From Planctomycetota bacterium (lineage in GTDB: Bacteria; Planctomycetota; Phycisphaerae; Phycisphaerales; SM1A02), in NCBI GenBank assembly GCA_027622195.1, contig JAQBZO010000001.1:158263-222262 (forward strand): 64,000 nucleotides of DNA, written 5' to 3'. Within the stretch, counting starts at the first letter, position 1. Every line of letters begins with the position of its first letter. The notes under the pieces are model-generated. The model was not told the DNA's origin. It saw only the letters and a list, made by a program, of their open reading frames with translations, and searched no databases. The translations under genes were made by a program, and so were the position numbers. This document shows, one piece after another, positions 1 to 64,000 of this stretch.

Positions 1-173
1 ATCATTCGCACATGCGTTGGAGTATCGCGCGTTTTGTCGTGCGCCGCGCGAAGGGTTGGTACCCCGCGTGAGACAAAAAAGCCGAGAGATCCGACGAGCA
101 CCATGATGAGTGCTCCGTCAAAAACCCATTGCCAAAGGGGAGTGGAAGTACGACGAAGGGGCGCGTCCGACAT
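1..173 (-). CDS. Partial CDS (runs off the left edge): N-terminus of a single-pass membrane protein; positional candidate for FtsQ-like division protein
   Basis: Manual minus-strand translation MSDAPLRRTSTPLWQWVFDGALIMVLVGSLGFFVSRGVPTLRAAHDKTRDTPTHVRM, open to the edge; starts 19 bp after the ddl stop. Not in the supplied ORF track. FtsQ suggested only by position after murC-murB-ddl. Confidence 0.5.
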   Translation of the reverse strand, partial: MSDAPLRRTSTPLWQWVFDGALIMVLVGSLGFFVSRGVPTLRAAHDKTRDTPTHVRM

Positions 174-192
174 GCACCACTCTTATCGGATC

Positions 193-1116
193 TCAGCCGT
201 TTGTGGGTGAAAGTTTCTTCGCCCGAAGCAGTGCCATCTCCACGAGCCGAGTGCAGAGTTCTGGGAAGGAGATTCCAGCCGCTGCCGCCGCTTTCGGGAC
301 GAGCGAATGATCGGTCATTCCAGGCATCGTGTTGATCTCAAGGAACCACGCCCTGTCGCCCTCGACAATGAAATCGGCGCGGGCCACATCCTTGCATCCC
401 ATCGCTTGCATCAATTGGACTGTCGCCGCAGTCGCCTCTCGAGCAGCTGCCTCGGAAAGGTCAGCGGGTTGGATTCGGTACTGGGTGTCGTTTCGAAGGT
501 ACTTTGCCTCGTAGTCGTAGTACTGAACGGCGGGAATGATCTCGATGAGCGGGAGCGGGCGGTCGCCCAGCATGCCCACCGTGATCTCACGGCCTTTGAT
601 GCATTGCTCGACAAGCGCGCGTCCACGAGTTCTAGCGAGTGCCTCGGCGGCAGATTGTGCTTCGAGTTGATTCGCGCAGAAACTCATTCCGACGCTTGAG
701 CCATCGTTGAGCGGCTTGACGACGACCGAGCCATCGATTTCGACTCTGTCTCCGAGGCGAAACTCTTGCCACCGCGGAGTCGAAACACAGAGTTGTTCGG
801 CGATCCTTTTTGTTGCGGATTTATCCATCGCCAACCTTGCAGCGGTGGGGCCACTGCCCATGTAGGGTCGTCCATCCGCCTCTAAAAGTTCCTGAAGTGG
901 ACCTCCTTCGCCCCACGAACCATGAAGGATGGGAAGGATCACATCCGCCGCCATGGATGCCAAAGTGGCTCCGTTGATGCGGTCAATCGTCTCGGCGCGA
1001 ACCTCAAAACGACCCGTTGATCTGAGGGCTTCGGCGACTCGAGTTCCAGAGTTGATGCTGACCGTTCGCTCGGCATCAGGGCCGCCCATCAAGACAAGGA
1101 CCACGCAGTCACTCAT
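193..1116 (-). CDS. ddl: D-alanine--D-alanine ligase
   Basis: 307 aa; LHGSWGEGGPLQELLE, GRPYMGSGPTAARLAMDK, VVKPLNDGSSVGM, EINTMPGMTDHSLVPKAAAAAG motifs; ATGA overlap with murB. Confidence 0.95.
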   Translation of the reverse strand: MSDCVVLVLMGGPDAERTVSINSGTRVAEALRSTGRFEVRAETIDRINGATLASMAADVILPILHGSWGEGGPLQELLEADGRPYMGSGPTAARLAMDKSATKRIAEQLCVSTPRWQEFRLGDRVEIDGSVVVKPLNDGSSVGMSFCANQLEAQSAAEALARTRGRALVEQCIKGREITVGMLGDRPLPLIEIIPAVQYYDYEAKYLRNDTQYRIQPADLSEAAAREATAATVQLMQAMGCKDVARADFIVEGDRAWFLEINTMPGMTDHSLVPKAAAAAGISFPELCTRLVEMALLRAKKLSPTNG

Positions 1117-2060
1117 TCGTCTCCTCCGCGTTTCCAGAAAACGACTTCTCGCTCAAGGCGGATTCCGCAGTGATCGAACACGCGATCAGACACGACTTCC
1201 GAAAGTTGAGCGACATCGCTCGCGAGTGCTCCTGCTTGAACGACGAAGAAGTTCGCGTGGTGGGCGCTGACCGATGCGCCGCCGACTGCGAGCCCCTTGA
1301 GTCCGGCGCTGTCGATCAACTTCCCCGCACTGACTCGTTCGAGGGTCGCGCGGTCGATCGGATTCTTGTACATGCATCCTGCCGAGTTTTCGCGGAAGGG
1401 TTGTCGTGACTTTTTCCACGAGAAAATCTCCGCGTGCTTCTGTCTCACAAGTGTCGGATCGGTTGGATCGACATGAAAAGTCGCACTCGTCACGATGCCA
1501 GCGGGCAGACCAGAGTGTCGGTAATTGAAGTGGAGTGCATCCTTCAGAAAGGTGGCCTTCGCTCCGGAAGGGAGGATCATTTCAACACTTTGAACCGCCT
1601 GGGCGGTATCGCCGAAGTGTCCTCCCGCATTCATGCGGATCGCTCCACCGACTGATCCTGGGATTCCAGCGAGTTGATTCAAACCCGCCAATCCACTTCG
1701 AGCGAGTTCGTTGAGGAGTGTGAAGAGGTCTTTCCCCGCGCCCACTCGAATGAGCGAATTGGCGCCGCCGCGTTCAACATCCATTGCTGAAAAAGCCTTC
1801 GCCGACAGGGAAAGGACGACACCGTCGATGCCGTCATCGTCGACGAGCAGATTGGCTCCAGCACCGAGCACGCGCATGGGAAGTCCATCGCGCGAAAGGC
1901 GAGACACAATGGTCGCAAGCGCATCAATCGTCCGAGGAATCACCAAGACATCGGCGCGTCCGCCGATCTTGAACCATGTTTGCTGACCGATGGGTGCATC
2001 GGGAATGCACTCGGCATCGACGTCGGCGAAGAGGGTCGATGCGCGCGCCGCAACTGTCAT
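1113..2060 (-). CDS. murB: UDP-N-acetylenolpyruvoylglucosamine reductase
   Basis: FAD-binding segments (TWFKIGGRADVLVIP, VLGAGANLLVDDDGIDGVVLSL, AGIPGSVGGAIRMNAGGHFGD), NSAGCMYKNP, SAHHANFFVVQAGA. Confidence 0.95.
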   Translation of the reverse strand: MTVAARASTLFADVDAECIPDAPIGQQTWFKIGGRADVLVIPRTIDALATIVSRLSRDGLPMRVLGAGANLLVDDDGIDGVVLSLSAKAFSAMDVERGGANSLIRVGAGKDLFTLLNELARSGLAGLNQLAGIPGSVGGAIRMNAGGHFGDTAQAVQSVEMILPSGAKATFLKDALHFNYRHSGLPAGIVTSATFHVDPTDPTLVRQKHAEIFSWKKSRQPFRENSAGCMYKNPIDRATLERVSAGKLIDSAGLKGLAVGGASVSAHHANFFVVQAGALASDVAQLSEVVSDRVFDHCGIRLEREVVFWKRGGDE

Positions 2061-3553
2061 CGCATAGCCGCCTCGGGATCGTTGGCGAGGAGTGCGTTGG
2101 CGATCTTGAAGACGGGACCAGCGCCCATCGTGACGATGAGATCGCCGTCTTGCAATTCATGCTGCAAGGTGCGAACGACGGCGTTGAATGGAGCCGCATA
2201 CACCGCTGATCCACCGAGTGCTCGAATGCGGTCGACCATATCGCGCGCTGAAACGGCCGCGCGTTCCTCTTCCGAGTCGCGCACAAAATAGATATCAGGA
2301 AGAATGACTCGGTCCGCAGCCATGAACGATCTCGCGAAGTCCTCAAGCAAGAAACGAGTACGGCTATGTTGGTGAGGTTGGAAGACGCACACGAGCCTCT
2401 TCGGCTGATACTTCTCTCGAATGGCGTCGAGCGTGACACGGCATTCGGTGGGATGGTGTCCGTAGTCGTCAAGGACAATCGCCTTGCCGCCGTCCTTCGT
2501 TGCGTATTCTCCCAACCACTGCGATCGGCGGTCCACGCCGGCGAAAGTGCTCAAGCCACGTTCGATTGATGCACGATCAGCGCCGAGCCAAAGGGCGAGG
2601 ACTCCAGCAGCGGCTCCGTTCAAACGGTTGTGCATTCCAGGAAGGGGAGGCGTCCACTCAAGAATGGGTTGAAAACCTTCCACAACGCGTGCGCGGCGAG
2701 TGGTGTGGTCGAATTCCACTCGATAATCGGCGCGTGGATCGGTGCCAAATGTGCGGGCGCTGCACTGAAGACCTTCCACGATGCGCTCCTTGAATGCGCC
2801 GTCATGAGCAATGAGCAGTCGGCCACCATGTGGCACCGTCGGAAGGCGCATCGCAAACTGATGGAATGACTCGATGATCGTGTCGATGCCAGCGAACCAG
2901 TCCAAGTGATCGGCTTCGATGTTGTTGATCAGTCCGATGACTGGAGTATGGCTGTGGTACGAGTTCGTGTACTCGCACGCTTCGGCCACCAGGATGCCGG
3001 GCCGGCCGGCAAGTGGTCCGTGAGGAATGTTGGACGATCCAGTGCGCGAGCCTCCACCGATCTGAGTGCAGGTGGCTCCAATGATGACGCTCGGGTCCAG
3101 TCCAGCCTCGATCAAAATGTATCCAAGGAGAGCAGTCGTCGAGCTTTTTCCGTGCGTGCCTGCAATCGAGACTCCGGTACGAGTGGATTGCAATTGTCCG
3201 AGAAACTGGGCATAGGTCAGGACGGGAATACCTCGCTTCGCAGCAGAAATGCGCGCCGCATGGGTTTCTGGAACCGCCGCGCTCACAATGACGCCGTCGC
3301 AGTCACTCGGGATCGCACCAACGCGGTCGATCACCACGGGAATCCCCGAAGCGATGAGCGACTGAGTCAACTCGGTCGATTCTTGGTCTTCGCCGGTAAT
3401 GATGGCTCCCATCGACCGCGCCATCGCCGCGAGCCCGGACATTCCAGACCCTCCGATGCCAACGAGGTGAAGTCGCGATCCTTGCACGGTTCGATTCGCC
3501 GCCGAGTGGGGCGGTTGGTCGAGAGTATTCGATTGGATTTGCACAGCGTTCAT
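2057..3553 (-). CDS. murC: UDP-N-acetylmuramate--L-alanine ligase
   Basis: HLVGIGGSGMSGLAAMARSMG, GTHGKSSTTALLGYIL, NNIEADHLDWF, DDYGHHPTECRVTLDAIREKY, VFQPHQHSRT. Start moved to internal Met (MNAVQIQS) because the longest ORF overlaps the divergent gene. Confidence 0.93.
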   Translation of the reverse strand: MNAVQIQSNTLDQPPHSAANRTVQGSRLHLVGIGGSGMSGLAAMARSMGAIITGEDQESTELTQSLIASGIPVVIDRVGAIPSDCDGVIVSAAVPETHAARISAAKRGIPVLTYAQFLGQLQSTRTGVSIAGTHGKSSTTALLGYILIEAGLDPSVIIGATCTQIGGGSRTGSSNIPHGPLAGRPGILVAEACEYTNSYHSHTPVIGLINNIEADHLDWFAGIDTIIESFHQFAMRLPTVPHGGRLLIAHDGAFKERIVEGLQCSARTFGTDPRADYRVEFDHTTRRARVVEGFQPILEWTPPLPGMHNRLNGAAAGVLALWLGADRASIERGLSTFAGVDRRSQWLGEYATKDGGKAIVLDDYGHHPTECRVTLDAIREKYQPKRLVCVFQPHQHSRTRFLLEDFARSFMAADRVILPDIYFVRDSEEERAAVSARDMVDRIRALGGSAVYAAPFNAVVRTLQHELQDGDLIVTMGAGPVFKIANALLANDPEAAMR

Positions 3554-3617
3554 ATCGGTCCAGAGGGCGACTTCACTCCCACGATTCGATTCGGAAATCA
3601 ACTCTACAATCTCCGCG

Positions 3618-5006
3618 ATGGCTGACGCACCCAATACGAAGATTCAGGCGCAAGTTTTGATCGTCGAGGACGAGGTTGAACACGCTGAGGTGATGGCTGA
3701 GGCACTGCGCCGAGAGGGTCATATCTGCACCGTTGTTCACTCGTTGGCGCAGGCGAATGACGAACTCACATTTGGCAATTTTGACATCATTGTGACCGAC
3801 CTCGTGATGGATCATCCCACCGCAGGATTGGATGTCTTGAAGTTGGCGCGCGAGCACCAGCCTCAATCGGCGACGATTCTCGTGACCGCGCACGGTGATG
3901 TCCCCACGGCGAAGGCGGCGCTGCAAGGGGGAGCCTACGACTTCATCGAGAAGCCGCTCGATTTGGATGTGTTTCGAAATCTTGTGCACCGCGCCGCTGA
4001 GGCGGTCACTCTTCGCTCTGCGAATTCCAACTTGCGTGGACAGGTCGAAGCGGCATTCGGACTCGCAGGAATCGTCGGCGTCTCTCCCGCGATCCGAAAA
4101 GTGATGCACGCTGTGCGCCAAGTGGCACCGAGCATGCTGCCCGTCCTTGTGACGGGAGAGAGTGGCACGGGAAAGGAACTCGTCGCGCGCGCGATCTACG
4201 AATTGTCGCAGCGTGCAGCGAAGCGATTCGTCGCATTCAATGCGGCAGGATTGACCGAGAGCCTCGTCGAAGATCAACTCTTCGGGCACATGCGCGGAGC
4301 ATTCACTGGAGCAGACCGCGACCGTGAGGGGGTCTTTGAATACGCTGACCGTGGGACTCTTTTTATCGATGAAATCGGTGACATGCCCGCTGCGATTCAG
4401 CCCAAGATTCTTCGAGCGCTCGAGAAGGGCGAGATCATTCGCCTCGGAGCGAATGATGTCCGCAAGGTCGATGTGCGATTTGTGAGCGCCACCAATCGGG
4501 ATCTCAAGGAGATGTGCAAGAAGGGGCTCTTTCGAGAAGATCTCTACTTCCGATTGCGTGGCACCGAGATCAACATTCCACCGCTTCGCGAACGACTCGA
4601 GGACATTCCTGTGCTCGTTCGCCACGCTGCTGGGAAATACGCACAAGAATTGGGAAGGGCTGCCCCGGTGGTGAGCGGTCCCGCGATGATGCGCCTCATT
4701 TCGTACAGCTGGCCAGGCAATGTGCGCGAATTGATGAATGCCGTGCACCGCATCCTCGTGATGGTGACTGGAGACACCATCGAACTCTCTGACATTCCCG
4801 ACGAGATTCGAGAGGCCGTCTCGGATGATCCGCAGACCAACAACCAACGTGGAAGCCTCGCTGGTATCGGAATCGAGCGGTTGGAAAAAGAGGCGATTCG
4901 TCAGACGCTCGCCATGACGAACGGAAACCGTGAGAAGGCAGCTCAACTGCTCGGGATCGGCGAGCGCACTCTTTATCGAAAGCTCAAGGACTACGGTCTT
5001 CGTTGA
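3618..5006 (+). CDS. Sigma-54-dependent response regulator (NtrC family: receiver, AAA+, Fis-type HTH)
   Basis: Receiver IVEDEVEHAEVM / IIVTDLVMD; Walker A GESGTGKE; GAFTGA loop; Walker B GTLFIDEIGDM; C-terminal HTH GNREKAAQLLGIGERTLYRKLKDYGL. Confidence 0.95.
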   Translation: MADAPNTKIQAQVLIVEDEVEHAEVMAEALRREGHICTVVHSLAQANDELTFGNFDIIVTDLVMDHPTAGLDVLKLAREHQPQSATILVTAHGDVPTAKAALQGGAYDFIEKPLDLDVFRNLVHRAAEAVTLRSANSNLRGQVEAAFGLAGIVGVSPAIRKVMHAVRQVAPSMLPVLVTGESGTGKELVARAIYELSQRAAKRFVAFNAAGLTESLVEDQLFGHMRGAFTGADRDREGVFEYADRGTLFIDEIGDMPAAIQPKILRALEKGEIIRLGANDVRKVDVRFVSATNRDLKEMCKKGLFREDLYFRLRGTEINIPPLRERLEDIPVLVRHAAGKYAQELGRAAPVVSGPAMMRLISYSWPGNVRELMNAVHRILVMVTGDTIELSDIPDEIREAVSDDPQTNNQRGSLAGIGIERLEKEAIRQTLAMTNGNREKAAQLLGIGERTLYRKLKDYGLR

Positions 5007-5009
5007 TCC

Positions 5010-6665
5010 ATGCGCGGAATCCTCTTTCGTTCTTCTGCACTTGACGTGCTCCGCCTCTTCGCGGTGACCGCTGCGATCCTCGTGGTCATTGTCGCATTCG
5101 GGTCGCTGATCAAGCCACTCGCACACAATCTGCTCGGACCAGGTTCAGCACTTCGATACGCAGCGATGGCGTGCGTGCCCGTTCTTGAGTACGCGATCCC
5201 CTTCGCGGTTGGATTCGCTTGCGCGCTCAGCACGCACCGCATGGTGGTGGACAATGAGGTCACGGCGATGAGCGCGGCGGGCATTCCCATGGTTCGCATT
5301 CTGTTGCCGCAAGTCATCGTTGGAACGGTCTGCGGGTTTATCTTGTTCATTCTTGTGAACTCAGCTGTGCCCGAGATTGAGAACAAGATGCGCGAGATGC
5401 TCGGTCGAGAGGCAGCGCGCGTGCTGCTTGCTTCACTTCGCGACGGCGAGTCAGTCAGTGCGGGGAATGTTGTCATCCATGCCGATTCGGCGGTGTCGAT
5501 GGATGTTCCCGCGGGATTGTCTCCCACACCGATCGAACGACTTCGCCTTGCTGGCGTCGCCGCATTTGAGAGCACGCCCGATGGATCTCCACTCACCGAA
5601 TTTGTCGCTCGAAGCGCGGTGATTGATTTGTATGAACTTCCTGCCTCGATCCAACGCGATGCCGCGACGGTGTTGAAACTCCGACTCGAAGACGCGGTCA
5701 TTGTTCGACCGTCCGAAGGAACCGCCATCTCGGTGCCAGTGGTCGAACCGAGCGCTTTTGCCCTTGGGGCAACGGGCGCACGGCCGACGCAATTCCTCAC
5801 GGGCACACAATTGCTTCGTGCCAGAACGAATCCAGGTCAAGCGGCGGCTGCACTCGATGCGAGAAAACGACTCGAAACAGAGTTGTCGGATGGACTCGCA
5901 CTCGAGCACGCCATGGACAATCTCGCTGCGGGTGGAGTGATCGAAGTCGTCGATGATCGCACAGGACGGATCTACCGCTGCCGAGGCGCGCTGTTGGAGG
6001 GTCGCACTCTTCGTCCACGAACCAAAGGATCGCAGATCGAAGTGGAAGAACGACACAATGGCGAACTGCTTCGTACGGCGCGAATGAGCAGTGCAACGCT
6101 TCCACGCGCGAAAGGAGAGTGGCTCAGCGATGATGGCACTCTTCGTGTGGGAGTCGATTTCGTCAGTGAACAAGCGCGAGCCACATCGGCGGCGAGTGGA
6201 GCTCCCCTCCGTTGGCCCAAGCGCATCGACAATTTGCGTTGGATGACGAGTGAATCACTCCCCGAATCGGATGGCGCACTGCGCGCGGAATCCGAGCGAG
6301 TCAGCACGAAACTTGGCGCAGCAGGTCAACCGATTATCGCGAGCGTGAACAATTGGAATCAAGCGAGCGAGAAGGTGCGCAGGGCCGCGGATGCCTATGG
6401 CATGCTTCGATTGCACGGCGCGGCACTTGTTCCTGTGGTCGCCCTCTTTGGTGCCGTGGTGGCTGTCCTTCTGCGCCGCACGACTCCGCTCATGGTGTAT
6501 GTGGTTGCCTTCGTGCCGACTCTGATCGCCGTGGTGCTTGCAGCGCAGGGGAAGGAACTCATGCGCAATGACCAAGTCCTGGTCGGACTCGTCATCATGT
6601 GGAGTGGACCCACAGCGATGATGGCCATCGGTCTGGGTGGATTGTGGAAAGCGGGACGACCATGA
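5010..6665 (+). CDS. LptF/LptG (YjgP/YjgQ) family permease
   Basis: 551 aa, N- and C-terminal TM blocks around a large periplasmic domain, followed by a second LptF/G-like gene with ATGA overlap. Confidence 0.75.
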   Translation: MRGILFRSSALDVLRLFAVTAAILVVIVAFGSLIKPLAHNLLGPGSALRYAAMACVPVLEYAIPFAVGFACALSTHRMVVDNEVTAMSAAGIPMVRILLPQVIVGTVCGFILFILVNSAVPEIENKMREMLGREAARVLLASLRDGESVSAGNVVIHADSAVSMDVPAGLSPTPIERLRLAGVAAFESTPDGSPLTEFVARSAVIDLYELPASIQRDAATVLKLRLEDAVIVRPSEGTAISVPVVEPSAFALGATGARPTQFLTGTQLLRARTNPGQAAAALDARKRLETELSDGLALEHAMDNLAAGGVIEVVDDRTGRIYRCRGALLEGRTLRPRTKGSQIEVEERHNGELLRTARMSSATLPRAKGEWLSDDGTLRVGVDFVSEQARATSAASGAPLRWPKRIDNLRWMTSESLPESDGALRAESERVSTKLGAAGQPIIASVNNWNQASEKVRRAADAYGMLRLHGAALVPVVALFGAVVAVLLRRTTPLMVYVVAFVPTLIAVVLAAQGKELMRNDQVLVGLVIMWSGPTAMMAIGLGGLWKAGRP

Positions 6666-7780
6666 CGCGCCTCGACCGCCACATTCTCATTCGTTTTCTG
6701 CTCGACTTCGCGGCGCTCTTCTTGATGTTGTTCGCGTTCGTGACCGTGATTGATGCCGTGTTGCGACTCGAAGACTTCAGGTTGGTAGCGGCAAAGACTT
6801 ACGGTGCCGACGAGGTGCGCTGGTGGCATGTGGTCTCTTCGATCGCGTCCTTTCACGGACCTCGTGTCTTCCAGTTTTATCAGTATCTCTACGGCCTCGT
6901 CGCAGTGGGTGCGGCGGGATTCACCCTGGCGCGAATGCAGAAGGATCGCGAACTGCTCGCGATGTTGTCCGCAGGCATCTCACTGCAACGAGTGGCGATT
7001 CCGATTCTTGTGGGTGGACTGCTCCTCAATGTGATTCAGATCGTGAATCAAGAAGTGATCCTCCCACGACTTGCTGAAAGGCTTTCTGTCGATCTTGTGC
7101 AATTGCACCGCAGCGCATCGAGGGGATGGAGTGTTCCTCTCGAAGCGGATGCAACGGGACAGTTGATTCACGCGACCCAGTTTGAACCAGCCACCGGTGT
7201 GATGGCGGGGTTTGTGGCGTACAAGCGCAGCGCGGAGGGATCGATCACACAGCGCATCTCTGCACCGACAGCGAAGTGGTCTGAAAAGGACGGCGGATGG
7301 TGGCTCGACGCATCGAAAGCCCAGGACCGCACCGTTCAATCAGGATCAGCATCGGTGGCGCAGACGGGAACCGCCACCAAGTCTGTCTTGTTTCGCACGA
7401 ATCTCAGTCCCTCACTCTTGGAACTCCGCCGGAGCGCAGTGAGTTCTCACATGATGTCGACGGCAACTCTCGCGCGCATGCACGCCACGAAGTCGATTGG
7501 ACCATCGATGTATCGACAAATCATCGCTGCGCGATTTGGAGTGCTCTTCGTCAACCTCGCACTGCTTGCCGTCGCGCTTCCATTCACCCTTCGGCGCATT
7601 CCCGATGGACTTCTCAAGCCAGCGATTCAGTGCGCCGCATTGACCGTCCCACTCGGTGTGGTCGCGCTTGGTGCGATGGCTGTTCCGAATCCATGGCTTG
7701 GTCCCGCGCTCGGAATCGCCGTGCCCATCGCGCTGCTGATTCCTTTTTCGGTCTGGCGGATCAACTCCATCCCTACCTAG
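6662..7780 (+). CDS. LptF/LptG (YjgP/YjgQ) family permease
   Basis: MTRLDRHILIRFLLDFAALFLMLFAFV; RMQKDRELLAMLSAGISLQRVAIPIL; NQEVILPRL; C-terminal TMs. ATG overlaps the upstream stop. Confidence 0.85.
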   Translation: MTRLDRHILIRFLLDFAALFLMLFAFVTVIDAVLRLEDFRLVAAKTYGADEVRWWHVVSSIASFHGPRVFQFYQYLYGLVAVGAAGFTLARMQKDRELLAMLSAGISLQRVAIPILVGGLLLNVIQIVNQEVILPRLAERLSVDLVQLHRSASRGWSVPLEADATGQLIHATQFEPATGVMAGFVAYKRSAEGSITQRISAPTAKWSEKDGGWWLDASKAQDRTVQSGSASVAQTGTATKSVLFRTNLSPSLLELRRSAVSSHMMSTATLARMHATKSIGPSMYRQIIAARFGVLFVNLALLAVALPFTLRRIPDGLLKPAIQCAALTVPLGVVALGAMAVPNPWLGPALGIAVPIALLIPFSVWRINSIPT

Positions 7781-8732
7781 TCGTCGTCGGCAAGAGCGCA
7801 TCAAGCCGTCGGTCCAATACGGTGACGCGAGCACCCTCCACGAGCGCGCGTGCTCGTGATTCCATCGCCGCTCGTTGGGTGTGGCGTAGCGCCTCGAGTT
7901 CAAGAGAAGGTCGGATCGTTTCGATCGACACATCATCCTTGGCGATGGCACTCTCGGGGCGAATGATGATCACGGCTCCCGAGAGCAAGACAGGATCAGA
8001 AATCGCACCAATCGCCGTTGCAAAGGTCGCCTCTCGAAACGCCGCTGGCCATGCAGGGTCTTGGCGACTCACAACGCCTGCAAGTCCGCCTCGTGATGCC
8101 GATGGATCAATCGAATAGGCGGTTGCAGCACTCTCGAACGAATCTCCACGCGCGAGGGCAGCGCGTACATCGACAAGATCGTCGGCGAGTTGGACCGCGA
8201 TGACGCGAACAACCCGTCGCTCTCCGTGTTGGGCATCGTGCAGTTGTTCGACGAGTCCCGCTGGCACCTTTGTTTCATTTTGGATGAGTGCGCGAAGGGC
8301 TGCGCTTCTCCAGAGGAATGCATTCCATCGAACGGTGCCGAGATGGCGCATCGCACGCATCTCAAGAATGAGTGTTTCAGGATCGCCTCCAAGGACTGAC
8401 TGCTCGAGCATTGCGCGCAGCGCCGCCTCTTCATTCGCGACGGCATCGTGAGAGAGCACGATGCCAGTGCGGGCGAGTTCTTGATGCAGCGCCGTTTCAA
8501 GAATCAATTCGTCGAGCATCTCGATTCCAGCCCGTTCGACAAGCCGTTCCTCGATCATGGCGGCAGAAATAGTTTCGCCGTTGACCATTGCAACGGGTTG
8601 GACGCGCGCCGTTGCCACCGCGACAACCGGCACTGGCACTGGCGCAGGAGCGACTTCGCACGATGACAGCGCGCCAACGGCGAACAACGCATATCCCAAT
8701 GAGGCGACAGAAACGACTCGCGCAGTCGACAT
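7773..8732 (-). CDS. Lipoprotein with SurA/PpiC-like parvulin domain
   Basis: Lipobox-like MSTARVVSVASLGYALFAVGALSSC; NGETISAAMIEERLVERAG; YSIDPSASRGGLAGVVSRQDPAWPAAFREATFATAIGAISDPVLLSGAVIIIRPE. Start trimmed to internal Met. Confidence 0.7.
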   Translation of the reverse strand: MSTARVVSVASLGYALFAVGALSSCEVAPAPVPVPVVAVATARVQPVAMVNGETISAAMIEERLVERAGIEMLDELILETALHQELARTGIVLSHDAVANEEAALRAMLEQSVLGGDPETLILEMRAMRHLGTVRWNAFLWRSAALRALIQNETKVPAGLVEQLHDAQHGERRVVRVIAVQLADDLVDVRAALARGDSFESAATAYSIDPSASRGGLAGVVSRQDPAWPAAFREATFATAIGAISDPVLLSGAVIIIRPESAIAKDDVSIETIRPSLELEALRHTQRAAMESRARALVEGARVTVLDRRLDALLPTTTR

Positions 8733-8746
8733 GTGGCGTGATGGCT

Positions 8747-10972
8747 TCACTTTGGATTCTCCGATGGTGTGTCCTTGCGAGGAGGCACTCGGTACAAGGC
8801 GCCTTGACGGGTCGTCGTGACGAGATCGAGTCTGCTTCGAAGCGTTGCGATTGCATCCTCTGAAACAACCAGAGAGAGCCATCCACTGTGTCGCCAACGG
8901 GACAACATGGCGTCGTCGAAGAGAACATGCGTGGCTCCGAGAGATCGAATCGACTCGACCCACGCCTCAGAATCGGATGGATTCGCCTCAATGATGGACG
9001 CGAGTCCTGCCCCATCCCATACCGATGCCGTGATGAATGGATCTTCAATCCAGAATGGAGCGCTATCGCCCACCAAAAGAATCGTGCGTTTCTCTCCCGC
9101 GAGATGGTTGCATGCGAAGGGTGCGGCGCACTCTTGCGCCGAGGTGATCCACTTTGAGGATGGCGCCTGATCGTCTTGCAAATACTTAGCGAGCCAGTGT
9201 CCGTTGGCGACCTCGTTGGCACCGATGAAGTCGAGTGGCCTTGGACGAGGGTTGGCACCGATGAAGTCGAGTGGCTTTTGAGGAGGGGGACCATCGTGAA
9301 GCAGAATCCACGCGGGCAAGAGGCACCATGCGGCGAGCAATACGGTGATGGCTGAGCGTGCTGTGCGCGGAACTTCGCTCCAGGAGATTCGCGCTGCTTG
9401 GATTCCAATCAACAACGCGCCCACAGGAAGGGTCGGAATCAAGAATCGACTGCGTTGATGCGTCGCAACCATCCAGAAAAGTAATTGGAGGACGAGTGTG
9501 AGGGAGAGGGCGCGGTCGATGCGGGACGCCTTGGAGGCAGGCAACACCCAAACGAGCGCGGCGGCAGCGAGAGCGATCCATGGAAATGGTCCCCACTGCC
9601 AGACCCAGGGCTCACTGGGACTCAATCGTGTTCCGATTCCAAAAGCAATCCACTCATTCCAAAGCGCGACGAATCCGGCAGAGGGAGGGGCATGATGCGC
9701 CGCTGCGAACGCGGCATCTTGTGCAGTCGTCCAGTGGACCGTGTCGTGTGGAGTGCCGAGTCCAAACACTGACCCTGCGAATGGAAAGAGTGGATTCCCG
9801 CTCGCGAGCGTGTTTCGGATGAGCCACGGAAGCAGCGGGAGCAGAAACGAGCCAGTCGCCCATCCTAATGCGCGCCAACGATGTTGGGGATTCAGCTCGA
9901 CCACCGCGACGATGGCGATGGGGAACATCGGAAGAACAACGAGCGCGATGCTCGACAACTTTGATCCCACGGCGAGCGCGGCGAACAATCCAACCAAAAC
10001 CGCTCGTTGTGCAGTGAGGTCATTTCCATCACGATCAGTGCCAGTCCAGAGGAGTGCCGCGAGCATTCCCGCTGTGCCGAGTAAGACGCCCGACTCGGTG
10101 TAGGCGAGTGATCCAGTGACAGTCAGCCAAGGAGTCGCGAGCACCGCAATGACAGAAAGAAGAACAGGGAGTGGCCATCGTCCAGTCATCGTGCTGCTCT
10201 CTGGAGTCGCACGCATCATGCGAACGCGCAGAGCGCTGCCAACGAGCAGTGCCGCCACGATGGCGATTCCAGCGTGCAACCATTGGCACGCGATGGATGC
10301 ATCCCATGCATTGCCACGAAGCACCATCAAATGCAAGTACGCCCCTTCGATCCAAGACGGAAACGAAAGGTAGACATTCGACGCGCTCGGATCCATGACT
10401 CCAGAGGCGAGCCATTCGCGTGGACCTTGCAAGTGGTAGGCCTGCGCGTCGTAACCGCCGAACTCAGTGCGCCAGAGCCAACCCGGGGTGCTCGATGCAG
10501 CAGCAAGAAGCGCAGCTATCGGAAGTGCGAGCAAGAGTGGAGCAACCGTCACGCGTTCGGTGATGCGAATGTTCTGACGGGGATGCGTGATCGTCCACAC
10601 AAAGCATCCCAACCCAATCGCCGTTACGGTGGTTGCGGCCACGCTGAGAAGTCCAACCGTGGCAAGGAGATTGTCGAGTGCGACCATCAGCGCAACGCCG
10701 AACGCAGCGCCAATCGTCCAATCCGTGAGCGGGGGCAATGCGTTGCGGACACGGATCAATGACAACGCCATCATGCCCATTCCGATCGACGACAACATCC
10801 ACATCAGCGCAAGCGAACCATCCGCCAGCGCGATGGATGGAAAGGTGGCGAGTGGGCGTCCATCACTCGAACCTTGATCGATGATCGCGATCGTCGCAGA
10901 AAGCACAGCGCAAAGAAAAACCGCACGGCGACCCGAAGGCGTCGTGCGGTGGATGGTGTCGATCGGCGCCAT
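8747..10972 (-). CDS. Large polytopic membrane protein (dolichyl-phosphate-mannose/GT39-like architecture, function unknown)
   Basis: 741 aa ORF, many hydrophobic helices, soluble C-terminal domain. Start uncertain because a terminator-like hairpin lies in the 5' end. Confidence 0.65.
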   Translation of the reverse strand: MAPIDTIHRTTPSGRRAVFLCAVLSATIAIIDQGSSDGRPLATFPSIALADGSLALMWMLSSIGMGMMALSLIRVRNALPPLTDWTIGAAFGVALMVALDNLLATVGLLSVAATTVTAIGLGCFVWTITHPRQNIRITERVTVAPLLLALPIAALLAAASSTPGWLWRTEFGGYDAQAYHLQGPREWLASGVMDPSASNVYLSFPSWIEGAYLHLMVLRGNAWDASIACQWLHAGIAIVAALLVGSALRVRMMRATPESSTMTGRWPLPVLLSVIAVLATPWLTVTGSLAYTESGVLLGTAGMLAALLWTGTDRDGNDLTAQRAVLVGLFAALAVGSKLSSIALVVLPMFPIAIVAVVELNPQHRWRALGWATGSFLLPLLPWLIRNTLASGNPLFPFAGSVFGLGTPHDTVHWTTAQDAAFAAAHHAPPSAGFVALWNEWIAFGIGTRLSPSEPWVWQWGPFPWIALAAAALVWVLPASKASRIDRALSLTLVLQLLFWMVATHQRSRFLIPTLPVGALLIGIQAARISWSEVPRTARSAITVLLAAWCLLPAWILLHDGPPPQKPLDFIGANPRPRPLDFIGANEVANGHWLAKYLQDDQAPSSKWITSAQECAAPFACNHLAGEKRTILLVGDSAPFWIEDPFITASVWDGAGLASIIEANPSDSEAWVESIRSLGATHVLFDDAMLSRWRHSGWLSLVVSEDAIATLRSRLDLVTTTRQGALYRVPPRKDTPSENPK
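9215..9275. repeat. Two 25 bp direct repeats, 36 bp period, in frame within the membrane protein gene
   Basis: gttggcaccgatgaagtcgagtggc at 9215..9239 and 9251..9275; encodes PLDFIGANPRPR-PLDFIGANEVAN. Confidence 0.9.
10912..10950 (-). terminator. Intrinsic terminator-like hairpin plus T-tract downstream of rplT
   Basis: Minus strand ACCGCACG...CGTGCGGT (8 bp perfect outer stem, 10920..10950) followed by TTTTTCTTT (plus-strand aaagaaaaa, 10912..10920). Confidence 0.6.
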
Positions 10973-10983
10973 GAGGCGCTCGG

Positions 10984-11343
10984 TTAGGCCTTCACTGTCT
11001 TAAGTGAAAGCGCGATGAGCGACTCAAACGTGTTTGGATCTTCAATCGCAATCTGCGAGAGCATCTTGCGGTTCAGCGAGCAGCAAGCGCGCGAAAGTCC
11101 GTGGATGAACAAGCTGTAGCGAGTGCCACGCATTCGGCATGCTGCCGTGATGCGGGTAATCCAAAGGCTGCGCATGTCGCGGCGACGAGCGCGTCGATCC
11201 CGCCAAGCGAAGCGTCCAGCGCGCATGAGCGCGACCTTGGCCTGCTGCTTGTGGCGGCTCTTTGTTCCGTAATAGCCTCGGGCTTCACGAAGAAGCTTTC
11301 GTCGGGCTTGGGTTCTCGCGGCGCCTTTTCTTACGCGTGGCAT
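10984..11343 (-). CDS. rplT: 50S ribosomal protein L20
   Basis: MPRVRKGAARTQARRKLLREARGYYGTKSRHKQQAKVALMRAGRFAWRDRRARRRDMRSLWITRITAACR. Confidence 0.97.
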   Translation of the reverse strand: MPRVRKGAARTQARRKLLREARGYYGTKSRHKQQAKVALMRAGRFAWRDRRARRRDMRSLWITRITAACRMRGTRYSLFIHGLSRACCSLNRKMLSQIAIEDPNTFESLIALSLKTVKA

Positions 11344-11416
11344 TGGAATCTCTCCTTAGGAGTTGTCTGAACGGGGGCTTGAAGGCACTTGAACCCGGCA
11401 GGCGGTAGATCGTGGA

Positions 11417-11713
11417 TTACTTGGTGGTGGATGCGGTCGCAGTCACCATGTCAACTTCAGCAGCCTCGGCCGCCATCTTCTTAGCCTTGGCCGCGTCGAA
11501 CTGCTCTTGCGAACGCAGTGGACGGAACAAGAGCTTCTTGAGCTCTCGCAGATTGCCGCCTCGGGCGTACCGATTCTTGCGGTAACTCTGCACTTGCGTG
11601 CCGGTCTTGTTGCTCTTCAAATGCCGACTATGTGGCGCTTTGAAGCGGACCTTGCCGCTTTTTGTGATCTTGACCCGCTTGAGCAGACCTTTGTGAGACT
11701 TGTTCTTAGGCAT
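11417..11713 (-). CDS. rpmI: 50S ribosomal protein L35 with C-terminal extension
   Basis: MPKNKSHKGLLKRVKITKSGKVRFKAPHSRHLKSNKTG...; extra tail AAKAKKMAAEAAEVDMVTATASTTK. Confidence 0.93.
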   Translation of the reverse strand: MPKNKSHKGLLKRVKITKSGKVRFKAPHSRHLKSNKTGTQVQSYRKNRYARGGNLRELKKLLFRPLRSQEQFDAAKAKKMAAEAAEVDMVTATASTTK

Positions 11714-11792
11714 AAGGCACCTTTCGCCACTTTGAGCGAAGCAGAACAGTATAGGAGTTTCTTGATTGATTGCCTAGGGGGTCAATCGCCCA

Positions 11793-12743
11793 TTACTGGC
11801 AAAGAAACACCTCAAAGGGATCTTCTCGCAATTGAGAGAATTCAAGTCGTTCAACCCCATCGAGCCCCCGGGGGAGCCAAATGTTGTCGACCGCCGCTGG
11901 TCCGAGATTCTTGAACAGGGGACTGGTCGTCCACTGAACCGAACCGTCTCCGCCAAGGACATTCTGTCCGACCGAGGCGTGATTGTCTGAGTTCATGGAG
12001 TCGGACTGCATGCGATTGCCGTAACGCTTTCCACAGACGAGTGGATTCGCATCGGCCGCGACAGGGGTGTTGGCAACGAATGAAAGAATGAGATGGCTTC
12101 GATGGAGTGGAACGCGCATCGCAATGGGATTGCGTCCACAGCACTTGGTGCAGCGACCGTGACAGTATCCCTTTGACTCAAGCGTGTTCAATGTTGCCGC
12201 AGTGCCCTCTTCAATATGTTCTTGAGAAGGTGCGCGTCCATCAGGAGCAGGAAAATCAAAGAGGCTCGCCATACTCGCCGCGATGGGCGAATAGCCATTG
12301 TGTTCCGAGGCGTAGCAATCCAGACCTTGAAAGAGTTCGCCAAAATTGGATGCGCACGCAGCCGTTTCTGCGTTCGCCCGAATGCGTGATGTCACGGGGA
12401 AGAGGATCGCAATGCCCACGAGCAACAACGCAGCCACAGTAATGAAATCAGGAATACGAATGCCGCGTCCCTTCGACGGCGTTGGCTCGAGCAGCATGCG
12501 TGCAAGCCGTTGCTCTTCTGCGCGGTGGATGCGTGCCATCGTGACATCGACGAGTGCTTCTTCCGGCGTAGCCACTTCCATCGCGTCGAGTGCGGTCAGT
12601 TGTTGCATCATGGAAGCGGCGAGGGCGCGATCTGCATCAGAGGCATCGCTCGAGAGGGCAGGATCCCAATTCGATTCAACGAGCAAGTCAAGAATGCGCT
12701 GATCCTCGCTGGAAAGTGCCGATTCTGGTGGCTGCATCGTCAT
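11793..12743 (-). CDS. Putative membrane anti-sigma factor with a DUF1559/pseudopilin-like extracytoplasmic tail
   Basis: ATGA overlap with the ECF sigma gene; acidic N-terminus, one TM (FITVAALLLVGIAILFPV), then ACASNFGELFQGLDCYASEHNGYSP and GQNVLGGDGSVQW. Confidence 0.6.
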   Translation of the reverse strand: MTMQPPESALSSEDQRILDLLVESNWDPALSSDASDADRALAASMMQQLTALDAMEVATPEEALVDVTMARIHRAEEQRLARMLLEPTPSKGRGIRIPDFITVAALLLVGIAILFPVTSRIRANAETAACASNFGELFQGLDCYASEHNGYSPIAASMASLFDFPAPDGRAPSQEHIEEGTAATLNTLESKGYCHGRCTKCCGRNPIAMRVPLHRSHLILSFVANTPVAADANPLVCGKRYGNRMQSDSMNSDNHASVGQNVLGGDGSVQWTTSPLFKNLGPAAVDNIWLPRGLDGVERLEFSQLREDPFEVFLCQ

Positions 12744-13369
12744 GATCGAGTGTCCATGTTCTTGTAGTTGGGCGCGGTACTGGACAACGTCTCCCACCGT
12801 TTTGCAAAGCGAGCGACGGCCGCGTGCAGTCGGCTCTTCACCGTGCCAAGGGGGATCTCCAGGATCTCTGCAATTTGTTGATAGCTCATCTTCTGAAAGT
12901 AACCGAGCACCAAGATCTCGCGGTGTGTTTCGGGAAGCGAGTCGACAGCGCGGCGAACAGCATCTGCCAACTCAGCGCGATCAAGTCCTTCACTGACTGG
13001 AGGACCCTTGCCGCCGATCAGCGTGACCGCGGTGGTGTCTCCATCGACACCGATGGGAGCATCGAGGCTCGCCATTCGATGTCGCTTGCCGCGGCGATGA
13101 AGATCGCGCGCCTTGTTTACTGCAATCGCATAGAGCCACGGACGGAATCGGCGCGTCGCATCGAAAGTGTGGCCAGCCAGATGGACTTGGAGAAATGTTT
13201 CTTGAAAGGCGTCCTCAGCGAGCGTTGGGTTGCCCGTGTAGCGCGCGAGGAATCCAAAGAGTTCGACTCGATAACGTTGAATCAACACGCGAAGCGCATC
13301 AGCGGAGCCATCGCGGTGCGCCTGAAAGAGGGTTGCGTCATCGAACTCTTCCAACGCTTCTGCCTCCAT
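12740..13369 (-). CDS. ECF RNA polymerase sigma factor
   Basis: Region 2 (FLARYTGNPTLAEDAFQETFLQVH...RFRPWLYAIAVNKARDLHRR) and region 4 (LPETHREILVLGYFQKMSYQQIAEILEIPLGTVKSRLHAAVARF). Start trimmed to MEAEALEEF. Confidence 0.93.
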   Translation of the reverse strand: MEAEALEEFDDATLFQAHRDGSADALRVLIQRYRVELFGFLARYTGNPTLAEDAFQETFLQVHLAGHTFDATRRFRPWLYAIAVNKARDLHRRGKRHRMASLDAPIGVDGDTTAVTLIGGKGPPVSEGLDRAELADAVRRAVDSLPETHREILVLGYFQKMSYQQIAEILEIPLGTVKSRLHAAVARFAKRWETLSSTAPNYKNMDTRS

Positions 13370-13546
13370 GCGTCCAATCGTATCCGCCGAAAGGGACGCA
13401 TCCCGATCACCACATCTTCCGCTTGCGATCGCGGCACCAACTCGACGAATGGAATGCCAAAGGGATTGAGGACGAGGTCCGATGAAAGCAGTGGCGAGAA
13501 TCGACACGATCCGTCCCATACGATCAGTTGTGGCGGGTAGTTCGGA

Positions 13547-14113
13547 TTATTTGGGCAGGTTTGACTCGGCTTCAAACTTGAACTTCTGTCCACCGATTGC
13601 CGCCGATGCCATCAATCCACGGCTGTCGCTGACGAAGATCACCACGCCGTCCGAGTATCCAGCCGCCGCCGCAGCGCCCGCACTGAGAGCCACCGCGCTC
13701 GCGCCCGCGGTCGGGGTGAATTGCCCTGCAACAAACTTCTCGTAAGTGGCTTGGTTACTGAAGAAAATGACCTCGTCGTAACTGGCTCCACCGATTTGAA
13801 ATCCGATCGATCCCTGCGTCATGTCCGCATAACCCACGCACGAGCCACTCTTGAAAACGACTCCGCGTCCGTAAGCCCCGCCCACGATAAACGCCCCTGT
13901 GCCGACATCAGGAAAAACCGCGTAGCCGTAGGCGTTGTCGAAGAATGGCTTCACCGACTCGTCCTCAGATTGCATGCGATTCACAGTCGATGCGACGGCG
14001 GCGCGAAGGGACGCGCGCTCGGAGATCGTGGCGGGTGCTGTGTTGCATCCGGTGAGGATCATGACGAGAAGGGAAACAACAATGGATGGAATCCGAAAGG
14101 AGTGAGAATGCAT
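13547..14113 (-). CDS. SYLF/Ysc84-like domain lipoprotein
   Basis: Lipobox-like VSLLVMILTGC; FFDNAYGYAVFPDVGTGAFIVGGAYGRGVVF, GSIGFQIGGASYDEVIFFSN. Confidence 0.8.
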   Translation of the reverse strand: MHSHSFRIPSIVVSLLVMILTGCNTAPATISERASLRAAVASTVNRMQSEDESVKPFFDNAYGYAVFPDVGTGAFIVGGAYGRGVVFKSGSCVGYADMTQGSIGFQIGGASYDEVIFFSNQATYEKFVAGQFTPTAGASAVALSAGAAAAAGYSDGVVIFVSDSRGLMASAAIGGQKFKFEAESNLPK

Positions 14114-14140
14114 GAGCGAGAGTGTAATCGATTCGACCCA

Positions 14141-14776
14141 TCAACGGCGCAGTGCCAAGAGGGCATTGGCGCAAAAAGTGGAAACGAGCAGCGCGTCTTT
14201 CACTGAGCGCGAGTGCTCAAGACCGCTTGAAGCATCGACACCCGCGGGTTCGACATGTCGAACTGCCGCGGCAACATTGTCGGCGGTGAGTCCGCCAGCG
14301 AGCATCGTTGGATGTCGACTCTCGCGCCGTGCGCGTGTGGCTGCGTCCCAGTCGCAGATGGCACCCGAACCTGGAACAGTTCCATCAACGAGGAGTGCAT
14401 CGACGTCAAGCGAATTCGCTTGGGCGATCGATTCGAAGTCCGATGCGGCACACGCGCGAATGATGGGAATGCCGTGGGCGCGCAGTGCGGCAATCGTTTC
14501 ATTCGAGATCGTTCCGTGACATTGCACCGCCCCCGTCCACTTGGAGATCATCGGATCCCCACTCTTGAGGTCCCGCACGACGGCGACGGTGACGGCATCG
14601 GGTGATTCCCATGCGAACGCGAGTTTGACTGCGGTCTCAAGCGTGATAGAACGGGGTGAGTCAGAGACGAGGACAACGCCAAGAAGATTCGCCCCTGCAC
14701 TCACAGCAGTGTGACCCATGCGCTCATCTGAGAGTCCACAGACCTTGATCCATGGGCGGGGGGGAAGAGTGATCAT
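14141..14776 (-). CDS. trpF: Phosphoribosylanthranilate isomerase
   Basis: WIKVCGL, SAGANLLGVVLVSDSPRSI, DALLVDG, MLAGGLTADNVAAAV, GVDASSGLE. ATGA overlap with the upstream gene. Confidence 0.88.
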   Translation of the reverse strand: MITLPPRPWIKVCGLSDERMGHTAVSAGANLLGVVLVSDSPRSITLETAVKLAFAWESPDAVTVAVVRDLKSGDPMISKWTGAVQCHGTISNETIAALRAHGIPIIRACAASDFESIAQANSLDVDALLVDGTVPGSGAICDWDAATRARRESRHPTMLAGGLTADNVAAAVRHVEPAGVDASSGLEHSRSVKDALLVSTFCANALLALRR

Positions 14777-15951
14777 GCGCACTCCATTTCGGCGCGAAGT
14801 TGTGCCGCAGTGGACCGTATGGCTATGGAGGATCCGTCAGAGAGCCCATCCAAAAGAGAGAGCGACTCGGCCTTGTTGCGCAGTCTTTTCCATGCCACCG
14901 CCGCGGCGAGGACGCGCACTTCATCCGACGATGATCCGCCTCCCATCTGCGTGAGTCCAATGCGCCACGCTTCGACTGCTGATTCCCATGACTCGCGCTG
15001 TGCGAGCGCATTGCCGATTCGCACGAGTTCGTGGGGCGAGATGTCGACATCCTCGCGGTCGGGTCCGAGTGCAATCCACTGCGTGACAGCAGCGGCATCG
15101 TCGGATCGAGCGAGTGCGAGGCGAAGCGCGTCTCCCTTCGAGACTGGTTTTGCAGGAATGGGACGAGTTCGAGTCGAAGAGGACGGCGCCTCTGCACCGG
15201 CCCAGGGGCCGTGGCGCTTTGAATCCTCGACCGCTCGCTTCATGGCGTTTCGTCGCCCGCGTTGCTTCCATGCAAAGACCACATCCCACTCGGTGCGCGA
15301 GATCATCCCCGTGGCGAGCAAGAGAACCATCGTTCCAAATCCTGCAAGGTATCCCGCCAAATGCGCGGCGTAGGCGACATTGCCCTCGCCCGAACCGAGG
15401 AATCCCATGAGATCGAAGGCGACCTGAATGCCCACCGCGATGGGGGCAGGCAGCGAGAAGATGCCGAGCAGAATGAAGAGGTTGAGGAAACGAACGCGTG
15501 CCTTGGGAAAGAGGGCGAGGAATGCGCCTGTCACGCCGCAGATCGCTCCGCTCGCGCCGACAAGCATGATCTGCGGAACAAGGATTGCTTCTGCGACGGC
15601 TGAAAGGACAGCCGCTCCGAGAAAGAGGGCAAGGAATCCGAGCGAACCGATGCGCCGCTCGACTGCTCGTCCGAAGGCGAGCAAGAAGATCATGTTGCCG
15701 ATGAGGTGCCAGATTCCATTCCAGTCGTGGGTCAGCGCGTAGGTCATCCACCGCCAAAGTTCGCCACTTTTCCCTGGGAGGACGGCGAGCATCGCAATGA
15801 TCTGGGGGGTTGGATTCCCGCCCATCTCGACGACGGCCCCCGACCGAACTTGGAGTGCGGCGACCATCGCGACGGCGACACACGCGAAGAGAATCGCGAA
15901 GGTCATCGGTGTCGGGCGGCTTGGATCTCGGTCAGTGCCTAGTGGAATCAT
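14773..15951 (-). CDS. Rhomboid-family intramembrane serine protease with C-terminal cytosolic region
   Basis: WRWMTYALTHDWNGIWHLIGNMIFLLAFG, catalytic GASGAICGVTGAFLALFP, second conserved His in AYAAHLAGYLAGF. Confidence 0.9.
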   Translation of the reverse strand: MIPLGTDRDPSRPTPMTFAILFACVAVAMVAALQVRSGAVVEMGGNPTPQIIAMLAVLPGKSGELWRWMTYALTHDWNGIWHLIGNMIFLLAFGRAVERRIGSLGFLALFLGAAVLSAVAEAILVPQIMLVGASGAICGVTGAFLALFPKARVRFLNLFILLGIFSLPAPIAVGIQVAFDLMGFLGSGEGNVAYAAHLAGYLAGFGTMVLLLATGMISRTEWDVVFAWKQRGRRNAMKRAVEDSKRHGPWAGAEAPSSSTRTRPIPAKPVSKGDALRLALARSDDAAAVTQWIALGPDREDVDISPHELVRIGNALAQRESWESAVEAWRIGLTQMGGGSSSDEVRVLAAAVAWKRLRNKAESLSLLDGLSDGSSIAIRSTAAQLRAEMECA

Positions 15952-16024
15952 CGAAGTGTGTGCATGGTTGCGTTGCTTCTACTATAAGTCCACACTCAAA
16001 CGATTGGAATAGGACACGAATCCG

Positions 16025-17164
16025 ATGGCGACTCAACTCATTTTCGATAAAGGGCTCGCGAACACCGTCGCAGCAGAAACCAGCCTCTCATTCATTGACG
16101 GAGAAAAGGGAGTGTTGGAGTATGTCGGCATCGAAATCGATGCACTGGCTCGACAATCCACCTTTGAAGAGACGACCTTTCTCTTGTGGAATCGGAGGCT
16201 GCCATCGCAAGATGAACTGAGTTCCTTCGAGCGCGATCTGAGGAAGGAGTACGAACTTCCCAGCGGCATGATCGACATGGTGCGAAAGATACCGCGGTCA
16301 GCACCTCCGATGCACGCGCTTCGCACATTGATCTCAGCGCTTTCGTTTTTTGATTTGGAAGCGGATGTGAATACTCCAGCGGCCAATGCGCGAAAGGCAA
16401 TGCGACTCGTCGCGAGAACACCTGGACTGATTGCTGCATTTGATCGACATCGCAAGGGCAAACCCATCATCCTTGCAGATGCACGTTTCGGTATCGCCGA
16501 AGATTTTCTGCGCATGCTCAATGGAACAGAACCCACTGTCGCAATGGCTCGCGCTTTTGATGTGTGTTTGATTCTGCACGCTGATCACGGACTCAATGCG
16601 AGCACCTTTGCCGCGCGCGTGACGATTTCGACACTGTCGGATATGTATTCCGCGATGACGAGCGCGGTGGGAACATTGAAGGGGCCGCTTCATGGCGGCG
16701 CGAATGAGGGGGTCATGCACATGCTCGAAGAAATCGGCACGATGGACCGAGTTGATGGATGGGTCCAGGAGCGCATCGGGCAAAAAGACAAGATCATGGG
16801 ATTCGGCCATCGCATCTACAAGTCGTATGACCCTCGCGCGACCTATCTCAAGACCTTCTCGCAGAAAATCGCGTCGGATACAGGCAATACACGCCTCTAT
16901 GAGATGAGTCGCCGGATCGAAGAGATTATGCACGAAGCGGTGGCGGCCAAGGGGATTTACCCTAATGTCGATTTCTATTCCGCGACCACCTATGCCTCGC
17001 TTGGACTCGACATCGATCTCTTCACCTGTCTATTCGCGATGAGCCGCATGTCGGGATGGACCGGACACTGCATCGAGCAACTCGAAGGCAATCGGCTGAT
17101 TCGTCCGCACGCTGAGTACAAGGGACCTCACGGCGTGAAGTACCTGCCGATCTCGCAGCGCTGA
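16025..17164 (+). CDS. gltA: Citrate synthase
   Basis: LILHADHGLNASTFAAR, GPLHGGANEGVMHMLEEIG, IMGFGHRIYKSYDPRA, NVDFYSATTYASLG. Confidence 0.95.
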   Translation: MATQLIFDKGLANTVAAETSLSFIDGEKGVLEYVGIEIDALARQSTFEETTFLLWNRRLPSQDELSSFERDLRKEYELPSGMIDMVRKIPRSAPPMHALRTLISALSFFDLEADVNTPAANARKAMRLVARTPGLIAAFDRHRKGKPIILADARFGIAEDFLRMLNGTEPTVAMARAFDVCLILHADHGLNASTFAARVTISTLSDMYSAMTSAVGTLKGPLHGGANEGVMHMLEEIGTMDRVDGWVQERIGQKDKIMGFGHRIYKSYDPRATYLKTFSQKIASDTGNTRLYEMSRRIEEIMHEAVAAKGIYPNVDFYSATTYASLGLDIDLFTCLFAMSRMSGWTGHCIEQLEGNRLIRPHAEYKGPHGVKYLPISQR

Positions 17165-17192
17165 TTGATCGGCCCGTTGCCGATGCGACGAC

Positions 17193-19499
17193 TTACTTGG
17201 CGCGTGTTTTCATCTGTGGATACACCAAGACGCGATCGTGACAGAGCAAGACCACATCGGGTGCGCCATCTCCAGTGACATCGGCGACAGTGCCGAGGCT
17301 CGGCTCGAATTCACGCTTGTCTCCTGCTGAAAACATCTTGGTCTCGAAGACTTCAAATCCAGTGGCGTGGATCAGATTGAGTGCTTGCGTGACCGTCAGG
17401 ATGTCGAGCATTTGCTCGCTCGCATCGAGTGTCATCACATCGGTCATCTTGTCACCGTTGATGTCTCCTACGATGAATTCGTGAGCGGTGCGATCGGTTG
17501 AATCGCTGCGCCATGTGGAGAGTGTTTCAAGGCGAGGGCGTGTGCCAGCGAAGCACATCACTCCAAACGCATCCGCGCCGATGAGCAGCAGCGCGTCGTC
17601 CTTGCCACCCGACAAGGCACCGGCGCGGAGCCGATCGAATTGTCCATCGCCCACGCTGAGCGTTTCGGTGTTTTTCCACGCGCCTGCGCCACTTTGTGCA
17701 AAGAGAAGGACTTGACCGTTTTCTTTGTCGAGCGCTGCAAGTCCTGCACCGAGTCGATCAAGAGCAACAAGTTTCGCATCGCCGCGGGGGGCGTTGATTT
17801 GCTGCACAACGCTCCAACCCGAGTCGGATGCGAATCGCAGTGCGCGAAGGTAATTGCGGTCAGCGATGACGAGTTCTTGTTTGCCGTCGCCGTCAATGTC
17901 AAGTGCGACCGAGTTGTTGGCTCCAGCTGCTTGCGCGAGTCCGAACTGAGCCATGTCCTTCGACTCAAGCAACTTGAATTCTGGAGATCCACCCTCAGCG
18001 GTGCCCATTTGGCGCACCATCATCATCGGCTTGTCGGGAGTGAAGAGGAGGATGTCAGCAAGTCCGTCTTGATCCGCATCCAATCCGAGAATCGCGGACG
18101 GGGCACGACTCAACGATCCGAGATCGACCGAGACTTTGCCCTTCGATGGATCCTTTGCGGGGAAAAGTTCGAGCGAGTAGTTGCGAACATCCTTCGTGAT
18201 CACGCCGATCCACGCGTTGCCTCCAATGGTGACGACCCCGAGTGTGCTTGGAACGCGACCCTTGTCAAGTGGCAACGACTCTGGAAATCCGAGTTTGCCA
18301 CTCGCGTCGGTGCGCGCGATACCCGCGACACCTTCGCGTTCGCTCGCGACGAGCACTTCGGCGCGTCCATCGCCATCCACATCGGCGGTGGTCATGGCGT
18401 CCATGTCGGAGTAGCTCGGTTGATCCACGGGAGCACCAATGCCTTGTCCATTGCGCTGAGGAAAGACCGACACAGCGTTTCGTTCGGTGTTGGTGGCGAG
18501 CACTTCTGGAAGTCCATCTCCGTTGAGATCGGCGACGCCCACTTGTCGTTTGCGATTGCTCGGATCGGTAAACGACCATGTGCGCATCGACCCACCTTGA
18601 TCGGTGCCCGCTCGAATCGGCATCTCTCTCACATCGTAAAGAACGACGCGCTTACTTGGACGCTCAATCGTTGCGATCAACGCATGGTCCACACCAGGAA
18701 CGCGCACCGCATCGACATCGTGAACCGGAGGCATTTCAAAGCGTGATTGAGGGCCGAGCACTGAAGATCCATCCTGCGATGCGGCGAACCACACTCGAAT
18801 CGGCGCGGCGTCATCGGGGACGAGTCCCACGATGTCGTTGAGTGAATCTCCATTGAAATCCTCGATCACCATCGCGACGATGGGCGCATTGCCTGTGGCC
18901 AGTTCGGAGGGAGCGCCGAGCGTCGATCCTGTGAGTGGATACACCTGAATCCGACCATCCGAGATGGCGAGCAACTCAGGAGCAGCATCTCCCGTGACAT
19001 TGGAAATGCGAATGGCATCGCGTCCCGGGAACAACTTCTTGACCTTGTGTTTCTGCGCGACTTCAAAGACACCAGGAGCGGACTGCCGAACAAACACGAT
19101 CTTCTCTGGATTGCCGAGGTACACCAGATCCTTCAGTCCATCGGCATCAAAGTCAAATGGATACACCGCTCCGACCGCCTCGGATGTGGGCACATCGATT
19201 CGTCGATAACGCCAATGATCTGGGAACTCGTTGACTTTCGTGGCAGCAATCTCGTCGGAGGGTTTCGCATCCTTCTTCTGAAGGAAGATGTCGATACGAC
19301 TTCGCCGATTGTTGGCGACGACAATGTCTTCAAGACCATCGCCGTTCATGTCCGCGGTGACCAGTGGACCTGCTCCATCGTCGACCTTGATGACGTCAAG
19401 CCCGTCAAATCCGTAATGTGCCGCGAGGTCATCCGACCCCCATGCCGAAAACGAGAGTGTGAGCGTGAGGGCAGTCGAGATGGATGAGAGAATCTTCAT
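17193..19499 (-). CDS. Secreted FG-GAP/VCBS repeat protein
   Basis: Signal peptide MKILSSISTALTLTLSFSAWG; repeated D-x-D/N-x-D-G Ca-binding-like motifs (DMNGDGLEDIVV, DFDADGLKDLVY, DLNGDGLPEVLA, DVDGDGRAEVLV, DADQDGLADILL, DIDGDGKQELVI). Confidence 0.88.
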   Translation of the reverse strand: MKILSSISTALTLTLSFSAWGSDDLAAHYGFDGLDVIKVDDGAGPLVTADMNGDGLEDIVVANNRRSRIDIFLQKKDAKPSDEIAATKVNEFPDHWRYRRIDVPTSEAVGAVYPFDFDADGLKDLVYLGNPEKIVFVRQSAPGVFEVAQKHKVKKLFPGRDAIRISNVTGDAAPELLAISDGRIQVYPLTGSTLGAPSELATGNAPIVAMVIEDFNGDSLNDIVGLVPDDAAPIRVWFAASQDGSSVLGPQSRFEMPPVHDVDAVRVPGVDHALIATIERPSKRVVLYDVREMPIRAGTDQGGSMRTWSFTDPSNRKRQVGVADLNGDGLPEVLATNTERNAVSVFPQRNGQGIGAPVDQPSYSDMDAMTTADVDGDGRAEVLVASEREGVAGIARTDASGKLGFPESLPLDKGRVPSTLGVVTIGGNAWIGVITKDVRNYSLELFPAKDPSKGKVSVDLGSLSRAPSAILGLDADQDGLADILLFTPDKPMMMVRQMGTAEGGSPEFKLLESKDMAQFGLAQAAGANNSVALDIDGDGKQELVIADRNYLRALRFASDSGWSVVQQINAPRGDAKLVALDRLGAGLAALDKENGQVLLFAQSGAGAWKNTETLSVGDGQFDRLRAGALSGGKDDALLLIGADAFGVMCFAGTRPRLETLSTWRSDSTDRTAHEFIVGDINGDKMTDVMTLDASEQMLDILTVTQALNLIHATGFEVFETKMFSAGDKREFEPSLGTVADVTGDGAPDVVLLCHDRVLVYPQMKTRAK

Positions 19500-19574
19500 A
19501 GTGTTGATCCGAGGATGGGAACTTGTCGCCACCTTGAAGAGGGTATGCTACGCACACTGCAACGGACTGTACTT

Positions 19575-20582
19575 ATGCGCATTCACACGAGAACTTCATT
19601 CGTCGTCGCCACGCTCGTTGGCTTCGCCTCGTTCGCGATGGTTTCGTTTTCGTCCTTTCAATCTGATGTCAAGGATCGGCTGGATGTGGTGTCGCTCAAG
19701 GGCGGCGCGCGAGTCGAAGGAACGATCCTCAAGCGCACTGACCGCCGCGTTTGGATTGATGTCGGATCGGATGTGTTGATGTTTGACATGGAGGATGTGG
19801 TCGAAGTGCAGACCGGTGCCTCGGACGCGCCATCCAAGTTCGTCGCAGAGGACCTGTACCGCGCTGCGATCGATCCACCGCAACTCTCGCCGAAAGAACA
19901 TGCGAAGCGTGTTGGATCTGCGGTCATCAAGGTGAGCACTCCGGGTGGACTTGGCTCGGGCGTGGTGATTCATCCCGATGGATACGCCATCACGAATGCG
20001 CATGTGGTGCAGGGTGAGCGGACCATTCGATGTACGGTGTGGATTCCCCAACCCGATGGCACCCTGCGTCGCACCGAGATCGATGATGTCGAGATCGTGG
20101 CCGTGAATAACCACCTCGATCTCGCACTCTTGCGGATGAAACATCCTGATGGAGTTGCATTTGACTCGGCTCCCGTCGTGGCTACTGAGCAGTTCGAAAT
20201 CGGTCAACAAGTGTTTGCGATTGGGAATCCGCTCGGACTGGAACGGTCACTGACCCAAGGAGTGATCTCGACGACGCAGCGTGATTTTGATGGATTGACC
20301 TACATCCAAACGGACACGCCGATCAATCCTGGTAACTCGGGTGGTCCGCTTTTCAATACGTGCGGGGAAGTCATCGGCATAACGAATATGGGCATTCGCG
20401 GCGGTGAGGCACTCGGATTCGCCATCCCAAGCCGTTATATGAAGGACTTTATTCGCAACCGCGAAGCCTTTGCTTTTGACGCTCGCAATCCAAACGCAGG
20501 TCACAATTATCATGTTCCGCCACCGCGGAGCAACTTCGATGCTCCGCCCCAAGTGCGCGACGGTTCGTCCAATACCAAGTGA
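19575..20582 (+). CDS. HtrA/DegP-like trypsin-family serine protease, no PDZ domain
   Basis: Catalytic triad segments AITNAHVV (His), NNHLDLALLRM (Asp), INPGNSGGPLFN (Ser); sequence ends shortly after the protease fold. Confidence 0.9.
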   Translation: MRIHTRTSFVVATLVGFASFAMVSFSSFQSDVKDRLDVVSLKGGARVEGTILKRTDRRVWIDVGSDVLMFDMEDVVEVQTGASDAPSKFVAEDLYRAAIDPPQLSPKEHAKRVGSAVIKVSTPGGLGSGVVIHPDGYAITNAHVVQGERTIRCTVWIPQPDGTLRRTEIDDVEIVAVNNHLDLALLRMKHPDGVAFDSAPVVATEQFEIGQQVFAIGNPLGLERSLTQGVISTTQRDFDGLTYIQTDTPINPGNSGGPLFNTCGEVIGITNMGIRGGEALGFAIPSRYMKDFIRNREAFAFDARNPNAGHNYHVPPPRSNFDAPPQVRDGSSNTK

Positions 20583-20620
20583 TTTTCGCTCTCGAGTCTT
20601 CTTGTTCGAATAGGAAAAAC

Positions 20621-22336
20621 ATGCTCGTCCCAACACTTTCGTCCATTCTCTCGGTTGTTCTCGCCGTACCACCATCGATTGAGCATGTTGCTCCAAAGGA
20701 TGCCGTGGCGGTCCTCTGGTGGAGCGATGTTGCTGCGACATTTGACCGACTTGCAGCGGCGTCCGTCGGGACAGTGCTCAACGACGAGCGTCTCAAGGAG
20801 TCCATGGGACCAGTCATTGAGGCATGGAAGTCGCGACAGAAGGAACTTGGGCAAGGGGACGAGACAATGACCCAAGAGGTGGGGATGCCTGGTGCACTCG
20901 GTGCCGCACTTTTTGTCGAGCGCGATGCTGAACTCGATGCCGATCGGTTGGCCTTCATGGCGTATCTCGACTACGGCACGCGCTCCGAGAAGGCTTGGAC
21001 ACTCTTGACCGAAGAACTCAAACGCACTGCGAAAGAATCGAACTGGGTTGTCGCTGAAGAAGAGATCGATGGACGTCCTGCGCTCGTGGTGACTTTCCCG
21101 AACCCAGAGGACGCACCCGAGTTTGACGAAGGTCCAGCGGCGATGCTCGGCCAAATGCTCGCACCGATGGAGTCGCTCGTACTGACGCGCACTGGCGACA
21201 CGATTGTGGCTGGAAGCGCCGTGCATGTGGTGGAGTCCTGTCTTGAGGCACTCGCGGGAAAACCAGCGGGAGCCGTGCTTGAATCAGCCGCGGGATGGCG
21301 CGATGCTTCAGGAGCGCATCCAGCGGGAGATTTTCTGCTCGTCGTGATGACTGATCCTCTGAGCAAAATTGCGCAGCCGCTCATGGCTGGTCCTGCAGCG
21401 GGCATGCAAGAGATTTTGCAAACGCTCATCGGCGATGTCACGACGTGGTCGCTCTGGGGATCAACGAGTGATCCGACTGCGCAGATTCGATTGCGTGGTG
21501 CTGCCACCTATCCAACGGGTCCGAAGGGACTTTTCAAACTCGTTCAGGGAGATGGAGCGACACTCGATGCATCGCGCGCCATGGGTGACGATTGTTTCTC
21601 GTACACCTCGTTCAACTTTGATTTCGGCGGACTCCCTCGTCTCATCGAGGAGTTGCTCGCGGCGATGCCAGAAGCAGCGGCTGACCAGGTCGAACCAATG
21701 ATTCGCGCCTACATGCCCGCGCTGAATAAGGCGTTCGGCGCAATGGGTCCACGCATTGAGCAGGTCTCTCGCGCCGATGCACTCGCTGAAGCGGGATACA
21801 CAAGTCTCACGCGCATTGCGTGTCGGGACGAGCAGAGTGTCTTGCCCCTGATTCAGTTGTGGGGTCCGATGATGGGACTCGAGCCGATGGAGTTTCAGGG
21901 ATCGCAAGTGTTTGGCGGCGCGGACAGTCCGTTCGCTGTGGGACTTGGTCCAACAGGAATGTATCTCGGCGACCGAACCGGCGTGGAGTCCGGCCTTCGC
22001 GCCTCTGTTGCAGCCGATAGCGCTTCGCTCAGTGCAACGGTTCTTTTCAAGCGTTGCGCTGAAGCGGCGGGGCCCGGATCGATGTCGGCCTTCGGTTACA
22101 GCGACATCGTTGCTTCAATGGAAGCAGCGCGTACGGGTCTTGCGAGTCAGGAAGCAATGTTTGACGCGCTCGGTGGCATGGAAGATCTTCCAGGAGACGA
22201 GACAGTCAAGGCGATCAACGATGCGATGGCGAAGATTGATCTCAAAGTGCTTCGAGAGCATGTTGGACCAATCGTGTGGACACTGCACGGCTCCTACCAG
22301 GCGATGGTCTTTGATTGGAAATTCCTCGCCCCTTGA
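20621..22336 (+). CDS. Secreted protein of unknown function (DUF3352-like architecture)
   Basis: Signal-peptide-like N-terminus MLVPTLSSILSVVLAVPPSIEHVAPKDAVAVLWWSD; long ORF downstream of the HtrA-like gene. Confidence 0.6.
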   Translation: MLVPTLSSILSVVLAVPPSIEHVAPKDAVAVLWWSDVAATFDRLAAASVGTVLNDERLKESMGPVIEAWKSRQKELGQGDETMTQEVGMPGALGAALFVERDAELDADRLAFMAYLDYGTRSEKAWTLLTEELKRTAKESNWVVAEEEIDGRPALVVTFPNPEDAPEFDEGPAAMLGQMLAPMESLVLTRTGDTIVAGSAVHVVESCLEALAGKPAGAVLESAAGWRDASGAHPAGDFLLVVMTDPLSKIAQPLMAGPAAGMQEILQTLIGDVTTWSLWGSTSDPTAQIRLRGAATYPTGPKGLFKLVQGDGATLDASRAMGDDCFSYTSFNFDFGGLPRLIEELLAAMPEAAADQVEPMIRAYMPALNKAFGAMGPRIEQVSRADALAEAGYTSLTRIACRDEQSVLPLIQLWGPMMGLEPMEFQGSQVFGGADSPFAVGLGPTGMYLGDRTGVESGLRASVAADSASLSATVLFKRCAEAAGPGSMSAFGYSDIVASMEAARTGLASQEAMFDALGGMEDLPGDETVKAINDAMAKIDLKVLREHVGPIVWTLHGSYQAMVFDWKFLAP

Positions 22337-22342
22337 GTGAGT

Positions 22343-23188
22343 TCAGTTCTGCATCGAGAATGCGCGGTCGGCAACATCCACAGCCGAAGGATCTTGGGCG
22401 GTTCCAAGCTCGGCGTGGCTGACATCGACGATGCGTGTCGCATCAGATTGAAGCGACATCACGACGCTGGTGGGGACGATTCGATCTCGCGCTCCTGCGA
22501 TCATGATGCACGGACTCCGCAGCGCTGCGAGCGCCACTCGCGTGGATGTTTCTGATCCAGTCAGCAAACGGATCAGTTTCTCGGCAATGAAAACAAGGCC
22601 AAAAATGCGAATGCCTTGCGTTTCGAGTCGCGCCGCGAAGGGCTGTCCAACCGATTCGTAGGGAGCCCATGCGATGACTGAGGAGACTGCATATCCGCGT
22701 GATTCAAGGGACGCCGCGGCGCGGATCGCGATCACCGCACCGAGAGAATGTCCCCCGAGTATCGGACGAACAAGGTGTGTATCAATGATCCACTGCGCAA
22801 CGAGATCGACCTCGTTCGCGCCCAGCGTGGTCTGCGTCGCGCTCGTGCCGTGTCCCGGCAATTCAATGAGGAAGAGTTCGTGGGCGCGGTGGATGTACGG
22901 ATCGATGCGACGCAAACTGTCGATGCGTGATCGTCCCCAACCATGAAGAAGGACCACGCTTGGCGCGTTGGCATCGCCGAGTCCGCGAATGCGCCAGACC
23001 GCCATGCGTGCGGAGCCGACCTCGTCGAACGGGAGTCCGAGACCTTCGGGATCAACTGCGAATCCGTTGGCGAGTGCCCATCCCGTCGTGGCTCGATGAG
23101 GACGGAGTGCCTGCCATGCAACGACCGCCGAACCAGCGATCAACGACGCCACCGCTGCAAGGACGAAGAGAAGAATGAAGTCAATCAC
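22343..23188 (-). CDS. Alpha/beta hydrolase
   Basis: VVLLHGWGRSRID, nucleophile elbow GGHSLGAV, IMIAGARDRIVP; N-terminal hydrophobic helix. Confidence 0.85.
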   Translation of the reverse strand: MIDFILLFVLAAVASLIAGSAVVAWQALRPHRATTGWALANGFAVDPEGLGLPFDEVGSARMAVWRIRGLGDANAPSVVLLHGWGRSRIDSLRRIDPYIHRAHELFLIELPGHGTSATQTTLGANEVDLVAQWIIDTHLVRPILGGHSLGAVIAIRAAASLESRGYAVSSVIAWAPYESVGQPFAARLETQGIRIFGLVFIAEKLIRLLTGSETSTRVALAALRSPCIMIAGARDRIVPTSVVMSLQSDATRIVDVSHAELGTAQDPSAVDVADRAFSMQN

Positions 23189-23199
23189 TCAGCGCATCC

Positions 23200-23802
23200 T
23201 CAGCATGCCGCCTCGATCTCACGAAGAGTAACTCGTGAAGTCTCCTCGAGCGACTCCACTCCAAGCGACAATCGCACCTCGGAACGACGTGGCTCGGGAA
23301 GTCCCATCAAGTTGACCTCGACATTCGCGCGCGCGGATCGAAGGGCGGCATCAGCCAGAATCGCTGCAACACGGACATCACTTGCGAGAGGCTTCGAGGT
23401 GGTTCCAGGGAATCCTCGCAGCGCCGCAAGGAAAGCAGCGGAAAGAACGACCACACTGTGCGGAACGCGAATGGCATCGGCGGTTGCAACGGCGAGTGCA
23501 TCGGCGTCGCTCTGCTGCTGGTGTAATGCATTGAGCTTCGCGTAGACGATCGCATCTTCGTGCGCAAGGCGAAGGGCGTCCGAGACAATGGTCTCGCAAT
23601 CCTTCAGTCGCGATTGGTTCATGGATTCAAACTCGGCGAATTTTGCCTTCCCAATCGTGTATCGAAGGACCATGCAAGCGAGCGCAGCGGCTTGGCAGAG
23701 CGTGATCGCCGCGGCAGCGCCTCCGCCTGGAGCAGGGACTCGATCGCCGAGTGCGTGCAGATATTCTGCGACCGAGAGTGTGGCGGGATCGGCGGTGCTC
23801 AT
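23200..23802 (-). CDS. Cyclodeaminase/cyclohydrolase family protein (FTCD C-domain-like)
   Basis: VPAPGGGAAAAITLCQAAALACMV; helical protein of the right length. Confidence 0.78.
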   Translation of the reverse strand: MSTADPATLSVAEYLHALGDRVPAPGGGAAAAITLCQAAALACMVLRYTIGKAKFAEFESMNQSRLKDCETIVSDALRLAHEDAIVYAKLNALHQQQSDADALAVATADAIRVPHSVVVLSAAFLAALRGFPGTTSKPLASDVRVAAILADAALRSARANVEVNLMGLPEPRRSEVRLSLGVESLEETSRVTLREIEAAC

Positions 23803-25835
23803 GTTCGTACCTCTGCGCGGAGGGTTGTGCCGAGCGCGGTCACGCAACGAGCAACTTGGTCGTCCACATCTTCTCGACGAAGGGTTCGGTCCGCAGCACG
23901 AAACCGCATACGAAGTGTCAGTGACTTTCGTCCTGCGCCGATCTGCTTTCCGCGAAACGTGCTCACGAACTCGACGGACTCGAGGTCAGTGAGTGCGAAC
24001 GATTCCACAGTCGTGCGGACTGAATCCCACGAGGTGGACTCCTCGACGATGACCGAGAGGTCGCGATCCGCGGGGGGAAACTGGGCGAGAGCGATCACGC
24101 GCATTTCGGGAGGAAACGTTGTGATCGCATCCGAGATGAACAACTCCGCAGCGGCGATGGGGCCTTCTGCGCCGAGGGACTTGAGCGTGCGTCGATGAAA
24201 GAGTCCGATCGATCCAACGCACTGACCAGCGAGTCGGACTTCTGCACAGGGATCGAGTCCATTGAATGCACTGGTGGGGCAGAAGGTTGGTGCAGCGTGA
24301 AAGAGGGTGGAGAAGAGTCGTTCGATGGCACCGCGCAGCGATCGAAATGCTTGCTGTCCATCGGCATCAGCAACGATGAGTGACAACGCCAGCCGTTCGC
24401 GATGTTCCTTTGCAGGCAAGTCGAAAACGCGAGCCACTTCAAAGAGGCGGGGACGATCCATGGCGCGATCGATGTTGGTTTGAAGCACCGCGAGCAAACT
24501 GGGCAAAAGGCTCGGACGCAACACAGGCTCTTGCGCGCGATCATCATCGACACGAAGCGGGGAAGTTCCTTGGGCGACAAATGGCTGCGCGCAGCGGTCA
24601 CTGATCAGAGTGTGGGTCACCGTCTCGATGAAACCAAGTCCAGCAAGCAAGTCCTTCGCCGCACGGATGGCTGCGACCTTCGCTTGCGGCGGATGAGCAC
24701 GCACCACGATTGAATCCTTCATCACAATGACATCGAGTCCGCGCAGTCGTGCGACCTCTTCGATGAGATCCACTTCGCGTTCGAGATCGACCCGCTGCGG
24801 CGGGATCGTGCATCGAATGGTTCCACCATCGTGTTGCGGATCAAATCCAAGTGGAGTCAGAAATCGAATGATGTCTGCCGCCGAGATCGCATCTCCCAGG
24901 ATTTGTCCGCATCTCGCCACGCGAAGAGAGACGATGCGTGGCGCAGCGGCAGGGGTACCCGCGTCGAGTGATCCTTCACAGAGCGTTCCACCCGCCAACT
25001 GCAGAATAAGTTGCACGAGACGCGCTGCCGATGGACGCACTTGTCCTGCATCGACGGTGCGTTCAAAACGGAACGATGAGTCGCTCGCGAGTCCAAGGGC
25101 TCGACTCGCCGCTCGAACGGTGCGAGGATCGAATGATGCCACTTCGATCAGAATGTCGGTGGTCTGTTCTGTGACCGCCGTGACCGCTCCGCCTTTCACT
25201 CCCGCGATGGCCACGGGACGCGAGCCATCGGCGATGACAAGGTCAGAAGATCGAAGTGTGATCTCCTTGGCACCTTCTCCGATGGGGAGAAAAGATTCTC
25301 CCTCTTTCGCGCGGCGCACGCGAATCTCTGAACCAGTCAGTTTCTGCAAATCAAAAACATGAGTGGGTTGTCCAAGTTCGAATAACACATAGTTTGTGCA
25401 ATCGACAATGTTGTTCCGAGGGTTTTGTCCAATCGCGCGCAAACGAGACTGCATCCACTCGGGGCTCGGTCCGACCTTCACACCACGAATCACATGCGCG
25501 GTGTAAAGGGGGCATCCAGCGAGATCGTCATTCGTGATGCGAGCACAGGTCGAGGCGCTTGCGCCGCGAGATTGCGCTGCATTCCAACCCGCTGCCGCCG
25601 CGGATGGATCGCGAGCCGTCCTTCCAGTCGCCGCGGCGATTTCGCGCGCGAGTCCAAGATGCGAGAGGCAGTCTCCACGATTGCTCGTGAGTTCAACCTC
25701 CATGACGGTGTCTCCATCGGGAGTGGATTCCCAATGTTCCACGGGAAAACCCGCATGAGTGAGTCGGTCCACCGCCTCATCCAATTCAATGGGGCGGTCG
25801 AGGAGGTCATTGAGCCATCGCAGGCTGGTGCGCAT
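23799..25835 (-). CDS. pheT: Phenylalanine--tRNA ligase beta subunit (lacking the EMAP/tRNA-bind insertion)
   Basis: MRTSLRWLNDLL, ELTSNRGDCLSHLGLAREIAA, NNIVDCTNYVLFELGQPTHVFD, B5 domain, C-terminal FDX-ACB (AQFPPADRDLSVIVEE...GRKSLTLRMRFRAADRTL). Confidence 0.93.
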   Translation of the reverse strand: MRTSLRWLNDLLDRPIELDEAVDRLTHAGFPVEHWESTPDGDTVMEVELTSNRGDCLSHLGLAREIAAATGRTARDPSAAAAGWNAAQSRGASASTCARITNDDLAGCPLYTAHVIRGVKVGPSPEWMQSRLRAIGQNPRNNIVDCTNYVLFELGQPTHVFDLQKLTGSEIRVRRAKEGESFLPIGEGAKEITLRSSDLVIADGSRPVAIAGVKGGAVTAVTEQTTDILIEVASFDPRTVRAASRALGLASDSSFRFERTVDAGQVRPSAARLVQLILQLAGGTLCEGSLDAGTPAAAPRIVSLRVARCGQILGDAISAADIIRFLTPLGFDPQHDGGTIRCTIPPQRVDLEREVDLIEEVARLRGLDVIVMKDSIVVRAHPPQAKVAAIRAAKDLLAGLGFIETVTHTLISDRCAQPFVAQGTSPLRVDDDRAQEPVLRPSLLPSLLAVLQTNIDRAMDRPRLFEVARVFDLPAKEHRERLALSLIVADADGQQAFRSLRGAIERLFSTLFHAAPTFCPTSAFNGLDPCAEVRLAGQCVGSIGLFHRRTLKSLGAEGPIAAAELFISDAITTFPPEMRVIALAQFPPADRDLSVIVEESTSWDSVRTTVESFALTDLESVEFVSTFRGKQIGAGRKSLTLRMRFRAADRTLRREDVDDQVARCVTALGTTLRAEVRT

Positions 25836-25885
25836 TGGTGGAAAGGTATCAAAATCGCTGCCGAGAGCGTTGGTAGAGTGCATCG

Positions 25886-26515
25886 ATGGCGTCAAGCGTT
25901 CACACATTGAGTCGATTCACCCGTCTTGCCTCTGCAACGGCGCTGATCGCAATCGCATGTGTTCGCTGCGCTGTGCCTCCAACTCGAACGGCGAGCGAAG
26001 TGCCCGAGGATTTTGCCGTGGAGATTGTGGTGCAGACCGCAGGAGCGGTGGATCAACAACAGGCCCACTTGCGCGCAAGCAAGTTCTTGTTGCAACCCGG
26101 CGGTGAATTCGCGACGGCGATCGGTCGTGGAGTAAATGATGCGACCGTTCCGGCTCCGACGCGACTTCTGGATCCTCGGCAAGTCGCTGAGTTGTGGACG
26201 ATGATTCGCTCTTCGAACTTCATTCCAGACCAGACGGACATCGTGGTGGGCGCGGGTGCTCGGCCAAGAGTCGTTGCGACAGAACAGAAGGCAACGACGA
26301 TGGCGGCGATTTGGGTCCGCGCTGATGGGCGAAGTCGTTGGTGGCATCTACCACTTGATGGAACTGCTCCCGATGCGAATGCGGTTCGATTGGTGCGCAC
26401 CTGCGATGCGCTCGCGTGGGCGAGCGATGTCGCGCCGGAACGCGTTGTTCCCGCACGTTTTGATTTTGGAGATGATCCGTACGCATCATTTCGAAAGCCA
26501 ACGGAGCAGCCTTGA
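25886..26515 (+). CDS. Hypothetical exported protein/lipoprotein
   Basis: N-terminal hydrophobic stretch ATALIAIACVRC; coupled to the next gene (TTGA overlap). Confidence 0.55.
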   Translation: MASSVHTLSRFTRLASATALIAIACVRCAVPPTRTASEVPEDFAVEIVVQTAGAVDQQQAHLRASKFLLQPGGEFATAIGRGVNDATVPAPTRLLDPRQVAELWTMIRSSNFIPDQTDIVVGAGARPRVVATEQKATTMAAIWVRADGRSRWWHLPLDGTAPDANAVRLVRTCDALAWASDVAPERVVPARFDFGDDPYASFRKPTEQP

Positions 26516-27036
26516 GATCCTTTCGACTACTGCGATTCGCAGTCGTGATCGGTTGCATCGCGATCCCTTCGATGATGAGTGGTTGTTCGCAACCCGTGAC
26601 CTTGAGCGAGTCGACGGCGCTGCGCGATGCAGCCGTTCCATGCGATGTGAAACTTGACTTGCTCGTGGTGTGGCCATCGCAGGGAAAAGCCGAGCGCATT
26701 CGAGTTGACCGTGGCATTCTCGGTTGGGGAGGAGGGCAAGCGGCCATCGGCGAAATGGTCACCTGGAAAACTCCCATGACCGAACAAGGGTGTGCGTCAA
26801 TAGACAACATTGTCCTCAATCTCTGTCGTGATTTTCCGTCGTCGGATCCTCCAACACATACGGTGGACCAAGTGGACCTCGTCATTCGATGTGACGGGCG
26901 CGATCATCGCGTCATGGTGTCATGGCCGAATGATCAACTGATGCCGCTCTATCAGGCGCTTGAAAGTCTTTGCAAGGCAAGGTTTACGCCTTCACTGGAT
27001 CGACTTCCAAAGGCTGGCGAAAAATTCGGACCCTGA
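26512..27036 (+). CDS. Hypothetical lipoprotein (TTG start)
   Basis: Lipobox-like IAIPSMMSGC; TTG start overlaps the upstream TGA. Confidence 0.55.
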   Translation: MRSFRLLRFAVVIGCIAIPSMMSGCSQPVTLSESTALRDAAVPCDVKLDLLVVWPSQGKAERIRVDRGILGWGGGQAAIGEMVTWKTPMTEQGCASIDNIVLNLCRDFPSSDPPTHTVDQVDLVIRCDGRDHRVMVSWPNDQLMPLYQALESLCKARFTPSLDRLPKAGEKFGP

Positions 27037-27067
27037 CTTCGTACTTTCTTTCACGAACACACTCTTG

Positions 27068-27095
27068 TTGTTCAATCGAATGACGACAAGATAAT
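27068..27095 (+). promoter_or_regulatory. Possible sigma70-type promoter upstream of ECF/hscA-like genes
   Basis: TTGTTC (27068..27073) - 16 bp - GATAAT (27090..27095) in the largest local intergenic gap. Confidence 0.3.
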
Positions 27096-27199
27096 TGTGC
27101 AAGAAAAAATGGTTTCAGCTCTTTACAACTTTAATTCGAGCCGTACCCTCGCCTTCACCTCAAAGTCGTGTTGGGGTAGAAAGAGTTCGAGGGCACGCC

Positions 27200-27709
27200 A
27201 TGGAACCAAACCTTTCAAATGACACTCATGAAGTCGATGGGTCGGATACGTCGCGCGATCAAATCGCGCATGCTTACTCCACTCTGTGTGAGTCGCTGAT
27301 CGAGCGCCTTCGCAGCACATTCGGACGAACCGCAGCAGAAGATGCGGTCAACGAGTTTTTCTTGCGACTCATGCGCATTGGTCCTGGAGATGGGAAACGA
27401 TTGACCTTCAGTTACCTCTATGTGTGCTGTCGTCGGCTCGCAGCGCGTACTGCATGTCAGTCGCGAACACACCAATTGCTTGCGCAAGAGTCTCCAGCCC
27501 ACTGCGAGCACGGAGAAGAGACGGAAAGTCTCACCGCGCTCTTGCAAGGGGTCACGCGCGTCGAATGGGATGTCATTCGCCTGACCGTGGTGGATGGACT
27601 GACCTACGAGCAGGCTGCCGCGAGTCTGGGTATCTCCATTTCCACCCTCATGGGCATTCGACAGCGGTCGATTTCGCGCATCCGTGATCGGATGGGGCGT
27701 TCGCTCTAG
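27200..27709 (+). CDS. ECF-like sigma factor
   Basis: Region 4 EWDVIRLTVVDGLTYEQAAASLGISISTLMGIRQRSISRIRDRM; weaker region 2 (GRTAAEDAVNEFFLRLMRI). Confidence 0.75.
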   Translation: MEPNLSNDTHEVDGSDTSRDQIAHAYSTLCESLIERLRSTFGRTAAEDAVNEFFLRLMRIGPGDGKRLTFSYLYVCCRRLAARTACQSRTHQLLAQESPAHCEHGEETESLTALLQGVTRVEWDVIRLTVVDGLTYEQAAASLGISISTLMGIRQRSISRIRDRMGRSL

Positions 27710-27722
27710 AATCCGCCTCTCT

Positions 27723-29621
27723 ATGACTGAAATGGTGGTTGGCATCGATCTTGGAACGACCAATTCACTCATCGCCGTGTGCGATGAGCGTGGTCCCCAC
27801 ATCATCGCATCAGAGTCGGGGCGGCGCATGCTTTCCAGTGCCGTGCGTTACGACGACTCGGGTCGGGTGGAGTCAGTCGGGATGGATGCGCGCCTGGGCG
27901 CGGCGGGATATCCAACACGCACCGTCATGAGCGCAAAGCGGTGGATGGGACGAGCCTTCTCTGAGCGATGCGATGATCCAACGGGCGCAGCTCCGTGCGT
28001 CGAGGGATTGCGAGGACGTGCCGTCTTCGCCGTGGGAAACATGACGCGCTCTCCAGAAGAAGTGGCTGCCGCGGTTCTTGCGACCCTTGTCGCTGACGCT
28101 GAACATCTCCTTGGCTTTCGACCCAAGCGGGCGGTGATCACGGTGCCCGCTTACTTTGATGATGGACAGCGGCAAGCAACGCGCGATGCAGCGCGACTTG
28201 CGGGCATCGACCCTGTCCGCATTCTCAATGAACCGACCGCTGCCGCGTTGGCCTACGGAGTGGGGCGACCAGGCGCTTCGACTGAAACGATTGCGGTGTA
28301 TGACCTCGGCGGAGGCACCTTCGACATTTCGTTGCTTGAGGTCACTCCTCCTGCGAAGGATCAGCAAGAACTCGCAGGAGATGAAGGATTGTTTCGCGTC
28401 CTCTCGACGGCTGGCGACACCCATCTCGGAGGAGACGATCTGGATGTACTTCTTGCGCGGTATCTGCTTCGCCAAGTGGCTGGATCGAATGCAGTACTCG
28501 AGTCGCTTTCTCCGCACGAGCGCATTTCGCTCATCGCCGCGTGCGAGACGGCGAAGTGCGCGCTGTCATTCCAAGATCAAACGGTCGTGCGATGGTCGAT
28601 CAGTGCGGGTCACATTCGATCACTTCCACTGGATCGACCGACTCTGGAATCGATCGCTGCCCCGTGGATTGAAAGGACGCTCGTTGCTTGTCGTCGTGCT
28701 TGGCGCGACGCTGGCAGTCCGGCAATTGATCGACTCTTGATGGTGGGTGGATCGACACGACTCGATGCCGTGCGACACGCGGCGGCCGCCTTGTTTCAGA
28801 CTGAACCATCCACGGCATTGGATCCCGATGAAGTGGTCGCGCTCGGCGCAGCCGTTCAAGGGGCAGTGCTCTCGGGAAAGCGCCGCGACCTCTTGTTGCT
28901 CGATGTCGTGCCTCTTTCTCTCGGTGTCGAGACCGTCGGCGGAGCGGTAGCCAAAGTCATTATGCGCAACACTTCGATTCCAACGCAAGCAGTCGAGATG
29001 TTTTCCACCAGCGTGGACGGGCAGTCCAAGATCTTGATCCATGTCGTTCAGGGTGAACGCGAACTCGTCGCCGATGTTCGATCACTCGCACGATTTGAAT
29101 TAGTAGGGATTCCACCGATGCCCGCAGGGATTCCACAATTGGAGGTTCGATTTGTAGTGGACGCGAATGGCATGCTTCAAGTGTCGGCGGTCGAGAGGCG
29201 ATCTGGCCGTCGTGCCGCGGTGCAAGTCCTTCCGACCTATGGATTGAGTGCGGCTGAAGTCGAATCGATGGATTCGGCGAGCGTTGTCCATGCGCGCGAG
29301 GACATGCGCCGACACAGGATGATTGATCTCATCGTGAATGCACGGCTTGATCTTCGTTGGATCGGCGAAGCCACTTCGAGAGTGCGCGATTCGCTGGATC
29401 GGGAGACGACCGAGTCCGTTGACAGAGCCACGCAAGAACTGTCTCTCCTCGTTGCAAGGGCTGAGCACGATCCCGATTCAGTCGATGCGGATGAATTGCA
29501 CCGCGCCAAGGAGGCACTCGATCGAGCGAGTGTGCGCGTTCACGAAGTGAGTATCGCTGCAAGTCTGAAGTCGATGGCGGCTGAGGCGGGCGGATTATCC
29601 AATGAAAGTAGGACAACATGA
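27723..29621 (+). CDS. Hsp70 chaperone, HscA-like
   Basis: VGIDLGTTNSLIAV, AVITVPAYFDDGQRQATRDAARLAG, EPTAAALAYG, DLGGGTFDISLLE; substrate domain IHVVQGERELVADVRSLARFELVGIPPMPAGIPQLEVRFVVDANGMLQVSAVE resembles HscA more than DnaK. Confidence 0.85.
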   Translation: MTEMVVGIDLGTTNSLIAVCDERGPHIIASESGRRMLSSAVRYDDSGRVESVGMDARLGAAGYPTRTVMSAKRWMGRAFSERCDDPTGAAPCVEGLRGRAVFAVGNMTRSPEEVAAAVLATLVADAEHLLGFRPKRAVITVPAYFDDGQRQATRDAARLAGIDPVRILNEPTAAALAYGVGRPGASTETIAVYDLGGGTFDISLLEVTPPAKDQQELAGDEGLFRVLSTAGDTHLGGDDLDVLLARYLLRQVAGSNAVLESLSPHERISLIAACETAKCALSFQDQTVVRWSISAGHIRSLPLDRPTLESIAAPWIERTLVACRRAWRDAGSPAIDRLLMVGGSTRLDAVRHAAAALFQTEPSTALDPDEVVALGAAVQGAVLSGKRRDLLLLDVVPLSLGVETVGGAVAKVIMRNTSIPTQAVEMFSTSVDGQSKILIHVVQGERELVADVRSLARFELVGIPPMPAGIPQLEVRFVVDANGMLQVSAVERRSGRRAAVQVLPTYGLSAAEVESMDSASVVHAREDMRRHRMIDLIVNARLDLRWIGEATSRVRDSLDRETTESVDRATQELSLLVARAEHDPDSVDADELHRAKEALDRASVRVHEVSIAASLKSMAAEAGGLSNESRTT

Positions 29622-30409
29622 GCGAGATGCGAGTCTGCCTTATCGTGACGGCTGCAGGTCAAAGCGCTCGTTTTGGATCTGACAAGTTAGGAGAGGACAT
29701 GGGCGGTCGCCCCGTCCTGCTGCGATCGGTCGAACCCTTTACGAAGCGCAACGAGGTCGTCTCGATCTTGGTGGCTGCACCTCCGCACGCAATCGATTCG
29801 TTCAAGGGTCGATTCGGACCCACACTCAGTTTCCACGGGGCGATCGTGATCGCAGGCGGTGCGACAGATCGATGGGAAACGGTTCAACTGGCACTCGCTC
29901 AAGTGCCGGCTGACTGCACCCATGTCGCGATTCACGATGGAGCGCGTCCTTGCGTGAGCGAAGAATTGATCGGCCGCGTTTTCGATGCGGCGAAAGTTGC
30001 TGCAGCGGTGATTCCCGGCGTTCGCGTGCGAGACACGGTGAAGAGAGTCTCTGAAGCGTCGTTCGCCGCAACCGAAGATGACACACTTGCCGATGCCATC
30101 CTCGGTGATGCGGGGAAAGAGTCGGCCGTCGGACATCGAGTCGAGGAAACCGTCTCGCGCGAGCGACTCATGCTGATTCAAACTCCACAGGTGTTTGAGC
30201 GTGGGCTCATTGAGCGTGCCTATGCGCAGTCGAACCTTGAGGGGACGACCGATGATGCATCCCTCGTTGAGCGACTTGGAGAAGCAGTCCTCGTGGTGGA
30301 TGGCGATCCACGCAACATCAAGATCACGGACAAGTTTGATCTCGCACAAGCGCGATTGCTCGCTGGACTCAGGGCGCCCGCGGATCGTCCGTCGCACTTG
30401 CGTTTTTAG
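29618..30409 (+). CDS. ispD: 2-C-methyl-D-erythritol 4-phosphate cytidylyltransferase
   Basis: VTAAGQSARFGSDK, IAGGATDRWETVQLAL, VAIHDGARPCVSEELI, LIQTPQVFERGLIERAY, TDDASLVERLG, GDPRNIKIT. Confidence 0.93.
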   Translation: MSEMRVCLIVTAAGQSARFGSDKLGEDMGGRPVLLRSVEPFTKRNEVVSILVAAPPHAIDSFKGRFGPTLSFHGAIVIAGGATDRWETVQLALAQVPADCTHVAIHDGARPCVSEELIGRVFDAAKVAAAVIPGVRVRDTVKRVSEASFAATEDDTLADAILGDAGKESAVGHRVEETVSRERLMLIQTPQVFERGLIERAYAQSNLEGTTDDASLVERLGEAVLVVDGDPRNIKITDKFDLAQARLLAGLRAPADRPSHLRF

Positions 30410-30602
30410 AACGATCACTCGCAGGATGCGCCGAAACGGTGAGGCGCGCGCGCTTGGTGTTGCCTTGTTGAGGAGGACATCCCGCGCACTGACCTGTTGT
30501 CTTTCGGCCGCGCGGAAGGAGTGGCCGGATCACCATCCACAATGCCGTCATTGCGGCAAGAGTCACCACCCAAAACTGCCAGTCGTCGAACGGAATGGGC
30601 AT
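30369..30602 (-). CDS. Small single-TM Cys-containing protein, FeoB-associated (FeoB-associated Cys-rich membrane protein-like)
   Basis: MPIPFDDWQFWVVTLAAMTALWMVIRPLLPRGRKTTGQCAGCPPQQGN...; ATGA overlap with the feoB stop. Confidence 0.65.
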   Translation of the reverse strand: MPIPFDDWQFWVVTLAAMTALWMVIRPLLPRGRKTTGQCAGCPPQQGNTKRARLTVSAHPASDRSKNASATDDPRAP

Positions 30603-32662
30603 CACAGCACATCCCTCGCTGGTGATTCGAACCATGTCATCAGGAAGTACGCGACCGCGCCAAGGATCCACGCGATGGCAGTCATCCAGCCGAGTTGGAT
30701 GGCGGGCCACTTCCAAGAGCCTGTCTCTCGACGCACCACGGCAAGGGTCGGCAGGCATTGCAGCGCGAGAACATAGAACACGAGCAACGACACCGTCGAT
30801 GGACGGTCGAGAAGGGGCGAGCCATCGACCCGCTTGGCGGAACGAACGAGGGTGACCGTGTCTTCGTCCACTTCTGCATTGTCGCCAGCGCCGATGAGCA
30901 CCTTGAGCGTGCTGACAAACACTTCTCGCGCGAGGAAACTCGTCATGACCGCGACAACGACTTCGCGCTCAAATCCAAGTGGACGAAAAACGGGTTCGAT
31001 GAATGCGCCGAGTTGGCCAGCTAAACTGCTGGACCGTTGAACGCCCGCTTGCTTGGCATCGGCGTCGTCCTGGGCAGCGCTTGATTCAAGTCGCAGAGCC
31101 AGTTCCGTGACTCCAGTTGATTGTTCAGCCTGTGCGAGAAGTGCCGCTGATTGGTGGCGAAGTTGAGTCACTTCCACCGTCTCGGCAGCACGCGGAAACG
31201 CGCTGAGCCACCACATCACGATGCAGATGGTGAGAATGATCGATCCCGCTTGCTTGAGGAAGAGCGCGCCTCGGTCGATGGCAGTGTGAAGCGCAACGCG
31301 CCAATCCGGAAAGCGATACGGCGGCAACTCGATCATCATGGGTCGAGGCGCGCCGGGAAGGACTGTTTTTCCCGCAATCCAAGCGGTGAACAGGGCAGCA
31401 ATGGCGCCGAGTGCGTACGCGCCGACGAATGCAGCTCCTGCAGCGATCGGATTGTCAGCGAAGAGAAGGCTCGTCACAAGGACATACACCGGCACGCGCG
31501 CGCTGCACGAAAGAAACGGCGCGACCAAGATGGTGGCCAGTCGATCTCGCGTGTTCGGAATCAGTCGTGTGGACATGATGCCAGGCAGCGCGCATGCATG
31601 ACTCGAGAGCAGCGGAATGAAGGACTGTCCTGGAAGTCCGAAGCGGCGCATCAGTCGGTCCATCGCGAAGGATGCTCGAGCGAGGTAGCCAGAATCCTCG
31701 AGCAGTGCGAGCAGGAAAAAGAGCAGACAAATCTGAGGCACAAACACCACTGTTCCTGCGATGCCGCCGACTACACCTTGTGAGAGGAGGTCCGCGATCA
31801 TGCCCGGTGGAATGACTTGGGTCATGAATCCGCCCAGATGGGCGAAGAGTGCGTCAATCCACTCCATCGGATACTGCGCCAACCAAAAAATGCTCGCGAA
31901 GAAGAGCGTCATCACGAATGCGAAGACGACGAGACCTCCGATGGGATGCGTGAACGCTGTGTCGAGTCGCTCGGTGAACGAGTCGTCGGTGAGATCGCTC
32001 TTGTGAGAGTGTCCAGCAACGTCCTGGAGTGTGCGACTGGCCCAGGCGGAAAGGGCTGCATCACCTGGTTCTCCAGCAGGAGGATCACTCTCGAGCAGTG
32101 CTGTTCTGACGCGAAATGGCCCTTGAGACTGTGTTTCGATCGCCTGAGAAAGTTGGAGACAACCTTGCCCCGTTCGTGCGGACAGTGCGATGACAGGACA
32201 TCTCAGCCGCTCGGACAGAAGTGCTGTGTCAAGAATGAGTCCCTGACGAGCCGCTTCATCGCACAGATTGAGTGCGACGACTGCACGCGTTGATCGTTGC
32301 AACACACTGGCGACGAATTGCAAGTTACGAGCAAGGTTGGTGGCATCGGCAACAATGACGACGATGTCGGGAGCCTGCTCGTCTTCTCCCTCAAGCACGC
32401 GAAGGCATACGGCACTTTCTGGCGATTGGAGATGAAGTCCATACACGCCGGGTAAATCGATGAAGTCGATCGGCGTGCCCGAGTCCGTCCATGCTCTTCC
32501 GCGATGTTCTTCAACGGTGCTGCCTGGATGATTCGCCGTATGAGATCGAAGTCCACACAGTCGATTGAAGAGAGTCGTCTTGCCGACATTCGGATTGCCG
32601 ATGAGGACAGCACGTATCGGATTCGAGACGCGCGCTTCACCATCGAATGAGTGGGACGCCAT
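30602..32662 (-). CDS. feoB: Ferrous iron transport protein B
   Basis: G1 GNPNVGKTTLFNRLCG, NHPGSTVEEHRG, DLPGVYGL, C-terminal permease with QSFIPLLSSHACALPGIMSTR. Confidence 0.95.
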   Translation of the reverse strand: MASHSFDGEARVSNPIRAVLIGNPNVGKTTLFNRLCGLRSHTANHPGSTVEEHRGRAWTDSGTPIDFIDLPGVYGLHLQSPESAVCLRVLEGEDEQAPDIVVIVADATNLARNLQFVASVLQRSTRAVVALNLCDEAARQGLILDTALLSERLRCPVIALSARTGQGCLQLSQAIETQSQGPFRVRTALLESDPPAGEPGDAALSAWASRTLQDVAGHSHKSDLTDDSFTERLDTAFTHPIGGLVVFAFVMTLFFASIFWLAQYPMEWIDALFAHLGGFMTQVIPPGMIADLLSQGVVGGIAGTVVFVPQICLLFFLLALLEDSGYLARASFAMDRLMRRFGLPGQSFIPLLSSHACALPGIMSTRLIPNTRDRLATILVAPFLSCSARVPVYVLVTSLLFADNPIAAGAAFVGAYALGAIAALFTAWIAGKTVLPGAPRPMMIELPPYRFPDWRVALHTAIDRGALFLKQAGSIILTICIVMWWLSAFPRAAETVEVTQLRHQSAALLAQAEQSTGVTELALRLESSAAQDDADAKQAGVQRSSSLAGQLGAFIEPVFRPLGFEREVVVAVMTSFLAREVFVSTLKVLIGAGDNAEVDEDTVTLVRSAKRVDGSPLLDRPSTVSLLVFYVLALQCLPTLAVVRRETGSWKWPAIQLGWMTAIAWILGAVAYFLMTWFESPARDVL

Positions 32663-32670
32663 GGCCGCGG

Positions 32671-33231
32671 TTACGACGGGTTGAGTGGCTCAACCAGAAC
32701 CTGATCGGCGAGTGGTCGAGCGAGCGCGATTCGAGTGCGATCGATTCGGATGATGCACTCGTGTCCCGAACATCGCTCGACCTCGCACTGGTCTGCCAAG
32801 CCCATCGCGGCGAGGAGGCATCGGTCCGATTCGGGGAGGTGAGTGAGTGCCGAACAATCCACCCGTGCCCGCGCTCCAACGGGAAGTTGTGAGAGGGGAA
32901 TCCGCACACGCTTTTTGGACATCTCAACCGACATCTTTGCATCATATTGAGACTCGTTCTCAATATCAAGTCCGACAGATTTCTTTATCCGATTGTCCAG
33001 AATCCGCCGCTCTCGGTAGGCATCGTGCTCTCCCTCGATGATCGGAAGTTGCCCCGCCTTGTGCTGTGCATGAAGACTCTCCAGTTGAGATCGGCACCAT
33101 CCGCAACCCGTTCCTGCTCCGAGGCACTCGGTCATGAGCGACGCAACAGATGGATTTTCGCGTACGAGAAATGCGCGCAACTTCGCGAGCGACACACGAT
33201 GGCAAATGCAAACATGATCGTGCTCATTCAT
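32671..33231 (-). CDS. Fusion: N-terminal Bfd-type [2Fe-2S]-like domain + C-terminal FeoA domain
   Basis: N-term CICHRVSLAKLRAFL...SVASLMTECLGAGTGCGWCRSQLESL (CxC...CxxC); C-term IPLSQLPVGARARVDCSALTHLPESDRCLLAAMGLADQCEVERC...RTRIALARPLADQVLVEP; next to feoB. Confidence 0.82.
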   Translation of the reverse strand: MNEHDHVCICHRVSLAKLRAFLVRENPSVASLMTECLGAGTGCGWCRSQLESLHAQHKAGQLPIIEGEHDAYRERRILDNRIKKSVGLDIENESQYDAKMSVEMSKKRVRIPLSQLPVGARARVDCSALTHLPESDRCLLAAMGLADQCEVERCSGHECIIRIDRTRIALARPLADQVLVEPLNPS

Positions 33232-34055
33232 GGGCTGTCCTTACGCGTGATTGTAATCGTTTGGACATCGAGTCCGATGACCGCATCGCAGTACGGTCCG
33301 ATGAATGGGCGGGACTGGTGCGAGAACGCACCTGCGCTCGGGCGTTCTTCATCCATCCGAAGATTGAGCCTCACGAATCCTTCGACTGAGACGAGCCCGT
33401 TGCCCTCGAGCGCATCGCGAATCGAATCGCCTTGACGGGGCTTGAGTGTGAACTGGATTGGAATGACAGGTTCAACCCGAGTCGTCAGTTGTTTTTCTCC
33501 CTTAGTGGGAACTGGGATGGGCTGTGCTGCTTCGACCGTCCAATGTCCGTCGCGCGCACGGACCGAACGAGTGACACGAAGAGTCCAGCGTGCGGTGGTC
33601 TTTCGCCACAGGCGAGCTTCACTGACTGTCCATCCGTCGAGTTGTTGCTGAAATCGAGTGATGTCAGTCGAGGACGAACCCTTGGAGAGCGGATTCCCGC
33701 CAAAAACATGGATGTATCGCAATCGTTCGTAGTGAATGATCTCATCGGGATCAGACGACTCTTCGGGAATCAGTGTGGGATCGATGTCCAGTTGCGCTGA
33801 CGGTGTCGACTCGGATGTCGGCACAGTGGATGGGGCGGGCGCGGGTTCAGCAAGAGGGCGCGTCGATGGCGCAGTCCGCGCCGACTCCTCAAGCAATTGA
33901 ATGCGACGAAGCAGCGCGGCGATTTCCGTTTCACATTCAAGGACGCGCTCCTTGAGCCGATCGTTCTCCTTGCGAAGATCCGCCTCGCTCTGTCCATGGG
34001 CGACCGCCCCGAACAGAAGTGGAAGAATGAGGAGAGAAACTTGGGCGGAGAACAT
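33228..34055 (-). CDS. Secreted coiled-coil protein of unknown function, first gene of the feo operon
   Basis: Signal MFSAQVSLLILPLLFGAVAHGQ, heptad-rich ADLRKENDRLKERVLECETEIAALLRRIQLLEES, Pro/Ser/Thr linker, C-terminal beta-rich region; ATGA overlap with the FeoA fusion. Confidence 0.7.
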   Translation of the reverse strand: MFSAQVSLLILPLLFGAVAHGQSEADLRKENDRLKERVLECETEIAALLRRIQLLEESARTAPSTRPLAEPAPAPSTVPTSESTPSAQLDIDPTLIPEESSDPDEIIHYERLRYIHVFGGNPLSKGSSSTDITRFQQQLDGWTVSEARLWRKTTARWTLRVTRSVRARDGHWTVEAAQPIPVPTKGEKQLTTRVEPVIPIQFTLKPRQGDSIRDALEGNGLVSVEGFVRLNLRMDEERPSAGAFSHQSRPFIGPYCDAVIGLDVQTITITRKDSP

Positions 34056-34146
34056 TTTGCGCACTATCCTTGTCAAGAGGAGTCTATCGCTGCCAACGTC
34101 ATCCGTTCATCCGATTCTTGCTCTCACGCGCCGTGTCCGTCAAAGG

Positions 34147-35781
34147 ATGTGTTGGCAGGGCGCATTTTCGTCGAGCAGTCGATCCATCCTCGTGGCGAGC
34201 CTGGCGCTGCTCGCGATCGCGATCCTTTTTCGATTCCTGAATCGATGGTGGGAGGGGGTCGCCGATGTGCAGTGGATTCTCATTGGCGCCGCCTTGGTGG
34301 TGCTGATAGGGGTTTCGTTCGGCGTGCGAGGTTGGTGGAGATCGAGTCGTGGCGATGTCGAAACCGCCGCCGAAATTGACGAGCGAATGAACCTGTCGAG
34401 CCGACTTTCAACGGCTCTTGCGTTGGCCAACTCGTCTGATCCATTCGCGTGCGCATCGGTTCGTGATGGCGCATCCGCCGCGACCTCGACCAAGGTGTCG
34501 AATGACTTGCACCGCGCCTTTCAGGTCGTCGTTCCACAGAACACGTGGGTGGGATTGTCAGCACTCTCGCTTGCCGTGGCGGTCGTGTTGTTCGTTCCTG
34601 CGCTTACTTCAGCGACCCCGACTTTAAACAATGAATCGCTCGATGAACTCCGAGCTGACGCACAGGCTCAAGTCGATGCCATTGTGCAGCGTGTCCAATC
34701 GAATCCTGAGCTCGAGCGTGCGCTTGCAGAAGCGGGCGCGGGTGAATTGGGCAAGGAGGCGATTAGCGAGGGGCTCAGGTCTCCAGAAGAGATTCGACGC
34801 GAGTCCGCGCGGAAAGTGACTGAGATGGCGCAGCGTCTCGAGCAAGTGATTGCTGGAGAAAAGGCGCAGAGCCTTTCTGCGCTTGAGCAATCTTTGTCAT
34901 CTCTTCCGCTGCCCACCGATGGAACCGCACGCGAACTCGCTGAGGCGTTGAAGCAGGGAGATTTCAAGAAGGCATCCGAGGCGCTGCAAAAACTCGCCGA
35001 GGCTGCTGAAAAAGGCGAACTCGATCAGAATCAGCGAGACCAACTCGAACAACTCGCGCGCGCGATTGAAAAAAGCGCGGATGCTCAAGAGGCACTTCGC
35101 GATGCACTCGCCGCGGCTGGTCTTGATCCTGATCTCGCCAACAATCCCGAAGCGATGAAGAATGCAATGCAGGCGGCGAAGGGATTATCACAAGCACAAG
35201 TGCAGGCACTCGCGCAAGCGGCCAAGGCGCAGAAGTCAGCGCAGCAGGCATCGAAATCCTTGGCGAAGGCGTGCCAGTCGTGTGCGAATGGACAAGGGCA
35301 AGGAGATGGTCAACAAGGAGCCATTGGCGAAGGCAAAGAGGCGCTTGGCGAGTTCGCAAAGTATGACGAGATGATGCGCGATGCCGCCGCAGCGAAATCG
35401 ATGTGCCAAGGTGGATCGGGCGGTCCCACTCAGTTGGCAAAGGGGAGTGATGGCTACGGCAATGGACCTGGCATGCGGGGACCGGGGCAAGGCAGCGGTG
35501 GCGAGGCTCAGAAGAAGAGCACCGCCACGGGCACTCGTCTCAGAAAAGAAAAAGTGGAATCGCGCAGTGGCGATGTGATCGCCCGTGAACTCATTGATGT
35601 CGAGCCATCTTCAGGTGAAGCGATCCTTCAACTGCGCGATATCGGAAGGTCCATCGTGCGAGGCGTTGAAGCATCATCGCAGGATGATCCTGTCCCACCC
35701 CACTTGCAGGAAGCCCATCGCCGCTACTTCGGAGAGATGCAGCGCCGCATCGAGAAGAAGACAGGCAAGGATCCAAAATAA
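34147..35781 (+). CDS. Membrane-anchored coiled-coil/Ala-Gln-rich protein of unknown function
   Basis: Start trimmed to MCWQGAF; 3 hydrophobic helices, long helical region, Gly/Gln-rich segment, conserved-looking tail EAILQLRDIGRSIVRGVEASSQDDPVPPHLQEAHRRYFGEMQRRI. Confidence 0.65.
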   Translation: MCWQGAFSSSSRSILVASLALLAIAILFRFLNRWWEGVADVQWILIGAALVVLIGVSFGVRGWWRSSRGDVETAAEIDERMNLSSRLSTALALANSSDPFACASVRDGASAATSTKVSNDLHRAFQVVVPQNTWVGLSALSLAVAVVLFVPALTSATPTLNNESLDELRADAQAQVDAIVQRVQSNPELERALAEAGAGELGKEAISEGLRSPEEIRRESARKVTEMAQRLEQVIAGEKAQSLSALEQSLSSLPLPTDGTARELAEALKQGDFKKASEALQKLAEAAEKGELDQNQRDQLEQLARAIEKSADAQEALRDALAAAGLDPDLANNPEAMKNAMQAAKGLSQAQVQALAQAAKAQKSAQQASKSLAKACQSCANGQGQGDGQQGAIGEGKEALGEFAKYDEMMRDAAAAKSMCQGGSGGPTQLAKGSDGYGNGPGMRGPGQGSGGEAQKKSTATGTRLRKEKVESRSGDVIARELIDVEPSSGEAILQLRDIGRSIVRGVEASSQDDPVPPHLQEAHRRYFGEMQRRIEKKTGKDPK

Positions 35782-35798
35782 TTGAGGGGTAATCGTTC

Positions 35799-36845
35799 TT
35801 GACTCGATGGATTGCGGTGCATTGTTTGGTTCTTGGTCTCGTCCTCGTGGGATGCGGTGACGATCGCGCGCAGGACAATGAGACTTTGGTGGTGTACGCA
35901 TCGGCCGATGAACCCGTTGCTCGCCTCATCGTCGATGCGTTCGAGAAAGAGTCTGGGATTGACGTCACGCTCCGCCTCGATTCTGAAGCATCAAAAACGG
36001 TTGGACTCGCTGAAAGACTTCGTGCTCAGCGCGCGCACCCAGAAGCCGATGTGTTTTGGAGCAGTGAATGTTTCGTGATGGATGCCCTTGCGGTCGAAGG
36101 GATTCTCACTCCACTTCCCGCCACAGTGGTTGAATCGTGGCCGCGAAAACTGGTGAGCGCAGACGATCGATGGGCGGGATTCGCGGGAAGAGTGCGCGTT
36201 GTGGTGTGGAATCCACAGAAGATCGAGGAGACCTTGGTGCCAACATCACTGGAAGGATGCTCTTCGCGTGAGAAGAACGTGACGCTCGCGATCGCCGACG
36301 TGCGATTCGGAACTACTCGTGGTCACTTCAGCGCACTTGCGGCGTTGATGAGCGACGAATCGTGGTCCAACTGGTGCCAACAACTGGCGCAATCGAATCC
36401 AATGTTGCTGCCCGGTGGGAATGCCGCCGTCGTTGACGCCGTGGCTTCTGGAGAAGCGATGGTGGGACTTACCGATTCGGACGATGCGATCGCAGCGCAG
36501 GCGCAGGGACGATCCATTGCGTGGCGTCCGATTGGACTTGGACTTGATGCAGAGTGCGGACCTCACTCGGTGTTTGTGATTCCCAATACCGTTGGCATCA
36601 TCGTCGGCGCTCGGCATCCCGATTCCGCGGCGGAGTTTGCTCAGTTTCTCCTCTCCTCCCGCGGAGAATCCATCTTGGCTCAAAGCGCAAGCGCGAATGT
36701 GCCGTTGGGGTCCGACGCGAAGAATGGCGCGGTGACCTTGGGTGATTCAATCTGCCTTGTGGATGTGCGAACCGTCGCATCAGCCATGACCCGTGCGATC
36801 GAAACATTCCTCGCTCGCGTGCGTGACGCGGCTGGTGAACGGTGA
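35799..36845 (+). CDS. Fe3+-type ABC transporter substrate-binding lipoprotein (TTG start)
   Basis: Lipobox LGLVLVGC; ETLVVYASADEPVARLIVDAFEKESGIDVTLRLDSEASKTVGLAERLRAQRAHPEADVFWSSE; SD-like GAGGGG upstream of TTG. Confidence 0.85.
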   Translation: MTRWIAVHCLVLGLVLVGCGDDRAQDNETLVVYASADEPVARLIVDAFEKESGIDVTLRLDSEASKTVGLAERLRAQRAHPEADVFWSSECFVMDALAVEGILTPLPATVVESWPRKLVSADDRWAGFAGRVRVVVWNPQKIEETLVPTSLEGCSSREKNVTLAIADVRFGTTRGHFSALAALMSDESWSNWCQQLAQSNPMLLPGGNAAVVDAVASGEAMVGLTDSDDAIAAQAQGRSIAWRPIGLGLDAECGPHSVFVIPNTVGIIVGARHPDSAAEFAQFLLSSRGESILAQSASANVPLGSDAKNGAVTLGDSICLVDVRTVASAMTRAIETFLARVRDAAGER

Positions 36846-39217
36846 TCGAGTTCGCAGGTTCAGCGCTTCTCGAGCCGTGGAGCACGACGGTGGCGCGGAC
36901 TTTCGCATGGATCATTCCCGTCGCTCTGGTTTCGGGAATACTCGGAGTCTTCATCTCGCGCAACACGCGTCCACTGCGCGGTTCATGGTGGTGGCTTGTG
37001 ATGGCCGCGATGATTCCTCCATTCGCGATGTTTCATGCTGTGTGGTCGAGGTGCGCGACCGACGCATTTCTTGCTCGACCGGTTTGCCTCGCCGCCTCGC
37101 TCGTCGTCTGGGGGACCGCGCTGTCAGCCCTCATCTCTTCCATCTGGAGTCGTTCAACCGATGCCGATGATCTCACTGCGCTCGATGGCGCAACATGGTT
37201 CGATATCGTGCGATTGGAGTTCGTGCGTCGTGCGCCCGCGGCATGTGCTGGAGCTGCGGCAGTCGCCCTCGTCTTGTTCGGAGAGTCCACCGCATTCGAT
37301 CTCGCGCAAGTGCGCACCGTCGCCTTCGAGCTCAAAGCACTCGCCGCGCTCGGCGTCTCGCTCGTTGCATTGATTCAGATCGCGTTGCCACTGCTCATCG
37401 CACTCATGGTGTGTTCGATTCTTGTGGGAAGGGGCATGGCAGGGTGGACGCTGCGAACATCCAACATCGCCTCGATGCAAGGCAAGTGGACCCTTTCGAC
37501 GAAGCGAGCGATTGGACCAATCATCCTCGGACTCATCCCAGTGATCTCGATTCTCTGCGCGCGCAATGTCTGGGAGGACGCGGCTGGTTTGCGCGCCGAA
37601 CATCTCCGAGGAATTGGTTGGTCGATCTCTGCCGCACTGTGCGCTTCCATCGTTCTGGGCAGTTTCGCAGCGGTGGCCACAACGATGATGGCCCAGTCAA
37701 TCGCCAATCGGCGCGGTCGATGGATCTTGATCGTGCTGTGTTCATCGATTGTGTTGTTTCTTGCTGCGGTTCCCGCTGCGATCCTCTCGTCGGTACTCCT
37801 TCATACTGCGGACCTCTTGTTCGAGACCACCGCCACCTCAGGTTGGTGGCTCGTGGTCCTCGGACACTCGTTGCGCGCGGCCGCCGTGGTCTGGTGCATC
37901 GCCCTTTTCGCCGCGGTGCAATGGGATCGATCGGCCTCGGATGCAGCGGCACTTCGCGGAGGTGCCACATCCTTCGCGATCGCTCTGTGGCCCACCGCGC
38001 TTCGCGTCTTTCTATCGTCCGCACTCATCGTCTTCGTCCTCTCGTTTGGAGATGTGTCCGTCGCCGGAGCACTCGAACCTGCGGGAGCGGATCGTCTCGC
38101 GACTCGGCTCATTGACGCGCTTCATTATCAAAGACCAGGTCCGATTGCTGTGCTTCTTCCGTTGGTGGGATGTGCAGCCGTGATCGCGGCGACCGTGATG
38201 GCCATCATCTCAAAACGAGTTCGAACCCTTCACCCGTGCATCATGGTGATGCTGTTTCTTCCGCTCATCTTGGCAGGATGTGCTGAGAGCGGCAGCGAAC
38301 ACTCGGTTGGCTCACCACTCTCGCATCCGAGAGTGATCGGCGCACCGGGTCGAGCGAATGGACTCTTCGAGTACCCGCGCGCGCTGGCTGTGGATCCGCG
38401 AAACGGCGACATCATTGTGATTGACAAGACGGCACGCGTTCAGCGATTTCACTCAGATGGATCGCTCGATCAAATCTGGATGATGCCCCGTTTCGAGCAG
38501 GGCAAACCAACAGGAGTCTCGGTGGCTCCAGATGGACGAGTGTTCGTGGCCGATACGCATGAGCATCGCGTGCTCATTTTCTCGAGCGACGGCAAGGAAC
38601 TGTTCTCTCTTGGACAATCAGGCACAGGCCCCGGCGAGTTCATCTATCCAACCGACATTGCCTTTCGATCGGATGGACGGATTCTTGTCAGCGAGTACGG
38701 TGGGAACGATCGCATTCAAGAGTTCACCCATGATGGCAAGTGGATCCGTTCGTTTGGAGAACGAGGTGATCCGGGTCCCGCTGAATCCATTGATGGGATC
38801 GCCAGGTTCGATCGTCCTCAGTCCATCCTGCTCGATGAGCAGGCGAATCGAATCTATGTTGCCGATGCGTGCCACCACCGCATTGTCGAACTCACGGGGG
38901 AGGGGGAATTCGTCCGATCCATCGGCGAAGCAGGAGTGGACCAAGGGCAACTGTGGTATCCGTATGGAGTCGACCGACTCGATGAACACACCCTCGTCGT
39001 GTGCGAGTTCGGCGCGAACCGACTCCAGCGGCTCGACCTCAAGACGGCGAAAGTGGGTCCCGCGTGGGGGCGCTCTGGAAGTGCGGTGGGCGAACTCGCG
39101 GCTCCGTGGAGCGTTGCTGTCTGGGACGGGCACATCATCGTCTGTGACGGACGAAACGGCAGAGTTCAAGTGGTCAGCGTGCCGTCTTCGGAAGCAATGA
39201 CGGGTAGCGATCCGTAG
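36842..39217 (+). CDS. ABC permease (FbpB/ThiP-like) continuous in frame with a lipobox-bearing NHL-repeat protein
   Basis: GTG start overlaps the SBP stop; N-terminal ~450 aa polytopic permease; then RVRTLHPCIMVMLFLPLILAGCAES and NHL repeats (FEYPRALAVDPRNGDIIVIDK, PTGVSVAPDGRVFVADTHEHRVLIFS, FIYPTDIAFRSDGRILVSEYGGNDRIQEF, LWYPYGVDRLDEHTLVVCEFGANRLQRLD). Confidence 0.8.
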   Translation: MIEFAGSALLEPWSTTVARTFAWIIPVALVSGILGVFISRNTRPLRGSWWWLVMAAMIPPFAMFHAVWSRCATDAFLARPVCLAASLVVWGTALSALISSIWSRSTDADDLTALDGATWFDIVRLEFVRRAPAACAGAAAVALVLFGESTAFDLAQVRTVAFELKALAALGVSLVALIQIALPLLIALMVCSILVGRGMAGWTLRTSNIASMQGKWTLSTKRAIGPIILGLIPVISILCARNVWEDAAGLRAEHLRGIGWSISAALCASIVLGSFAAVATTMMAQSIANRRGRWILIVLCSSIVLFLAAVPAAILSSVLLHTADLLFETTATSGWWLVVLGHSLRAAAVVWCIALFAAVQWDRSASDAAALRGGATSFAIALWPTALRVFLSSALIVFVLSFGDVSVAGALEPAGADRLATRLIDALHYQRPGPIAVLLPLVGCAAVIAATVMAIISKRVRTLHPCIMVMLFLPLILAGCAESGSEHSVGSPLSHPRVIGAPGRANGLFEYPRALAVDPRNGDIIVIDKTARVQRFHSDGSLDQIWMMPRFEQGKPTGVSVAPDGRVFVADTHEHRVLIFSSDGKELFSLGQSGTGPGEFIYPTDIAFRSDGRILVSEYGGNDRIQEFTHDGKWIRSFGERGDPGPAESIDGIARFDRPQSILLDEQANRIYVADACHHRIVELTGEGEFVRSIGEAGVDQGQLWYPYGVDRLDEHTLVVCEFGANRLQRLDLKTAKVGPAWGRSGSAVGELAAPWSVAVWDGHIIVCDGRNGRVQVVSVPSSEAMTGSDP

Positions 39218-39228
39218 CATGGCACACG

Positions 39229-42216
39229 ATGGGTGATGGTTACCACATTGCGCTCGAGCGACCGATCGCCCTCTTCCTCCTTCTCCTCATTCCATGGATG
39301 GGAGTGTGGGCGTGGCGACATCGTGCGGCCATTGGATCCACGCGCACTTGGATCATCATCACGGTTCGATCGCTGCTCATTGCACTGCTTGCGCTGAGTC
39401 TCGCCCAGCCGACTGCACTGCTGACGGGACGCGGCGTCACATCGATGGTGGTGCTCGACGCGAGCGAGTCCATTCCTCCCGCGCTTGCTGAACGCGCCCG
39501 CAAAGTGGTTGAAACTGCCATTGCGCAGAAGACCAACACTCATGATCGACTTGGTTTGGTGATCGCGGGACGAGATGCCGTGGCGGTCTCGATGCCTTCT
39601 TCCGCGCCCAATCAACTCGATGACGCTGGGCTCACGGCACGAGACGGAACGGATCTCGATGGAGCAGTGCGACGCGCCCTCGCACTCCTTCCACCCGACA
39701 CATCGAACCGATTGTTGCTGATCAGTGATGGCAATGAAACGGTGGGCTCCCTTCGAGATGCAGCGAAGGTTGCCCGCGCGGTCTCTGTTCCGATTGATGT
39801 CATCGTGTTGCCGTATGCGCACGCGAATGAGTCAGTCTTCGAATCGCTCCGCGCGCCCACGCGGGTGCGCATTGGGCAACCCTTCGACCTCAAGGCAGTG
39901 GTTCGTTCTCAGTCGGGGGCATCGGGGCGACTCCTTCTCTGGCAAGGAGGGACGCCAGTGGATCTCGATCCCGCATCGCCTGGAGATGGAGTAGCCATCA
40001 CGCTGCGACCAGGAAGCACAACGCTCGAACTCCCTGTTCTGCTGCAGAATCCGGGTGCGACGCGCTTTCGAGCATTGTTCGAGCCAGACGCCGACTCTGG
40101 TGATGGGCTCCATCAAAACAATGTGGGTTCAGCGATCGTCTTTGTCGGAGACGAGGGTCGCGTCCTCATCCTCGATGAGACGGAATCAGAGAGTCACGTG
40201 ATCGTTGAAGCGCTTCATTCCGCGGGGATCAATGTCGATGTGATTCCTCCATCAGGAGCCGACGACCCGATGACACTCGCCGCGTACGACGCTGTGATTC
40301 TCGCGAATGTAGGTCGCTACGAAATCTCGAACGCACTCGATCGCGGACTGCGTGCGTATGTGTCCGACCTCGGCGGAGGACTCTGGATGGTGGGAGGTGA
40401 TCGTTCGTTCGGCGCGGGTGGGTGGATTGGCAGCGACACCGAAAAAGTGCTTCCTGTTCGACTCGATCCACCTGCGACTCGTGAACTCCCCCGTGGTGCA
40501 CTCGTGCTCGTGATGCATTCGTGCGAACTTCCGCAGGGAAACTATTGGGCGGAAAAAATCGCACTCGCTGCGATCGATTCGCTGAGTGCTCAGGATTATC
40601 TCGGCATCGTCTCGTTCGCTTGGTCGAATACAGGAGCCAACGGTTGCTCGTGGCAGTTTCCGATCCAACTCGCTGGAGACAAGGTCGATGCTCGCATCGT
40701 CGCGCAAACGATGAGCGTGGGTGACATGCCTGATTTCACATCGAGCATGGATCTTGCGCTTGAGGGGTTGGGCAAAGTCAAGGCTGCTCAAAAGCATGTG
40801 ATCGTCATTTCAGACGGCGATCCAAGTCCACCGAACCAAGCCACGCTGGATAGATTTCGTTCCCAAGGCATCACGATCACCACCATCATGGTCGCTGGCC
40901 ATGGAACGGCAACCGACTTGCAAAACATGCGCGCCGTCGCGGAGCAAACGGGTGGCACATTCCATAATGTCATCAACCCGAAGTTGTTGCCGCGCATCGT
41001 GACGAAGGAAGCGACACTCATTACGCGCAGTCTGATCGCCGAGGGAGAGTTCGCTCCACAAGTGGTGGCACAACTCTCGGGGCCACTCTCTGGTGTGAGC
41101 AGTGTTCCTGGAATCGATGGTTATGTGGTGACGGTTCCTCGAGAGGGACTCGCCCAAGTGGCGATCGTCAATCGTTCTGCTGACGCCAAGTCACCTGGTC
41201 GTGTTTACGATGATCCCATTTTCGCGTGGTGGAATCATGGAACAGGACGCTGCGCCGCGCTGACCACCGATATCACAGGTCGATGGGGAACGAAGTGGAT
41301 TGCGTGGGGCGGAGTGCAGCCACTGGTGGAACGCACCACGCGCTGGTTGATGCGCCCAGCGGCTCCGCAAGATGTCGTGGTGCGAACCGCGATCGATGGA
41401 GAGACGATTACCGTTGAGGTCGAAACAGTGGGAGGTGAGTCTCGCGTGTCGGGACGGTCCGCCACAATCCTTCGCCCCGATGGAACGGTTGGTGCGGTGC
41501 GACTCGATCAAGTTGCGCCGGGAAGATGGAGCGGCACTTTTGCAGGGGATCAACAAGGGGCGTATCTCGTTCAAGTTCCAGTCGCGAATGGTGCGGGCGG
41601 CGCTGTAGTGCAGGCAGCGGTCAGTATCTCGTACGCGCGCGAGTATCGGAGTGTCCGCGACAATGGTGCGCTGCTTCGTGAGGTCGCCGAATCGACAGGA
41701 GGTCGACTGCTCACGCTCGATGATGCTGTTGGTCGCAACATTTTTCTTGCCGATGGACTCACGGTTCCGCAAGCGACGCGTCGCATCTGGGATCTGCTCG
41801 CAGTCATCGCCGCCGTATGGCTCATCGTGGACATTGCCGTGCGTCGACTCGTGATCGATTCCGAGTCGGGTCGTTCACTCTTCCTTCGATTCTTCGGTGG
41901 AGGAGCATCGACCGCGACGGGGGGATCTGATGCCCTTCGCCGTATTCGTCGTGCGAAGTCAGTCGAGGCAACACCTGTCGACACCGCTTCGACAGACGAG
42001 AGGGCTACCCCTTCCCATTCTTCGAGTGCGTCCCCTCGAGTTGAAGTGTTTGGGGGATCATCCGGCACTGAGAAATCGTCGCCGCCAACCACCCATGCAG
42101 AGCAGCCATCGAATGAGAGCGAACTGCCACCGCTCGAGCGATTGCGTCGAGCGCGGGACCGAGCGCGCGACCTCACGCGAAACGCGGAAGATGGCCAAGA
42201 AAAGAGCGATGGATGA
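39229..42216 (+). CDS. VWA-domain membrane protein with glutamine-amidotransferase-like domain
   Basis: SMVVLDASESIPPAL; VLILDETESESHVIVEALHSAG...YVSDLGGGLWMVGGDRSFGAGGW; second VWA-like HVIVISDGDPSPPNQ. Confidence 0.85.
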   Translation: MGDGYHIALERPIALFLLLLIPWMGVWAWRHRAAIGSTRTWIIITVRSLLIALLALSLAQPTALLTGRGVTSMVVLDASESIPPALAERARKVVETAIAQKTNTHDRLGLVIAGRDAVAVSMPSSAPNQLDDAGLTARDGTDLDGAVRRALALLPPDTSNRLLLISDGNETVGSLRDAAKVARAVSVPIDVIVLPYAHANESVFESLRAPTRVRIGQPFDLKAVVRSQSGASGRLLLWQGGTPVDLDPASPGDGVAITLRPGSTTLELPVLLQNPGATRFRALFEPDADSGDGLHQNNVGSAIVFVGDEGRVLILDETESESHVIVEALHSAGINVDVIPPSGADDPMTLAAYDAVILANVGRYEISNALDRGLRAYVSDLGGGLWMVGGDRSFGAGGWIGSDTEKVLPVRLDPPATRELPRGALVLVMHSCELPQGNYWAEKIALAAIDSLSAQDYLGIVSFAWSNTGANGCSWQFPIQLAGDKVDARIVAQTMSVGDMPDFTSSMDLALEGLGKVKAAQKHVIVISDGDPSPPNQATLDRFRSQGITITTIMVAGHGTATDLQNMRAVAEQTGGTFHNVINPKLLPRIVTKEATLITRSLIAEGEFAPQVVAQLSGPLSGVSSVPGIDGYVVTVPREGLAQVAIVNRSADAKSPGRVYDDPIFAWWNHGTGRCAALTTDITGRWGTKWIAWGGVQPLVERTTRWLMRPAAPQDVVVRTAIDGETITVEVETVGGESRVSGRSATILRPDGTVGAVRLDQVAPGRWSGTFAGDQQGAYLVQVPVANGAGGAVVQAAVSISYAREYRSVRDNGALLREVAESTGGRLLTLDDAVGRNIFLADGLTVPQATRRIWDLLAVIAAVWLIVDIAVRRLVIDSESGRSLFLRFFGGGASTATGGSDALRRIRRAKSVEATPVDTASTDERATPSHSSSASPRVEVFGGSSGTEKSSPPTTHAEQPSNESELPPLERLRRARDRARDLTRNAEDGQEKSDG

Positions 42217-43271
42217 ATCGAGTTCCCACGATTCGCGGCGATGCATCCATTGAAGAGGTACGCGATGCGTGCCAATCGTTTCGCGTAACGGCACTCGCCC
42301 TTGAAGCAGAAACAACACGGTCGGTGGTGGGGCAATCGGTGGTCGTGCGCGAGACCATCATCGCACTCCTTGCGGGAGGGCACGTACTTCTCGAGGGACT
42401 CCCTGGGCTTGGCAAGACACTCCTTGTACGAACACTCTCCGATGCACTGGGACTTTCGTTCGCGCGCATTCAATGCACCCCCGACTTGATGCCAGCTGAC
42501 ATCACCGGCACCAACATTGTGATGGATGATCCAGTCACAAGCCGCCGCGTGATCGGTTTTCGAAGTGGTCCGATCTTTCATCAATTGCTCTTGGTCGATG
42601 AAGTCAATCGCGCGACGCCGAAGAGTCAGTCCGCGCTGCTCGAAGCAATGCAAGAGAGGCAAGTGTCAGTGGGCGGAGAGACGCGTCCACTTCCCACGCC
42701 GTTCTTCGTGATGGCGACGCAGAATCCAATCGAGCAAGAGGGCACCTATCCATTGCCCGAAGCTCAATTAGATCGCTTCATGCTGAAGGTCTTGGTTCCT
42801 GCAGTGACGAGAGAGACCCTTCAACAGGTCTTGGCGCGAACAACGACCGCTGCTGATCCCGTCGTGTCGCGAGTGCTCGACGCGGATGGAATCGCATCGG
42901 CGATCGCACTTGCAAAATGGATCGCCGTTGCGCCGCATGTCGCTGACTTCGCCATTCGACTCGTTCTCTCAACGCATCCCGGAGGGGACCATTCTCCCAA
43001 AGGGTTCGATCGTTGGATCGTGACCGGCGCAAGTCCGCGTGCGGTGCAGGCTCTCGTCTCGTGCGCGAAGGTTCGAGCACTTCTGGACGGTCGATTCGCC
43101 ATCGGAACGGATGACATCGCGGCGTTGGCGCCCGCGTGTTTGCGTCACCGCATCGTCAGGTCATTTGAAGCCGAAGCGGATGGACGATCGACCGATTCCA
43201 TCATTGCGGACTTGCTCCAACGTGTAGACCGTGGCGTCGTTGCCCACACTGTGGCGGGGGTGCACGCATGA
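42213..43271 (+). CDS. MoxR-family AAA+ ATPase
   Basis: GHVLLEGLPGLGKTLLVRTL, RIQCTPDLMPADITGTN, LLVDEVNRATPKSQSALLEAMQERQVSVGGET, ATQNPIEQEGTYPLPEAQLDRFMLKV. Confidence 0.96.
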   Translation: MNRVPTIRGDASIEEVRDACQSFRVTALALEAETTRSVVGQSVVVRETIIALLAGGHVLLEGLPGLGKTLLVRTLSDALGLSFARIQCTPDLMPADITGTNIVMDDPVTSRRVIGFRSGPIFHQLLLVDEVNRATPKSQSALLEAMQERQVSVGGETRPLPTPFFVMATQNPIEQEGTYPLPEAQLDRFMLKVLVPAVTRETLQQVLARTTTAADPVVSRVLDADGIASAIALAKWIAVAPHVADFAIRLVLSTHPGGDHSPKGFDRWIVTGASPRAVQALVSCAKVRALLDGRFAIGTDDIAALAPACLRHRIVRSFEAEADGRSTDSIIADLLQRVDRGVVAHTVAGVHA

Positions 43272-44185
43272 GCAATGACCCAACACGCCCTCGCAAGGTC
43301 GATGATCTCATCGACTCTCGACTCATGGCGCGACTCGACACACTCGATGTGGTGAGCCGCAAGATATTCCTCGGCAAGATTCAGGGAGAAAGACGGTCGC
43401 GCCGTCGAGGACAAAGCGTCGAGTTTGCCGATTACCGTCCGTACAGTCACGGCGACGATCTTCGCTTTGTCGATTGGAACATTTACGGTCGACTCGATCG
43501 GTTGTTTCTGAAACTGTTCCTCGAGGAAGAAGATCTTTCGATCGCCATTGCCATCGACACGAGTGGGTCCATGGATACTGGCACTCCCAACAAGCTCGAC
43601 TTCGCACGCCGACTTGCGATGGCGCTGGGGTACATCGGACTGGTGAATCAAAGTCGCGTGGCCCTTTTCGGCTTTGGTGCGAATCGCACCGAGCGTCTCA
43701 TCGGACTTCGAGGTCGCCGTCGCACGCGCGAGATGGGTGAGTGGCTCCTTGGGCTCGAGAGCGGTGGAGATGCTGATTTCACTTCGTCCATGCGATCCAT
43801 CTCGCTTGCTGGGCAAGGTCGAGGTATTTTGATTGTGCTCTCAGACCTTCTTCTGGCCGAGGGAGCTGAAGCAGGACTGCGTGCCGTGGCGGGCCGTGGA
43901 TTCGATGTGTTCGCGATCCAACTCCTCTCTCCGGAGGAGGTCGATCCCGCATCAGGATCGCTCTCTGGAGATCTGCGATTGACCGATGTCGAGCGTGATG
44001 CGCCGATTGAAGTCTCGATCACCTCACGCACATTGGATGAGTACAAGACCAGACTCAACGAATACACGGCGAAGTTGCGCGATTTCTGTGTGCAGCGCGG
44101 CATCACACACATGGTCGTGCGGACCGATGTGCCGATGGATGAATTGGTGATCGATTACCTGCGTCGACGAGGGTTGCTGCGATGA
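43268..44185 (+). CDS. DUF58 domain-containing protein
   Basis: GQSVEFADYRPYSHGDDLRFVDWNIYGRLDRLFLKLFLEEEDLSIAIAIDTSGSMDTG. Confidence 0.95.
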   Translation: MSNDPTRPRKVDDLIDSRLMARLDTLDVVSRKIFLGKIQGERRSRRRGQSVEFADYRPYSHGDDLRFVDWNIYGRLDRLFLKLFLEEEDLSIAIAIDTSGSMDTGTPNKLDFARRLAMALGYIGLVNQSRVALFGFGANRTERLIGLRGRRRTREMGEWLLGLESGGDADFTSSMRSISLAGQGRGILIVLSDLLLAEGAEAGLRAVAGRGFDVFAIQLLSPEEVDPASGSLSGDLRLTDVERDAPIEVSITSRTLDEYKTRLNEYTAKLRDFCVQRGITHMVVRTDVPMDELVIDYLRRRGLLR

Positions 44186-46146
44186 CTTGGCTCGACCCAT
44201 TCGCTGGATTGCTCGCGTTGGCCGCGCTCCTTCCTCCATTGGTGGCGTTGTACTTTCTGAAACTACGGAGAAAGGATCGAACGATCTCGTCCACACTCTT
44301 GTGGCGTACTGCGACGGCGGATCTTCGAGCGAACACTCCATTTCAGCGATTGCGATTCAGCATTCTGTTGATGCTGCAACTCTTGGTGCTCGCCCTCCTC
44401 GCGTTCGCACTTGCTCAGCCTGAGGTGTCGGGTGGAGCGCGCGCCGCTCGCCATGCCCTGTTGGTCGATCGGTCCTTGAGCATGCAAACGAAGGACGCAG
44501 GCGCAGATGCGACTCGATTCGCCGAAGCGATCGAGCAAGCGCACGAGCGTGTCGCTGCACTGCACGGTGGTGGATTCTGGTTTGGACAAACGCCCGCCAT
44601 CATGGTCGTCTCCTTTGCATCGACCGCCGAAGTCTTGACTGGATTCACCGATGGTCGTGCACAAGTCGACGCCGCGATCGGCGCGATCGAACCCACCGAC
44701 GCATCGACTCGACTCGCCGATGCGATTGCCCTTGTTCGCGCGGCACTCACGCCTGTCAATCCCGATGATCCCAATGCCGCGGCTCCCGATGAGATCGTGA
44801 TCGAGGTGTTCTCGGATGGGCGCATCGACGACATCGCATCGATCGCCCTTCGCCCAGAAGAGCGCGTTTTGTTTCATCCGATCGGAAAGGCGGCGACCTC
44901 GAATACCGCGGTCGCTGCGGTGGGCGTGGCGCGCGATCCAAAGCAACCAGCCGATGTGAAAACGCTCGCGCGGCTCTCCCATTTCGATACCACTTCGAGA
45001 ACGGTGGATGTTGAACTCCTTGTCAATGGGCGTGTGCGAAGTGTCTTGCCTGAGCCGATCGAGATTCCAGCGCAAAGTGATGATCCACTCCTGGGCATTC
45101 TTCCAGGCGAAATCGAGATTGCGTTTCCTCCACTCTTACTTCCAGACGGTGGAGTCATTGAAGTGCGCATCGTCGAGTCCGACGCCCTCAAGGACGATGA
45201 CCTTGGAGCGGTGGTTGCGGTGCCACCACAACCACTGCGCATTCTCCTCGTCGGCGGTGAAGGATTCATCATTCGATCAGCGCTCGAGTCGCTCGGTCCT
45301 CGCGAGTTGATGGAGATGACCACCGAGGAGTTTGAGGCGGCGACTCGCGCTGATCCCGCATCACTCCAGTCATTCGATGTGATCGTCTTGCACGGAGCAC
45401 TTCCGGCCACGGCTCCCACGGCGCGATACCTCGTGTTCGGTGGTGGCGAGGGGATTTCTGGAGTCGAGGCGTATGGCGAGAAGAGTGATGCATTCGCCGT
45501 GGGCAGTCGACCCGACCACCCGCTGATGCGATTCGTAAGTCTCGATGAACTGTTCGTCCATTCCCATCAAGCGGTCGCCGCAACAGAACGAGGAGAAGTC
45601 ATCGTCGATGGATCCGAGGGACCGCTGGTCCTCACCATCACAGCGCCCGGGACACAGGTTGTACTCGTGACATTCGATCCTCTCGATAGCAATTGGCCAT
45701 TTCAGCGTGGGTTTCTTAACTTTGTCGCTAATAGCGTGCAGTGGTTAGCAACCTTCTCACGACCCGTCTCTGATGCCCCGTTCAAACCCGGTGATGTGGT
45801 TTCAGTGATGGTTGGAGCCGCTGCGATTCCCGTTTCCATTTTGCATCCTTCTGGGGAAGAGATCACGGTGACCTCTGGATCAGACGGAATTGCTTCGGTG
45901 GGTCCACTCATGCGCACCGGAGTGTGGACCGTAAAATGGAGCGGTGGCGATCGTCGCATCGCCGTGGCGTCGAGGGATTTGATGGAGTCGCGCGTGAACG
46001 CTGTTGAATCGCTTGAGTTCGCCGACGAAACGATCGCCGGCAGAACGAGCGGAGGACTCTCGCGAAGTGCCCTTTGGCCGTGGGTCCTTCTCGCCGCCGT
46101 CACACTCTTGATTGTGGAGTGGTGGTGGTACCTGAGGCAGGTGTGA
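44182..46146 (+). CDS. BatA/VWA-domain aerotolerance-type membrane protein
   Basis: N-terminal BatA-type helices (LAALLPPLVALYFLKLRRKDRTISSTLLWR), HALLVDRSLSMQT, C-terminal TM; ATGA overlap with the DUF58 gene. Confidence 0.88.
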   Translation: MTWLDPFAGLLALAALLPPLVALYFLKLRRKDRTISSTLLWRTATADLRANTPFQRLRFSILLMLQLLVLALLAFALAQPEVSGGARAARHALLVDRSLSMQTKDAGADATRFAEAIEQAHERVAALHGGGFWFGQTPAIMVVSFASTAEVLTGFTDGRAQVDAAIGAIEPTDASTRLADAIALVRAALTPVNPDDPNAAAPDEIVIEVFSDGRIDDIASIALRPEERVLFHPIGKAATSNTAVAAVGVARDPKQPADVKTLARLSHFDTTSRTVDVELLVNGRVRSVLPEPIEIPAQSDDPLLGILPGEIEIAFPPLLLPDGGVIEVRIVESDALKDDDLGAVVAVPPQPLRILLVGGEGFIIRSALESLGPRELMEMTTEEFEAATRADPASLQSFDVIVLHGALPATAPTARYLVFGGGEGISGVEAYGEKSDAFAVGSRPDHPLMRFVSLDELFVHSHQAVAATERGEVIVDGSEGPLVLTITAPGTQVVLVTFDPLDSNWPFQRGFLNFVANSVQWLATFSRPVSDAPFKPGDVVSVMVGAAAIPVSILHPSGEEITVTSGSDGIASVGPLMRTGVWTVKWSGGDRRIAVASRDLMESRVNAVESLEFADETIAGRTSGGLSRSALWPWVLLAAVTLLIVEWWWYLRQV

Positions 46147-46783
46147 CCGGCGCACCGCTCCCGAGCGAGCGGACTAACTCGTCGTCGATCCCAAGAAATT
46201 CGTGCATGTGCTGTTCGTACACGGCTTGATGATCCTCGCGAGAGAAGTCCAGACGAAGTTCGTTGATGACCTTTGTGCCTTGACCGATCCACTCTTGCCA
46301 AGTTTGAGCGGAGATGTTGTTCGAAATCCAAACGCCGATGTTGCCTCGAAATGGAGGAGCGTCGAGCGCGGTCCCAGGGCGCCCCGTGCGTTGACAGACA
46401 AAGGAGCCCGCAGCACGAAGTTGGTCTACCAACTCTTCGGCAGTGGACTCGACTATTGGAATCGGTCGCCCGATCGATTCGAGCAATCGACCCATCGCCG
46501 TCTGTGGCATGCGGTCGCCACGCTTCGCCGCGAGGGTATATCCACGTGTCAAGAGGTCGACTGCGCGATCCTCCCAACCTGCGCCGAGCATCGCTTGACC
46601 ACCCAGTTGATACGCCTTGCTCATGTCGGGGACAATGGCAATGCACCTCTCGAAAGACTCGGCCGCCTCGCCCATTCTTCCTGCTTGCAAGTACGCATTG
46701 CCGAGGCTGAAGTGTGCCATTTCATTGGTCGGATCCGCAGATGCCATTTTTTCAAACTGGGCGATTCGTTCAGGCGTGCTCAT
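46100..46783 (-). CDS. TPR protein fused to a YggX/Fe(2+)-trafficking-like domain
   Basis: TPRs AHFSLGNAYLQAGRMGEAAESFERCIAIVPDMSKAYQLGGQAMLGAGWEDRAVDLLTRGYTLA; C-term FVCQRTGRPGTALDAPPFRGNIGVWISNNISAQTWQEWIGQGTKVINELRLDFSREDHQAVYEQHMHEFL aligns by eye with YggX. Confidence 0.8.
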   Translation of the reverse strand: MSTPERIAQFEKMASADPTNEMAHFSLGNAYLQAGRMGEAAESFERCIAIVPDMSKAYQLGGQAMLGAGWEDRAVDLLTRGYTLAAKRGDRMPQTAMGRLLESIGRPIPIVESTAEELVDQLRAAGSFVCQRTGRPGTALDAPPFRGNIGVWISNNISAQTWQEWIGQGTKVINELRLDFSREDHQAVYEQHMHEFLGIDDELVRSLGSGAPVTPASGTTTTPQSRV

Positions 46784-46820
46784 CCCCCCATGGTATCGGT
46801 CGATCTGCCACAATGCGCAT

Positions 46821-47738
46821 GTGTTGACCCTCTTGACGAACCTTGGCGGAATTTCGCTTCGATCGCCACTTATCGGCGCTGCTGGAACAGTTGGATACAC
46901 GAACGAACTCGCTGATGCGGGCGCACTCGATTCCCTTGGCGCAGTGACGAGCAAGAGCCTGACGCGACTTGAGCGTGTCGGGAACGCTGTTCCGCGGATC
47001 ATTCCATCGAAGGTCGGAATGCTCAACGCCATCGGACTCGCCAACATGGGGATCGATCGCTTTCTCGCAGAACGCGCCCAAGATGCGGGATCGATGCCGT
47101 GCCACCTCTTCGCATCGATTGCTGGACATTCGGTGGACGACTTTGTTTCAGTCGCCGAGCGAATTGATGCCGAGTCGACGATTCCACTGATCGAGGTCAA
47201 TGTCTCGTGTCCGAATACAAGTGATGGACGTCATTTTTCGGCTGATCCAGCCTCGCTCTCTGCCTTGCTCAAGGTTGTTCGAGCGAATGTGAAGCGCGCC
47301 AAACTATTCGCAAAGCTTCCGCCTGATTCCGATTCCGTTGCGCTCGCTGCCGCTGCAGTCGATGCTGGTGTCGATGGGTTGACACTCAGCAACACGATGC
47401 CTGCGATGGCGATCGAGGTGCATTCGCGTCGCGCTCGACTCTCGAATGGGCGAGGAGGGCTCAGCGGCCCAGCGATTCACCCCATCGTGGTGCGCGTGGT
47501 GCACGATGTGTATTCGCAGGTTTCGAAAGGACGCGTTCCCATCATCGGTCTTGGTGGCGTGATGAACGGTGAAGATGCCGCTGAACTCGTACTTGCCGGT
47601 GCGACGGCCATTGGACTCGGCACCGTCCTGCTCGCTGAGCCATCCGCTCCTCTGCGCATCGCCTCACAACTCAGAAGTTGGGTTCGTGAACAGGGATGCT
47701 CGAACATGAGCGAGTTGGTCGGTCAACTGAGGATGTGA
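46821..47738 (+). CDS. pyrD: Dihydroorotate dehydrogenase (class 1-like)
   Basis: GTG start; LTNLGGISLRSPLIGAAGTVGY, GAVTSKSLTRLERVGNAVPRI, LIEVNVSCPNTSDG, LFAKLPPDSD, GGLSGPAIHPIVVRVV, IIGLGGVMNGEDAAELVLAGATAIGLGT. Confidence 0.92.
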   Translation: MLTLLTNLGGISLRSPLIGAAGTVGYTNELADAGALDSLGAVTSKSLTRLERVGNAVPRIIPSKVGMLNAIGLANMGIDRFLAERAQDAGSMPCHLFASIAGHSVDDFVSVAERIDAESTIPLIEVNVSCPNTSDGRHFSADPASLSALLKVVRANVKRAKLFAKLPPDSDSVALAAAAVDAGVDGLTLSNTMPAMAIEVHSRRARLSNGRGGLSGPAIHPIVVRVVHDVYSQVSKGRVPIIGLGGVMNGEDAAELVLAGATAIGLGTVLLAEPSAPLRIASQLRSWVREQGCSNMSELVGQLRM

Positions 47739-48172
47739 TGGAACGCATTACTCGCCAAGAGCGGGAGCAATTCGATGCGATCCTCGATGAAGTGGTTCAA
47801 TCATTGCATCCCGATCTGCTGACGCTTCTCGAGCAAGCACCATTGATTGTCGATGACGCGCCTTCCGATGCGCTGCTTCGCGAACTTGGACTTGATCCCA
47901 CCGAAGATGATCTTTGTGGACTGCACACGGGCATCCCGCTCACCCAGCGTTCGATTGAATCATCGGGACAACCCGAAGATGTGATTCACATCTTTCGTCG
48001 AGGCATCATTGATGAGGCGGGGGGTTTTGAACCCTGGGAGGACGATGAGTCTCATGAGTCAGTGGGTGGATCAGAGGAGGTCCGCCACGAGATCACCATC
48101 ACGATCTTGCACGAAATCGGTCACCACTTCGGACTTGACGAAGAGGATCTCCTCAAACTCGGTTACGGCTGA
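47738..48172 (+). CDS. Zincin-like metallopeptidase family protein (PF06262/DUF1025-like)
   Basis: HEITITILHEIGHHFGLDEEDLLKLGYG (HExxHHFG); start overlaps the pyrD stop. Confidence 0.85.
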   Translation: MERITRQEREQFDAILDEVVQSLHPDLLTLLEQAPLIVDDAPSDALLRELGLDPTEDDLCGLHTGIPLTQRSIESSGQPEDVIHIFRRGIIDEAGGFEPWEDDESHESVGGSEEVRHEITITILHEIGHHFGLDEEDLLKLGYG

Positions 48173-48182
48173 AACAGCCCAA

Positions 48183-48944
48183 TCACGAAGCAGTCGCGGT
48201 GGCGAGTGTTCCAGCGATGTACAGGATGCGTCGGCACGAGGTGCACTGCGCGATGGCATTGGGATTGGAAGCGACCGCCGCGTAGATCGATGACGGGAGT
48301 TCAATGTGGCACTCGCCGCACGCATACTCGCGCCTCTTGACATCGATTTCGATGACCTCAGCCATGGCCTCGCCATCGGTCGCCTCTGAGAGTGCATTGA
48401 ATCGTGCCAGTTCAGCCTCGGGCACATGCGCCGCCGCTTCAGCGCGCTTGCGTTCGAGTTCGCTCAATCGGTCGCCGATATCGGTCGCTCGCGCAGCAAG
48501 TTCGACCTCTGCCGTTTCAGTCCGCGCATGGCGATCGGTCTGAGTGGCTTGCGCGGTAACACGCTCGGTCTCGAGTTGGTCTGCCTTCATCAGTAGTCCA
48601 AGGGCCTGATCATCGAGTTCGCTCCGCTTGTCTTGGAGCAACTTCATCTCAGAGAGAAGTGCCTCGTACTGGCGCATGTTGGTGCTGAGATTCAGTTCAC
48701 CGCGATGCTTGTCAATTCTGTCTTGGATGGAACGACTCTCGACGTCGATCCCCGATGCCGTTGCGCGCAATTGATTGACCTGCAACTTCAGTTCGCGTGT
48801 GCGCACATCAGCATTGATCTCGGCGGTCTTCGCCGCGCGCAGCGTTTGCTCGGCAGAGGTGAGACGAACGCGAAGAGCACGGACCAAGCGGTCCGCTTGA
48901 TACAGATTGATCAGATTCTGGGCAAGCGACATCAAGTACCTCAT
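48183..48944 (-). CDS. Coiled-coil protein with C-terminal C4 zinc ribbon
   Basis: Long helical region and CGECHIELPSSIYAAVASNPNAIAQCTSCRRILYI. Confidence 0.85.
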   Translation of the reverse strand: MRYLMSLAQNLINLYQADRLVRALRVRLTSAEQTLRAAKTAEINADVRTRELKLQVNQLRATASGIDVESRSIQDRIDKHRGELNLSTNMRQYEALLSEMKLLQDKRSELDDQALGLLMKADQLETERVTAQATQTDRHARTETAEVELAARATDIGDRLSELERKRAEAAAHVPEAELARFNALSEATDGEAMAEVIEIDVKRREYACGECHIELPSSIYAAVASNPNAIAQCTSCRRILYIAGTLATATAS

Positions 48945-48999
48945 CCTATCAGAATCGCCGAGTCAAAAAACTGCAGAGTTTCTGCGGAAAGATGCCCGA

Positions 49000-49851
49000 T
49001 TATCGCTGTATCCCGAAGAGTGCGAGCGCGCAAGGTCCTGTGTAGATGAGTGAATCCACCGCATCGAGAACGCCGCCCATTCCCGGAAGCAATCGCCCAG
49101 AATCTTTGACGCCAGCCGATCGTTTGAGCAGACTTTCAGTGAGGTCGCCCATCGTGGCGATGACCGCAGTCAGCAATCCGAAGGCGGCACATCGCGACAA
49201 TGTGTCGAGCACATGGGTCGACGGAAGGACGCCGAGGCGAGTGGCAATCCATGTGCTGATTGCGCCGAACAGAAATCCCCCCGCGAGACCTTCCCATGTT
49301 TTTCCAGGACTGAGCCAATGGATCAGTTTGTGCCGCCCGAATGATCGTCCAATGAAGTACGCACCAATGTCCGTCGACTTCACCACAAGGATCAGCGCGG
49401 CGACCGCGAAGCCGCCGTGCTCTTGAACAAGAATGATCCAACAACCGAGCGGGATTCCGACGATCACGAGTCCGATGATCGATCCACGCAGCGGAGCGGA
49501 AGCTCTCACCCAGCCATGTGCATTGGAACTGAAGACGAGTCCAATAACGGATGCGACCGTTGGCGCAATGAGCAATCCGAGGGGGTGTCCGCAAGCGAAT
49601 GCAGCCATCCCCGCGAGGCCTGCGAGAGCGCCGAGGCGCGATGCGATGCGAGTGGATTCATCATCGCTCGAACAAAGTACAGCGATCTCATGCCCCGCCA
49701 TGGTGCAGAGCACAATCCCCAGAATCCACCACAGTGGCGCTGAAATGGTCCATCCTGCCAGAGAGACTGATGTCCACATCGCATGAATAACTGCGAGAAG
49801 GATCAGAAAAACGATCAGCAGCGATCCTGTGAAAAGTCGTTGTCGCAGCAT
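49000..49851 (-). CDS. cdsA: Phosphatidate cytidylyltransferase
   Basis: Polytopic; KSTDIGAYFIGRSFGRHKLIHWLSPGKTWEGLAGG and GDLTESLLKRSAGVKDSGRLLPGMGGVLDAVDSLIYTGP signature. Confidence 0.95.
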   Translation of the reverse strand: MLRQRLFTGSLLIVFLILLAVIHAMWTSVSLAGWTISAPLWWILGIVLCTMAGHEIAVLCSSDDESTRIASRLGALAGLAGMAAFACGHPLGLLIAPTVASVIGLVFSSNAHGWVRASAPLRGSIIGLVIVGIPLGCWIILVQEHGGFAVAALILVVKSTDIGAYFIGRSFGRHKLIHWLSPGKTWEGLAGGFLFGAISTWIATRLGVLPSTHVLDTLSRCAAFGLLTAVIATMGDLTESLLKRSAGVKDSGRLLPGMGGVLDAVDSLIYTGPCALALFGIQR

Positions 49852-49911
49852 TCCGTGTCGGAGTGTAACTCGCGTGAGCAAAATGGGGGAATGGAGTGCT
49901 ACGCTTGCTCT

Positions 49912-51198
49912 ATGACAACTTCTCGAAGGACATTCATCGCCGCCGCTTCAGCCGTGTCCGCCGCAGGAATTGTGGCTCCTTTTGCCATCGGAGGAACGAG
50001 GGCGCAGTCTGCCACGAGAACGATCAACATCGGTCTCGTTGGATGCGGCGGCCGTGGAGCAGGATCCGCGAACGACTCTCTCACTGCAAACCCGAATGTG
50101 CGACTTGTGGCGATGGCCGACATCACGAGCGACAAGGCGAAGTCGGCGAGAGACGAACTCAAGAAGGTCTACGGAGATCGGATCGATGTTCCTGAGAGTC
50201 GCATCTTTGAAGGTTTGGATGGATACAAGGAAGTCATCGCTCTCGCGGATGTCGACATCGTGATGTTTGCCACGAGTCCTGGGTTCCGACCTCGCCACAT
50301 TCAGGCGGCGGTCGATGCGAAAAAGCATGTCTTCGCTGAGAAGCCCACCTGTACCGACCCAGTCGGATACCGCATCTGCTGCGATGCGAATGACAAAGCG
50401 AAGGCGCAGGGGACGGCGATTGTCACGGGCACACAGTATCGTCGCCAAAGTTCATTTGTCCAAGGGATCGCGCGCATTCGCGAAGGCATGATCGGTGATG
50501 TGTTGAGTATGACGGCGCGCTACTGCAGTGGACCTGTTTGGTATCGCGGACGCGAAGGCGGCATGTCCGACGCGCAGTATCAGATCTTCAATTGGATGCA
50601 TTTCGTTTGGCTCTCTGGCGATCAACCCGCAGAACAAGCGGTCCACAATCTTGACGTGGTGCACTGGGTCATGGGTGGACCTCCAGAGACATGCTTTGCC
50701 TCAGGTGGGCGATTCACGAAGCCAGAGGACAGCGAAATGTGGGATTCATGCAGCGCGACACTCGCGTGGTCTGACGGGCGATTCTGTGACTTCAAATCCC
50801 GCCAACTTCCACAATCTGCGTCCGACCATGACAATGTCGTGTACGGCAGCAAGGGCACTGCCTTCCTGCGCGCCTTCAATAGTGGAACGCAAATCTTTGA
50901 TCGATCGGGCAAGGAACTCTTCTCGGTCAAGGGTGACATTGGAGCCGCCTACCAACAAGAGCACAAGGATCTCGTGAACTCGATCATCGCAGGCAAACCC
51001 ATCGTGGAGCTTCGCCAGACTGCCGAGAGTTCGTTGATGGCGATCATGGCTCGAGAGGCTGGATACAGCGGGCAAAAACTCAACTGGGACTGGATCGCGA
51101 ATCAATCCAAGTTGAATCTCTTTCCGCAAGAACTCGACCTTGCGGGATCACTGCCCACCCCGTTCGTTCGTGTGCCTGGAACTTACGAACTGGTGTGA
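49912..51198 (+). CDS. Gfo/Idh/MocA-family oxidoreductase with Tat-type signal
   Basis: MTTSRRTFIAAASAVSAAGIVAPFAIGG; NIGLVGCGGRGAGSANDSL; VFAEKPTCTDPVGYRICCDANDKAKAQGTAIVTGTQYRRQ. Confidence 0.92.
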   Translation: MTTSRRTFIAAASAVSAAGIVAPFAIGGTRAQSATRTINIGLVGCGGRGAGSANDSLTANPNVRLVAMADITSDKAKSARDELKKVYGDRIDVPESRIFEGLDGYKEVIALADVDIVMFATSPGFRPRHIQAAVDAKKHVFAEKPTCTDPVGYRICCDANDKAKAQGTAIVTGTQYRRQSSFVQGIARIREGMIGDVLSMTARYCSGPVWYRGREGGMSDAQYQIFNWMHFVWLSGDQPAEQAVHNLDVVHWVMGGPPETCFASGGRFTKPEDSEMWDSCSATLAWSDGRFCDFKSRQLPQSASDHDNVVYGSKGTAFLRAFNSGTQIFDRSGKELFSVKGDIGAAYQQEHKDLVNSIIAGKPIVELRQTAESSLMAIMAREAGYSGQKLNWDWIANQSKLNLFPQELDLAGSLPTPFVRVPGTYELV

Positions 51199-52058
51199 TT
51201 GCTTGTTTTTCGTGCGACGAGTGTGGCGACTTGCAATCCGTACAGGATGCAGAGCCACATCATGTAAATCCACAGCATGAAGAGCGTCAACGCGCCGGCG
51301 GATCCGTAAACAATGCTTGCAGAACCGAGCGAGATGATGGCCTTTCCGAAGGCTCCTTGAACACAGAGGACAAGCACTCCGGCGACGACTCCTCCCACGA
51401 TGTTCGCGCGCAGCGGAAGAGGCACAGTGGGAAGCACGCTGTAGCAACCCACCAGCAGCGCCCACGCGATGAAGAAGTTCCAGAGTTCACGCACGACGGC
51501 ACTCCCGCCCGTGAGGGACTCGATCACAGTCCACGCCATCGCACCCATCAAGAGTCCTGCCGCGGCAATGAGAGGACCCGCGGTCAATGCGAGCCAATAC
51601 GCCGAAATGCTGCGGAAAATACCCCGTGATGCGCGTCGACCGGTAATGTCGTCGAACGAATGTTCAATTTGGGTGGCGAGCGCGTAGCCGCTGTAGAGCA
51701 GCAGCACAATCCCGAGCCATGTCATTGCGGTGAGATCGGTGTCAATGGTTCTCGAGACAAGATCGAGAATCCAAAGTCCCAAAGTGTCATGAGGCATCGA
51801 GGGATCTGGAGAGGAGATCTGAATCGCATCGACTCCAAGGACGTACAACCCATCCGATGCCATCGTGAGAATGCGTTCGCGTCCGAGAAAGGCGCGCGCG
51901 GTGACCGCTCCAAGAATCAAGAGTGGCGGAAGACTAAAGAGGGTTCGGTACGTGAGCGCCGCCGCCATCGTCGGCGCACGATTCGACGCCATATGGTCAA
52001 TGGCAATGCGAGCGAGCACGAGTGGACGACGAACATGGAACCACCGCTTGAGAGGCAT
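51183..52058 (-). CDS. YihY/BrkB-family membrane protein
   Basis: Polytopic; DHMASNRAPTMAAALTYRTLFSLPPLLIL, IVGGVVAGVLVLCVQGAFGKAIIS, YGSAGALTLFMLWIYMMWLCILYG. Confidence 0.85.
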   Translation of the reverse strand: MPLKRWFHVRRPLVLARIAIDHMASNRAPTMAAALTYRTLFSLPPLLILGAVTARAFLGRERILTMASDGLYVLGVDAIQISSPDPSMPHDTLGLWILDLVSRTIDTDLTAMTWLGIVLLLYSGYALATQIEHSFDDITGRRASRGIFRSISAYWLALTAGPLIAAAGLLMGAMAWTVIESLTGGSAVVRELWNFFIAWALLVGCYSVLPTVPLPLRANIVGGVVAGVLVLCVQGAFGKAIISLGSASIVYGSAGALTLFMLWIYMMWLCILYGLQVATLVARKTSNHTSS

Positions 52059-52069
52059 AGGCGCGCAGA

Positions 52070-53497
52070 CTAGGCGATGATCTGATTCGCGACTTTTCCG
52101 TAGACCTCTGTCAATCGGAAGTCTCGACCTGCATAGTTGTAGGTCAGACGTTCGTGATCGAGTCCAAGCAAGTGCAAGATGGTCGCGTGCCAATCATGGA
52201 TATGCATCTTGTCGTTGACTGCTTCCACTCCGTAATCATCGGTTTCGCCGTAGGAGAATCCGCCGCGCACGCCTCCGCCCGCGGCCCACATTGTGAACCC
52301 CTTGTTGTTGTGATCGCGCCCGTCGGTGCCTTGGGCATAGGGAGTTCGTCCGAATTCTCCGCCCCAGAGCACAAGTGTGTCCTTGAGCATGCCGCGTTGT
52401 TTGAGATCAGTCAAAAGTGCGGCGATGGGCTGATCGATGGATTGGCATTTTGTATCGAGTTCTGCCTTCAGGTTGCGATGGGTGTCGAATCCACCGACCG
52501 AGATCTCAACGAAGCGAACGCCTGCTTCAGAGAGTCTTCGCGCGAGGAGGCACTGTCGTCCAAACGAGTCGGTCGCCGCTGTGCCGATGCCATACATCGC
52601 AAGAGTCTTCGCATTCTCTCCCGCGAAGTCGAGTAGTTCTGGAACTTCTGCTTGCATCCTGAATGCGAGTTCGTACGACTCGATCACACCATCCACATTC
52701 GTGTCTCCGCGCGCGCGACGATCGCGTTCTTTGTTGAGCGCTTGGACAAGATCCAGTTGCTCGCGCTGTCCAGCGGTCGTGTAGACGCTGTTCTCAATGT
52801 TGGCAACGGCTTCAGACTGAGAATCCGTGCGACCTCGTTGTTGCCCTTGTCCTCGCCGATTATTGCCTCCGCGCATCCGCATCGGTGAACCTTGGTAGTA
52901 CGCAGGAAGAAATGCGCTTCCATATCCCTGCGCGCTGCGAGCAGGATTGAGTGTGACGAATCCAGGCAAGTTCTCGTTGGTCGTGCCGAGTCCATAGAGC
53001 GTCCATGCGCCAAGACTTGGTCTCACGAATTGAAAACTTCCGGTGTGCATTTGAAGGGCGGCCTGCGCGTGCGCTGGAACGCCCGTATGCATCCCTCGAA
53101 GCAAGCACAGTTCATCAGCTTGTTTCGCGACCTCTGGGAAAAGATCGCTGATCCAGAGTCCGCTCTTGCCGTGTTGTCGAAACTTCCAGGGACTCGCGAG
53201 CAGTTTTGCGCCCGATCGGAATCCAGACGAAAGACTCTTGCCGTTGTCGGCGATCAATTGAGGTTTGTAGTCAAAGGTGTCGACATGGCTTGGTCCTCCA
53301 TCCATGCAGAGGAAGATCACGCGCTTCGCAGATCCCGCAAAGTGACCCGCCTTCGGAGCCAACGGCGATGTCGTTGATTGTTGCGCCGAAGTACGCGCGG
53401 CGAGCCCTGCAAAGGCGAGGTAACCAAATCCTGCCGACAAAGTGCGAAGCATGTCGCGGCGATTGTGGACGATGAGTCGATTGTTGCAGCAGTCCAT
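52070..53497 (-). CDS. DUF1501 domain-containing protein
   Basis: AKRVIFLCMDGGPSHVDTFDYKPQL, GGFDTHRNLKAELDTKCQSIDQPIAALLTDLKQRGMLKDTLVLWGGEFGRTPYAQGTDGRDHNNKGFTMWAAGGGVRGG. Confidence 0.95.
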   Translation of the reverse strand: MDCCNNRLIVHNRRDMLRTLSAGFGYLAFAGLAARTSAQQSTTSPLAPKAGHFAGSAKRVIFLCMDGGPSHVDTFDYKPQLIADNGKSLSSGFRSGAKLLASPWKFRQHGKSGLWISDLFPEVAKQADELCLLRGMHTGVPAHAQAALQMHTGSFQFVRPSLGAWTLYGLGTTNENLPGFVTLNPARSAQGYGSAFLPAYYQGSPMRMRGGNNRRGQGQQRGRTDSQSEAVANIENSVYTTAGQREQLDLVQALNKERDRRARGDTNVDGVIESYELAFRMQAEVPELLDFAGENAKTLAMYGIGTAATDSFGRQCLLARRLSEAGVRFVEISVGGFDTHRNLKAELDTKCQSIDQPIAALLTDLKQRGMLKDTLVLWGGEFGRTPYAQGTDGRDHNNKGFTMWAAGGGVRGGFSYGETDDYGVEAVNDKMHIHDWHATILHLLGLDHERLTYNYAGRDFRLTEVYGKVANQIIA

Positions 53498-53518
53498 GGT
53501 GTGTCCTGTGAATGAAAC

Positions 53519-56017
53519 TCAGTCCAGTGTTCGGAACTCAGCGGTGAGATAGAGGCTTTGACAGAAGGCAGTCCAAGCCCTTTCCCGAATAGGGGAATTG
53601 GATTGACTCGCACTCTCGGCCTTCGAGAAGTCGTCGAAGAACTTGCGCGACGCACCCCGTTCACTCGATGTTGGATCCCGCCCGAATGCAAGTTGGAATG
53701 CGTACTCAATTCGCTCAAGGTCCTTCAGATCCATTGCCATGAGCCGATCGGCGAACGCCTCGGCGGACGCGATCACTTGCGCATCATTCATGAGAAAGAG
53801 TGCCTGCGATGCAACGGTTGTCTCTGCACGGTCGCCACACGGGAGTGATGGATCGCAAAAGTCAAACACTTCGAGCATCTCTGGAACCACATCGCGCAGG
53901 ATGGGCATGTACACACTGCGATAGGGGACGGTCGAATCGATGAGGCGCGTCATCACACCGCCGTTGCGAATCGGTCCCTCAAGCGACTGCGCCTGACTTC
54001 CATCGGGACGGGATCGGCTCAATTCTCCGCTCGCCATCAACATCGCATCGCGGATCGCCTCGCCCTCGAGTCGACGCTGTGGCATCCGCCAAAGCCAGAG
54101 CGCATCGGGATCCATCTTCATCGAACGACTCTCTGTTTTGCTCGACAAACGATAAGTGTGGCTCAAGGTGATTTCACGGATCAGCGACTTGACGGACCAA
54201 CCGCGCTCAATGAACGAGAGGGCGAGTGAGTCCAGCAACTCTGGATGGGTCGGTGTCATGCCAGTCACGCCAAAGTTGTCGGGAGTGGAGACGAGTCCCT
54301 TGCCGAAGAGGTGACCCCACACGCGATTGACCGCGACGCGCGCTGTCAGAGGATTCATTGGATCCGTAATCCACTGCGCGAGTTCTTTCCGTCCAGATCC
54401 GGTTCGAATCGTGGGGACCCAATCACCTTCGAGCACTTGTGGGAAGCCGCGCACCACCGTCTCGCCAGCCTGGTTGACCTCACCCCGTTTAAGGATCGGT
54501 GCGTTGCGTCCAGATCCCTCGAGGACTCCCATCGCGACCAGATTCGCATCGGTGGGATTGCCCGCATCATCGAATCGCGCTCTCGCTGATTCCAGTGATC
54601 CGAGAAACTGCCGTTGATTCCGAAGATTGCCTCGATCGACCTCTCCCTTTTCGGCGCGCACCTCGAGTGCTGCCAGTTGCTCGGCAAACCTCGTGATCGT
54701 CACATCGGCCATTTGGATTTGATCTGGGGACAACTTCGCGCCATTCGCTGCAGTCCCTACTGGAAGATTGATGTACTCACTCGGAAAATTATTGCCAGCA
54801 GATTGCTCGGTGCCATAGCAAATCTTGGAGCTGAGGAAAATGCCCGCGAGTGCGTAATAGTCGCGCTGTGGAATCGGATCAAACTTGTGATCATGGCATC
54901 GAGCGCAGGCGATCGTCAGTCCGAGCATCGATTGTCCAACCGCATCGATTTGTTCATCAATCGTGTCGGCAGTGAACTGAGATCTTCCGCGTGTGTTGTG
55001 TCCCTTCGCGCCAACGGCGAGGAATCCAGTGGCGATGAGGTGCTCTGTGCGCTCATTCAAATCCTTCGAGGGGATGAGATCCCCAGCGAGTTGTTCTCGA
55101 AGAAACTGGTTGTACGGTTTGTCGTTATTGAAGGCATCGATCACATAGTTTCGATACCGCCACGCATACGGGTAGGCGATATTCACCTCTTTGCCGCTCG
55201 ATTCGGCGAATCGCGCGACATCAAGCCAGTGTCGTCCCCACCGTTCTCCGAATGCCGAAGAGGCGAGGAGTCGATCAACGACTCGGTCGAATGCCGTCGG
55301 AGATCGATCTCGCGTGAACGCGATCACTTCCTCGGGCGTCGGAGGAAGTCCAATCAAATCGAAAGTAACGCGACGAAGCCAAACAGATTTCTCTGCATCG
55401 GCGACAGGCGCGACACCATTCTCGACCATTCCTTCGAAGACAAAACGGTCGATGTCGCACCAACTCCATCCTTCATCTTGAACCGCCGGAGTGGGGTGCG
55501 ACTTCATGGGAATGAGAGACCAATGCTGACGCGCCTTCTCCCAGTCCACGAATCCATCGTCGCGAATGTTGGGGGCATCAGCGACATCGACGACTGAACC
55601 ACTTGAGCCCATCATGGGTTCCATCGCCGCGCCCATCATCTCGCCTTCAGCCGAGGGATACGGCGCGCCCATCTCGACCCATTTCTCAAAGTCCTTGATG
55701 ATCGTGCCGCTGAGAGGACCACTTGGTGGCATTTGGTAGTCGGGATCCTGGTACTTCAGCGCGCGAATGAGAAGACTCTCCTTCGGCTTACCCAAGATGA
55801 CGATGGGTCCTGATGCTCCGCCCTCGAGCATCAACTCGCGCGTGTCGAGTCGAAGCCCACCGCGCACTTTTCCATCAGCGCTATGACACTTGAAGCACGA
55901 TCTTGCAAGGACAGGCTTGATCTTCTCTTCGAAGAACTTCAACCCCTCGGCATCGGGCACCTTTGCCGACTGTGCGAGCGCGATCGAAAGGAGGCAAAGT
56001 GCAATGTCCATCATCAC
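53519..56017 (-). CDS. PSD1 / DUF1549 / DUF1553 domain protein with planctomycete cytochrome c-type motif
   Basis: FFEEKIKPVLARSCFKCHSADGKVRGGLRLDTRE; VFEGMVENGVAPVADAEKSVWLRRVTFDLIGLPPTPEEV; ARVAVNRVWGHLFGKGLVSTPDNFGVTG. Confidence 0.95.
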   Translation of the reverse strand: MMMDIALCLLSIALAQSAKVPDAEGLKFFEEKIKPVLARSCFKCHSADGKVRGGLRLDTRELMLEGGASGPIVILGKPKESLLIRALKYQDPDYQMPPSGPLSGTIIKDFEKWVEMGAPYPSAEGEMMGAAMEPMMGSSGSVVDVADAPNIRDDGFVDWEKARQHWSLIPMKSHPTPAVQDEGWSWCDIDRFVFEGMVENGVAPVADAEKSVWLRRVTFDLIGLPPTPEEVIAFTRDRSPTAFDRVVDRLLASSAFGERWGRHWLDVARFAESSGKEVNIAYPYAWRYRNYVIDAFNNDKPYNQFLREQLAGDLIPSKDLNERTEHLIATGFLAVGAKGHNTRGRSQFTADTIDEQIDAVGQSMLGLTIACARCHDHKFDPIPQRDYYALAGIFLSSKICYGTEQSAGNNFPSEYINLPVGTAANGAKLSPDQIQMADVTITRFAEQLAALEVRAEKGEVDRGNLRNQRQFLGSLESARARFDDAGNPTDANLVAMGVLEGSGRNAPILKRGEVNQAGETVVRGFPQVLEGDWVPTIRTGSGRKELAQWITDPMNPLTARVAVNRVWGHLFGKGLVSTPDNFGVTGMTPTHPELLDSLALSFIERGWSVKSLIREITLSHTYRLSSKTESRSMKMDPDALWLWRMPQRRLEGEAIRDAMLMASGELSRSRPDGSQAQSLEGPIRNGGVMTRLIDSTVPYRSVYMPILRDVVPEMLEVFDFCDPSLPCGDRAETTVASQALFLMNDAQVIASAEAFADRLMAMDLKDLERIEYAFQLAFGRDPTSSERGASRKFFDDFSKAESASQSNSPIRERAWTAFCQSLYLTAEFRTLD

Positions 56018-56081
56018 TCAGGTATTGTCCATTGATCTGCGCCGTTGGGACAGTGCGGATTCACCAATTTCCAAGAATCAT

Positions 56082-56696
56082 TCAGGATTCTGCGGGGACG
56101 AGCGGTGCCGTTGTCCACCCAAGGTCAACAAAAAGTTGATAGCAGGTCGGGTTATCGGGAAGGGAGATATGGAATCCCGCCTCGATGAAAACGATGATCG
56201 CGTTCGACAGCATCAAGAGGGCGACGAGTCCAACGCAGCACTTGGATGCCCATCCAAACTCGACCGCATGTGGATTGAATCGCTTGGTCCAAGCGAGGTT
56301 GACCCCGCTGACTGCGGCGACGACTCCGAAGACGATCAAAGCCCATGTATAAAGGTGCAGTCCGAATGCTGGACTGCCGTACCCGGGATCGCCGGGAGCG
56401 ATGTGCAGGGCGATCTGGCGAAGCGCGATGATCGATCCGATGACGGCTCCGAGTACGCTCATTCCATATCCCGCCGAGTAGGAGTGAAACTCGATGGGTC
56501 CCTGTCGCGAGGCAAGCAAGATCGAAGCAGAACCAAGAATGGTCAGCAGCATCGCCATGCGTTGAAGGATGCACAGGGGACACGGAAACTCACCCTCAGC
56601 GAACTGGATGTAGTACGCGCCGAGCAACACGCTGCTGACGGTCAAGATGTTGAAGTGGCATGTCCAGTATCCGAATAGTTGGAGGAACCGACTCAT
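56082..56696 (-). CDS. DsbB-family disulfide bond formation protein
   Basis: Polytopic, AEGEFPCPLCILQRMAM (CxxC and QR motif), second Cys pair region. Confidence 0.85.
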   Translation of the reverse strand: MSRFLQLFGYWTCHFNILTVSSVLLGAYYIQFAEGEFPCPLCILQRMAMLLTILGSASILLASRQGPIEFHSYSAGYGMSVLGAVIGSIIALRQIALHIAPGDPGYGSPAFGLHLYTWALIVFGVVAAVSGVNLAWTKRFNPHAVEFGWASKCCVGLVALLMLSNAIIVFIEAGFHISLPDNPTCYQLFVDLGWTTAPLVPAES

Positions 56697-56700
56697 GTTT

Positions 56701-56880
56701 CTACAGGCTGATGTTGAGCGCGTCCGTGGCGTGGTGTTTGAAGAGCAGGATCACGCCAATCAATGCGATGAAGAATGCGAACTTGGCGGCGAGTCTTCGT
56801 CCACGCCAGAAAAGGCCAAGGCAGACGAGCATTGAAAGAAAGATGGCGGCATCAACCATACGGAGAGTGTAGGACACCAT
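56701..56880 (-). CDS. Small membrane protein next to dsbB (DUF5993-like)
   Basis: MVSYTLRMVDAAIFLSMLVCLGLFWRGRRLAAKFAFFIALIGVILLFKHHATDALNISL; 4 bp upstream of dsbB; HHATDxLxxxx tail. Confidence 0.6.
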   Translation of the reverse strand: MVSYTLRMVDAAIFLSMLVCLGLFWRGRRLAAKFAFFIALIGVILLFKHHATDALNISL

Positions 56881-56910
56881 GATCCTTCTCGGTGTGTATA
56901 AGATGACCCC

Positions 56911-58287
56911 ATGTTCACATCCATCCTCTTGGCAACGTTTGTGTTTACCTCCGATGTTGAAGCGGCTGCGATTCAAGTCGCCGCTCCGCCAGTCCCAGCG
57001 TTGACCGGCGAATTGATGATTCGACTTCAACGGCAAGGACGCGTAGAGAGTTCCAAACATGAGGCTCTTGTGTGGAAACCAGAGGCATACAACGGTCGAG
57101 TGAAGGTGAAAGAGGTCGTCGTGACTGGTGGAACGGTGAAGGAAGGCGATCTCATCCTTCGTCTTGTTGCAGAGGACATGGATTGGCAGATGAGCGATGC
57201 GGCGAGGCGGCTCGCGAATGCGGTGACCGCTCAAGAGGTTCAAGCCACCGAATTGTCGATGGGTGCTGAGCGATCCGCGCAACAAGTGGAACGCACTTCG
57301 CGTGAAGCATTCCTCTCCGCACGGCGACTGGCTCGGTGGGATCTCTTCGATGCAGCGAAATCCCTCGAGATGAAGACTCTCTCATCGCAGGGTTCGCAGG
57401 ATCGTCTTGCCGATGAGAATGAAGAACTCTCGCAACTCGAGAAGTTGTACGAAGGAGCGGTGCTCGATGGACAAACGCGAGACATTGTCTTGAATCGTGC
57501 CCGTCGCGCGCTTGTTCGGTCCACTCGATACACCTTCTATTCAGTCGAAGATGCCAGCTACTACCAACAGACTGGACACGCCGACCAGCAGCGCGCAATG
57601 AATGATCAAGCTCGCTACTCGGCTCTTGATGCAACCCATGCGCTGACTGGGCAAACGATCGGAGTCATTCGTGCTCAGATGGCTGAAGCTGAATCGAAAG
57701 CCAATGTCGCTGCAGCGACGAGAGCGTCTGCCAAGTTTCTGCACGATGTGGCTGCACTTGAGATTCGAGCACCATTCTCAGGCGTGATCTCGATGGTCTC
57801 GATCGAAGCGGGAGACGATGTCAGCGCAGGGATGGTGTTCACTCAATTGGTGGATCCCACCGCGCTTCAAGTCAAACTCTCTCTTCCTGCAGAGGCCACT
57901 CGCATCGCCGGAGTCGGATCCAAAATTGCACTCACCTATGCGGGACTTCCAGCTTGTAATGGTTCTGGAACGATTGTCGCGATCGGCGCGATCGGTGTGC
58001 CGGATGGAGACGGAACCCTTTTTCCAGCCATCGTTTGCTTGGATCCCAGCACTCGGCTGCCGCCTGTTGGAATGGGCGCAACGATTGAGATTGTCGGAAC
58101 ACTCCAGGACGTTTTGAAAGTCAGTGCGAAGGCCGTTCAAACGAATCCGAAGGGTGAGTCCTTCGTTCGAGTTCAGCGCGGTGAACTCATTGTTGAAGTG
58201 CCCGTGGTCGTTGGAGCTCGCGGTGTGGACGAGGTGGAACTTGTGTCCGGCATCGCCGCGGGGGAACTTGTTCATGTGGCGCCGTAA
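56911..58287 (+). CDS. HlyD/RND-type periplasmic adaptor (biotin-lipoyl-like hairpin) protein
   Basis: VKVKEVVVTGGTVKEGDLILRLVAEDMDWQ; coiled coil; FLHDVAALEIRAPFSGVISMVSIEAGDDVSAGMVFTQLVDPTALQVKLSLP; GVDEVELVSGIAAGELVHVAP. Confidence 0.85.
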   Translation: MFTSILLATFVFTSDVEAAAIQVAAPPVPALTGELMIRLQRQGRVESSKHEALVWKPEAYNGRVKVKEVVVTGGTVKEGDLILRLVAEDMDWQMSDAARRLANAVTAQEVQATELSMGAERSAQQVERTSREAFLSARRLARWDLFDAAKSLEMKTLSSQGSQDRLADENEELSQLEKLYEGAVLDGQTRDIVLNRARRALVRSTRYTFYSVEDASYYQQTGHADQQRAMNDQARYSALDATHALTGQTIGVIRAQMAEAESKANVAAATRASAKFLHDVAALEIRAPFSGVISMVSIEAGDDVSAGMVFTQLVDPTALQVKLSLPAEATRIAGVGSKIALTYAGLPACNGSGTIVAIGAIGVPDGDGTLFPAIVCLDPSTRLPPVGMGATIEIVGTLQDVLKVSAKAVQTNPKGESFVRVQRGELIVEVPVVVGARGVDEVELVSGIAAGELVHVAP

Positions 58288-59500
58288 GAGGGGACTTTGG
58301 TCGCTCCTCTGCTCGTTGTTGTTGGCCTTCACTGCGCTGTCGCTCGTCGCTTGTTCTTCAGCAACCAATTCCGCCCGCGCCATCCGAGGCGGAAACACCG
58401 AGATTCCAGCGCAGCCGCTCTGGTCGAGCGCAGCGTCCATGCACATGGCACTGGAGTGGTTGATTGCCAATCAGCAGCCCAATGGAGCCTTCGGTTCTCC
58501 TGCCTCTTCGCGGCCCAACGAGATTTGGCTCGACGGGATGGCAAGCCACCGCGCGTTTCAAGGCGCGACGACGGCTCTCTGTGCGATGGCGCTCATCGAG
58601 CCTGCGCGATCCGACGCGAGAGCCAAGGCGACTCTGGACCTCGCCGTGCAATGGATGATCGATGAAGAACCCATCGGCGCCGCGTCGGGAGGCACCTTCT
58701 ATGACACGTGGGCGCATACCTATCTCATCGACTGCGGCGTGCGACTGCTTCGCGAACCAAACCGCGCTGACCAATCGAATGCCATACGGATGATGGTGCA
58801 GCGCGAGATTGATTTTTCGTTGCGGCGGCAGAGCATTGATGGAGGTTGGGGGTACTACGATTTTCAAGGAACATTCGAGCGTCCGACGGGCAATGAAACC
58901 ACCAGTTTCAACACTGGAGCGATGATTCTCGCTCTGCGTGCCGCACGCGACGCTGGACTCCGGGTTGACTCGGTGCGATTGGACCGCGCAGTGAAGCGAC
59001 TCGAACTCTTTCGGCTTCCAGACGGTGCATTCGTCTACGGCACCTATGCGAAGTACAGACCGGGTGTCGGTTTCAATAGACCAAGCGGGACGAGCGGTCG
59101 GTTGCAAGTGTGCCACCTCGCGCTGTTCGAAAGTCACGCTGGTGGCGTCGAGCAGCGAGAGTTGGTGGAAGGGCTTTGCCATCTGCGCGATCGACATCAC
59201 TACATCGAGATTGGACGAGGACGCCCGATTCCTCACGAAGCCTTTTATTCGACGAGCGGCTACTACTATTTCTTCGGACACTACTACGCCTCTGGTGTGA
59301 TCGAGCAGTTGACCGATGCCACCGAACGGACGGCGTTTCGAGATTGGCTTGACCAGAACATGAGGCGCGTTCAACATCCAAATGGATCATGGTTTGATTA
59401 TCCGTTGTACGGATACGGTCATGCCTACGCGACGGGGTTTGGACTCCTCACGATGCAACGACTCGCTTCGATGGACCCTGCAGGAACCCTTCCGAAGTGA
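58274..59500 (+). CDS. Lipoprotein with terpene-cyclase/prenyltransferase-like alpha-alpha barrel repeats
   Basis: Lipobox LLLAFTALSLVAC; ALEWLIANQQPNGAFG, DFSLRRQSIDGGWGYYDFQG, RLELFRLPDGAFVYG (QxxDGxWG-type repeats). Confidence 0.7.
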   Translation: MWRRKRGLWSLLCSLLLAFTALSLVACSSATNSARAIRGGNTEIPAQPLWSSAASMHMALEWLIANQQPNGAFGSPASSRPNEIWLDGMASHRAFQGATTALCAMALIEPARSDARAKATLDLAVQWMIDEEPIGAASGGTFYDTWAHTYLIDCGVRLLREPNRADQSNAIRMMVQREIDFSLRRQSIDGGWGYYDFQGTFERPTGNETTSFNTGAMILALRAARDAGLRVDSVRLDRAVKRLELFRLPDGAFVYGTYAKYRPGVGFNRPSGTSGRLQVCHLALFESHAGGVEQRELVEGLCHLRDRHHYIEIGRGRPIPHEAFYSTSGYYYFFGHYYASGVIEQLTDATERTAFRDWLDQNMRRVQHPNGSWFDYPLYGYGHAYATGFGLLTMQRLASMDPAGTLPK

Positions 59501-60801
59501 GTCATCAACCGATGGCGCAGCAGCCGATTTCGCGAGGCGCAATCATGGCGGTCGTCGTCGCGGCACTGGGATACTTCGTCGATATCTACGACCTGATTCT
59601 CTTCAGTGTTGTGCGCGTTCGCAGCCTGAAGGGGATCGGAGTGCTCGACGGGGACCTTCAATCGCTCGGCGCAACGCTCATCAATTGGCAGATGTTCGGC
59701 ATGCTTCTCGGAGGGATCGCCTGGGGCGTTTTGGGAGACAAGTGGGGAAGAATCAGGGTGCTCTTCGGCTCGATCATCTTGTATTCGGTCGCCAACATCC
59801 TGAACGGATTTATCGGTGATGTCCCTCTCGAGAGTGGATGGCACCCACTCTCTTCTGCACTGGGGTTGTCACAAGCGATCGACCAGTACATCGTGCTGCG
59901 TTTCATCGCTGGCATCGGCCTCGCAGGAGAACTCGGTGCAGGGATCACCCTCGTGAGCGAACTCTTGGGACGGCACGCGCGCGGATATGGAACAACGATC
60001 GTTGCAGGTTTTGGAGTGTGCGGCGGCATTGCTGCGGTCTCTGTGTCCACACTCTTCGAGTGGCGCACCTCTTACTTTGTAGGAGGAGCGATGGGCCTGT
60101 GCCTTCTCGCACTTCGAGTGGGTGTGGTCGAGAGCGGCATGTTCAATGTGGTTGCTGCATCCAATCATGCACGCGGAAGCGTCTGGATGCTCTTCTGGCC
60201 TCCGCGTCGACTGTTGCGCTACGCATCGGTGGTCGCCGTCGCCATTCCGATTTGGTTTGCTGCAGCGATTCCCGTGACATTCGCACCTGAGTTTGCAAAG
60301 TCAGTGGGGATCACATCACCCATGTCAGCCGCAACGGCGGTGCTCTGGTTCTATGTGGGCCTTGCAGTCGGAGACATCACGAGCGGACTCTTGTCCCAGT
60401 GGCTTCGCAGCCGAAAGCGTGCCCTTGCGATTTTCCTCGCGTGGACTGCCTTGACTTGTTTCGGCGGATACGAGTGGATTCAGAGCCAACCCGAGGTCTG
60501 GGTGTACGCGACGATTTGCGGACTCCTGGGATTCGGCTGCGGGTACTGGGCGGTATTCGTGACGATCGGAGCAGAGCAATTCGGTACGAATCTCCGCGCG
60601 ACCGCCGCGACCACTGCTCCGAACTTTGTTCGAGGATCCGTCCCTCTGTTGACGGGTTCGTGGCTCTTCCTTCAGAGTCATGGATTGTCCATCACCACTG
60701 CTGCTGCAATCGTCGGAACAATCACCCTCGTGATCGCCGCACTTGGACTGTGGCACCTTCGAGAGACATACGGTCACGATCTCGACTTCATTGAGTCTTA
60801 A
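59497..60801 (+). CDS. MFS transporter
   Basis: GTG start; ~12 TM; GMLLGGIAWGVLGDKWGRIRVLFGSIILYSVANIL; LRFIAGIGLAGELGAGITLVSELLGRHARGYGTT. Confidence 0.93.
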   Translation: MSHQPMAQQPISRGAIMAVVVAALGYFVDIYDLILFSVVRVRSLKGIGVLDGDLQSLGATLINWQMFGMLLGGIAWGVLGDKWGRIRVLFGSIILYSVANILNGFIGDVPLESGWHPLSSALGLSQAIDQYIVLRFIAGIGLAGELGAGITLVSELLGRHARGYGTTIVAGFGVCGGIAAVSVSTLFEWRTSYFVGGAMGLCLLALRVGVVESGMFNVVAASNHARGSVWMLFWPPRRLLRYASVVAVAIPIWFAAAIPVTFAPEFAKSVGITSPMSAATAVLWFYVGLAVGDITSGLLSQWLRSRKRALAIFLAWTALTCFGGYEWIQSQPEVWVYATICGLLGFGCGYWAVFVTIGAEQFGTNLRATAATTAPNFVRGSVPLLTGSWLFLQSHGLSITTAAAIVGTITLVIAALGLWHLRETYGHDLDFIES

Positions 60802-61667
60802 GATCCGAGCAATCCGCGCTGACGAAGCACTTCTCCGCACGGACCAAACCGATGGCGCTTCATCAGTGCCTCGAGTTTTGGCATCGTCGTTTTCATGCCC
60901 GTATAGCACTTGAACTTTCGCGAGAGGGGCATTGTGACACGAGGGCAGTCAGGCGCAAAGTCTCGCGGGTGGAGATACATCACCACGGGGAGACCGCGCG
61001 CATTGAACTGCGCGAATCCCCGTTCGATGATCCACAGTGGAAGCACGCGCAGATATCCGCCGCCAGAAAAACAAAGACCTCGACCCATCGCACGCATCAC
61101 TCCCAGAGGCAACTGCGGAATCGATCGACCAGATGGAAGATTGCGAAAGAGATGCGGCTCGTCGGGGCACGGGTATCCACCGTGTCCGCGCGGTGCTGGG
61201 AAAAGGCTCGCGTCCCACTCGATACCGCAGTCGAGAAGGGTATCGAAGGCCCACTCGGTTCCTTCAACGATCGAAAAACTGGGGGCGCGATATCCCCTAG
61301 GACGAAAGCCGCACGCGGCTTCGATGGCATCGAGGGACATCATCGTGTCGCGACGAAACTCAGCTTCATCGAGCAGGTACACACGCCGGTGCCAAAACGA
61401 ATGCGATCCGAGTTCGTGTCCTGCATTCGCAATGCGTCGAACGAGTGCGGGGTGGCGATCGGCGATCCATCCGAGCATGAAGAAGGTCGCCTTGGTCGTG
61501 TGCCGATCGAGAGAGGCAAGAATCTCGTCGGTCCGGCGGTTCACGAGTGACTCGAGTGAGTCCCAAGTCGACGGGTCATCGATCGCTGGCACATCGACGA
61601 TGTGAAACCAATCCTCGATATCAAACGAGAGCACATGCAGTGGCTCAATCGAAGTGCCGACCATCAC
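60798..61667 (-). CDS. Polysaccharide deacetylase, XrtA/DUF3473-associated type
   Basis: LSFDIEDWFHIVD, KATFFMLGWIADRHPALVRRIANAGHELGSHSFWHRRVYLL, GYRAPSFSIVEGTEWAFDTLLDCGIEWDASLFP, VMYLHPRDF. Confidence 0.9.
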   Translation of the reverse strand: MMVGTSIEPLHVLSFDIEDWFHIVDVPAIDDPSTWDSLESLVNRRTDEILASLDRHTTKATFFMLGWIADRHPALVRRIANAGHELGSHSFWHRRVYLLDEAEFRRDTMMSLDAIEAACGFRPRGYRAPSFSIVEGTEWAFDTLLDCGIEWDASLFPAPRGHGGYPCPDEPHLFRNLPSGRSIPQLPLGVMRAMGRGLCFSGGGYLRVLPLWIIERGFAQFNARGLPVVMYLHPRDFAPDCPRVTMPLSRKFKCYTGMKTTMPKLEALMKRHRFGPCGEVLRQRGLLGS

Positions 61668-62446
61668 AACATCCTCTGTCCGCGCGCGCGGAACTTCGCT
61701 ACATCTTCAGGCTGCGGAAACTTGAAAAGCCTCGCCTTGGACCAATCGAGCGGTGTCGTCGATGGCATGGCTCGCTCCTTGGCGATGGCTCGGAGCACGC
61801 GAATCATCAGTCGCGCGCCTTCTTGCTTTGTGCCAGAGATGACGCGGTCGAGGGAATCATGATCGTGCAGCGGAAACTCAAAGGTTGCGACAACGCCACC
61901 CGAATCGAGTTTCTCCACCATCTCGTGCACGGTCACGGTGACATGAGGTTGCCCTTCGAGCATTTGCCAGAAGGTCGGCATCATCCCTCTGTATTCGGGG
62001 ATTCGCCCCGAGTGGATGTTCAAGCATCCAATCGTCGCCACTTTGAGAAGGGGTGACTTGAAAATCTCTGGCGCGGCGACCGAGACGATCATCTCGGGTC
62101 GAAGTGCTTGCACTGCGGCGATGTACTCCGCCGAATTCACACTCGCCGCTGGAAGCAGCGGAAAGCCGCGCTTCACAGCGAGTGCGCCGATGGATTGCCC
62201 TGTGAGTTTCGCCCAGATGTAGCGCGGGAGCAGGCGAGCGAAGTCGACTGCGCCGTAAAAACGCAAGACGCGCTTCGCCGTTCGAGTGATTGGCTCGTGG
62301 AATGCTCTTGAAACAGTCACGCCCACAAGTTTGATCTCGTCTCGCGGCAGCTCATCGAAGAAGACATCAAAAAACTGCCGAACATAGAGCGGGTCATTCT
62401 CGGTGACGAGCAGCACTCGAAGGGGTGGCTTGGTTGGAACTGTCAT
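61664..62446 (-). CDS. Formyltransferase-family protein (Fmt-like fold)
   Basis: MIVSVAAPEIFKSPLLKVATIGCLNIHSGRIPEYRGMMPTFWQMLEGQPHVTVTVHEMVEKLDSGGVVA. Confidence 0.87.
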   Translation of the reverse strand: MTVPTKPPLRVLLVTENDPLYVRQFFDVFFDELPRDEIKLVGVTVSRAFHEPITRTAKRVLRFYGAVDFARLLPRYIWAKLTGQSIGALAVKRGFPLLPAASVNSAEYIAAVQALRPEMIVSVAAPEIFKSPLLKVATIGCLNIHSGRIPEYRGMMPTFWQMLEGQPHVTVTVHEMVEKLDSGGVVATFEFPLHDHDSLDRVISGTKQEGARLMIRVLRAIAKERAMPSTTPLDWSKARLFKFPQPEDVAKFRARGQRML

Positions 62447-63663
62447 GTTGATTTCTGGTTCGTCGATTCGAGGAGGGCGACCCACTTCGAGAGCGCGTGT
62501 GCGGCGCTCCACTTCTGAGTGAGCGCCAATCGGCCGCGCTCGCCGTCTTGCTGCACCTTGGAGCGATCCGATGCATATCCCTCGAGTGCGCGCGCAAAAC
62601 CACTTGCGTCACCGCAGTCGAGGACGACACCGCACCGTTCCTCAAGAATCACGCGGGCGACCTCTCCCTCGGGAGATCCGACGAAAACCATCGGCCGCTC
62701 GGCGGCGAGGACTCCGTACAACTTGCTGGGCACCATGATTCCCTCGACGCCGCGTCGAAGGGTGGCAAGATGAACATCCGCAGCGCTGAGGAGTTCATCC
62801 AATCGCTCTCTCGGTTGGTAGGGGGCGTCGATGTATCCGTTGATCCCTGCCGCTTGCAGCCGTGAGATGAGTTCGGACTTTCGTTTTCCGCCGCCGACCA
62901 ACGCGAAGAGAATGCGTTGATCGGAAGAGAGCAGGGCGATTCCGTCGGCGATGGTTTCGATGTCGTGACCGATTCCAAAATTGCCGGAATACATGACGAG
63001 CAGTCGATCGCCAACATTCCAATCTTTGCGGTAGGTGTTCGCCTCTCGATCGACCGGTTTGACCTCTTCCTGATCGCTCCACACATTGATGCGCGCAATG
63101 TGGTCTGGCGAGACATCCTTGGCGAGGACGCGATCTTCCATGCATCGTCCGAGGACGACGACTCGGTCTGCTCGACGGAGGAGGAATCGATTGATCGCCT
63201 CAAAGAGCCGAGTCGCAGGCGAGCCCGCGCGCATGACGCCGCAGGCGACGGGAAGGTCTGGGTAGAGGTCCATCACCCAGTACACGAGGCGTGTTCCTCG
63301 AAAGATTCGCATCAGCCAACCAACCAGTGCGATGAACGGCGGCGTGGTCATGCACACCACGGCATCTTGGCGCGGCATGGTGAGTGACTTCCATCCGGCG
63401 AGCAGGAAAAAGAGTGCGAAGTCGACGACACGCGCTGCGATGGACCCCTTGGCAGAAAAACTCGATCCAACGCGAATGATCTCGATGCCTTCCACCGTCT
63501 CAGAAGCGGGCAGCGAGGCACCCCTTGATCCGTATACCGAACGCGATGCGATCGCTGTGACACGGTGCCCGCGCCGAGTCAATGCTCGCGCAAGATCCCA
63601 CCCATGTTGCGCCGTGGCGACCACATCAGGATAGAAGCATTGATTCAAAATGAGGATGCGCAT
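62443..63663 (-). CDS. Glycosyltransferase family 4
   Basis: MRILILNQCFYPDVVATAQHGWDLARALTRRGHRVTAIASRSVYG; LLVMYSGNFGIGHDIETIADGIALL; MVPSKLYGVLAAERPMVFVGSPEGEVARVI. Confidence 0.9.
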   Translation of the reverse strand: MRILILNQCFYPDVVATAQHGWDLARALTRRGHRVTAIASRSVYGSRGASLPASETVEGIEIIRVGSSFSAKGSIAARVVDFALFFLLAGWKSLTMPRQDAVVCMTTPPFIALVGWLMRIFRGTRLVYWVMDLYPDLPVACGVMRAGSPATRLFEAINRFLLRRADRVVVLGRCMEDRVLAKDVSPDHIARINVWSDQEEVKPVDREANTYRKDWNVGDRLLVMYSGNFGIGHDIETIADGIALLSSDQRILFALVGGGKRKSELISRLQAAGINGYIDAPYQPRERLDELLSAADVHLATLRRGVEGIMVPSKLYGVLAAERPMVFVGSPEGEVARVILEERCGVVLDCGDASGFARALEGYASDRSKVQQDGERGRLALTQKWSAAHALSKWVALLESTNQKST

Positions 63664-63736
63664 GTCCAGCCACGAAGCCAGAGCACATCGGACCGATGGC
63701 TCACTCGGTCGAAGGATATCCGATCGATTTGTGCAC

Positions 63737-63769
63737 AAAAAAACACCGACGGTCTTTCGACCATCGGTG
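63737..63769 (-). terminator. Intrinsic terminator of the PEP-CTERM gene
   Basis: Minus strand CACCGATGGTC GAAA GACCGTCGGTG (11 bp stem with one G.T pair, 63744..63769) followed by TTTTTTT (63737..63743). Confidence 0.85.
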
Positions 63770-63825
63770 ATTTCTTCGGTGTAGGGAAACTGGCGGCGAG
63801 CCGCGAGTTTCAGTTCCGATCAGTA

Positions 63826-64000
63826 TCAGGCGCGTCGACGACGGCTGACGAGTCCGGCAACGCCAAGAAGCGCGAGCGCTCCTGGAGCTGGGACACCAGC
63901 GGCGATTGCTCCACCAGCGGTGCTCTCATAGCCGTAGTCCACGATGGTACGGAACGCGGCACTCGCGCCGAACGCAATGCGCATCCAGCCGTAGTGGGTC
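63826..64000 (-). CDS. Partial CDS (start beyond the right edge): PEP-CTERM/VPAPGA-type sorted extracellular protein
   Basis: Manual translation ...THYGWMRIAFGASAAFRTIVDYGYESTAGGAIAAGVPAPGALALLGVAGLVSRRRRA*; motif + hydrophobic helix + Arg-rich tail. Not in the ORF track. Confidence 0.85.
   Translation of the reverse strand, partial: THYGWMRIAFGASAAFRTIVDYGYESTAGGAIAAGVPAPGALALLGVAGLVSRRRRA

Follow-up and report, generated by a model that had tools for sequence, protein, structure and literature searches.

The window, that is, the whole stretch of 64,000 nucleotides analysed here, carries on its minus strand a gene that joins a Bfd-like domain to FeoA, directly ahead of feoB. In agreement with the initial annotation, the frame is a single one, starting with ATG and running without interruption. 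The genome from which the window derives (G000) has 1.79 Mb and is 88% complete; a single FeoA gene and a single Fer2_BFD gene were detected in it. The genes and domains of the locus are as follows.

30602-32662, minus strand: feoB, 686 aa, 8 nt downstream of the fusion (ORF and profile matches; TIGR00437 432 bits, cut-off 316)
32671-33231, minus strand: fused bfd-feoA coding sequence, 186 aa (single ORF; Pfam Fer2_BFD and FeoA both above cut-off)
32686-32901, minus strand: FeoA SH3-like domain, residues 111-182 (Pfam, Foldseek)
32998-33072, minus strand: C-terminal tail of the Bfd-like family, residues 54-78 (P63, Y72 and R76 conserved, stand-alone relatives included)
33073-33213, minus strand: predicted Bfd-like [2Fe-2S] domain, residues 7-53, with CxC...CxxC and the invariant C36 and W45 (Pfam, alignment, model, Foldseek)
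33228-34076, minus strand: upstream gene of unassigned function and uncertain start (its TGA overlaps the ATG of the fusion; a similar neighbour lies upstream in G003)

The upstream gene gave no convincing Pfam match. Since its TGA overlaps the ATG of the fusion, the fusion is probably read from the operon of that gene. An HSP70-like gene and ispD (27684-30409, plus strand) adjoin feoB, and these neighbours recur in relatives.

Both halves of the fused protein are recognized by profile, which supports the domain assignment made earlier. Fer2_BFD (Pfam PF04324) matches residues 7-53 at 26.9 bits against a cut-off of 26 (6.3e-6), and FeoA (Pfam PF04023) matches residues 111-182 at 33 bits against a cut-off of 23 (6.2e-8). 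Elsewhere, Fer2_BFD scores 31-32 bits in three fusions of genus g25 and 24.7 bits in G002, to be read against the same cut-off of 26. The CxC...CxxC pattern that had been noticed in a Bfd-like context consists of C8, C10, C43 and C46, which align with the Bfd cysteine positions of 6e6r; these four and a fifth cysteine, C36, are invariant in the 45 alignment rows covering the domain. An AlphaFold model of the fusion, built on an alignment of 60 rows (mean pLDDT 83.8, pTM 0.49), presents confident Bfd helices and a confident FeoA domain joined by a disordered junction, with pLDDT <50 within residues 99-105. The low pTM leaves the relative placement of the domains undefined. Foldseek superimposes the first domain on the Pseudomonas Bfd structures 6e6r and 4e6k at about 1.5 Å over 51-55 columns (6e6r: 1.5 Å, 55 columns), and the second on the FeoA structures 3e19, 3mhx, 7r7b and others.

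The first domain shares with Bfd its cysteine ligand pattern and fold, whereas the planctomycete subfamily has the invariant C36, a CxWC motif, a conserved C-terminal tail and the fusion to FeoA, with no ferritin found in the fused genomes. Residues encoded at 32998-33213 (minus strand), together with the stand-alone homologues, define this subfamily by the invariant fifth cysteine (TECLGAGTGCxWC) and the tail PxxY...R; it is common across Planctomycetota, even where ferritin was not found. The second domain shares with FeoA the SH3-like domain and the position directly before feoB, but the fusion adds the N-terminal Bfd-like domain and several conserved extra cysteines. The FeoA domain (32686-32901, minus strand) is rich in cysteine, C154 and C159 being present in 20 of 20 covering rows and C126, C138 and C149 in most; judged from these residues, it could be a metal site in its own right.

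No Bfd-FeoA fusion, and no Fur operator kept in such a linker, is described in the open-licence literature that we searched, in line with the earlier statement that no characterized example was known. FeoA has been described alone, as FeoA-FeoA and as FeoA-FeoB fusions, some with 'an additional domain' (PMC8980893, PMC8749426). The present gene resembles these natural fusions in being a lineage-specific joining of FeoA, but here the partner is a predicted iron-sulphur domain that is no Feo part, and a predicted operator is retained in the linker.

It is in this linker that a feature missed by the initial annotation is found. The stretch between the two domains appears once to have served feoAB as Fur-type promoter and operator, and it would allow FeoA to arise without the Bfd part. 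The predicted elements are given here in the order of reading.

32964-32969, minus strand: predicted -35 hexamer TTGATA of the trapped feoAB promoter (promoter scan; shared with split relatives)
32947-32963, minus strand: predicted Fur-type operator TTGAGAACGAGTCTCAA, 17 bp, encoding part of IENESQ (homologous to the intergenic boxes of split relatives)
32941-32946, minus strand: predicted -10 hexamer TATGAT, codons of Y96 and D97 (promoter scan and relatives)
32932-32934, minus strand: internal ATG, Met100, 6 nt past the -10 hexamer, predicted leaderless FeoA start (spacing kept in relatives)
32671-32934, minus strand: predicted short product, stand-alone FeoA of 87 aa (from linker comparison)

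The layout in the window is TTGATA-TTGAGAACGAGTCTCAA-TATGAT-GCAAAG-ATG, and an independent promoter scan returned TTGATA-17-TATGAT as the best site in the region (10/12). The peptide IENESQYD would be present in the linker because the old feoAB promoter is read as protein. Comparison with relatives in which bfd and feoA are split shows where these letters come from: most have TTGAGACTGAGTCTCAA or a near variant between the two genes, and those of genus g53 present TTGATA/T, the box, TACCAT, 6 nt and then the ATG of feoA. Such a short distance past the -10 hexamer suggests a leaderless mRNA in g53, and the same 6-nt spacing is found in all three fused species of genus g1. Two of these, G001 and G002, have a box variant, TATGAT and ATG at the spacing of the window, with a weaker -35 hexamer; in G001 both arms of the box have changed in concert (TTGCGA…TCGCAA), so that the outer symmetry is kept. 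The box is retained in 8 of 11 fused genes, including five of the eight g25 fusions, where it is encoded as VETESQYH. G026, G202 and G197 are fused and have lost the box, TATGAT alone being retained, and no substitute Fur box of at least 6 bits was seen within the 4.5-10 kb examined for these box-less fusions.

A PWM trained on split relatives alone gives 26.2 bits to the window site and 10.8 bits to the next best site in the 64 kb. TGAGANNNNNTCTCA occurs once in the 1.79-Mb genome, at the fusion linker, and a search of the genome for a second convincing box, using an extended pattern that allowed 3 mismatches at most, gave no better site. We also redrew the linker codons from local codon usage with the protein held fixed (20,000 trials). 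The observed score was reached in 185 trials for G000 (0.9%), 46 for G001 (0.23%), 18 for G002 (0.09%), 9 for G190 (0.05%) and 1 for G196 (0.005%), results that are not independent, since species of the same genus are related. For the fusions without a box, the scores do not exceed chance. Because recoding seldom reaches the observed score, the DNA itself appears to be under constraint, and the linker to be conserved beyond the need of the protein.

The likely regulator of the linker box is Fur. A Fur box of delta-proteobacteria, WTGAAAATNATTTTCAW, has been published, and in the Fur-box-controlled feoAB operons of that group a 17-bp palindrome arranged in the same manner likewise precedes feoAB (PMC545781); the operator in the window differs from them in doubling as protein code, IENESQYD. 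The Fur-box-like palindrome overlaps the predicted sigma-70-like promoter of feoA. A single FUR-family match (86 bits) was found in the window genome; the best NCBIfam models for it are those of iron Fur, yet with scores below their cut-offs. The agreement in layout with the published box and this one match point to Fur; another regulator could act at the linker box. Since the box is unique in the genome, a Fur regulon of this bacterium would comprise very few genes or rely on weaker sites. A Fur box described in Planctomycetes was not found in the open-licence literature searched.

The pattern TGAGACTNAGTCTCA is present in 25 of 121 family genomes and its reversed control in none. Its sites lie upstream of feoA-feoB (several genera), a heme oxygenase gene and a cysteine desulfurase gene, among others; a cytochrome c7-like protein and secreted proteins of unassigned role are also encoded next to sites. 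At eight loci from several genera (L209, L210, L212, L213, L216 and L223-L225) the same Fur-like palindrome lies between a secreted-protein gene and a divergent gene. The secreted protein carries a motif like DRWMYPFNxTPGxRP, gave no Pfam match in the one case tested, and is possibly a new iron-regulated surface protein.

Among 183 family genomes, the complete fusion is found in ten species genomes of two genera: all three g1 species (G000, G001 and G002) and seven in g25 (G026, G190, G196-G199 and G202). The fusion of G195, also in g25, is cut by the contig end and is not among the ten. In G003, G065 and G066, bfd and feoA share one frame and are separated by one stop; the two genes are separate and adjacent in G193, G201 and G200 (g25) and in members of g2, g15, g17 and g53. 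In most other relatives the Bfd-like gene is not beside feoA. A survey of 399 genomes sampled from the whole phylum showed that stand-alone Bfd-like proteins are common but gave no further fusion beyond g1 and g25; an ancient conserved architecture was rejected on this confinement of the open fusion. A pattern-limited scan of GTDB genomes gave, among its best 80 loci, five fused ones, all of the g25 type. The depositor titles of the scanned loci name mostly Phycisphaerales MAGs, several from lakes, some titles being unreliable ('Chitinophaga pinensis'), and we take the carriers of the fusion to be some freshwater Phycisphaerales bacteria. A scan of viral contigs gave no match.

The source of the window resembles a MAG and the frames can be joined by single-base changes, as expected if the fusion were an assembly or sequencing error. 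The chance of this is negligible, and the explanation was rejected, as the linkers are consistent in ten genomes of two genera. The initial annotation had considered that a frameshift might remove the fusion in related genomes. This is so in part: a stop interrupts the frame in G003, G065 and G066, and about one base does so in G193 and G201, while the fusion is intact in the ten genomes.

In an IQ-TREE phylogeny on Bfd, FeoA and FeoB, the fusions of g1 and those of g25 form two distinct clades, both well supported, between which split lineages branch. In g25, G200 branches as an outgroup with split genes, and the split pair G193 and G201 is nested inside the fused group, about one base away from its fused sisters at the junction (CCCAGTGACG against CCAGTTGACG). 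The shortest account of g25 is one fusion and one fission, and fusion occurred at least twice overall; in this one clade it has apparently reverted. At least two independent fusions argue for a young, repeatable event and not for an ancient sensor architecture. The three g1 fusions have 57% protein identity, identical linker length and the frame kept, with synonymous sites heavily diverged. Linker pN/pS is low in some g25 pairs, mostly within the old Bfd tail, the truly new coding stretch being too short to yield a clean dN/dS. G192 (L194, G192:C139) lacks both bfd and the box, and its feoA overlaps the end of the upstream gene in an ATGA; its genus relatives do have bfd at that place. The relatives provide a natural series of separate genes, genes one stop apart, fused genes, genes split again and loss of the operator.

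We consider it reasonably probable that the locus has two outputs: the Bfd-FeoA fusion from the upstream operon and, at low iron, FeoA with FeoB from the internal promoter. A stand-alone Bfd-like gene would have ended one operon directly before feoA-feoB, which would have had a Fur-type promoter of their own in the gap after bfd. Stop loss or a frameshift in bfd would have let its frame run through this promoter into feoA, with promoter and operator staying intact within the new coding sequence. Ribosomes on the upstream operon transcript would now make the fusion, bringing the cluster of the Bfd part near FeoA and FeoB; at low iron, Fur would release the box and a leaderless mRNA would be made for the ordinary 87-aa FeoA and for FeoB. 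This scheme fails in G026, G202 and G197, where the box is lost and FeoA, as a result, probably depends on the fused reading. The locus would illustrate how a regulated promoter can persist inside coding sequence, and a single ORF call of 186 aa would hide the likely stand-alone FeoA and the iron switch. We regard as rather unlikely an extension in which the two proteins act as an isoform switch, with Fur blocking the internal promoter under iron-replete conditions while the cluster of the fusion informs FeoB of the iron or redox state, and with a flood of plain FeoA and FeoB at low iron. If true, one stretch of DNA would be protein linker and operator at once.

An appreciable, though lesser, chance has to be given to the fusion as a nearly neutral by-product: loss of a stop would have appended FeoA to Bfd, the FeoA that serves the cell would come from the internal promoter, and the fused protein would have no particular function. 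The difference of one stop or one base between fused and split genes is what such an origin would leave, as are repeated fusion with apparently one reversion, the persistence of the box in 8 of the 11 fused genes and the loss of bfd altogether in G192. Frame and linker length are nevertheless maintained across the diverged g1 species, and the box-less fusions, where FeoA probably needs the fused reading, also speak against it. In the model of the initial annotation, the Bfd cluster would sense iron or redox state within the protein itself and adjust FeoB by way of FeoA. The intact cysteine ligands, the Bfd fold, the fusion to FeoA, the adjacency of bfd and feoA in several genera and the lack of a detectable ferritin partner make a sensor role for the fusion possible; we assign it a slim chance. 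The Bfd-like gene is apart from feoA in most relatives, G192 has feoA without bfd, and, precisely at low iron, plain FeoA made from an internal promoter would reduce the share of the fusion. Built-in gating of FeoB is not supported in the form proposed, the fusion being young, of at least two origins, apparently reversible and, in G192, deprived of bfd. The role of FeoA is still debated, and a natural Fe-S-FeoA fusion is a ready probe of FeoA as a sensor carrier.

The Pfam match and the Bfd fold would also suit a true bacterioferritin-associated ferredoxin, its release of iron from storage being coupled by the fusion to iron uptake. This is highly improbable. A ferritin or bacterioferritin (PF00210) was found neither in the window genome nor in the nine other complete-fusion genomes, some of them incomplete MAGs, with a control that matched in 14 of 14. 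With no PF00210 protein found in these ten genomes, a bacterioferritin is an unlikely partner for the Bfd part, and this reading was rejected. In the alignment, position 2 of Pa-Bfd, a Tyr that we take to be a BfrB contact, is His in the fusion.

Elsewhere, the window has a 791-aa ORF (36842-39217, plus strand) after a solute-binding protein gene (35799-36845). Its long N-terminal half is hydrophobic and permease-like, with no Pfam match, and is followed by a lipobox-like stretch and then NHL repeats. ORFs of like size recur at the same place in relatives (782-789 aa in G001 and G002). Because a solute-binding protein gene precedes it, this ORF may join a permease to a beta-propeller.
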